A DNA stretch of 29,258 bases from a virus, in the IMG/VR virus record IMGVR_UViG_3300045456_000050, positions 1 to 29,258 of that record; one strand, written 5' to 3'. The notes below the pieces were generated by a model that was given only the letters and a program-made list of their open reading frames with translations, searched no databases and was not told where the DNA came from. Both the position numbers and the translations under genes were made by a program. Below are positions 1-29,258 of the stretch, piece after piece. Positions within the stretch are counted from its first letter, which is position 1. Every line of letters begins with the position of its first letter.

Positions 1-225
1 ATGAGCAAGTGCAAAAGAATCCCTGCGGACATTCCGAGGGTGACTTACACTGTGCCCGAAATTGCTGCGTTGATGGGAATTAACTTGGTTAAGGCATACG
101 AACTGACGCGCCAGCCAACCTTCCCGGCGATTAGACTGGGGAACAGGATTATAGTTCCCAAGGGGGCGTTTCACCGTTGGCTTGAGCAGACAGCGTTTGA
201 TGCTGAATCAAGCGGCACAGTTTAA
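1..225 (+). CDS. Excisionase-like helix-turn-helix protein
   Basis: A 74-residue protein whose first base is the first base of the window. Residues 16-60 look like the MerR/AlpA-type helix-turn-helix of excisionase-family proteins: a VPEIAALMGI recognition region, a stretch with KAYELTR, and a FPAIRLGNRIIVPKGAFHRWL wing in two parts. Such proteins bind DNA at phage ends or act as small regulators. It is on the plus strand, convergent with the ribbon-helix-helix gene to its right. It lies at the opposite end from the integrase, so it may belong to the flanking genome or a neighbouring element rather than to this phage. The upstream region is outside the window, so the start cannot be checked. 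Confidence 0.7.
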   Translation: MSKCKRIPADIPRVTYTVPEIAALMGINLVKAYELTRQPTFPAIRLGNRIIVPKGAFHRWLEQTAFDAESSGTV

Positions 226-244
226 AAACACGGACGCCTCAAAG

Positions 245-280
245 CCGGGGGTGGTCCAGGGTTTAGTAAACTACCCCCGG
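245..280. terminator. Stem-loop between convergent genes
   Basis: An 11-bp GC-rich stem (245-255 with 270-280, one G-T pair) with a 14-base loop lies where the plus-strand excisionase-like gene and the minus-strand ribbon-helix-helix gene converge. It overlaps the last codons of the latter. There is no clear T tract on either side, so it could be a weak bidirectional terminator or only an mRNA end-protecting hairpin. Confidence 0.35.
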
Positions 281-766
281 TATAGGCGGCGGCAGCACTT
301 CTGAGAAGTCAATCCCCTCTGCGATGAGGTCTGATGTTTTATCCCCTTGCCGCCGGTATTTTTGAACCCATGCGGAGCACCAGAGGTATAAAGAATATTT
401 GTCCTGGTTGGGGTTAATCTCCTTGAGGTCCATAGTGCGCGGGTCAAGGCCGGTCACCTTATCTTTGTGAAAGCTTTTGGCGAAGCCGTCAGCCGCAGCC
501 CGCTTGGACTCGGTTATGCTGACCCCGCCACGCTCGCGCCAGACCAGTTCGGCATACATCTGTTTGCCAAGCATTAACGTGCATTTTGGCACTACGCTAA
601 CCTCTTCTCTCTTTTTTTTCGCTTTCTCCCGGGGTTCAGCTTGCTTCTCCTGGTGCTCATCAATTATCCTGCGCACAACCTCTGAAACAGGTATCCCTTT
701 CTTTTCTGAGATAGATTGCAAATATGCCACGTTGTTTTCCGAAAAAGAAACCAGCTTTTTAATCAT
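263..766 (-). CDS. Ribbon-helix-helix regulator with C-terminal extension
   Basis: A 167-residue protein. Residues 1-45 form an Arc/CopG-like ribbon-helix-helix: a short strand (IKKLVSFSE), a helix ending in EKKGIPVSEVVRRII, then a charged lysine-rich linker to about residue 57. The remaining ~110 residues (KCTLMLGKQMYAEL onward) are not a family I recognise. It has its own strong promoter and a GGGGAGGG ribosome binding site, and the promoter carries three TAGATAT boxes, which suggests autoregulation. It follows the MuF head gene on the same strand but is separated by an 85-bp AT-rich promoter region, so it is not simply the next gene of the packaging operon. In a complete phage, scaffold or capsid genes would be expected here. 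Confidence 0.7.
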   Translation of the reverse strand: MIKKLVSFSENNVAYLQSISEKKGIPVSEVVRRIIDEHQEKQAEPREKAKKKREEVSVVPKCTLMLGKQMYAELVWRERGGVSITESKRAAADGFAKSFHKDKVTGLDPRTMDLKEINPNQDKYSLYLWCSAWVQKYRRQGDKTSDLIAEGIDFSEVLPPPIPGVVY

Positions 767-780
767 GATAAACCCTCCCC

Positions 781-828
781 TAGATATTTTGCATATCTAT
801 CATATATCTAAAGGATATGTTTTGTCAA
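781..828 (-). promoter_or_regulatory. Promoter and TAGATAT operator of the RHH gene
   Basis: On the minus strand, -35 TTGACA (828-823) and -10 TATGAT (804-799) are separated by 18 bases. Two TAGATAT boxes (810-804 and 799-793) sit 11 bp apart, one helical turn, overlapping and flanking the -10. A third box in inverted orientation lies at 781-787. Arrays of short boxes spaced by one turn are typical of ribbon-helix-helix operators, so the product of the adjacent gene is the likely ligand (inference). Confidence 0.65.
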
Positions 829-851
829 TTATATTTTTGTGAATCCCAAGT

Positions 852-2462
852 TTACAACAGACCCATCATCAGCGCATAGATCAAACGGAAGTGGCTCGGG
901 TCCATAGCATAGAAATCCGAAGGATTCTGCTGCATGTATTGCAGCCCCATCGAGATAACCTCCGTCCCAAACGGCGATGCCGCTTTCTCCCAAGGGTAAA
1001 CCCTGCCCACGTAGTGCTCGATGAATGTGCTTTTATACCCGACTTCGTTTGTGCCCTGGTATATCGTCGTCAGCGATTCGCCTTTTCTTCTTTTGTTGAA
1101 AAAAGCCTTTGTTACGCGCTTCTGTTTATCGCTGCCGTAATAGTGCAGGTGGTGTCCGTACTCATGCACAAATGTTTTTTTACTTCCCGACCACATGATG
1201 AATTTGTCCTTGCGTTTATAATAATCTCTTACGCCGGCATCATAGTGTATCTTCTTTACCCCAGCTGCCTTGCGCAGAACATCCGGGTGCACCCGCTGGG
1301 CCAGCCAATCGGCGGCGCTATTCAAACCTCCCTGAGCACGAGCATCTACACTTGTTAAATTGGACAGTTTTTTCAGATGTGTGCCTGTCACGAATTTCGG
1401 AGCTTTGCTCACGTCATACCTTGGCAACAGTCCCTCAATTGAGCCACCGTTGGCAAGGTGCTGCTGCACGCCAGCCTCTATGTCGTCCTGGATTATCCGG
1501 TGCCAGGCGATATGTTTGTCTTTGCCTTCGACCGCATCCATCTTCGCCTTCAGGTCCTCGGCGAACATGTCATCGGTGATGTCATACGCCGCATCCGGAT
1601 CCTGGATGTCTACCAGATCCTCCGGGTAGAAGTAGTCTTTGTTGATGGGTGGACGCATGCCTTCAGGGATAAAAAAAGGTACGGCGCGGCATCGACAGTT
1701 GATAAATTCCTCCAGCGGCCCGCTCCGGTCACCAGGATACTCCAGACCATTGCTGAACCGTTCTCCCAGTTTCACGATCTGCCCGTGCATCTCCACGTGG
1801 TTAGCATCTTCGGTCTCCCGGACGCGCTCGTCCTCGGCAGTCCACCACTGGTGATACTCTATGCCCAGCTCCTTCTCGGTGAGATATGCCCCGGCATTTT
1901 GGAAGCTGTTGATCTCTGTGCGCGCTATCCTCCGCAGCTCCCAGTCCTTCATGCCCTGAAACTGATGTTGCAGGCTGTCCGCCGCTTCCCGGATACCAAG
2001 CCCCGCCTCGTAGGACTTGGCTAAATTACCCATTACGTCCCCAACCATACGTTCGATGGTGCGGTCAGAGGCCACAAACACGTGCTCCATTAACAGCTGT
2101 TTGGTGTGCGCCGCGAACTCGTCGAACTTGACACGTCCCGGCAGCGTCTGAAGTATCTCCTCCCTTCCGTAAAGCGCCGCTTCTTCAACACCATGGGCCA
2201 ATATGCCGGCGTATTTGTCTTTGGCGTTATTTATATGGCTTGCTATTTGCCTTCTGGCCGCGTCGGTGGCCGGCAATCTTCCCTGCTTTACAAGTTCATC
2301 CAGTGTATCATCGAATACCTTGCCGAAGAGTCCTTTGAGTTTTCTCTCCAGCTTCTCCTCCGCCGCTATGGTCCAGGCCGGCTGCTTCTTGCAGGCCGCA
2401 ATTATACTCATTCCCTCCGCTACCACTATGGCCATGTCCAGCGCTACCAGCGCCTTGCGCAT
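852..2462 (-). CDS. MuF-type minor head protein with C-terminal HExxH metallopeptidase-like domain
   Basis: A 536-residue protein in two parts. Residues ~165-265 are the MuF/SPP1 gp7 head morphogenesis domain, with RTEINSFQNAGAYL, an EDERVRETEDANHVEMHGQI segment and the closing CRCRAVPFF. These proteins are minor capsid components, and some are ejected with the DNA. Residues ~350-536 are an extra domain with HEYGHHLH at 433-440 and a downstream Glu at 501 in FGTEVISMG. That is the zinc-ligand pattern of gluzincin-like peptidases (HExxH plus a distal E). The MuF part alone would be about 270-300 residues, so this is a fusion. It starts 2 bases after the portal stop with a GGAGG site inside the portal end, so it is in the packaging operon. 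Substrate is unknown. It may be an injected effector like other MuF C-terminal toxin domains, or a head-maturation protease. Confidence 0.85.
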   Translation of the reverse strand: MRKALVALDMAIVVAEGMSIIAACKKQPAWTIAAEEKLERKLKGLFGKVFDDTLDELVKQGRLPATDAARRQIASHINNAKDKYAGILAHGVEEAALYGREEILQTLPGRVKFDEFAAHTKQLLMEHVFVASDRTIERMVGDVMGNLAKSYEAGLGIREAADSLQHQFQGMKDWELRRIARTEINSFQNAGAYLTEKELGIEYHQWWTAEDERVRETEDANHVEMHGQIVKLGERFSNGLEYPGDRSGPLEEFINCRCRAVPFFIPEGMRPPINKDYFYPEDLVDIQDPDAAYDITDDMFAEDLKAKMDAVEGKDKHIAWHRIIQDDIEAGVQQHLANGGSIEGLLPRYDVSKAPKFVTGTHLKKLSNLTSVDARAQGGLNSAADWLAQRVHPDVLRKAAGVKKIHYDAGVRDYYKRKDKFIMWSGSKKTFVHEYGHHLHYYGSDKQKRVTKAFFNKRRKGESLTTIYQGTNEVGYKSTFIEHYVGRVYPWEKAASPFGTEVISMGLQYMQQNPSDFYAMDPSHFRLIYALMMGLL

Positions 2463-2464
2463 AC

Positions 2465-3985
2465 TTACCAGTCCTCCAGGAGATCGCTTAAGCTTCCGTC
2501 GCCGACATCTTTCAGCGCAATATCAACGAGTTTGTCCCTCATGCGCTTTAGGGCATCCATCACTTCATCAGGGTTTACTGCCCCCCGCTCCAAGGTCACG
2601 GCTTGGTTGTTCACGTACCGGGCGTTTAAGGCCGGGTGGTCTTCCTCCTGCAAGCCGAACCGGTCCGCGAAGTAACGGGCAATGCCGTTCGGACTTACAC
2701 CCCCCATAGCGAAGATCTTCTCAATCATCTCCATGTCGTGCTTTTCGTCGGTGGTGTCAATCTCGTTGAGTTCCCACCACCAGTCCGTTACGCCAAGGCC
2801 CTGGTCCGCACTCTGGCCGAGGACCCATTTGTTGATGAGTTCCTCTAAGTTGTCCTGCCGCGGCTCGATGATCGATACCTTGTAGATCTCCGTGGACTCC
2901 GCTGCGGTATTGCCGCTTAAGCTGCCGATCTCCGCGATACCCATTCGGTAAGGAGGCACGCCATGCGCCGCCAGAATCTCATCGCGGTTGTCTTTCCGGT
3001 ATAGGCGAAAGGACGCTTCCTTGACATCCACCGACAAGGGCTTGAACTGGACCTGGATTTTGTTTTCCGCATCCCCTTCCATGGTCGGAATGGTCAGGAT
3101 GAGCGTTGAGTGCGGTCTTCGGGCCAGCTCCTCGAAGTGTTTCTCGATGACCTTCTCCAGCTCGTTCTTCCCATCTGCGCCCTCAGGTCCGGGGTCAAAG
3201 TTGCCGGTGATAAATACGGCATACGCCGGAACACCGAAGTTATCGAAGAAGGCAATATTATAGTCGCGTCTTGCCACATCGCCGTGCATGGCCCCCAGTG
3301 CCGGGATGAAGTCCGGCAGGCCGTAGAAGTCAGACCGGGGAGTGTAATTGACCAGCCATATAATTTCCGTGGCCCTGCGCTCCTCCTGGACCCCGCCCGG
3401 CTCCCGCTCCTGACCGGTGTCCATATCCACGTCTTTTGCATAGCCAACAGCCTTAAACCAGCGTTCCTTCGTGCCCCGGATCTGGCAGAACTTACTGCCA
3501 TCCTTGTGGATACGCATGGTGTGCGATGGCACGTGGTTCAGCAACACCGGCTTGCCGTCGTGCCTGTATCCTTCGCGCACCAGCTCCATAGCCGCGTACC
3601 CCACGGCCTCGAAGTCCATCATCGTGCGGTCCAGCGTAATAGCAATCGGTGTGCCCTGGCTGCGGAAGAACTCGTCTGCGATTTTCTTCTGATCCTCGCT
3701 TGGCTTGTCCATTATGGGCACCAACTTCCAGCCCAGGCCTGCCGTTTCCCGCGCCTTTGTCCGGCAGGCACGACAGTGATATGTGTTAAGCTCAAGCGCC
3801 CTGGCCAAGGCCTCGGGGTTATATAGCGGCTGCACCAGACCGCGCGTACCATAGACCTCGGAGAAGGTATCCACCGGCAGCTTGCGGGACGCCTCAACGT
3901 CTGCGCCCTTTAAAGCATAATTATTAAGCACATCCTGCCGGATGAACCGGCCGAATTCGGTTACAACCCCAAAGGGCTTGGGCAT
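2465..3985 (-). CDS. Phage portal protein
   Basis: A 506-residue portal protein, the dodecameric ring at one capsid vertex through which DNA is packaged and ejected and on which terminase docks. The order terminase small, terminase large, portal, MuF is the usual one. The sequence resembles the PBSX/SPP1-like portal group: an N-terminal NYALKGADVEASRK stretch, a central NYTPRSDFYGLPDFIPALGA segment typical of portal proteins, then the DNRDEILAAHGVPPYRMGIAE region and a C-terminal acidic tail. Length is normal for the family. A G-rich site lies just upstream of ATG 3985, and only 2 bases separate it from the terminase stop, so the two are translated together. No disruption is seen. Confidence 0.92.
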   Translation of the reverse strand: MPKPFGVVTEFGRFIRQDVLNNYALKGADVEASRKLPVDTFSEVYGTRGLVQPLYNPEALARALELNTYHCRACRTKARETAGLGWKLVPIMDKPSEDQKKIADEFFRSQGTPIAITLDRTMMDFEAVGYAAMELVREGYRHDGKPVLLNHVPSHTMRIHKDGSKFCQIRGTKERWFKAVGYAKDVDMDTGQEREPGGVQEERRATEIIWLVNYTPRSDFYGLPDFIPALGAMHGDVARRDYNIAFFDNFGVPAYAVFITGNFDPGPEGADGKNELEKVIEKHFEELARRPHSTLILTIPTMEGDAENKIQVQFKPLSVDVKEASFRLYRKDNRDEILAAHGVPPYRMGIAEIGSLSGNTAAESTEIYKVSIIEPRQDNLEELINKWVLGQSADQGLGVTDWWWELNEIDTTDEKHDMEMIEKIFAMGGVSPNGIARYFADRFGLQEEDHPALNARYVNNQAVTLERGAVNPDEVMDALKRMRDKLVDIALKDVGDGSLSDLLEDW

Positions 3986-3987
3986 GC

Positions 3988-5226
3988 CTAATTCCCCCCT
4001 AAACTTTTGGCTCTTACTGCGGCGGGCGTGACCGCATGATTAAAGTGCTCAAATGCACCCGACAAGGCATCCACCTGATCATCGTGTGCTCCCTGATCGA
4101 ATATCTCTAACTCATCCAGAAAGGCAGCGTTCCAGCGCCCTCGCACCAACTTGACATTGCCCGCCTCGGCCTGCGAACTAACCGGGCCTGCCCTGACCCG
4201 CTTATTTCCGCTTGGTCTCCTTGGCCGGAAATTGTATCCAGACAAAACTTTGCGCCGGTAGTAGTCTATTACCGTCTTTCCAGACGCGCCAGGTTCCTGC
4301 TCCATCTCTATAGATACAGCCCGACCGTCAAGTTCCGCAGTCTGTTTGATTAAGCTCTCTACCGCCTGCGGTGTTCCCCGGATACGTTTTACGTCTATGA
4401 CGTAGTAAATGCCCTCCGACGTTCTGGCCATCAGCAAGCCGACCGTCCAGTCTGGATCAGATCCCGCTCTTTCCGACGCTGCCAAATCCCAATATCTGGC
4501 CATCGGGATGCCCCGCGGGTACTCGTCCACGATATAAAACCACTCTCTGCGGAAAATGCCGCCCATTGGCCTGACATGCCAGTCTCCGTTGAGTAATTGC
4601 TCTCGTGTCACTGGATCAAGCTCCATCAGACTTTGGATATATTCCTCGCGGTCCAGGTAAGGGTTATCCTCCAGCCTAGCCGGGATAAAAGCCTTGACAC
4701 CGTGCACAAACCTGGCAGCCACCCACTCATGGCCAATATCGCCGGGGTTAGTGCCCGCCCGCATCCGGATCGGTATCTTCACCCCTTTAAGCCTCCGTAG
4801 TCGGGAAAAGAGGAATCTATATTGCGTCTCCGAAAACTGAGTTAACTCGTCGAACCCGATAAACTGAAACTCCGCACTCTTATATCGGAACTTGTCACTC
4901 TCAGTCTCTAGATACCCAAAGGTTATTGTGGCACCGCTAGGGAAGTGCCATGTCTTGGTTTTATCGTCCCACCTCGCGGGCGTTCCTGACCACCAATCCT
5001 TTGCCCTGTCCATCAGTGCGCCTGGCAACGACAGGTCTGTATAGTTTTTCCGCAACAGCAGAGCGGAGTATCCGGGGACTTCAACATATTGTGCTGCTGC
5101 CATAAGCAATGCTTCGCTTTTTCCGCCCCCAGCGGCTCCGCCGAAAAGCACCTCCTTGTCAGGCATAAGCAGAAACTTTGCCTGCTTTGTTGTCGGTTCA
5201 GTCGGTATCCACTGGTTCTCCAGCAC
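3988..5226 (-). CDS. terL: Terminase large subunit
   Basis: ATPase-nuclease motor that packages phage DNA through the portal. With the GTG start at 5226 it is 412 residues: Walker A GGAAGGGKS at 29-37, an arginine-rich LLLRKNYTDL segment after it, Walker B-like QFIGFDE at ~121-127, and a C-terminal RNase H-fold nuclease beginning with ARYWDLAAS. The open frame reaches ATG 5304, but that would overlap the small terminase by 107 bp with residues unlike the family. The GTG at 5226 puts a short leader before the conserved KQAKFLLMPDKEVLFGG block; an ATG at the MPDK methionine would be too short. The start is therefore moderately sure, the function very sure. The stop codon is TAG. Confidence 0.93.
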   Translation of the reverse strand: MLENQWIPTEPTTKQAKFLLMPDKEVLFGGAAGGGKSEALLMAAAQYVEVPGYSALLLRKNYTDLSLPGALMDRAKDWWSGTPARWDDKTKTWHFPSGATITFGYLETESDKFRYKSAEFQFIGFDELTQFSETQYRFLFSRLRRLKGVKIPIRMRAGTNPGDIGHEWVAARFVHGVKAFIPARLEDNPYLDREEYIQSLMELDPVTREQLLNGDWHVRPMGGIFRREWFYIVDEYPRGIPMARYWDLAASERAGSDPDWTVGLLMARTSEGIYYVIDVKRIRGTPQAVESLIKQTAELDGRAVSIEMEQEPGASGKTVIDYYRRKVLSGYNFRPRRPSGNKRVRAGPVSSQAEAGNVKLVRGRWNAAFLDELEIFDQGAHDDQVDALSGAFEHFNHAVTPAAVRAKSLGGN

Positions 5227-5713
5227 CGTCGTTATCAGTAGAGCTTTCAGATACTTCGTAGATCGCGTTTGCATATTTTTCGATACGCTCAAACAAATCA
5301 CCACTACCCCCGCTGTGGTGCAATGCTATCTTTTCAGGTGCCCTTGAAACAACTCCCATGCTCTGCAGCAGCTTGTAGTGCCGTTCCTCATCTGCTGACA
5401 CGTCATTGATGATGCTTGCTTTGACCCTAGCTTCCTTAGCATTTGCGTACTCCTGCCAACGCAGCATCTGGCGTTCATGATAGTTCATCGTGATTTCCCA
5501 AAGCGTCCGCTCCACCGTCTGCTTAAGGTCATCTCTGGCTACCAGGTTATTACGCTCAATAATTGCCTTAATGTCACGCTCAACGGTCTTTATGCTTACG
5601 CCGAGTACTTGGCTGATTTGTTCTATCGGCCATCTCTTGACAAACCGGAGGCGCATCAATTTCTTGCGCCGCTCGATTATCTTGTTGTTGGGTCCAAGCT
5701 GGTTCTTGCCCAT
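5198..5713 (-). CDS. terS: Terminase small subunit
   Basis: A 171-residue protein immediately before the large terminase and overlapping it by about 29 bp. The N-terminus is basic (KIIERRKKLMRLRFVKR), followed by a helix-turn-helix (WPIEQISQVLGVSIKTVERDIKAII, given here in one motif of residues ~28-52). A long helical middle (residues ~60-130) would be the oligomerisation region, and the C-terminus is acidic and probably contacts the large subunit. Small terminases recognise the packaging site on phage DNA and regulate the large subunit. The helix-turn-helix resembles sigma-like small terminases of Firmicutes phages. The gene also overlaps the C-terminal end of the ParB-like gene by 134 bp in another frame, an unusually long overlap. 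Confidence 0.8.
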   Translation of the reverse strand: MGKNQLGPNNKIIERRKKLMRLRFVKRWPIEQISQVLGVSIKTVERDIKAIIERNNLVARDDLKQTVERTLWEITMNYHERQMLRWQEYANAKEARVKASIINDVSADEERHYKLLQSMGVVSRAPEKIALHHSGGSGDLFERIEKYANAIYEVSESSTDNDGAGEPVDTD

Positions 5714-6587
5714 CTTCCTCGCCTTCCTCTATAGCCCCGGCCAAGTAATCTGCGCAGATCAGTTCCAAGGCCTGTCCGCGTGGGTTTTTTGTCAGCTCCT
5801 GGCTCCTGGTTAAATACTGCAATGCCCTATCTATCACGTGCAGCTGCTCGGGGAATAAAGCAAACCTTGTGACCACCGGAGCATTCTCGCCGGCCAGGTC
5901 ATCGCAGCCTCGGTCTAACTTAGCCAAGTTCTGCATGGCGTTTAGCACAAGGTCATGGTCGCCGGCAGGACACTCAATCTTGATTTTAATTTCGCAGAAA
6001 GTGGCCTCGCTTTCCAGCATGGCCTGCTCCACGAAATCGTATAGTGACTTCGCCTTGTTTTTGTATATGACGGCTGATATAAAAACTGGCTCCGCTTTGC
6101 GCTCTTGTTGCGCCCGATCTTCTACAGCCTTATCAATATCCGCCGGCAGCTTGAGTAATGTTAAACTATCTTTGAGCTCTGCTTGTTCATATGGCAGAGC
6201 CGCCTCCAGGTCTTCCAGCGTCAACGTTTTATTCAAATCATGGATGAGGTTCGCCAGGCGGATAGGCACTGCCGCTCCCCGCATATAGTTTAACTGCAGG
6301 GTCTTGAGCTTTGCTTCTGTATCATCCATATCCGCGATAATGGCCGGCACTTCTGCATAGCCTAATTCCCGGAGAATGCTCCAGCGGTGAAAACCATCTA
6401 CGATCTCCCACTCTTCAGGTCTGGTTGCTCTGACAATAATGGGCTGGATACACCCTTTTCGCTGGATATCAACCTTTAATTTAGCCATCGTCTTGGCGTC
6501 TACTTTGTTGGGGTTCCAACTATTTGCTTTTACCTTATCAATCGGCAACCTCGTTACTTTTATCTCGTGCTGCAGTGCATCCGCCAT
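5580..6587 (-). CDS. ParB-like nuclease-domain protein
   Basis: A 335-residue protein with an N-terminal ParB/Srx domain (residues ~8-95): LPIDKVKANSWNPNKVD, then GCIQPIIVR, and the signature VDGFHRWSILRELGY, ending in a YMRGAAVPIRLANLI helix. Phage ParB-domain proteins near terminase genes often accompany DNA methyltransferases and may bind, nick or modify phage DNA. The reaction here is not known. The rest is a helical middle and a low-complexity, charged tail (EEGEEDGQEPAWTQQQDN). I chose ATG 6587, preceded by AAAGGTGATAAAC, over the upstream in-frame ATG 6659 that lies inside the methyltransferase gene. The last 134 bp overlap the small terminase, so its tail is probably disordered and fast evolving. 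Confidence 0.8.
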   Translation of the reverse strand: MADALQHEIKVTRLPIDKVKANSWNPNKVDAKTMAKLKVDIQRKGCIQPIIVRATRPEEWEIVDGFHRWSILRELGYAEVPAIIADMDDTEAKLKTLQLNYMRGAAVPIRLANLIHDLNKTLTLEDLEAALPYEQAELKDSLTLLKLPADIDKAVEDRAQQERKAEPVFISAVIYKNKAKSLYDFVEQAMLESEATFCEIKIKIECPAGDHDLVLNAMQNLAKLDRGCDDLAGENAPVVTRFALFPEQLHVIDRALQYLTRSQELTKNPRGQALELICADYLAGAIEEGEEDGQEPAWTQQQDNRAAQEIDAPPVCQEMADRTNQPSTRRKHKDR

Positions 6588-6594
6588 ATGTTTA

Positions 6595-7602
6595 TCACCT
6601 TTCAGCAAATATAAGGATTTCAGTGTCTCTGTTTTCGCTGTCTGGCTGATGGTTCCCATGCCGATATTTATAGTTCACGGGTATTTCTTTTGCCATCTTC
6701 CGGCGCTTTTTAACCATGTCTACAACTTTCCGTCTATCAGCTTTTGGTCCGCCATAACTGAAAACCCATATCTTTGCCCATTCGGCACGTTCCAGCATGT
6801 CTTCGATTAGACTAAATGCCTGGTTCTTATTAAACTCACTTACTGTCGGCTCTTTTATTTCGCCCGCCAATATCCAATCCAACACCTTGTACACTTTTTC
6901 GTAGGGGATAGATCCGTAATACGGCGGGTCAAAGTAAGCTATGTCTGCCCTGGTATGTTCCAGAAACTCCAGCACATCTGCTTGCGTAAAAACGTTTTCT
7001 TCGCCGTTGGAAAACACAGCTCGGTTACTTTTTTCTATTTCTTTCATGAACCTATCTATAGGCGACTTAAGAAAAATTCTTGCGCTGCGCATATGCCCTA
7101 AGGGGAGGTATGTGTTTTCCTTCGCCCGTAGCGTATCGTATGTCCACTGCACGCCAAAGTCCCCATGATGCCTGCTGCGCAATATAAAATTAATAAGAGC
7201 GAGGGTAAAGAGGTCTTTTTTGAGCCCCGACTCTTTTTGTCCTAAATTGCCTCGTATTGTATCAATCAGCAGGGCGTCATCTGGAGTAAAGAACTTATTC
7301 ACCGGGTCTTTTTGGCATAGCGTAAAGTCATTTGGCTTTATAAGTTCCCCAACATCTTGTTTGTTTACCTTGACCCGGCCGTTTTCAATAAGACCCCTGC
7401 CGATGACCGCAGACCGCTCCGCCAGGTCGTTGCAGCGAACCCTATATCCCATCGCCTTTGCGTATAACGAAATGCTCCCGCCGCCAAGGAAAGCATCCGC
7501 AAGAGTCGGGCATTGCTGCGCCCCAGGCAAAAGACCGAATATGGTTTTGAGCAATGCTTGTTTCCCTCCGAAATAAGGAGGGAGTGCCTGCAGAAATTTC
7601 AT
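6595..7602 (-). CDS. D12-class N6-adenine DNA methyltransferase (copy 1)
   Basis: A 335-residue S-adenosylmethionine-dependent methyltransferase of the D12 (Dam-like) class, which puts a methyl group on N6 of adenine in a short DNA site. Visible motifs are PPYFGGK (8-14, motif X), DAFLGGGSIS (36-45, motif I, AdoMet binding) and DPPY at 225-228 (motif IV, catalytic). The C-terminal YKYRHGNHQ and DTEILIF segments fit the family end. It starts directly after the stop of the second copy (TAA then ATG with no gap). The likely role is to protect phage DNA against host restriction or to mark it for packaging. The target site cannot be read from the sequence. Confidence 0.88.
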   Translation of the reverse strand: MKFLQALPPYFGGKQALLKTIFGLLPGAQQCPTLADAFLGGGSISLYAKAMGYRVRCNDLAERSAVIGRGLIENGRVKVNKQDVGELIKPNDFTLCQKDPVNKFFTPDDALLIDTIRGNLGQKESGLKKDLFTLALINFILRSRHHGDFGVQWTYDTLRAKENTYLPLGHMRSARIFLKSPIDRFMKEIEKSNRAVFSNGEENVFTQADVLEFLEHTRADIAYFDPPYYGSIPYEKVYKVLDWILAGEIKEPTVSEFNKNQAFSLIEDMLERAEWAKIWVFSYGGPKADRRKVVDMVKKRRKMAKEIPVNYKYRHGNHQPDSENRDTEILIFAER

Positions 7603-8634
7603 TTATTTTGGTCTCCCCAGTATCAGGTATTCTTCATTTTTAGCCTTATGCTCTTCACTGGCGGCACCTGTCATGTGTTTGTACTTAATCCTTTTCGCCT
7701 GGACATCCCTGTGCTGACCGATGTTTTCTACCAGTTCATCAAAGCAGTTATTCGTCCCGCCTGCATTGCCCATTGAGATTATCCATACGGGGATGTGCCT
7801 GGCCGCCTGGAATACTTCTGCTAAAAAAATAATCCCATCTTTACGGGAAAACTCACTTTTTTCTATAGTTGTCTGCCGGGTAAGGATTTGGTCTAAAACG
7901 TTGTTTTCTTCCTCATAGGCCAGTGTTCCGGCATATGGAGGGTCAAAATATACCACATCTGCTTTGGTTTGGCGTAAAAACTCCCGCACATCCATCCTGA
8001 AAACCCTGTTTTCCTGAGCGTTGTCTATTATTCCGGTATTGATTGCCGCCGCCAGATCTTTCAGTATATCCGGTACTGGCCGCAGGGCCGCCTTGATACT
8101 GGCATGGTATGTCCTGTTTTTAATGCTTTCAATCTGCCGCTGTTCCATCGGGATGTTAAAAGCATTCGGGCTGGAGAATTTGGAGTAGGGGCGCAGGTAA
8201 AATACCATTTTAATCAGGAGAAGCAGGCTTAAGTGTTTTTTAGGCCCATCTTCCATGCCCCAAACAACGGCCATAGCATTATCCAGAAATACCGCATGTT
8301 TGCTTAAAAATACCTGTGGGGAGAACTTGTCCTGTATAAAGCGGTAGTTTGAGCTTTCCACAAATAGCCTGTTAATGTCCTCGCTTGCAATCTTTACACG
8401 GTTATTTTCTACCAGTCCCTTTCCCACGATGTATGACCGTTCTGCAATATCGTTGCCCATTACTTTGTAACCCAAGGCCTTAGCCATCACCGAAACTGAT
8501 CCACCGCCCATAAAAGCGTCTGCAAAAACCGGAGCATCACTTGCCGGCGGAGCCAGCTTGAATATCTCTTTTACCAGCTTCCTTTTGCCACCGTAATAGG
8601 CAGGCAATGCATCGAAGAAACGTAAATTAGCCAT
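7603..8634 (-). CDS. D12-class N6-adenine DNA methyltransferase (copy 2)
   Basis: A 343-residue paralogue of the next gene in the operon, with the same frame of motifs: PAYYGGKRK (11-19), DAFMGGGSVS (39-48), the NDIAERS second AdoMet contact, and DPPYAGT at 231-237. The two copies differ strongly in the middle (residues ~90-200), the usual place of the target recognition domain, so they probably methylate different sites. It is the first gene of the packaging-side operon, with GGGTGAG before ATG 8634. A pair of direct CGTCAT repeats and a terminator lie upstream. The catalytic motif is intact. Confidence 0.87.
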   Translation of the reverse strand: MANLRFFDALPAYYGGKRKLVKEIFKLAPPASDAPVFADAFMGGGSVSVMAKALGYKVMGNDIAERSYIVGKGLVENNRVKIASEDINRLFVESSNYRFIQDKFSPQVFLSKHAVFLDNAMAVVWGMEDGPKKHLSLLLLIKMVFYLRPYSKFSSPNAFNIPMEQRQIESIKNRTYHASIKAALRPVPDILKDLAAAINTGIIDNAQENRVFRMDVREFLRQTKADVVYFDPPYAGTLAYEEENNVLDQILTRQTTIEKSEFSRKDGIIFLAEVFQAARHIPVWIISMGNAGGTNNCFDELVENIGQHRDVQAKRIKYKHMTGAASEEHKAKNEEYLILGRPK

Positions 8635-8653
8635 AGTCTCACCCTTAAAAACC

Positions 8654-8670
8654 CGTCATAAATGCGTCAT
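8654..8670. promoter_or_regulatory. Direct CGTCAT repeats upstream of the packaging operon
   Basis: Two CGTCAT boxes (8654-8659, 8665-8670) are 11 bp apart, on the same face of the helix, just ahead of the first gene of the packaging operon. They lie between that gene and the terminator of the late-activator gene. An activator of the RinA/ArpU type encoded next door would bind in such a position. No good -10/-35 pair is visible, which fits an activator-dependent promoter. This is a suggestion only. Confidence 0.3.
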
Positions 8671-8732
8671 TTTCTTGGCTAAAATAAAAAACCCGCATCC
8701 CCAGCAACTAAAGCTTTCTTTTTTTGCCAAAC

Positions 8733-8754
8733 AAAAACGCCGCTCTGAGCGACG
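8733..8754 (-). terminator. Rho-independent terminator after the late-activator gene
   Basis: On the minus strand a 6-bp stem CGTCGC/GCGGCG (8754-8749 with 8743-8738, one G-T pair) with a 5-base loop is followed by TTTTT and more T. It ends the early transcription unit just beyond the RinA/ArpU-like gene and separates it from the packaging operon. Confidence 0.65.
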
Positions 8755-8808
8755 TGTCCTTGCTAGCACAATAACACAGAAAGTACCTCAAAAAATCTCA
8801 TTTTTTTC

Positions 8809-9237
8809 TCAACTTGCTTCAGCAGCATTAATCAGCCCCATCTCAATAGCCACCGCAAGTACGATATCCCGTCGCCACCGGTAGTAAGTGGCTAAGCTGA
8901 CATTTAGCTTCTCGGCAACCCCATGGTTCGAATAGCGGCCATCCCAGTATTTTAACTGGATAAGTTTTTGCTTTTCTTCCGGCATCCGGCGGTAAACCCG
9001 CTCGATCGCCGTCAACGTTTCGGCCATCTTGTTGATCCGTTTGTTGGTAAGCAGCTGGACCGTCTTGTTTAAGGTAGGGTTAGTGATTTTATTAGTCAAA
9101 GGAGCGGTGTTGAAAAACAGGAGGTCCGGCCGATGGCCCTCTTCGATAATATCCAGCTTTAGATCTTCTAGCGCCTGCCTAGTCTGGCGGTAGTCGTACA
9201 GCTCTGCCTCGATGTACTCGAAAACTGCCCTTTTCAA
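8809..9237 (-). CDS. RinA/ArpU-type phage transcriptional activator
   Basis: A 142-residue protein resembling the sigma-70 region-4-like late regulators of Gram-positive phages (RinA/ArpU group). The C-terminal half has LIQLKYWDGRYSNHGVAEKL followed by NVSLATYYRWRRDIV, a helix-turn-helix of the kind that contacts -35 regions. The N-terminal half is helical. The open frame begins at ATG 9252, but that ATG is inside the ribosome binding site: GGAGG at 9250-9246 is well spaced from TTG 9237, which I take as the true start. Its place at the boundary between early and packaging genes is where these activators sit. A terminator follows at once, so its own transcript does not run into the late genes. 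Confidence 0.7.
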   Translation of the reverse strand: MKRAVFEYIEAELYDYRQTRQALEDLKLDIIEEGHRPDLLFFNTAPLTNKITNPTLNKTVQLLTNKRINKMAETLTAIERVYRRMPEEKQKLIQLKYWDGRYSNHGVAEKLNVSLATYYRWRRDIVLAVAIEMGLINAAEAS

Positions 9238-9261
9238 ATTGATCGCCTCCATATAACAAGG

Positions 9262-9293
9262 AAAGCCGACCCTGCCCTTGCGGGTGAGTCGGC
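9262..9293 (-). terminator. Stem-loop after the membrane-protein gene
   Basis: GCCGAC (9265-9270) pairs with GTCGGC (9288-9293), with an inner CCC/GGG stem and a GCAA tetraloop on the minus strand. Only three T follow on the minus strand. On the plus strand a T5 run lies 7 bases beyond the stem. It could end the transcript of the membrane-protein gene or act in both directions. Confidence 0.4.
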
Positions 9294-9325
9294 GTCGCGT
9301 TTTTGCTTAGCCAAAATTACTAAAA

Positions 9326-9841
9326 TTATTTAAATAGATATTGAGTTATTATCGTCGCTAAAATACCAGCTACGAATGACACAGCAATTTTTAACCACTC
9401 AAACCTTTTAATTTTTTCTTTTTCGCTTAACTCTCTTTGTTGACCTTTAATAAACATTTCCGACTGTGCAATAATTTCTTCTTTAACATTACCTATGTCG
9501 CTTAAAATTTCATCTATAATTATAAGGTATCCCTCCCAACCTGATCGAGATTGGGCTCTTTTTCTTAAGCTTTCATACTGACTATCGACAAACTGCTTAA
9601 TTATGTTTTTAATTACATCCCATTCAGCTATGCCCGGTTTTTGTGTGTTTATGGTAGACAAAGCCTGTAAAGTTTCGGCTTGTAATGCTTTTAACCCTTC
9701 TTCTAAATAATTTTTTACGGCAATTCCACTATGATACATTCCACGTTCTACAGCATTATCTAGGGTTTTCGCAGATGCTTTAACAATTCTGTCTTCAACA
9801 GCTGACAAAATTGTTTGAATGTTATCTTTAATGTTATTCAT
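9326..9841 (-). CDS. Small protein with C-terminal membrane anchor
   Basis: A 171-residue protein I do not recognise. It is mostly helical, with an amphipathic N-terminal part (MNNIKDNIQTILSAVEDRIV) and coiled-coil-like segments. It ends in one transmembrane segment (WLKIAVSFVAGILATIITQY, about residues 147-166) with only LFK after it, so it is probably tail-anchored with the bulk in the cytoplasm. The start ATG 9841 follows a GAGGGTGGGG ribosome site; the frame upstream overlaps the DUF2292 gene. The gene is visibly more AT-rich than its neighbours, with stem-loops after it, which suggests a separately acquired moron gene. Possible roles include superinfection exclusion, membrane-linked defence or a lysis accessory; nothing in the sequence decides. 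Confidence 0.6.
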   Translation of the reverse strand: MNNIKDNIQTILSAVEDRIVKASAKTLDNAVERGMYHSGIAVKNYLEEGLKALQAETLQALSTINTQKPGIAEWDVIKNIIKQFVDSQYESLRKRAQSRSGWEGYLIIIDEILSDIGNVKEEIIAQSEMFIKGQQRELSEKEKIKRFEWLKIAVSFVAGILATIITQYLFK

Positions 9842-9842
9842 G

Positions 9843-10001
9843 CTACCCCACCCTCTCCCTCTCATACCGGTCCACAAAAATGACCTTCCCGCCCTGGACT
9901 TTGATCACCACCTCCCCGAATTCAAGGCCTTCCAGCGCCTTGGCTACCTTATCAAGCACTTCGTTAATATTCTGCTTATTTTCACTATTTCTACTTACCA
10001 A
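9843..10001 (-). CDS. Small DUF2292 (YezD-like) protein
   Basis: A 52-residue protein with the conserved LEGLEFGEVVIKVQGGKVIF core of the DUF2292/YezD family, followed by VDRYERER. The family consists of short proteins of unknown biochemical role, common in Firmicutes and their phages. The frame extends up to ATG 10046, but GGGGAGG at about 10017-10011 is correctly placed for TTG 10001, giving the usual family length. The stop is 1 base from the start of the membrane-protein gene, so the two are probably translated together. Confidence 0.7.
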   Translation of the reverse strand: MVSRNSENKQNINEVLDKVAKALEGLEFGEVVIKVQGGKVIFVDRYERERVG

Positions 10002-10055
10002 GGCTCTTTCCCTCCCCGCTTGCACAACCAATTTCAATAGCGGCACTGAAAGCCC

Positions 10056-10361
10056 TTACTTCACTACCCGCAGCTCCAGCCAAGGGTACCTAGCCTCCCA
10101 CAGCCTCTTTTTTAGCTTAAAATCTCGCGTTTCCACGCCCTTCACGTCCTCAACCCACACCTTCCCGTTCTGGCCGCAGACGAGAAAATCCGGCCGGTAG
10201 CGGATGCCCTTCTCCAGAAGGAAGCTCGGCTGCAGCATAAACCCCGCTATTTCCCCTGCTGCCTGCAAAAGCTTCAGTTCGCCATACCTGTGTGCTTCAG
10301 CCTTACTGTCGAAGATGTGCCCGTCAAGGTCGGTTTTAACGTTCTGGTACTTACTAGACAT
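10056..10361 (-). CDS. DUF1064 phage nuclease-like protein
   Basis: A 101-residue protein of the DUF1064 family, found in replication modules of Gram-positive phages and considered a PD-(D/E)XK-type or Holliday-junction-resolvase-like nuclease (family knowledge). Visible motifs are SSKYQNVKTDLDGHIFDSKA with the catalytic-region Glu in SKAEAHRYGELKLL, YRPDFLV, and the EDVKG core. They are followed by KLKKRLWEARYPWLELRVV. The order E...D...ExK fits a nuclease fold. The start is ATG 10361 behind AGAGGAGAT. It overlaps the upstream small gene by 8 bp. The probable role is resolving recombination or replication intermediates before packaging. Confidence 0.82.
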   Translation of the reverse strand: MSSKYQNVKTDLDGHIFDSKAEAHRYGELKLLQAAGEIAGFMLQPSFLLEKGIRYRPDFLVCGQNGKVWVEDVKGVETRDFKLKKRLWEARYPWLELRVVK

Positions 10362-10557
10362 CAAACAATCTCCTCTTGTTTTTGGCTTGGCAGAGCCTGC
10401 GCTCCAGCGGCAGACCGTCCACTTGCCGGCCGTAGATTTCCACAATTTGCTGAATCCGCTCCAGCCGGTCTAGGTGTACAGGATGAACATTGATTGGCAG
10501 TGCACCCCGGCAAACAGAAAGTGTGGTCAGCAGGTCTTCCGTGCTGAAAATTATCAT
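10354..10557 (-). CDS. Small hypothetical phage protein
   Basis: A 67-residue protein without a recognised domain. It has a helical middle (DRLERIQQIVEIYGRQV) and a basic end (RRLCQAKNKRRLFDV). A GGAGGGCG ribosome site lies upstream of ATG 10557, and the end overlaps the DUF1064 start by 8 bp, so it is real and coupled. It may be a small partner of the nuclease-like protein, but that is only suggested by position. Confidence 0.6.
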   Translation of the reverse strand: MIIFSTEDLLTTLSVCRGALPINVHPVHLDRLERIQQIVEIYGRQVDGLPLERRLCQAKNKRRLFDV

Positions 10558-10558
10558 T

Positions 10559-10855
10559 TTACGCCCTCCTATGGCTCACATCATCTTCCAGCGCTCGTAT
10601 CATCCGGCACATGTCCATCGCTACAAGATAACACGGGATACTCCTATGCCGCTGAAAAACCCACTGCTCATCAATAAACTCTGAGAACCCCTCCCACAAC
10701 GCCCGCTTACCGCAGATAATGCCTTCCTGAGGCGTAATCTCCCGCCGTTGCAACGTCCGTTCTACCACCTGCCTTGAGTAGGAGCAACATGACCACGTCT
10801 TTTCCGCATCCACCCGCCCTTTAACAACAACCTTGTCGCCCAGCTTAAACTTCAT
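10559..10855 (-). CDS. Hypothetical phage protein
   Basis: A 98-residue protein starting MKFKLGDKVVVKGR, which looks like a small SH3-like or KOW-type beta barrel at the N-terminus (residues 1-15). There is then a Cys pair in TWSCCSYSR and a long helical C-terminus. ATG 10855 follows CAGGAGGAG and shares one base with the stop of the upstream gene (TGATG), so the two are coupled. No known family was recognised. Confidence 0.6.
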   Translation of the reverse strand: MKFKLGDKVVVKGRVDAEKTWSCCSYSRQVVERTLQRREITPQEGIICGKRALWEGFSEFIDEQWVFQRHRSIPCYLVAMDMCRMIRALEDDVSHRRA

Positions 10856-11229
10856 CAAGCACTCCTCCTGTAGCTGGTCATGGCCTCGACTATTTCCTCC
10901 CGCCGCTTTTCCGCGCCCGGGCAAGTATGCACCGCAAACACCGGCTTGTCATCGCGGCAGTGCTTGCGCCACAAACCGTAATAGCCACGCATCCGCTGCG
11001 GATAGCAGCTGTCGCCGCACTTCTCCCGCCGTAGCTTATGGTGCCACTCCCAGTTTTGGCAGTCGTGGTTAAGCGACGTTTTACACAGGCTGCCGTCACA
11101 AGCTTTACACGCATCCAGATCCTGCAGTGCCTGGTCAAAGTCAGCGAAACGCTCTCGGATGACCTGCTCCGAAAAGCTGAATCTCTCGAATCCGGTCAGC
11201 ACGTCGCGGTAGAGTGGCTTAAGATCCAT
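10855..11229 (-). CDS. Cysteine-rich hypothetical protein of the replication module
   Basis: A 124-residue protein with several Cys and His residues in the middle (CKACDGSLCKTSLNHDCQNW and, further on, CGDSCYP, KHC, HTC). They suggest one or two bound zinc ions. The N-terminus is helical (LYRDVLTGFERFSFSEQVI). It sits between the helicase-loader gene and a small unknown gene and overlaps the loader by 11 bp, so it is probably part of phage DNA replication. I cannot name the family. Confidence 0.6.
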   Translation of the reverse strand: MDLKPLYRDVLTGFERFSFSEQVIRERFADFDQALQDLDACKACDGSLCKTSLNHDCQNWEWHHKLRREKCGDSCYPQRMRGYYGLWRKHCRDDKPVFAVHTCPGAEKRREEIVEAMTSYRRSA

Positions 11230-11749
11230 CAGCCAGTCGCCTCCAGCTCAGGCTGTTCGCCACCGCCTCAATCTGCAAGCGCACCTTGTCCGGCAACAGC
11301 TCTTGGCCGTGCCGTTCCGCCTCGAATTGTTCGTAAATCCTGATAAACTGCCCCCGCTCGACGCTAAGGTTTTCGCTCAGGCACATCTTGGCAAAGCCAA
11401 TGGCTCGCACCGCGCGAGCCGTCTCCGGTGATAAGCTCGCCATGCCTTCTGCCTGCGCATAGTACCCGTAACGGTCCAGAGCGCTGTTAACCTCTTCCCA
11501 GGCTTCGGCCGCGGATTTGCGCTGTGGGAACATGATCTTAACAGCTTCTTTGCGCACTTCGGCAATGGTTGGAGGGTGAATGCTGGAAAAGATGTGCTTT
11601 TTGACTGCTATCTGCGCAACGTCGTAGTCGAGATCGCCTAGCAACTCGTGCCAAACGTCGCCTTTAAGTTCGTCCACGCTAAAGCGAGTCGGGAATGCCG
11701 CTGCTATAACTGCCAGCAGTTTGCCGATTTCGGCCTTCTTCAAGCGCAT
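11219..11749 (-). CDS. Replicative helicase loader/inhibitor (G39P-like)
   Basis: A 176-residue protein with the N-terminal pattern of G39P-type helicase loader/inhibitors (known from SPP1): KKAEIGKLLAVIAAAFPTRF, then DVWHELLGDLDYDVAQIAVK and the conserved HPPTIAEVRKEAVK. These proteins bind the host or phage replicative helicase, hold it inactive, and deliver it to the initiator at the origin. The adjacent DnaD-like protein would be the initiator partner, as in SPP1 gp38-gp39. The two genes overlap by 71 bp in different frames, which argues for tight coupling. Either ATG 11749 or TTG 11743 fits the GAGGAGG site. Confidence 0.75.
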   Translation of the reverse strand: MRLKKAEIGKLLAVIAAAFPTRFSVDELKGDVWHELLGDLDYDVAQIAVKKHIFSSIHPPTIAEVRKEAVKIMFPQRKSAAEAWEEVNSALDRYGYYAQAEGMASLSPETARAVRAIGFAKMCLSENLSVERGQFIRIYEQFEAERHGQELLPDKVRLQIEAVANSLSWRRLADGS

Positions 11750-12560
11750 CGTCCTCCTCGTACTTTTTTACCAAACGCAAAGCGGCCTCGACGTTTGGCG
11801 CGTATTTGCCCGTTGGCGTTTTTGAGCGTTCATCCTCATACCGTTGGACAACCCAGTTAAGGATTGTGCGGTAGTCGGACTTGTACGTTTTGCCGGTAGA
11901 GCCTTTGTAGTTGTCGAGTATCTCGATTATCCGCAGCGTTCCTGCTTCGCCGTATTTCGCCACGAGTGACGAGTGCTCGTCATTGGTCAGGCTGACAAAT
12001 TCAGCAAAGGAGTGCTTTGGTGCCAACGGCTTTTTCTTCCCGGTGGTGCGTGTTTGCGCGGGTTCATCTCCCATTCCCATCCCATTCCCATCCCATTCCC
12101 TACCCATCCCATACCCAAACCCAGTAACACCACTTAGCGACATGCTTTCATCTATTTGGTTGCAAGCTTGCGGTGATTTGGTTGCAATGTTATCGCTGTC
12201 AGGGTGAACGTCTGCGGTAAAATCATCAGGCGGCATCGGCAGTTTCGACGGCTTTGGGTACCTGGGCGCTTGGTATCTCGACCAGTGGCGGAAGGCAAGG
12301 TAACTTGTCCCGTTTACTGTGTAATGAACTAGGTTCCGGCATGTTGACACAACTCGGTCGCGCATTTTCTCAACATCAGCTATTTTGATGTCATCATAAG
12401 GGAAGATTACGCTGCGCAAGTAAGCCGGATCGCCAAGTAGCCTGCCTTCATCATCAGCGTTTGAAAAACAACCGATGAAAAATAATCGTTCCACAGCCGC
12501 CAGTTTGCCAATCGTTGGGTCAATCCAGAAGTCCGGATGGATAAATCTTTGTCGTGGCAT
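11679..12560 (-). CDS. DnaD-like phage replication initiator
   Basis: A 293-residue replication protein. The N-terminal ~110 residues (FIHPDFWIDPTIGKLAAVER, SNADDEGRLLGDPAYLRS, YLAFRHWSRYQAPRYPKPSK) form the winged-helix domain of phage replisome-organiser proteins. A linker (~115-185) follows, with a low-complexity GYGMGREWDGNGMGMGD stretch encoded by tandem DNA repeats. Residues ~190-255 (SFAEFVSLTNDEH, YGEAGTLRIIEILDNY, SDYRTILNWVVQRYEDE) are the C-terminal domain common to such proteins. By analogy with lambda O and SPP1 gp38, it binds an origin inside its own gene and recruits the helicase through the G39P-like protein. ATG 12560 has GAGGGGTG upstream. A structured RNA candidate lies in its leader. 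Confidence 0.75.
   Translation of the reverse strand: MPRQRFIHPDFWIDPTIGKLAAVERLFFIGCFSNADDEGRLLGDPAYLRSVIFPYDDIKIADVEKMRDRVVSTCRNLVHYTVNGTSYLAFRHWSRYQAPRYPKPSKLPMPPDDFTADVHPDSDNIATKSPQACNQIDESMSLSGVTGFGYGMGREWDGNGMGMGDEPAQTRTTGKKKPLAPKHSFAEFVSLTNDEHSSLVAKYGEAGTLRIIEILDNYKGSTGKTYKSDYRTILNWVVQRYEDERSKTPTGKYAPNVEAALRLVKKYEEDDALEEGRNRQTAGSYSSGIPDSL
12070..12122. repeat. Tandem 11-bp GGG-rich repeats, candidate replication origin
   Basis: On the plus strand CCCATTCCCAT is repeated at 12070-12080 and 12081-12091, followed by two degenerate copies and further CCC runs to 12122. The complementary (coding) strand therefore has about ten closely spaced GGG runs. The 11-bp unit is not a multiple of three but matches a helical turn, which points to selection on DNA rather than protein. 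Iterons in the middle of the initiator gene are the origin in lambda and related phages. The G runs could also form a quadruplex. Confidence 0.55.
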
Positions 12561-12605
12561 TTAAGCACCCCTCAAGCCCCGGTTAGGATAATCTTTCCAA
12601 TTATC

Positions 12606-12738
12606 AGGCGGGCCGGATTCGAACCGGCTGTGCTACTTGTGCAACCATGTGCTTGCTAGCCGGCAAGGCGTTCTCCTGACAGCCCCAGGAGTCAGACATC
12701 CTGGCACATGGTATCTGGCTGTTCCCGCCATGCCGCCC
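12606..12738 (-). ncRNA. tRNA-like structured RNA candidate
   Basis: Between the cytosine methyltransferase stop and the replication initiator, on the minus strand, is a perfect T-arm: GCCGG (12628-12624), loop TTCGAAT, CCGGC (12616-12612). It is followed by CCGCCT, which pairs with GGGCGG at 12738-12733 like an acceptor stem. A D-arm-like TGGC/GCCA lies at 12730-12727/12719-12716. An 8-bp helix CCATGTGC/GCACATGG (12711-12704/12652-12645) takes the anticodon-arm place but encloses ~50 bases with further hairpins (CAGGA/TCCTG; alternative CTCCTG/CAGGAG at 12691-12686/12678-12673). It is not a canonical tRNA: there is no normal anticodon loop and no CCA. It could be a regulatory leader, a tRNA mimic or a decayed tRNA. 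Confidence 0.45.
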
Positions 12739-12745
12739 CCTACCT

Positions 12746-13543
12746 CTACCACAGTTCCATCTTGCCTTCCGTCTTCCGCCTAGCGTGGCTTGACCCTTTC
12801 ACCGCCGCGCCAAGGCCCGCTGTGGCCAACAGACTCCGTTTCAGTGCCTCATATGTGCCGTACCCGCCTTTCGCCAGCCTTAGGCTAAACGCATCAATTA
12901 CCGGCAATCCCTCCGGCGTCACCATGCTCAAAATCCCCGGCACGTTCTCCATGATGAAACTTTTGGGCTGTATCTCCAAAATTTTGTCCGCGAACTCAAA
13001 CACCAGGCTGTTGCGCGGGTCCATGATATCGCGCTTGCCGGACATGCTGAACCCTTGGCAGGGCGGGCCGCCGACAATACAGTCTATCTCGCCTGGCTTG
13101 ACGCCCAGCTTCTCCATGATAAAAGCGCCGGAGAATTTGCGTATGTCGCCGTAGAAGTAATTAGACGTTCCCGGAATATCAGGATAATCTTTTATCCAGC
13201 CGCTGCCGCTGTAGAACGGCAGGCCGTCAACACTATGTTTAGCCTGGAATTTCTTCATCTTTTTCTCCAGATATTTTGCAAACTTATCCTTGTCCTCCGG
13301 CTCGGCGAAGTGAATCTGCACCGGGTAAGCGCCGAGGTTGACCAGGTATGTAACCATGCAATGAATATCAAAATCTAGAGCGGCAACAACCTCAAAGCCG
13401 GCTTGCTTCATGCCTAAGGAAAACCCGCCTGCACCGGCAAAGAGATCAATGCAAGTTGGCCGCCGCTTGGCCAGACGCTCCGGCACAAAAAAGCCGCGCC
13501 GGTTAAGGCTGTAGTCCTGGTACAAGAAATTAGGTGCCTGCAT
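12746..13543 (-). CDS. Short C5-cytosine DNA methyltransferase
   Basis: A 265-residue protein of the C5-cytosine methyltransferase family, which transfers a methyl group from AdoMet to carbon 5 of cytosine. Motif I is CIDLFAGAGGFSLG (about 31-44), motif IV is GGPPCQGFS with the catalytic Cys near 162, and motif VI is ENV near 199-201. After motif VI only ~65 residues remain, so the usual QxRxR motif VIII, the target recognition domain and motifs IX-X are not visible. The end (GYGTYEALKRSLLATAGLGAAV) is still family-like, so this may be a compact phage subfamily or a truncated enzyme that needs a partner. ATG 13543, just after the upstream stop, was chosen over ATG 13621 inside the previous gene. 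Confidence 0.82.
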   Translation of the reverse strand: MQAPNFLYQDYSLNRRGFFVPERLAKRRPTCIDLFAGAGGFSLGMKQAGFEVVAALDFDIHCMVTYLVNLGAYPVQIHFAEPEDKDKFAKYLEKKMKKFQAKHSVDGLPFYSGSGWIKDYPDIPGTSNYFYGDIRKFSGAFIMEKLGVKPGEIDCIVGGPPCQGFSMSGKRDIMDPRNSLVFEFADKILEIQPKSFIMENVPGILSMVTPEGLPVIDAFSLRLAKGGYGTYEALKRSLLATAGLGAAVKGSSHARRKTEGKMELW

Positions 13544-13548
13544 CGTGG

Positions 13549-13767
13549 TCACGCTCCCAACCGTATAAACGCAATAAATTCTTCCTGGACGTCCGGCGGA
13601 TAGCCGTTGCAGTACGGGCAACCCTTCATCCGCCGGAATTCGCTGTGTTTATTTGATATCCACCAGGAATACTCGTGAAACATAACTTCATTGCCGTCTT
13701 TAATGTCGTTAACGTCGATGTAGGCCTGGAAATACCGTTGATATTGCTTGCCTCTATCAACGATCAT
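13549..13767 (-). CDS. Small CxxC protein
   Basis: A 72-residue protein with an aromatic-rich N-terminal half (QYQRYFQAYIDVND, FHEYSWWIS) and a CPYC motif near its end (MKGCPYCNGYPPDV). The single CxxC pair may bind zinc in a dimer or serve as a redox pair. I recognise no family. The start ATG 13767 follows GAGGGGTG and overlaps the end of the upstream gene by 11 bp. It precedes the cytosine methyltransferase gene by 5 bases, so the two are co-expressed. Confidence 0.5.
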   Translation of the reverse strand: MIVDRGKQYQRYFQAYIDVNDIKDGNEVMFHEYSWWISNKHSEFRRMKGCPYCNGYPPDVQEEFIAFIRLGA

Positions 13768-14002
13768 CCGTTTCACACCCCTCACGCATCGACTTATGAA
13801 ATGCCCGCAACACCGCTTCTATGTCGGCTTCCATTTCCTTTTCGAATAAATGTTGAATAAGCAAGGTTGCCCCGTCCAGCCATTTCTGACGGTCCTCAGA
13901 TAGTGGATATTTGATATCCTCTTGCAAAATCAGCAAACTTGTATGTGCCTCTTTTAAGACTTTAATGAAATCTTCCCTTTGTTGCTCATCGGTCATTTTC
14001 AT
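13757..14002 (-). CDS. Small helical hypothetical protein
   Basis: An 81-residue, strongly charged, all-helical protein (TDEQQREDFIKVLKEAHTSL, QKWLDGATLLIQHLFEKEM). No family recognised. The site GAGGGGTGGAGGG precedes both ATG 14002 and ATG 13996, so the exact start is uncertain by two codons. It overlaps the next gene by 11 bp and is part of the early phage operon. Confidence 0.5.
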   Translation of the reverse strand: MKMTDEQQREDFIKVLKEAHTSLLILQEDIKYPLSEDRQKWLDGATLLIQHLFEKEMEADIEAVLRAFHKSMREGCETDDR

Positions 14003-14133
14003 CCCTCCACCCCTCACTTTTTGTCTCTGGCAGGCCCCCGCCCACTGCCTGCGGCCCCGGAATTACGCTGGTATTACGGCCGCCTTGCGCCAACCAGCTA
14101 CCGGCTTTCTGCAACCCCTCGCGGCAGAGATAA

Positions 14134-14403
14134 TTAAGATGATACAGAAGTCTTAAAAATTGTCACCTGCGGATCATCTTTGACTGGCGGGAAATCCTGC
14201 AACCCCAACTGATATGGACTGATTGTTACCGTGATGGACATGCCTGGCCCAAAGCGCCTAAGCATTAAGAAATTTTCATCGGTAATATCGACATCTTCCA
14301 GGATTACCCGCAGAGATTGCTCATCTTCGCCATTTTCAGACTTTGTAACTTTATTGACCACTTCAACCTTTTTGATATAAGCGACAAAACTGGCTTGCCT
14401 CAT
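14134..14403 (-). CDS. Hypothetical phage protein
   Basis: An 89-residue protein that looks beta-rich (SFVAYIKKVEVVNKV, LRVILEDVDITDE, GMSITVTISPYQLGL), probably a small barrel or sandwich. A strong AAAAGGAGGACA site precedes ATG 14403. It lies in the early operon between a zinc-ribbon gene and small helical genes. No family recognised. After it, 14018-14133 holds no convincing gene. Confidence 0.55.
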   Translation of the reverse strand: MRQASFVAYIKKVEVVNKVTKSENGEDEQSLRVILEDVDITDENFLMLRRFGPGMSITVTISPYQLGLQDFPPVKDDPQVTIFKTSVSS

Positions 14404-14424
14404 CGACTTGTCCTCCTTTTTGGG

Positions 14425-14619
14425 TCATGGTTTAGCCTCTTTTCTGTTAACGCACTCCGGACACACGTCCAGGCCTTCCCCTGCCCAGATTCGGCTTTTC
14501 CAATCATTGCTCAGTTTATAGCCCATCGCATCCCAATAGCTGTCAAACTTCTCGCCGGCTGGTTTCTCGCACAGGTCACAGACTAATGTCCATTTTTTGG
14601 CGCTGTTTTCGTAGAGCAT
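14425..14619 (-). CDS. Small zinc-ribbon protein
   Basis: A 64-residue protein with two CxxC knuckles, CDLC and CPEC, about 36 residues apart. Together they would bind one zinc ion. The region between them (YWDAMGYKLSNDWKSRIW) is helical. ATG 14619 follows GAGGGATAAA; the in-frame ATG 14679 lies in a region with no good site. Proteins of this shape are common in phage early regions and may bind nucleic acid or a host protein. The specific role is unknown. Confidence 0.55.
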   Translation of the reverse strand: MLYENSAKKWTLVCDLCEKPAGEKFDSYWDAMGYKLSNDWKSRIWAGEGLDVCPECVNRKEAKP

Positions 14620-14701
14620 TTTATCCCTCTCTCTCTTTCCCGTGGGGAGAGGGGGCAGCTTTCCCAATGTAATTGTCAAGCTGCCCCTATTTTGAGCCGT
14701 A

Positions 14702-17251
14702 TTATGCGACTACCGCCACCTTTGACCCTTCTGGAGTTTTTATGACCAGTATCTGCTGCGGAAAGGCCTCCTTGAGTTCGTCTATGTGGGTTACAACAAT
14801 CACCAACTTGAAGTCCTCGGCAATGATGTTAATTGACTCCACAAACTTCCCTCGCCCTTCTTGATCCAGACACGACGCCCCCTCGTCGATCATGAGAACC
14901 TCGATCTTCGCCCCCGCCCGCTTGGCCAGAAACTTACTGATTGCCAGCCGGATGCTTAAGTTAACCTCAAACCGTTCCGCCCCGCTCCACCCTTCGTATG
15001 GCCTCTCCCCCAGCTCATCGGAGACGACAATATCCAGTGTCTCGCTGACGTTCCCTGTGGTCTTTGCTTCGCGCTGCGTCTCAAAGCGTACCTCCATGCG
15101 GCCGCCGGTTAATCGCGATAACAGGTCATTGGCCAAGCTCTCCACCTCAGGCAAAGCGTTCTCAATGATCAGCGCCGGAATACCCGCTCTGCCGAAGGCT
15201 CTCGTCAGCATCACGTAATAATGTTCCTCCTGGACCAAGACTTCGAACTCTGTCTCCAGTGCAGCCTTCAAATGTTTCTTGGTATCCAGGTCCTTGAGCC
15301 GGGCCTGCACGGTGCCCAGCTTAATCCCGGTATCCTGCTCTTGTTCTTTGGCTTCTTTAAGCTGCTGGCGGGCGTCGAACAGTGCGGATTCCGCTACTCG
15401 CAGTTCTGCCGCACCCTGGTCCACGACAGCCAGGTCAGCATTCACTTTGTCCAGTTCCTGCAGCAATTCCGCTTTACGGGTTTCCAGCTGATCCGTCTGA
15501 AACCGCATCTCTTTCATAGCCTCTTCTGCCTGGTTTAGCTCCGGCAGCACTTTCGCCCATTGCTCAAGTTTTTTTGCCCGGTCTTCGATTGCGGGAAGGG
15601 ATGCCACTTCGCTGTCTAGCTCCCGGATTTTTTGCTGTGCCGTCCGCAGTTTGCCAGCAAGCTCAGCTTTTCGCTCTTCTGCATCCCGCTGTTGCTCCTG
15701 CAGGCTTTGAAGCATCTCTGCCCTGGATGCCAACTGCCCGGCCCGCTCTGCCTTGGGCCGTAGCTCCGCGATGTAATCTTTCAGCCGCTGCCGCCCTTGA
15801 GGATCATAGCCCAGTGCGTCCCGCTTGTCCTCAAGGTCACGCCAGACTTGCTCTAGCTGCGCGTCTGGAACCAGCGCTTCTTGCTCAATATGGACCTGTG
15901 GGATGCGGGCTTTGGCGGCCTGGGCATCAGCCAAGAATTTGCAAGTTGCCCGCTCCGAGTCAATGCACCCGCTGTTCTCCAGCATGGCAACCTTGGCCTC
16001 TAGGTCGACCAGCTCCTTGCCCAGTGCCTTGATGCAGGCCGCAAGTTCTGCCTCAGCCCGTCCCCATGCCGCGTGTGCTTCCTTGGCCTGAGTGTCCAAA
16101 GCCTGCCACTTTTCCGCCAGGACATCTAACCCGTCCAGTTCAGTAATGGCCTTTTGGTACTCACCAGCCGCCTGCTCCAGCGCAGCCTTGTCCGCCAGAG
16201 CCGCCTTTGCAGCTGCTACTTGTGTCAAAAGTTTGCCAATGCCAGCTTCAACCCGACTTTGCTCTGCTTCAAGCCGGGCCCCCTCCGCCTTTGCCTCGGT
16301 CAGCATCGGCTGCTTAACTTTAAGCGCAGTAATCTGCTGTTTTACATTCTCCAGCTCTGCCGCTTTGGCTCGGATTTCATCGCCCCGCTCGACGATTTGT
16401 TGTAAGCGACCCCGCTTCTGACCTATTGCAATCAGCTGGTTTTCTGTGTTGTTAAGGTCGCCGTTGATTTGCACTTGCCGCCTCTTCAAATCTTCACCGC
16501 GGGCCGCTCTGACGCGCAAGCCGGAGACAACATTTTCCTGATTTTCCAGGCTCGCTTCCAGTTGAGCAAGTCTCTTGCGCAACGCCTTTTGCTCGCCTTC
16601 CAGGTCCAGCTCCTGCTGCTTTAGTTCCCCGTAATTCGATAAATCGGTTTCAATATTATCAATAGCCGCCCGCTTTATCGCAGCCTCATCCCGGTATCTA
16701 CGGGCCTTGGCCTTCGCCGCTTCCTGGAGCCTGTCGTAAACATCCAAACCTAGGATCTGACCGAATATCTCCATCCGCTTTCCAGGCGTGGCCTTGGTCA
16801 GCCGGTCAGCCTCGTCCTGCAGAATGATGCAGGAGCTGACAAAAGTTTCATAGTCCATGCGGAGCAAATCCCGGATTTTATCCTGCGTCTCTTTCATGGT
16901 GGTGCCCAATAGGGGGACCCATGAGAGCAACCGGTCGGGACCGTTTTGCTTGGCCAGCTCCAGGGTGGATTTGCCCTTGCCTTTGTTACTCCTGGTCCGG
17001 ATCACTCGGTACGTCTCGCCGGCCAAGATAAACTGCAGCTCGCTTACCGCCTGTTCTTGCCCCTGGCGGATGTAACGGTCAATGTCCTTATAGCGGCCTT
17101 CACCGTAGATAGCGAAAGTGATCGCGTCCACGAGGCTAGATTTACCGCTGCCATTTGCCCCAAGAAGGGCAGCTAAAGTAATGCCGTTAAAATCTATTTC
17201 CGCATCCCCGTAGGAAAGGAAATTATTTAAAACCAGCTTGGTCGGCTGCAT
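14702..17251 (-). CDS. SbcC/Rad50-like ATPase
   Basis: An 849-residue SMC-like ATPase, partner of the SbcD-like nuclease. Walker A is GANGSGKSS (31-39), the Q-loop region ILQDEADR (143-150), a long coiled coil runs from ~180 to ~660, the ABC signature is WSGAERF (755-761), Walker B VLMIDEG (785-791) and the H-loop VVTHIDEL (819-826). The middle of the coil, where the zinc hook sits, has Cys 429 and Cys 437 seven residues apart instead of the usual CxxC. The complex would open and trim DNA ends and hairpins during phage recombination-dependent replication. ATG 17251 overlaps the SbcD stop, so the two are translationally coupled. Confidence 0.9.
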   Translation of the reverse strand: MQPTKLVLNNFLSYGDAEIDFNGITLAALLGANGSGKSSLVDAITFAIYGEGRYKDIDRYIRQGQEQAVSELQFILAGETYRVIRTRSNKGKGKSTLELAKQNGPDRLLSWVPLLGTTMKETQDKIRDLLRMDYETFVSSCIILQDEADRLTKATPGKRMEIFGQILGLDVYDRLQEAAKAKARRYRDEAAIKRAAIDNIETDLSNYGELKQQELDLEGEQKALRKRLAQLEASLENQENVVSGLRVRAARGEDLKRRQVQINGDLNNTENQLIAIGQKRGRLQQIVERGDEIRAKAAELENVKQQITALKVKQPMLTEAKAEGARLEAEQSRVEAGIGKLLTQVAAAKAALADKAALEQAAGEYQKAITELDGLDVLAEKWQALDTQAKEAHAAWGRAEAELAACIKALGKELVDLEAKVAMLENSGCIDSERATCKFLADAQAAKARIPQVHIEQEALVPDAQLEQVWRDLEDKRDALGYDPQGRQRLKDYIAELRPKAERAGQLASRAEMLQSLQEQQRDAEERKAELAGKLRTAQQKIRELDSEVASLPAIEDRAKKLEQWAKVLPELNQAEEAMKEMRFQTDQLETRKAELLQELDKVNADLAVVDQGAAELRVAESALFDARQQLKEAKEQEQDTGIKLGTVQARLKDLDTKKHLKAALETEFEVLVQEEHYYVMLTRAFGRAGIPALIIENALPEVESLANDLLSRLTGGRMEVRFETQREAKTTGNVSETLDIVVSDELGERPYEGWSGAERFEVNLSIRLAISKFLAKRAGAKIEVLMIDEGASCLDQEGRGKFVESINIIAEDFKLVIVVTHIDELKEAFPQQILVIKTPEGSKVAVVA

Positions 17252-18492
17252 TATATCGCCTCCTGTTGTAAGACTTCTGCCCGCGCAGTCAACTCCGCCA
17301 ACACCTTGTCATCAACCTGGTTAACTTTGCCCCACATCTGCAGGGCATCCACCGGCTTAAGCTCCGATGTGGCTTTCTCCGCCCGCTGGGTTCGGTTTGT
17401 GCGCCGGATTTTGGCTTCAATCCCCTGCACATAAAATGCGCCTAAACGATAAAGCTCCCGTGTGACCTGCGCCTGGTTGATCAGTTTAGCGCTGGCCTCG
17501 GTTACTTCGTAGCGGACGCGGACAACAGCGCCTTCTCCCGGGGATTTCACCATATTTTCCCCGTCCGTTGTTAATGAGAACGCGAGGTCGCCAAGAACCT
17601 CCACCGCCCCATCAGGATCCTCGTCGCTCCAAGGCAGGTCCAGCGTCCAGTACTTTCTCGCCGGCGTCTCAACAAAATTAGAGCGGTGATATCTGCCATC
17701 CTCAAACTCATGAATTAAAAAGCCGGGCGTAATCCCTTCTTCGTTGAAACTCAGCCGCTCTGGGGAACCGCTATAGAATGTAGGTACAACAAGACCTGGC
17801 ACCTGTTGGGCTTTGTGAATATGCCCCATGCAGACCAGGTCAAACGCGCCGCCCTCGATGGCCGCCTTGGTCAGCACCGGTTCCTGCTGCTGGAGCAGAT
17901 CCTCAAAGCCCTTATCAGCACCGGCGCAGGTGATATGAGATAGTAAGATTTTCGGATGTTGTTCGCACTGTGCAGCAAGCCCCAGGGTCAGCTCGGTAAC
18001 CCGGTCAGTTATCAGCTGGTGCAGCTCGTGAGCAGCCAGTTTGGAAAACTCCTCTTTGCTGGCTATAGTGGAGCGGTTTATGCCGGGGAGACAGGCAACC
18101 GAAACAATCAAACCGTCCCAGTAAAACTCTTTGACACCCGGGGAGGTAAAAATATAAACTCCGTGAATCTGCATCTCCTTGAGCAGCTCATAGGCAGCGA
18201 CAGCATCATGGGAAGGTGTCCCGCTGATGGCCACAACAGGAATACCAGCCTCGGAAAACCGGCGCAGCCACTTGACCACAGCAGCGATTTCGACAGAAGC
18301 CCGGTCCAGGAATACCCGAGCATCCTTGAACAGGTCCCCGGCCACCAAGACCAGATCACAATTCTCCTTGATGATCCGGTCGGCCATGAAGTCGGCGACA
18401 CGGCAGATGTCATCAAGCCGGGATGAAGGGGATGGGCCGGCGTAGCCCATCCCGACATGAAGGTCGCTAACCTGCGCTATCTTTAATGTCAT
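17251..18492 (-). CDS. SbcD/Mre11-like nuclease
   Basis: A 413-residue calcineurin-like phosphoesterase, the nuclease half of the SbcCD complex. Metal-binding motifs are SDLHVG (9-14), AGDLF (51-55), SGTPSHD (90-96) in place of the usual GNHD, SHIT (185-188) and GHIH (223-226). The Mre11-type capping region follows with the SGSPERLSFNEEG segment. The C-terminal ~130 residues would contact SbcC. The variant third motif keeps the His-Asp pair, so activity is still expected. The stop overlaps the SbcC start, and the gene itself overlaps the previous one by 4 bp. Confidence 0.9.
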   Translation of the reverse strand: MTLKIAQVSDLHVGMGYAGPSPSSRLDDICRVADFMADRIIKENCDLVLVAGDLFKDARVFLDRASVEIAAVVKWLRRFSEAGIPVVAISGTPSHDAVAAYELLKEMQIHGVYIFTSPGVKEFYWDGLIVSVACLPGINRSTIASKEEFSKLAAHELHQLITDRVTELTLGLAAQCEQHPKILLSHITCAGADKGFEDLLQQQEPVLTKAAIEGGAFDLVCMGHIHKAQQVPGLVVPTFYSGSPERLSFNEEGITPGFLIHEFEDGRYHRSNFVETPARKYWTLDLPWSDEDPDGAVEVLGDLAFSLTTDGENMVKSPGEGAVVRVRYEVTEASAKLINQAQVTRELYRLGAFYVQGIEAKIRRTNRTQRAEKATSELKPVDALQMWGKVNQVDDKVLAELTARAEVLQQEAI

Positions 18493-19595
18493 CTTCCCGC
18501 ACCCGCCTTCCGGCCGGCGGCCTGTTTACCGGCATCCTTCTGGCAGGAAATGCAGAGTTTCTTGCCGTACCGCTTTTGGCTGTAATCAGCTATTTGCTGC
18601 GGCGTCCAATCGTTTTCAGAGGCAATAATCTGGTCGCAACCCTGGCAGAGAACGGCGTTTTTGAAAACGTCTTCCTGTTGCCCAGGTTCGTTTTGTCCTT
18701 CCCAGGGTGCCCTTTCATCACCGTTTTCTCCGCTGCCAGACCATGGGAGATCGTCATCGGACACATCCGCATCGATTACTGTGCCGGCCGGGGCAAACCG
18801 CTCATCGTTCCTGTCAACATCAATCGGTTGTCCCATTTGCTGCTGCGGGGCCTGGAGTTGTTGCATAGCCGGCTGCCCAAACAACTGTGAGGTAGCTTTA
18901 ATTCCAGCTTCGGCCATGGCCCTGCGAACCTCGGGGTCGCTGTAGTCGGGCGCAAAGTCCACGGTCGGGACCGCGAATGGTTTCTTCAGCTCCGCCGCTG
19001 AATACTGATGCTTCACCGACAGCAGCGCACGCACTACTCGCAACATTGCCCCGGTCTCAGCCCGCATGAGTTTGTTCTTGCGCCACTGGATCATGTTCTT
19101 GCGGGTTTTAACCTCCGCCCACTCTTCGGGAGATAACCCGTCTCTATTTTCGGCCTTTAGCTTTTTCGCCGTCTCAAGGTTGGAGTCGTAAGTCTCCGCC
19201 TCCACTACTTCAAGGTCAATCTCCTTCGTAGCCTTAAGCGGTATCCACTCCCCTGAAGGCTTACGCATCGCACCAACAGCCTGGTAAAGAACATAATCCT
19301 TGCTTGCCGACAGGACCCGGGTCTCTGCCCAGTTCCAGACGATACCGGCCGCGGTCGACAGGCGCAAAATGGCCGTTTTTGAAAGCGACAACACATCTTC
19401 GTAGTTATTGCCTACCTTCTTACTGCCGACCTTGAAGACGTCGCCCGCATCCGGATCAGAGCTTATCTTCACTTCCTCCACCCTGATGCGGTGGAAGGGG
19501 CTGATCTGCTGCATGGTGACAGTCGGGAAAAGGACGTTGCATCGGCCCTCATAATCCTTCAGCTGGATAAGGGATGTGCTTTTTTCCTGAGTCAC
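18489..19595 (-). CDS. Probable phage recombination (annealing) protein with C-terminal zinc ribbon
   Basis: A 368-residue protein placed directly before SbcD, where phages usually encode a single-strand annealing protein. The N-terminal ~240 residues have an alpha/beta pattern (LSKTAILRLSTAAGIVWNW, YVLYQAVGAMRKPSGEW, KNKLMRAETGAMLRVVRALL) that resembles RecT/Erf-type proteins. I could not match it exactly. A Gln/Pro linker (FGQPAMQQLQAPQQQMGQP) follows, then an acidic stretch, then a zinc ribbon (CQGC ... CISC, ~328-353) with a GKKLC step common at the end of such phage proteins. It may anneal strands produced by SbcCD. A DNA-binding accessory protein is the alternative. Confidence 0.5.
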   Translation of the reverse strand: MTQEKSTSLIQLKDYEGRCNVLFPTVTMQQISPFHRIRVEEVKISSDPDAGDVFKVGSKKVGNNYEDVLSLSKTAILRLSTAAGIVWNWAETRVLSASKDYVLYQAVGAMRKPSGEWIPLKATKEIDLEVVEAETYDSNLETAKKLKAENRDGLSPEEWAEVKTRKNMIQWRKNKLMRAETGAMLRVVRALLSVKHQYSAAELKKPFAVPTVDFAPDYSDPEVRRAMAEAGIKATSQLFGQPAMQQLQAPQQQMGQPIDVDRNDERFAPAGTVIDADVSDDDLPWSGSGENGDERAPWEGQNEPGQQEDVFKNAVLCQGCDQIIASENDWTPQQIADYSQKRYGKKLCISCQKDAGKQAAGRKAGAGR

Positions 19596-19596
19596 T

Positions 19597-19929
19597 TTAA
19601 GCCACCTCCCTGCTCAGTAATTGCGCCACAACCTGCAGCGCCCGGAACTCGTTCATCAGACGGTTATAGCTAACTCGGGACACAGCCAGCCAAGTCTCCG
19701 CCTCCGTGACCTCTTCTCTGGCTGCCGCCGTGAGCACGGCCATCTGGGCCTTGCGCTCGGTCTCATTCTTGCCGGTTATAGTGCCGTTCAGGACGGCATC
19801 TCGCTCAATAGCCGCCACCTTCTCGCCGGCCTCGTCTACGGTCCGGGAGATATCCAATACTTGCTTTTCCGCCGCTTCAATTTCCTTCGGTAACACCAAC
19901 AGGCGCTCGATTAACACTTGTTTATTCAT
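19597..19929 (-). CDS. Small coiled-coil protein of the recombination module
   Basis: A 110-residue helical protein (KQVLIERLLVLPKEIEAAEK, then EAETWLAVSRVSYNRLMNEF) with a central NGTITGKNETERKAQMAVL segment. That segment resembles short proteins encoded next to annealing proteins in other Gram-positive phages. It lies 1 base before the putative annealing protein gene and shares its operon. A G-rich stem-loop without T tract (19951-19956/19965-19970) lies upstream. Function unknown. Confidence 0.6.
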   Translation of the reverse strand: MNKQVLIERLLVLPKEIEAAEKQVLDISRTVDEAGEKVAAIERDAVLNGTITGKNETERKAQMAVLTAAAREEVTEAETWLAVSRVSYNRLMNEFRALQVVAQLLSREVA

Positions 19930-19989
19930 GTGATAGCCTCCTTGCTTGATGGGGCGGAACTTTGCGCCCCGCCCGCTCTGTTTGTTAAA

Positions 19990-21060
19990 TTACGCCGCTT
20001 CCGCGATTGCTCTCCACTCATGACGGTCAAGCGTTATTACTTTCCCGCCCAGTCGCTCCATCTCGGTCGCACGATCATAATCCGGGACGTCTTGGCTGTG
20101 CCTTGTTATCGCGTTTGCCATACCGAGCTTAGATAAGTCACCGCCTTCTATAAAGTGGCGCATAATCCCACCGGCTTCGTCCTGGTTAAGTTGGAACCGG
20201 TTCGACAGCTCCTGCACCGCTTTATGCGGATCCCCCTGAATCTTGTGCAGTGCGGCTTCGCGCATGCCGTTTACGATCATCTGGAATGTCTTCTCAGCCA
20301 GCACGCCTTTAACGATGTCCCGTGCTTTTAGCCAAAACGCTTTGTCATCGGCCATTAGCGTTTCGTCGCTGAACAACTCCATGGCTGCAGATTCTTCGGC
20401 AGCTATTTTTCTGCCGACATGGTATTTTTGCATTGAATAGTCGGCCGCTATCATGCCGTTCATGCAAACCAGCCGGTAAATCATCGGTTCGACCTTAAAT
20501 GCCCCGAGCCCCACCTCGCTGTTACCGATGACAATACCGGCGTTTACTGCATCTCCCGGCCTCAGTTCCGCTTCAATTCGCGTGGTAACCGCTTTCAAAT
20601 AAAGCCTTGTTTCAGTGACCTCGCAGCTTTTAATCTCAAGCTGCGGGATTTCCGCCAGAACCGGAAGGACTGCTTCCATCAACTCGTAGTTATCCAGCCG
20701 TCTATACCTGTTGGAAAGAAATGCTCTTACATTACCGTCAAGCGTCCTTATCATCCTGTCTTCCGGTTTGCACTGGAACCAGTAATTCACGTTGTTGCTT
20801 AAAAGATCAGGTGCTTCCTCTCGCATCCGGTCATAATACTTGACCGGAATGCCCAGCCGGTCGCCAATCTGCCTATGTGATAACTCTTTCATTTCGAATT
20901 CGCCTACTCCACCGATCTGGAGATTTTGACACATCGGACCGCTGTTCCCCAATTTATTTACCATCTCAAGCTGACTCGTATTCGCTATAAAGTCTTTTTT
21001 TGCTTGGGCCTGACGCTCAATTTCTTTCGCCAGCTCCTGCAAACTTTTACCTTGTTTCAT
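19990..21060 (-). CDS. DUF932 phage/plasmid-like protein
   Basis: A 356-residue protein of the DUF932 family (phage/plasmid-like). Visible family features are the N-terminal LSHRQIGDRLGIPVKYYDRM segment, the LDGNVRAFLSNRYRRLDNYE core, and the VCMNGMI segment with AADYSMQKYHVGR. The family is widespread in phages and plasmids beside recombination genes, and its biochemical role is not settled. The start overlaps the stop of the upstream membrane protein (ATGA), giving translational coupling. It is full length and unbroken. Confidence 0.85.
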   Translation of the reverse strand: MKQGKSLQELAKEIERQAQAKKDFIANTSQLEMVNKLGNSGPMCQNLQIGGVGEFEMKELSHRQIGDRLGIPVKYYDRMREEAPDLLSNNVNYWFQCKPEDRMIRTLDGNVRAFLSNRYRRLDNYELMEAVLPVLAEIPQLEIKSCEVTETRLYLKAVTTRIEAELRPGDAVNAGIVIGNSEVGLGAFKVEPMIYRLVCMNGMIAADYSMQKYHVGRKIAAEESAAMELFSDETLMADDKAFWLKARDIVKGVLAEKTFQMIVNGMREAALHKIQGDPHKAVQELSNRFQLNQDEAGGIMRHFIEGGDLSKLGMANAITRHSQDVPDYDRATEMERLGGKVITLDRHEWRAIAEAA

Positions 21061-21317
21061 CTCTTTTCACCCTTTCCAAAAATTTTGTGTTGCTCATACC
21101 TGCTTTCCCCATGACCTTTTGCTTCCAGCCTCTGCCCCAGGGCTGCGAGGGCAAAGCCGCTTAAGACTATCCCGCCTGCGTACAAATAACCGCGCCCTGG
21201 ACTGTCAGCGGCTATACCACCGACCATTACAAGGGTAAACCCGGCAGCTGTTAGCGCATCAGTCCAGCGTAGTCCGTCGCCTGCTCGGTAGCTACTTCGC
21301 CAGCGCTTGTCCAGCAT
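21057..21317 (-). CDS. Small two-helix membrane protein
   Basis: An 86-residue protein with two probable membrane segments: WTDALTAAGFTLVMVGGIAA (~18-37) and YLYAGGIVLSGFALAALG (~44-61). They are followed by a charged cytoplasmic tail (RLEAKGHGESRYEQHK). AAAGGAGTC precedes ATG 21317, and the stop overlaps the DUF932 start by 4 bp. No family recognised. It could be an exclusion protein or a membrane tether; position alone cannot decide. Confidence 0.6.
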   Translation of the reverse strand: MLDKRWRSSYRAGDGLRWTDALTAAGFTLVMVGGIAADSPGRGYLYAGGIVLSGFALAALGQRLEAKGHGESRYEQHKIFGKGEKR

Positions 21318-21342
21318 CGTGCCCTGACTCCTTTCGTTCCTC

Positions 21343-21371
21343 TTGCACCAGCCGGGTCGACGTGGTACAAT
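21343..21371 (+). promoter_or_regulatory. Plus-strand promoter pointing into the antisense of the XRE gene
   Basis: TTGCAC (21343-21348) and TACAAT (21366-21371) are 17 bases apart, close to the sigma-70/SigA consensus. Transcription would run rightward into the minus-strand XRE-domain gene, producing an antisense RNA, since no plus-strand gene begins nearby before 22098. Confidence 0.55.
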
Positions 21372-21398
21372 GAGGGCAGCTAAATTTTCTTAAGTGCG

Positions 21399-21941
21399 CT
21401 AATATGCGCTCTTTCTTTTTTGCCTGGGTTTCGCATAGCCCCGGCTTTCTAATTTCCGCCGGTGCTCCTGGTAGACAGCCAGGATACTGTACCCATACTC
21501 CTCACACATCACGGCCAGGTAGTGGTCAATCGCTACCCGGACATCAAGGACTTGCATCATGCTATCGTGTACCGCCCGCCGGTGAGCCTCATCTGCTCTG
21601 CTAGGGGCGTTCACCACATCTGCCGCTGATACGGTCTTGATTGCCTCCTGCAGCTCCTCGCAGGTCTTTGCCCAGACGCTTGTCCGGTGCAGATCCACGC
21701 CATCGCCATCCAGCCAAGGCGAGCAATACACCCCGCCCGTAACCTCGGCTGCGGCCTCCAGGTACAACCGGGGATAATCCAGTTTTGTGGCCAGCCGCTC
21801 CATCACATCCGGCCCGGCTGCCCGCCTCCCGCACTCGATGGCCGAGACCATTTTCCCGCTGATGTAGCCGGCCTGGCCTGTCGCCTCCTGCGTCATTCCC
21901 CTATGCTCCCGCGCTTCCCGGAGCGCTTGTCCTATTGCCAT
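21399..21941 (-). CDS. XRE-family regulator with C-terminal domain
   Basis: A 180-residue protein with an XRE helix-turn-helix (residues ~3-58: IGQALREAREHRGMTQEATG, YISGKMVSAIECGRRAAGPD, MERLATKLDYP). The ~120-residue helical C-terminal half (LQEAIKTVSAADVVNAPSRA, VLDVRVAIDHYLAVMCEEYG) is not a known family to me. ATG 21941 follows GGGAGGTGATAAAC. It is probably an early regulator read on the lytic strand, and a plus-strand promoter faces it from its 3' side. The binding site is not identified. Confidence 0.7.
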   Translation of the reverse strand: MAIGQALREAREHRGMTQEATGQAGYISGKMVSAIECGRRAAGPDVMERLATKLDYPRLYLEAAAEVTGGVYCSPWLDGDGVDLHRTSVWAKTCEELQEAIKTVSAADVVNAPSRADEAHRRAVHDSMMQVLDVRVAIDHYLAVMCEEYGYSILAVYQEHRRKLESRGYAKPRQKRKSAY

Positions 21942-22097
21942 GTTTATCACCTCCCTTCGGTAGAGCCAGGGCCAGAGGATCCGTTTAGCCAGCCCTAGCA
22001 TGTATTATTTGTTGTAAAGCCCCCCTAACAGGATTTCCCTCTCTTGCGTCGAAATGGTAGGTGTTGCGGATACTATTCGAGGAAGGGGGTGGATTGC

Positions 22098-22271
22098 GTG
22101 TTATCAGCTGAGCTAAATAAAGCTCTTGATGTTTATCGAATGGAGATTGAGTCAATCATCGAAACATCCAGGGCTGACGAAAACTGTAAGTATGACTTAG
22201 AGCAGGTTGCAAGGCAGGTTTTTTATGCCTTGAGTGAGTTCAGGGACGTATTAATAAAGCACCTGAAATAA
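22098..22271 (+). CDS. Small helical protein
   Basis: A 57-residue protein from GTG 22098, which has AAGGGGG at a good distance; the frame reaches ATG 22044 but without a site. It is one or two helices (LSAELNKALDVYRMEIESII, YDLEQVARQVFYALSEFRDV). It is the only plus-strand gene between the switch and the left end and is followed by a strong terminator, so it is a separate monocistronic unit, possibly expressed in the lysogen. No family recognised; Spo0E-like phosphatases were considered and lack the signature. Confidence 0.55.
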   Translation: MLSAELNKALDVYRMEIESIIETSRADENCKYDLEQVARQVFYALSEFRDVLIKHLK

Positions 22272-22281
22272 CTTAGAGGTG

Positions 22282-22312
22282 AGCCGCCAGTTGCAGCTGG
22301 CGGCTATTTTTT
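22282..22312 (+). terminator. Strong rho-independent terminator
   Basis: A perfect 9-bp stem AGCCGCCAG/CTGGCGGCT (22282-22290 with 22297-22305), 6-base loop, followed by A then six T. It ends the plus-strand small gene and could also insulate the minus-strand operon. Confidence 0.9.
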
Positions 22313-22331
22313 CAGGTTGTCAAGCTCAACA

Positions 22332-22500
22332 CTAATCTGCCGCCATTTCTGCCCTCTCTTTCGCTTCCTTCTCTTGGGCTCGAATTTCAGCGTATTTGAC
22401 CTTAAAGTCATAGGGCTATTTTTGCTTTACCATGAAATCCGCAATTTTTCTATCTGCGTTAATTTCTTTCATGCATGCGGTCAATGCAATTTTTAGCCAT
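22332..22500 (-). pseudogene. Broken small phage gene (frameshift plus in-frame TAG)
   Basis: An excellent AAGGAGGTGATAAAC site precedes ATG 22500, but its frame stops after 13 codons. A second frame, reached by removing one A from the A5 run near the start, reads on as MKEINADRKIADFMVKQ. It is then interrupted by TAG at 22418-22416 and continues as PYDFKVKYAEIRAQEKE to the TAG at 22334. The good site plus a continuous protein-like sequence in two frames shows a real gene that has been broken twice, or a sequencing error plus a nonsense change. Confidence 0.55.
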
Positions 22501-22606
22501 GTTTATCACCTCCTTCCCGTAGGGTTTGGTCCTTCGAAAGGCCTCGCCTGTAGAAATGACTGCCTATATCTCACCCTCTTTCTCTGATAACATTGGAGCT
22601 GAAAGG

Positions 22607-22792
22607 TTACCTCTCAACTTCAACTTTCCGCTCGCCGAAATAGCCGTCAACAATTGGCCAACCGCCGGCAAGGATTGCCCGGACGTAGTGCTTTTGTACC
22701 ATGACATCAAAACGGTGCAGAACCTCCACTACAGCCTTTCCGTCTATGATGTCGCCTTTCTCTATTTCCTAAAGCAAAACTTTAAGTTTCAT
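22607..22792 (-). pseudogene. Small phage gene with in-frame TAG at codon 8
   Basis: ATG 22792 has a good AAGGAGGC site and opens a 61-codon frame ending at TAA 22607. Codon 8 (22771-22769) is TAG. The remainder reads as a coherent small protein (EIEKGDIIDGKAVVEVLHRF, then VQKHYVRAILAGGWPIVDGY). A CAG to TAG change would explain it. TAG is used as an ordinary stop by several neighbours (large terminase, cytosine methyltransferase, repressor), so general recoding is unlikely and this is probably a nonsense-mutated gene. Confidence 0.6.
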
Positions 22793-22820
22793 GTGTTTGC
22801 CTCCTTGCCGATAGATAGGG

Positions 22821-22943
22821 CTAAAAAATCTGGATGGAACAAAAACAATCTGCGTCTCTGTTGTCGCAGTGTGGACAACGGCAACCAGCACACCATGGGT
22901 CATCGCAGTCCGGGCAACCGTCGTGCATGTACCTGGAGTCCAT
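22821..22943 (-). CDS. 40-residue cysteine-rich microprotein
   Basis: A 40-residue protein with eight cysteines in CPDCDDPWCAGCRCPHC and DCFCS, plus His 7 and His 25, enough for a compact double zinc site. GGAGGTAAGAAAT gives an excellent ribosome site for ATG 22943, and the stop is TAG. It lies 5 bases after the stop of the small XRE gene and so belongs to its transcript. Such metal-binding microproteins are frequent in phage early regions and may target host factors. The function is unknown. Confidence 0.65.
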   Translation of the reverse strand: MDSRYMHDGCPDCDDPWCAGCRCPHCDNRDADCFCSIQIF

Positions 22944-22948
22944 ATTTC

Positions 22949-23170
22949 TTACCTCCTTCCTTCAAAATTGAAGATTTCACAAAAACGCTTTCCAAATAAT
23001 TTGCGCATCCTGCTCCCAAGCCGGATGCTTACTGGGTGACTTCCCGATTCAATTCCGGCCAGGTACCTTTGGCCTATGCCCAACGCCATCGCCATTTCCG
23101 TCTGGGATAGGCCAATTTCCAGCCGGGCCTTCAGAACCTCGTCGCCCTTGGCCACGATTTTTAACCGCAT
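22949..23170 (-). CDS. Small XRE-family DNA-binding protein
   Basis: A 73-residue protein made almost only of an XRE helix-turn-helix (residues ~10-62: LKARLEIGLSQTEMAMALGI, GQRYLAGIESGSHPVSIRLG). It overlaps the upstream excisionase-like gene by 10 bp and is read on the lytic strand just after the Cro-like gene, so it is an early regulator. Binding sites were not identified. Confidence 0.75.
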   Translation of the reverse strand: MRLKIVAKGDEVLKARLEIGLSQTEMAMALGIGQRYLAGIESGSHPVSIRLGSRMRKLFGKRFCEIFNFEGRR

Positions 23171-23361
23171 TTGGATTCCCCTTTCCCTTTCGCGTAATCG
23201 TAAAACTTCCCGGCATGGATGAAGTACGCCCAGCGCTTGAACTTGACCGCCTTGCCGAACTCGGGGAAGCGGCCCTGTTGCAGGCCCATGCGTAGAAATT
23301 GCGGTGTGACGCCTAGCACTTTTGCGGCCTCGGGGACTGTGATTTTGGCAGTGGGTTGCAT
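23161..23361 (-). CDS. Excisionase-like helix-turn-helix protein
   Basis: A 66-residue protein with the MerR/excisionase-type fold: ITVPEAAKVLGVTPQFLRMG, GLQQGRFPEFGKAVKF, then an aromatic wing (RWAYFIHAGKFYDY). GGAGG lies 8 bases upstream of ATG 23361. A position directly after cro on the lytic strand suits an excisionase that redirects the integrase at 28.2 kb, or an early regulator. A related fold is seen in the gene at the left edge of the window. Confidence 0.7.
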   Translation of the reverse strand: MQPTAKITVPEAAKVLGVTPQFLRMGLQQGRFPEFGKAVKFKRWAYFIHAGKFYDYAKGKGESKCG

Positions 23362-23448
23362 GGGGGTGCCTCCTGTTCTTAAAGAATCCCGGACTTTCTC
23401 AGGCTTGTATCATCATCTTGCATCTGAAGAAAACACCGATCAAAACCA

Positions 23449-23491
23449 AATCCGCACACACCTACGGGTGCAGGCGGGTGCTACGCGGATT
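23449..23491 (-). terminator. Stem-loop after the Cro-like gene
   Basis: AATCCGC/GCGGATT (7 bp; 23449-23455 with 23485-23491) encloses a CACC/GGTG hairpin and is followed on the minus strand by TTGGTTTTG. It overlaps the last codons of the Cro-like gene. It is probably a partial terminator or attenuator between cro and the other early genes. Confidence 0.45.
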
Positions 23492-23717
23492 CTCTGCCAG
23501 CTGTTTTAGCTCGCGTAACGTGAGTATCGAGATCAAAAAAATTTATCTCATGGATTGGCACTTGAAAGAATTCAGCAATCTGCTTTGCTCTGCGAAGTCT
23601 CGGAATTCTTGCGCCTGTCTCATACATAGCAACAGCACTGATGCTAATGTTGAGAGCATTAGCCAATTGCTCTTGAGTCAGATCTTTTTTCTTTCGCAGC
23701 TCAGCAAGTGTTGTCAT
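23481..23717 (-). CDS. Cro-like XRE repressor
   Basis: A 78-residue protein with an XRE helix-turn-helix (TLAELRKKKDLTQEQLANAL, NISISAVAMYETGARIPRLR). ATG 23717 follows GGAGGTAATAAT; the in-frame ATG 23747 lies in the operator region. It is divergent from the larger CI-like repressor, is the first gene of the lytic strand and lacks a sensor or cleavage domain, as Cro proteins do. One operator lies just upstream of its start, and a degenerate copy (23511-23523) is inside its 3' end. Confidence 0.78.
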   Translation of the reverse strand: MTTLAELRKKKDLTQEQLANALNISISAVAMYETGARIPRLRRAKQIAEFFQVPIHEINFFDLDTHVTRAKTAGRESA

Positions 23718-23730
23718 ATTATTACCTCCA

Positions 23731-23813
23731 TCACGAAACGTGAGCATGTCAAGCGCCTAAAATAGTTTTTCTCACTTTTAGTGTTACTACTTGTTTATAA
23801 TCACTATGCGTGA
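23731..23813. promoter_or_regulatory. Lysogeny switch: divergent promoters and TCAC-N5-GTGA operators
   Basis: Three 13-bp sites share the form TCAC N5 GTG(A/T): 23731-23743, 23772-23784 and 23801-23813. The plus promoter for the CI-like gene has TATAAT at 23796-23801 with a weak -35 inside the middle operator. The minus promoter for cro reads GTAACA (23787-23782), 17 bases, TATTTT (23764-23759), and the middle operator sits in its spacer. A repressor on the middle site would therefore touch both promoters. Confidence 0.7.
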
Positions 23814-23847
23814 TAATTTGATATTGAAATCATAAAAGGAGCGCCAC

Positions 23848-24177
23848 ATGATAAAAGAAAGGCTTAAAGAATTGCGCAATGAGCGAGGAATAAATCAGAG
23901 AGATCTGGCTTCTTATCTAAATTTATCGCCCAGTACAATAGCCATGTACGAGACGGGCCAAAGAGTTCCGGATGCAGAAACACTCGGCAAAATCGCTGAT
24001 TATTTTCAGACATCGGTGGACTGGCTTCTTGGCCGCAGCGACTACCGCAATTATCCCCATACCCGCGCCGCCCATATTGAAGAAGGTGCCACAATCACTG
24101 AAGAGGCATTGAACCAAATTGAAGAGATCATCAAAAGGGAGCGGGAAAAGATAAGACGAGAAAGGGAAGGTAAGTAG
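23848..24177 (+). CDS. CI-like XRE repressor
   Basis: A 109-residue protein with an N-terminal XRE helix-turn-helix (residues ~2-62: ERLKELRNERGINQRDLASY, NLSPSTIAMYETGQRVPDAE, LGKIADYFQTSVDWLLGRSD). A highly charged helical C-terminus follows (IEEIIKREREKIRREREGK) that probably makes dimers. It lacks a LexA-type self-cleavage domain, so induction probably depends on the ImmA-like gene that follows. AAAAGGAG precedes ATG 23848. The stop TAG shares one base with the GTG start of the next gene. It is divergent from cro across the operators. Confidence 0.85.
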   Translation: MIKERLKELRNERGINQRDLASYLNLSPSTIAMYETGQRVPDAETLGKIADYFQTSVDWLLGRSDYRNYPHTRAAHIEEGATITEEALNQIEEIIKREREKIRREREGK

Positions 24178-24599
24178 TGCCAGATGCTTTATTTTATTTG
24201 GCTCAAGCCGAGGGAATTATTTGTCGGTATGTATACTTACCTGTACCCTTTTTGGGACTATATGACGCCCGTGCCGGTGAACCAACACTAATACTACTGC
24301 ATGAAACCCTTAAACAAAAACGGTGCCTCTTGCGATGTATCCTAGCTGAAGAACTGGGCCATCACTTTACCAGCTCAGGCAACCTGCTGGCTTTTGCCCG
24401 GAGCGACAAGTCCTTTATCACACTTAAACAAGAAAAAAATGCTATGTGGTGGGCTGTACAGCAATTGGTACCAATTAAAGAATTAATTTCGGCTGTTGAG
24501 GATGGGCTCGTTTTAACCCATGAATTGGCTGACCATTTTGGTGTAACAGAAAGGTTTATGGGGACTGCTTTGAGACTATATTATGGGGAAACGTTTTAG
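24177..24599 (+). CDS. ImmA/IrrE-like metallopeptidase
   Basis: A 140-residue protein of the ImmA/IrrE (DUF955) family. The active-site region is LAEELGHHFTSSG (residues ~59-71), an xExxH pattern in which the family's first His is replaced by Glu, with HH following. This variant is frequent in phage copies. In ICEBs1 and related elements ImmA cuts the phage repressor after DNA damage. Here it starts at GTG 24177 overlapping the repressor stop, so the pair is co-expressed and coupled. The C-terminal helix-turn-helix-like stretch (THELADHFGVTERFMGTALR) is usual for the family. Confidence 0.85.
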   Translation: MPDALFYLAQAEGIICRYVYLPVPFLGLYDARAGEPTLILLHETLKQKRCLLRCILAEELGHHFTSSGNLLAFARSDKSFITLKQEKNAMWWAVQQLVPIKELISAVEDGLVLTHELADHFGVTERFMGTALRLYYGETF

Positions 24600-24623
24600 A
24601 AATCCCCGGGGAGAAGAAAGGCC

Positions 24624-25091
24624 GTGAACGAACGCTGGACACCAAAAAATCTTAAAGATTATCCGCCTAATAAATTTGCTGAAATGTTAAAGCGCTGGTT
24701 GCAAGACCCCTTGAGCGAACCTGAGCTTGAAGAGTGGTATGTTACTGGAGAGCCACATGGCATTCCTTTTTGTGAAAGGGAACCAGAACAATGGGAGAGA
24801 GATCACAAAAAATATTCTCCCATTTATCAAAAGGCAGCTGCGTTTGAAAAGATAGGTGATTACGAAAAAGCCTTGTCTCTTTACATGCAAATTCTAAGTA
24901 AATATATCCCTCACGGTACAGTTTACTATGAACGCCCCACAATTATCCTTGAAAGAATGGCAAAATACAAAGAGGCTGTAGCTATATGCAACGTAGCCAT
25001 ATTTGCTTTGGAAAATCGATTGTTCAATGCTGATATCGAGCTGTTCAGGAAAAGAAAGGCTAGGCTTGAGAAAAAAATGACCGCTTCTTAA
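24624..25091 (+). CDS. TPR-like accessory protein
   Basis: A 155-residue soluble protein from GTG 24624 with GGGGAGAAG upstream. The N-terminal part is Trp/Pro-rich (RWTPKNLKDYPPNKFAEMLK). The middle has a TPR-like helix pair (YQKAAAFEKIGDYEKALSLY, then ERMAKYKEAVAICNVAIFAL). TPR proteins are protein-binding scaffolds. It lies just after the ImmA-like gene on the plus strand, so it is probably expressed in the lysogen. A specific role is not visible; accessory regulator or defence-type gene are options. Confidence 0.6.
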   Translation: MNERWTPKNLKDYPPNKFAEMLKRWLQDPLSEPELEEWYVTGEPHGIPFCEREPEQWERDHKKYSPIYQKAAAFEKIGDYEKALSLYMQILSKYIPHGTVYYERPTIILERMAKYKEAVAICNVAIFALENRLFNADIELFRKRKARLEKKMTAS

Positions 25092-25295
25092 TAAACCCGC
25101 CCGACACAAAGCCACCAAAAAAGTCCCGGTAGGGGCGAAAATGTGAGGGGGAAACCTATAACTGAAGATATTCCTGAAGGGCTAAAGGCGCGGAGACAAA
25201 AGATAAATCCATAGAAAAAAGATAAAATATTTCAAAAATGCGTTTTTTAAGCCCAAAATGCTCGTAAAATATATAAAACCAGACGAAAAAAACGT
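25092..25295. other. AT-rich intergenic region before the RNA-NYN locus
   Basis: About 200 bp without a convincing gene. The only candidate is a 23-codon frame at 25143-25214 (plus, GTG, with GGTAGGGGCG before it; residues MRGKPITEDIPEGLKARRQK), which is too short to call. The right half (25215-25295) is A-rich, which would suit an upstream element of the promoter that follows. Confidence 0.4.
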
Positions 25296-25324
25296 TTGAC
25301 ACAGAGAGGTTTTGGGCATATTAT
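25296..25324 (+). promoter_or_regulatory. Consensus promoter of the structured RNA
   Basis: TTGACA (25296-25301), 17-base spacer, TATTAT (25319-25324), one of the best SigA-type promoters in the window, preceded by A tracts that could act as an UP element. Transcription should begin near 25331 at the base of the first hairpin. Confidence 0.8.
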
Positions 25325-25328
25325 AAAA

Positions 25329-25433
25329 GAGCAGAATGCTCCCTATCATTCTCTCCCCGCTTTAGCGAGGGAGGCCAGGATGATAGGCTCAGAATGAAAG
25401 CCGTCTCTCTGTATCAGGGAGACGGCTTTGCCG
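25329..25433 (+). ncRNA. Structured small RNA ending in a terminator
   Basis: About 100 bases between the promoter and the NYN gene fold into three hairpins. The first is GAGCA/TGCTC (25329-25333/25337-25341). The second has an 8-bp base CCTATCAT/ATGATAGG (25342-25349/25380-25387) and an inner CTCCC-CGC stem (25353-25360 with 25365-25373, one bulged A) capped by TTTA. The third is a 12-bp terminator stem (25400-25411 with 25415-25426, one G-T pair), loop TAT, then TTTGCCGTTATTT. CAGAATG occurs twice (25332-25338, 25390-25396). It is either a free small RNA or a leader controlling the NYN gene. Confidence 0.6.
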
Positions 25434-25460
25434 TTATTTAGAAGTCAGGAGGAGAAGGTT

Positions 25461-26015
25461 TTGCAATACCGTGTAGCCTGCTTTATTGATGGGGGATACT
25501 TGGACAAGGTTCTTCGGAATGAATTTTCTTCTGCAAAAATAGATTATGCTAAGCTGGCCGAGTGGATGGCGGGCGGCATTCCGCTACTACGGACTTATTA
25601 CTATCACTGCTTGCCATATAAAAGCGGGACTCCTACACAAGACGAAAATGAACGATTTTCGAGTATGGAGCGATTCCTTAACTCTTTAGAAAAATTGCCA
25701 AAATTTGAAGTCCGGAAAGGAAAACTTGAATTTAGAGGCTGGCAAGGTGACGGTACACAAATATATATCCAAAAGCGCATTGATGTGCTTTTAGCCGTTG
25801 ACTTAACAAGCTTGAGCGCAAAAGGCTCAATAACACATGCAGCTATACTTACCGGGGATAGCGACTACTTACCTGCTATTGAAATGGCAAAAAACCAAGG
25901 TGTGTCTATTTGCCTGTTTCATGGTAGTAAGGACAAGCCTCATCGAGAATTATGGCAAGTATGCGATGAAAGAAAAGCTATTACGGCAGATATAATTCAG
26001 ATTATTCTCCGTTAG
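25461..26015 (+). CDS. NYN-domain (PIN-like) nuclease
   Basis: A 184-residue NYN/LabA-type protein, a PIN-fold RNase family. Acidic residues are in place: Asp 10 in CFIDGGYL, Asp 108 and Asp 114 in KRIDVLLAVDL, and Asp 133/Asp 135 in ILTGDSDYLPAI. They would coordinate the catalytic metal. TTG 25461 is chosen because GGAGG at 25448-25452 is well spaced; the frame upstream runs through the terminator. The gene is AT-rich. It sits right behind a strong promoter, a structured RNA and a terminator, an arrangement seen for RNA-controlled toxins. It may be an RNA-cutting toxin or defence effector; the substrate is unknown. Confidence 0.82.
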   Translation: MQYRVACFIDGGYLDKVLRNEFSSAKIDYAKLAEWMAGGIPLLRTYYYHCLPYKSGTPTQDENERFSSMERFLNSLEKLPKFEVRKGKLEFRGWQGDGTQIYIQKRIDVLLAVDLTSLSAKGSITHAAILTGDSDYLPAIEMAKNQGVSICLFHGSKDKPHRELWQVCDERKAITADIIQIILR

Positions 26016-26124
26016 AATAAGCTTCCCTGTTAGCGGCTTAGGAGATGCCCGATTAAGAGACATAAAAGAGCAAGGGTTGGCTTGTGTGCCGTAATGATGC
26101 GGTTATAGGGATGGTGAGGTACCG

Positions 26125-27210
26125 ATGCTAAATCTTGAGCAGGTTGCAAGGTTCCATAGTCATTACGACCAATATGCCCGAAGTATTCTTCGGCCCAACC
26201 AAGACGAACTCAAGAAACTCTTCAAAGCTTGGGAGGATCCCAACTACTGGGCACGGTATGCCGGAATGAGTCGTCTACCGGCTCCCTCGCCTATTCAGCG
26301 AACGGTGTCCCGAATCAAGCGGCCAGAGAGTGTCGTCGACAAGATCCTAAGAAAACCGTCTTCGTTTCCAAGCGGCTTGACAGCCGCGAGCGTTGACGAG
26401 ATGCACGACACGCTCGGTGGGCGGGTCATTGTCTACTTTTTGGATAACCTCTCACTGGTCGACCGAGAACTTCGGGAAAGCAATATCTTGGAGATATCTG
26501 CAGTGGATCCGCCGAAGGCGTACCTAACACAAGACTTGGCTGATCAATTGGGCCTGACGCGGCTCACGGTGTCCAGAAAGGATAGCGGGTATGCATCGCT
26601 ACACTACACTGTGCGGTTTCGACCACCGCTTTTGCCAGATGTCCAACGCCCTTGGTTTGAACTACAGGTTCGGACTCTTGTCGAGGACGTGTGGGGTGAG
26701 GTCGAGCACGTTCTTGGATATAAGCCTGGCAAGCGCACATCATTTGCAGTGAGGCGGCAATTTCGGATCATTGCAAGCGAACTAACGGCGATCGATGAAC
26801 ATTTCAACCTCTTGTTTCAGGAACTGTCCAGATTCCAACAGGAAGGCATCTTCAGAGATGCGGATCCGCTAAATGCTGAGAATCTGCCCCCTGTTCTTAG
26901 TGAGCTCGGCATCGGTTGCGCCCAGAGCGAAATCGATGGCCAACTCAAGCTGCTCGCCAGTCGTGGCATAGCTTCAGTCGGACAACTTCGCGAAGAAGCT
27001 ACGAGTCATCGACTTGACTTGATTCGAAGAACGTACCGCGAGTACCGCAACAGACAGCCTACCGATTTTGAGACGGTTGCCGGCGTCGCTTCGATTCGAG
27101 GAATGGACGATGACGCAATAGCAATTGGCAATGCCATCAGGGGTCAGATTGACATTCTGGAGGCCTGGAAGAGCCTGAAGGCGGAGATCAAAAAAGAGGG
27201 TACTACCTAA
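26125..27210 (+). CDS. RelA/SpoT-type nucleotide synthetase
   Basis: A 361-residue protein with a RelA/SpoT synthetase domain at ~40-200, which transfers pyrophosphate (or a related group) from ATP to a nucleotide or RNA 3' end. The residues needed are visible: Arg 63, Lys 65 and Ser 69 in RIKRPESVV, Asp 95 in MHDTLGGR, Tyr 156, Ser 158 and His 160 in SGYASLHYTV, and Glu 179, Gln 181 and Arg 183 in FELQVRT, followed by WGEVEH. No hydrolase (HD) domain is present. Residues ~200-361 are a helical extension of unknown type. GGTGAGG precedes ATG 26125. By eye it is more GC-rich than the NYN gene before it. It could be a toxic small alarmone synthetase or the signal maker of a defence pair. Confidence 0.85.
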   Translation: MLNLEQVARFHSHYDQYARSILRPNQDELKKLFKAWEDPNYWARYAGMSRLPAPSPIQRTVSRIKRPESVVDKILRKPSSFPSGLTAASVDEMHDTLGGRVIVYFLDNLSLVDRELRESNILEISAVDPPKAYLTQDLADQLGLTRLTVSRKDSGYASLHYTVRFRPPLLPDVQRPWFELQVRTLVEDVWGEVEHVLGYKPGKRTSFAVRRQFRIIASELTAIDEHFNLLFQELSRFQQEGIFRDADPLNAENLPPVLSELGIGCAQSEIDGQLKLLASRGIASVGQLREEATSHRLDLIRRTYREYRNRQPTDFETVAGVASIRGMDDDAIAIGNAIRGQIDILEAWKSLKAEIKKEGTT

Positions 27211-27235
27211 CGCCGGCGTGCAGGCGACGTTAGAC
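27205..27235 (+). repeat. attC-like imperfect inverted repeat
   Basis: ACCTAAC (27205-27211) and GTTAGAC (27229-27235) match the integron attC end consensus RYYYAAC ... GTTRRRY and are largely complementary (CTAACG/CGTTAG with CC/GG inside and extrahelical bases). The spacing of 17 bases is shorter than a normal attC site, and no integrase of the integron type is present. The repeat includes the stop codon of the RelA-like gene. Confidence 0.35.
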
Positions 27236-27240
27236 GAGGG

Positions 27241-28014
27241 GTGAAGTCGTGGACGAGTCCCAGATTATCACTATATTTAAGAAACATTTCATATATGGCA
27301 ATTGAATTTAAGATTCTAACCGACATGCGTCTGTGGCTTGTCCAGCGCCGCATACCACTAACAGTGATTTCCATGGCCGTAGGAACAATCGCGATAGGGA
27401 TGTTTTTTCAACCGCCAGCTAATGTTGCTGCGTGGTTTAAGTGGTCAAGTTTTGGCGTTTTCGTTTTGACCACTGCGTTTACCGTATTCCTAAGCATCAC
27501 ACCCCATCACTATGAGAGAATCAAGTATGCTACCAGCATTTTGCCAGCTATCTGCTATGTTCTACAGCTTGACAGTAGTACTAGGGTCACCATACACCAC
27601 ATTAGGAGTAAGAAAGCGCAGACATACGAACAGATAACACCATATTATCCCACTAATACTGGACAAGGTCGGCAGTTTGTTTTCACGCAAGGAATCACTG
27701 GACAAGCATTTAGGACACGCCTCTCTCAAGCATACTCCATTCCTAATGGAACAAGTTTAGCAGAAGATTACCGTAGACGCTGGTCGTTCACGAACGAAGA
27801 AATTTCGAGACTTTCTCAAGACAGGAGGTCCTTTTACGCTTATCCAGTTGGACAAGAAGGAGCGTTTGCAAAGGTTGTCCTTTATTTTGACTCTGCCAAT
27901 CCTTCGACATTTGCCGATGAAAAAAAAATGGAACTGGATAGCAACATCGAGAAGTTATTTCTCCGAACATTAGAGTGTTTATTTGTTACGGAGAAAGCAG
28001 AAGCATCTGCCTAA
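27241..28014 (+). CDS. Two-TM protein with cytoplasmic GAF-like domain
   Basis: A 257-residue membrane protein if GTG 27241 is used; ATG 27295 (239 residues) is an alternative without a ribosome site. Two transmembrane segments lie at ~39-56 (PLTVISMAVGTIAIGMFF) and ~67-86 (FGVFVLTTAFTVFLSI). A cytoplasmic domain at ~95-245 has GAF-like features: QGITGQAFRTRLSQAYSI, FYAYPVGQEGAFAKVVLYFD, then PSTFADEKKMELDS and a closing helix. GAF domains bind small ligands, often cyclic nucleotides. The gene follows the nucleotide synthetase by 30 bp. The pair resembles signal-maker plus membrane-effector modules (inference). A competing frame at 27249 has a better site. Confidence 0.65.
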   Translation: MKSWTSPRLSLYLRNISYMAIEFKILTDMRLWLVQRRIPLTVISMAVGTIAIGMFFQPPANVAAWFKWSSFGVFVLTTAFTVFLSITPHHYERIKYATSILPAICYVLQLDSSTRVTIHHIRSKKAQTYEQITPYYPTNTGQGRQFVFTQGITGQAFRTRLSQAYSIPNGTSLAEDYRRRWSFTNEEISRLSQDRRSFYAYPVGQEGAFAKVVLYFDSANPSTFADEKKMELDSNIEKLFLRTLECLFVTEKAEASA

Positions 28015-28193
28015 ATAAAAGTATGATTCCACTGCAATAACTCACTTTTGAGCAATTTAACCACAATTTCTAGTGGGCAACCCTGCTTATGGCTACTATA
28101 TATAGAGATTAGATGAAGTTTTTCGTGTTATTGCAGCAGAATCAAGTATAGCTGTCTAATTTAAGAAAGAAAATTTTTCAGAATTTAAAACTC
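28015..28193. other. AT-rich region with a 10-bp inverted repeat before the integrase
   Basis: No gene seen. CTGCAATAAC (28032-28041) and GTTATTGCAG (28127-28136) form a perfect inverted repeat around 85 bp. These could be integrase arm or excisionase sites or the ends of a lost insertion. No obvious consensus promoter for the integrase is visible. Confidence 0.4.
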
Positions 28194-28229
28194 GTGGAAA
28201 CCAGAACAGCACCAAAGGGAGATGAGAGC

Positions 28230-29258
28230 GTGAAACTCCCCAATAGTCACGGCACTGTATATAAAGAAAAAGGCCGCAGGCGCAAACCCTGGGCGGCCAG
28301 AATCACCTTGGGCTGGACGGACGAAGGCAAGCAGCTGCGTCAACTCATAGGGCACTTTGCCACCAAGCAGGAGGGGCTTGACGCCTTGGCCATGCACAGG
28401 ATCAGCCCGGTATCGCCAAAGTCAAACCTAACCCTGGCCGAATTATACCAAGAATGGTCTGCCGGCAAATACAGAAATATCTCCAAGGCCACTCAGGACA
28501 ACTACCGGGCCGCTTGGAAATACATTAAACGTTATGAAAAGGCAAAGTTTAAGGATCTGCGTACAAATCACTGGCAAGACGTGATAGACAAGTGCGCCGA
28601 AGAAAAACTAAGCAAATCCACCTTGGAAAAAATCCGCACCCTGGCCGTCATGCTAAATAACTTTGCCATGCAAAACGACATCATCAACAAAAACTACGCC
28701 AAGTTCGTCGGGCTTCCCAAGTCCGAGCGGACAAAAAAGGCCCACTTCACCGACCTGGAGGTTAAGAAAATCTCGGAGGCGGCCAAAACCATCCCGTGGG
28801 CGGATACCATTTTAATCATGATAAAGACGGGCCTGCGCATATCCGAAATGCTGGGCCTGACCCGCTTTAACGTAGACCTGAACAACTGGGTAATTACCGG
28901 CGGCATTAAAACGGAGGCTGGGAAGGACAGAATAATACCGGTGCACGAGGATATAAAAGAGTATATAAGAAAGTGGTACGTCAAGGGCGGCGAAACCCTG
29001 ATTTGCGACGACAAAGGCAAGAAGCTGACGGCTAAGAGATATCGGGACAAAATGTATTACCCGGCACTCGAAGCGGTCGGCACAAGGAAATTGACCCCGC
29101 ACGCCTGCCGGCATACTTTCTGCACTAGGCTGTCCGATGCGGGCGTCAAGACAGTGGATATCCAGAAGCTTGCCGGCCACGCCGACCACGGCTTCACGGC
29201 TAACACATACACCCATCCGGAGATCGAGGCGCTAAGGACAGCTGTTAATAAGGCTTAA
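28230..29258 (+). CDS. int: Phage tyrosine integrase
   Basis: A 342-residue tyrosine recombinase that inserts and, with an excisionase, removes the prophage. The N-terminal arm-binding part begins KLPNSHGTVYKEKGRRRKPW, followed by a SAM-like core-binding domain (LTLAELYQEWSAGKYRNIS onward). The catalytic domain has Arg in TGLRISEML, Lys in GGIKTEAGKDR, HACRH in LTPHACRHTF, His in AGHADHG and the Tyr nucleophile in NTYTHPE. GTG 28230 is chosen because GGGAGATG lies just upstream; the frame itself opens at GTG 28194. It is complete and ends on the last base of the window, so the attachment site next to it is not visible. Confidence 0.92.
   Translation: MKLPNSHGTVYKEKGRRRKPWAARITLGWTDEGKQLRQLIGHFATKQEGLDALAMHRISPVSPKSNLTLAELYQEWSAGKYRNISKATQDNYRAAWKYIKRYEKAKFKDLRTNHWQDVIDKCAEEKLSKSTLEKIRTLAVMLNNFAMQNDIINKNYAKFVGLPKSERTKKAHFTDLEVKKISEAAKTIPWADTILIMIKTGLRISEMLGLTRFNVDLNNWVITGGIKTEAGKDRIIPVHEDIKEYIRKWYVKGGETLICDDKGKKLTAKRYRDKMYYPALEAVGTRKLTPHACRHTFCTRLSDAGVKTVDIQKLAGHADHGFTANTYTHPEIEALRTAVNKA

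What the first reader, a model, noticed from the sequence alone, without database searches (positions are those of the whole stretch)
12606..12738. tRNA-like structured RNA in the leader of the replication initiator
A perfect 5-bp T-arm with loop TTCGAAT, an acceptor-like pairing and a D-arm-like hairpin surround an 8-bp helix that replaces the anticodon arm and carries extra, mutually exclusive hairpins (CCAGGA/TCCTGG against CTCCTG/CAGGAG; also ACAGCC/GGCTGT, which crosses the 8-bp helix as a pseudoknot would). So many long complementary segments in 130 bases is unusual. It may be a leader that switches between two folds to control the initiator, a tRNA mimic, or a tRNA-derived remnant.
Basis: partly seen in the sequence, partly recalled or inferred. 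Interest (0 to 1): 0.65.

Follow-up and report, generated by a model that had tools for sequence, protein, structure and literature searches.

The report
Phage tRNA-like RNA with interchangeable pseudoknot
The stretch encodes one member of a phage RNA family, apparently undescribed, that keeps the top half of a transfer RNA (acceptor, D and T arms) but replaces the part that reads the genetic code with a changeable folded module; its job is not yet known.

Summary
On the minus strand, 12605-12742 is a tRNA-like RNA filling the gap between a C5-methyltransferase gene and the replication initiator. ARAGORN and Rfam do not recognise it, and its folding energy alone is unremarkable (z -0.99). Pattern searches found about 65 distinct relatives, nearly all in uncultivated phage contigs and a few in Chloroflexota MAGs.

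Relatives share a 7-bp acceptor, a near-invariant D-arm and a 5-bp T-arm with loop TTCRAAT. The anticodon and variable region is replaced by a hypervariable domain, often an H-type pseudoknot. Acceptor and T-stem covary strongly. A covariance model trained without the window's subfamily still finds the window (44.9 bits, E 4.5e-9). The ACAGCC/GGCTGT pseudoknot is possible, but another partner fits better.

Neighbouring genes vary, copies occur in tandem with different middles, and some abut canonical tRNA genes. Best reading: a tRNA chassis matured by host tRNA enzymes that carries an interchangeable effector module acting in trans. Structure and family are shown; processing and function are inferred.

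The parts
12605..12742 (-). whole tRNA-like RNA element (138 nt)
   Evidence: covariance model R2, trained without this subfamily: 44.9 bits, E 4.5e-9, full-length; R1 61.8 bits (window in training set)
12736..12742 (-). acceptor stem, 5' strand (TAGGGGG)
   Evidence: pairs with 12605-12611; one G.G mismatch and a T.G in this copy; perfect or near-perfect and covarying in relatives
12717..12733 (-). D-arm: GCATG GCGGGAA CAGCC (weaker than the family consensus GCGTG GTGGGAA CACGC)
   Evidence: aligned to near-invariant family D-arm
12705..12712 (-). 8-bp helix (helix A / P2), 5' strand ACCATGTG
   Evidence: 8/8 pairs in 4/4 sequences, 4 pairs with changes on both sides
12644..12651 (-). 8-bp helix (helix A / P2), 3' strand CACATGGT
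12673..12691 (-). inner hairpin CTCCTG-GGGCTGT-CAGGAG
   Evidence: 5 pairs kept in all four, 4 with changes on both sides
12679..12683 (-). loop GCTGT, proposed 5' strand of pseudoknot helix B
   Evidence: pairs with 12632-12636 in 4/4 sequences, changes on one side only; alternative partner ACAGCC 12717-12722 in D-arm
12632..12636 (-). GTAGC, proposed 3' strand of pseudoknot helix B, just before the T-stem
   Evidence: same topology enriched family-wide
12629..12629 (-). A immediately 5' of the T-stem (tRNA position 48 equivalent)
   Evidence: A in 61 of 63 members
12612..12628 (-). T-arm GCCGG TTCGAAT CCGGC
   Evidence: T-stem covaries in family: 4 of 5 pairs with changes on both sides, 100% of cells paired
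12605..12611 (-). acceptor stem, 3' strand CCGCCTG; no encoded CCA
   Evidence: sequence
12746..13621 (-). upstream co-directional gene: C5-cytosine DNA methyltransferase; RNA begins 3 nt after its stop codon
   Evidence: Pfam PF00145 E 4.7e-30
11679..12560 (-). downstream co-directional gene: replication initiator / replisome organizer
   Evidence: PHROG 13246 E 7.7e-30, PHROG 2149

Best explanation
It is one member of a family of phage-encoded tRNA-like small RNAs. A conserved chassis (7-bp acceptor, 2-nt spacer, D-arm, 5-bp T-arm with TTCRAAT loop) looks to host enzymes like the upper half of a tRNA; in place of the anticodon and variable arms it carries an interchangeable, mostly pseudoknotted module. 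The RNA is transcribed as part of polycistronic phage mRNA (sense orientation and tight spacing shown) and is most likely cut out by host RNase P at the 5' end and RNase Z or exonucleases at the 3' end (inferred), giving a stable small RNA and two separate mRNAs. The module then most likely acts in trans, with the tRNA-like part protecting it and presenting it to a tRNA-binding host factor such as a tRNA-targeting defence nuclease or a translation factor; rapid turnover of modules suggests a changing partner (inferred, low confidence). Shown: family, strand, secondary structure, covariation, modularity, genomic setting. Inferred: processing and action.
For: Relatives found from the D-arm pattern alone have the matching acceptor beside a 5-bp/7-nt hairpin in 42 of 73 cases against a swapped-acceptor mean of 0.7, max 4. 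In 41 aligned members, 120 cells have changes on both sides against 30 in shuffles, covariation score 0.504 against 0.123. Model trained without the window's subfamily finds the window and its 3 relatives. Pseudoknot domain enriched against dinucleotide shuffles, KS p 4e-8. No enrichment of anticodon arms. Several contigs carry 2-3 copies with different middles. Elements lie 1 nt by ARAGORN coordinates from canonical tRNAs in L144, L145 and L162 and 6 nt in L178, so their ends coincide with tRNA processing sites. L087, L096 and L099 have alignable flanks but unrelated middles. Downstream genes are unrelated. SD plus start just downstream 36 of 63 against 2 of 63 control.
Against: No transcript or processing data. 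No encoded CCA and no constant discriminator base. The near-invariant D-arm is more constrained than tRNA-enzyme recognition needs and suggests a specific partner not identified. T-loop is non-canonical in L081, L088, L097 and L100. The window copy is a weak member (acceptor mismatch, two non-standard D-stem pairs). Neighbour function gives no clue to a target. Nothing tested here shows a trans action.
Confidence: 0.5

Rival explanations
1. Cis-acting processing or stability element: the tRNA-like fold only marks a cleavage point between genes of a polycistronic phage mRNA, as the mascRNA tRNA-like structure does at the end of MALAT1; the released RNA has no further role and the middle drifts freely.
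For: Sense, tight intergenic placement; weak resemblance of the shortest member to mascRNA (17.8 bits, E 0.17, below gathering); variety of neighbouring genes.
Against: Middles are not free to drift: within subfamilies they are kept by compensatory changes and pseudoknots are enriched. Tandem copies with different middles, and copies next to real tRNAs, would be redundant as cut sites.
Confidence: 0.22
2. Cis-regulatory leader (riboswitch-like or a two-state switch) that controls translation of the following gene, here the replication initiator.
For: SD and start codon close downstream in 36 of 63; complex folds; pseudoknot.
Against: Following genes are unrelated and some elements are followed by tRNAs or other RNAs; spacing to the start codon varies; the sensor-like part is the least conserved; the alternative hairpin is not conserved.
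Confidence: 0.1
3. Unusual or decaying class II tRNA (Leu- or Ser-like) that still decodes, or a remnant of one.
For: D-arm region has the length and part of the sequence of a Leu-type D-arm; second copies in L082, L176 and L203 have a Leu-type D-arm GGCGGAA..AGACGC; L090 3895-3983 is called tRNA-Ser(AGA) by ARAGORN.
Against: Anticodon-like arms at chance level (1 of 63 against 0.28 expected; relaxed 5 against 2.7); no Rfam tRNA hit at gathering score on any element; strong covariation excludes decay.
Confidence: 0.06
4. Mobile or insertion-tolerant element: the middle is a landing site (HNH ORF in L083) and the RNA spreads by homing or recombination at tRNA-like sequence.
For: HNH-like ORF sits between D-arm and T-arm in L083, another HNH-like gene follows the element in L085; the same module occurs in phages with different neighbouring genes.
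Against: Most members have no ORF; spread by ordinary phage mosaicism is sufficient.
Confidence: 0.07

Closest known systems
tRNA, class II (Leu/Ser)
   Same: 7-bp acceptor, 2-nt spacer, D-arm in the same place, 5-bp T-arm with TTCRAAT loop directly on the acceptor; placed beside real tRNAs
   Different: no anticodon arm; A at position 48; no CCA or fixed discriminator; 27-253-nt variable domain, often a pseudoknot; below Rfam tRNA threshold
tmRNA (RF00023 and relatives)
   Same: tRNA-like acceptor and T-arm enclosing pseudoknots, no anticodon
   Different: far shorter; has a D-stem, which tmRNA lacks; no consistent tag reading frame seen; no Rfam match
bacterial Y RNA (YrlA)
   Same: bacterial or phage noncoding RNA with a tRNA-like module (from memory)
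   Different: no Ro60/TROVE gene in the 25 records tested; no Rfam match; ends form an acceptor, not a Ro-binding stem
mascRNA/menRNA (RF01684)
   Same: tRNA-like element in a longer transcript, processed by RNase P and RNase Z (from memory)
   Different: animal nuclear lncRNA, no pseudoknot module; only 17.8 bits, E 0.17
tRNA-Sec (RF01852)
   Same: best Rfam match of the window with a permissive limit (14.3 bits, E 3.3)
   Different: far below gathering score 47; acceptor is 7 bp, not 8; no anticodon
tRNA-like structures of plant RNA viruses
   Same: viral tRNA mimicry with pseudoknots (from memory; review PMC5723415 listed)
   Different: 3' ends of RNA genomes; no homology; here a DNA phage, internal to operons

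Membership tests
canonical tRNA | Rfam RF00005 / ARAGORN detection | tested here: not met
   (ARAGORN calls only the L090 3895 copy a tRNA-Ser)
canonical tRNA | anticodon arm 3' of the D-arm | tested here: not met
   1 of 63 with full stem and T33 against 0.28 expected
canonical tRNA | 7-bp acceptor stacked on 5-bp T-arm with TTCRANY loop | tested here: met
canonical tRNA | aminoacylation and decoding | not testable with these tools
   needs experiment
tmRNA | Rfam tmRNA model match | tested here: not met
   no hit at gathering, nor up to E 10 in the window region or the short member L103
tmRNA | tag reading frame with resume codon | not tested
   no consistent frame noticed; no systematic test
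YrlA Y RNA | encoded near Ro60 (TROVE) | tested here: not met
   0 of 25 records, control genome rings
YrlA Y RNA | Rfam YrlA match | tested here: not met
T-box / riboswitch leader | conserved sensor domain and conserved class of regulated gene | tested here: not met
   middle is the least conserved part; neighbouring genes unrelated
the phage tRNA-like RNA family defined here | acceptor + near-invariant D-arm + T-arm, variable middle | tested here: met
   window found by model trained without its subfamily, 44.9 bits; acceptor and D-stem imperfect in this copy
the phage tRNA-like RNA family defined here | processed by RNase P / RNase Z into a discrete RNA | not testable with these tools
   needs RNA data

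The most novel reading that the evidence does not exclude
Phages use the tRNA upper half as a general, host-processed scaffold for displaying interchangeable pseudoknot effectors that neutralise different host factors (for example tRNA-sensing or tRNA-cutting defences): an RNA counterpart of a diversified anti-defence protein family.
Probability: 0.25. Interest if true: 0.95.

Novelty: new variant of a known kind. Interest (0 to 1): 0.75.

Why it matters
tRNA-like noncoding RNAs are few and each has taught something about how cells process and police RNA. Here is a large family in DNA phages, absent from Rfam 15 and not found in the papers searched, with a fixed tRNA chassis and a rapidly exchanged structured module, sometimes 1 nt from real tRNA genes. 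It makes testable whether phages exploit tRNA maturation to make and protect effector RNAs, and it warns that tRNA finders miss a class of phage genes.

Tried and rejected
Folding energy as a test: uninformative. DNA similarity to 50,697 phage records and 72,556 plasmid records: no member recognised. Plus-strand RNA: folds a little better, but the canonical TTCRAAT T-loop, the family matches and the direction of flanking genes all point to minus. Attachment-site idea (tRNA 3' end as attP core): rejected, because both halves are conserved and the elements lie in mid-operon. YrlA: no Ro60. Decoding tRNA: no anticodon. D-arm/loop pseudoknot versus loop/pre-T pseudoknot: the latter preferred (100% against 95.8% of cells, and family-wide topology), though it has no double change, so it is not settled. 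18-nt pattern for the subfamily gave one unrelated hit (L202). Several pattern hits were coding chance matches (for example L080, L098, L106, L107, L137, L170). Literature searches found no description; the library holds only openly licensed papers.

Full report
WHAT WAS CHECKED. The window is an IMG/VR virus record of 29,258 bases; contig IMGVR_UViG_3300045454_000059 holds the same region, 100% identical over the intergenic stretch. The finding lies in the gap between a C5-cytosine methyltransferase gene (12746-13621, Pfam PF00145) and the replication initiator (11679-12560, PHROG 13246 and 2149), both on the minus strand. ARAGORN reports no tRNA and Rfam no family at gathering score; with a permissive limit the best match is tRNA-Sec at 14.3 bits, E 3.3. 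Folding energy is not unusual for the minus strand (z -0.99).

RELATIVES. A pattern made of the T-arm and acceptor 3' side hit 13 viral contigs. Several were ordinary tRNAs, but L064, L065, L066, L070 and L073 shared with each other a second block 5' of a variable middle, close to GGCGGCGGCGTGGTGGGAACACGC. Searching that D-arm block gave further members; 66 distinct sequences passed the pairing filter, three of which (L082_6673, L144_3393, L148_3596) span two copies. They occur in many unrelated phage contigs and in three Chloroflexota MAGs, one with two copies on a 1.45-Mb contig. No isolated phage or plasmid record was recognised as a member.

STRUCTURE OF THE FAMILY. 5'-acceptor (7 nt, ends GG), 2 nt (CG), D-arm GCGTG-GTGGGAA-CACGC, variable middle (27-253 nt, median 74), a nearly constant A (61 of 63), T-arm 5 bp with loop mostly TTCGAAT or TTCAAAT, acceptor 3' side. 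An eighth pair is not conserved, so the acceptor is 7 bp as in ordinary tRNA. Because members in A3 were filtered on pairing, an unbiased test used D-arm hits only: 42 of 73 have their own acceptor complement next to a 5-bp/7-nt hairpin within 300 nt; with acceptors swapped among loci the mean is 0.7 and the maximum 4 in 100 repeats. In alignment A3 (41 sequences) 97% of cells pair, 120 cells have changes on both sides (shuffles 30.0, sd 4.6) and the covariation score is 0.504 (shuffles 0.123; slid versions 0.045-0.066). The D-stem is nearly invariant, so it gives no covariation evidence; its constancy suggests sequence-specific recognition.

THE WINDOW AS A MEMBER. Model R2, built from 37 sequences without the window's subfamily, finds one place in the window: 12742-12605 minus, full length, 44.9 bits, E 4.5e-9. 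Calibration was short, so this E-value is rough. The copy is not perfect: acceptor position 5 is G.G, position 1 T.G, and two D-stem pairs are non-standard. GGCGG/CCGCC in a shifted register is an alternative acceptor, so a small deletion at the acceptor/D-arm junction is possible.

THE WINDOW'S SUBFAMILY. L161, L169 and L203 share the middle of the window. The inner hairpin CTCCTG/CAGGAG has 4 double changes. The competing CCAGGA/TCCTGG has no counterpart. The hairpin loop can pair with ACAGCC in the D-arm (95.8% of cells, one double change) or with the segment before the T-stem (100% of cells, changes on one side only). The second matches the topology enriched across the family (a helix whose 3' strand abuts the T-stem and crosses another helix; 17 of 63 at p<=0.05, KS p 4e-8), so I prefer it without calling it proved. 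Examples in other subfamilies: L121/L147 CTGCGG/CCGCAG and CTCCGG/CCGGAG with TGCTGGT/ACCAGCA and TGCTCGT/ACGAGCA; L084/L189 CGTGGGG/CTCCACG and CGCGAA/TTCGCG with GGCAG/CTGCC.

MODULARITY. Middles cluster into only seven small groups; the rest are singletons. L087, L096 and L099 have alignable flanking DNA and identical chassis 5' halves but unrelated middles. Several contigs hold two or three copies: for example L144, L160, L082, L090, L103 and L203. Second copies in L082, L176 and L203 have a D-arm of ordinary Leu type (GGCGGAA...AGACGC).

SETTING. All elements were read on the strand of the canonical T-loop. In 36 of 63 a Shine-Dalgarno plus start codon follows within 90 nt, against 2 of 63 on the opposite strand upstream. 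Several upstream genes end within 2-24 nt of the element, leaving no room there for a separate promoter. The automatic ORF survey (nearest ORF of at least 100 aa on the same strand in 44 of 54 upstream and 46 of 57 downstream) includes spurious ORFs and is weaker evidence. Neighbours are often replication or recombination genes, but of many kinds, and some elements lie near structural genes (L193, L203; these functions are read from the translations, not from a family search). In L144, L145 and L162 an element starts 1 nt after a called tRNA gene (the spacer reads ACT, including the discriminator), and in L178 a tRNA-Trp follows 6 nt after it.

INTERPRETATION. Shown: an RNA family with a tRNA upper-half chassis and an exchangeable structured middle, placed in the sense of phage operons and able to stand in tRNA arrays. 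Inferred from the established chemistry of RNase P and RNase Z: it is cut out of the transcript like a tRNA. Inferred with less confidence: the middle acts in trans on a changing partner. A cis-only cut site is the strongest rival. A riboswitch for the initiator, a decoding tRNA and a degraded tRNA are each contradicted by tests above.

LIMITS. No RNA data; hosts mostly unknown; literature search restricted to openly licensed papers, so novelty is 'not found', not 'proved absent'. The genome-wide scan of 84,980 species used a pattern requiring GCGG, which later proved too strict, so the cellular distribution is underestimated. In 121 Chloroflexota genomes R1 gave five with matches, of which three are strong.

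Noticed in passing
L096 about 4508-4524 (reverse strand numbering), L099, L084 2484 and 2644, L087 1581, L090 3871 and 4117, L104 3637, L145 491, L148, L150 112, L200 11396: A second recurrent hairpin, TGACR-(4-5 bp stem)-GAGAGA-(stem)-RA (for example GTGACACGCCGGAGAGACGGCGA), lies in the same regions, often 2-8 nt upstream of the tRNA-like element; 27 on the sense strand against 4 antisense. Function unknown; stem sequence varies with pairing kept.
   Followed up: partly
L145 about 120-143, L162 about 6990-7012, L121 downstream of the element: Another shared hairpin, CCGGACAAACGTAACCGGCAAATA or GCCGGATAGCGTAACCGGCAAAG, directly upstream of tRNA genes or near elements.
   Followed up: no
L083 2910-3398: An HNH-endonuclease-like ORF occupies the middle of a tRNA-like element, starting just after the D-arm and ending at the T-stem.
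   Followed up: no
L093, element at 629-931 of the reversed locus: A long (about 250-nt) middle with a small ORF (MSYKRPNPGRRERE...) that runs into the T-arm.
   Followed up: no
L102 from about 10317 (reversed): The 5' half of the element is followed by a gene whose product reads MPSTTIQYFTYDHLPLQLQKIAKPIAELAFHMEE..., which I recall as resembling the Acb2 anti-CBASS family (not searched); no T-arm found.
   Followed up: no
L090 3895-3983: An 89-nt copy with a class II tRNA-Ser(AGA)-like fold, a possible intermediate between tRNA and the tRNA-like family.
   Followed up: partly
L081, L088, L097, L100: Members with non-canonical T-loops (GGTAACGT, ATCGTAA, ATCATAT, AGTAGCGC); two of them, L081 and L100, also have an 8-nt D-loop.
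   Followed up: no
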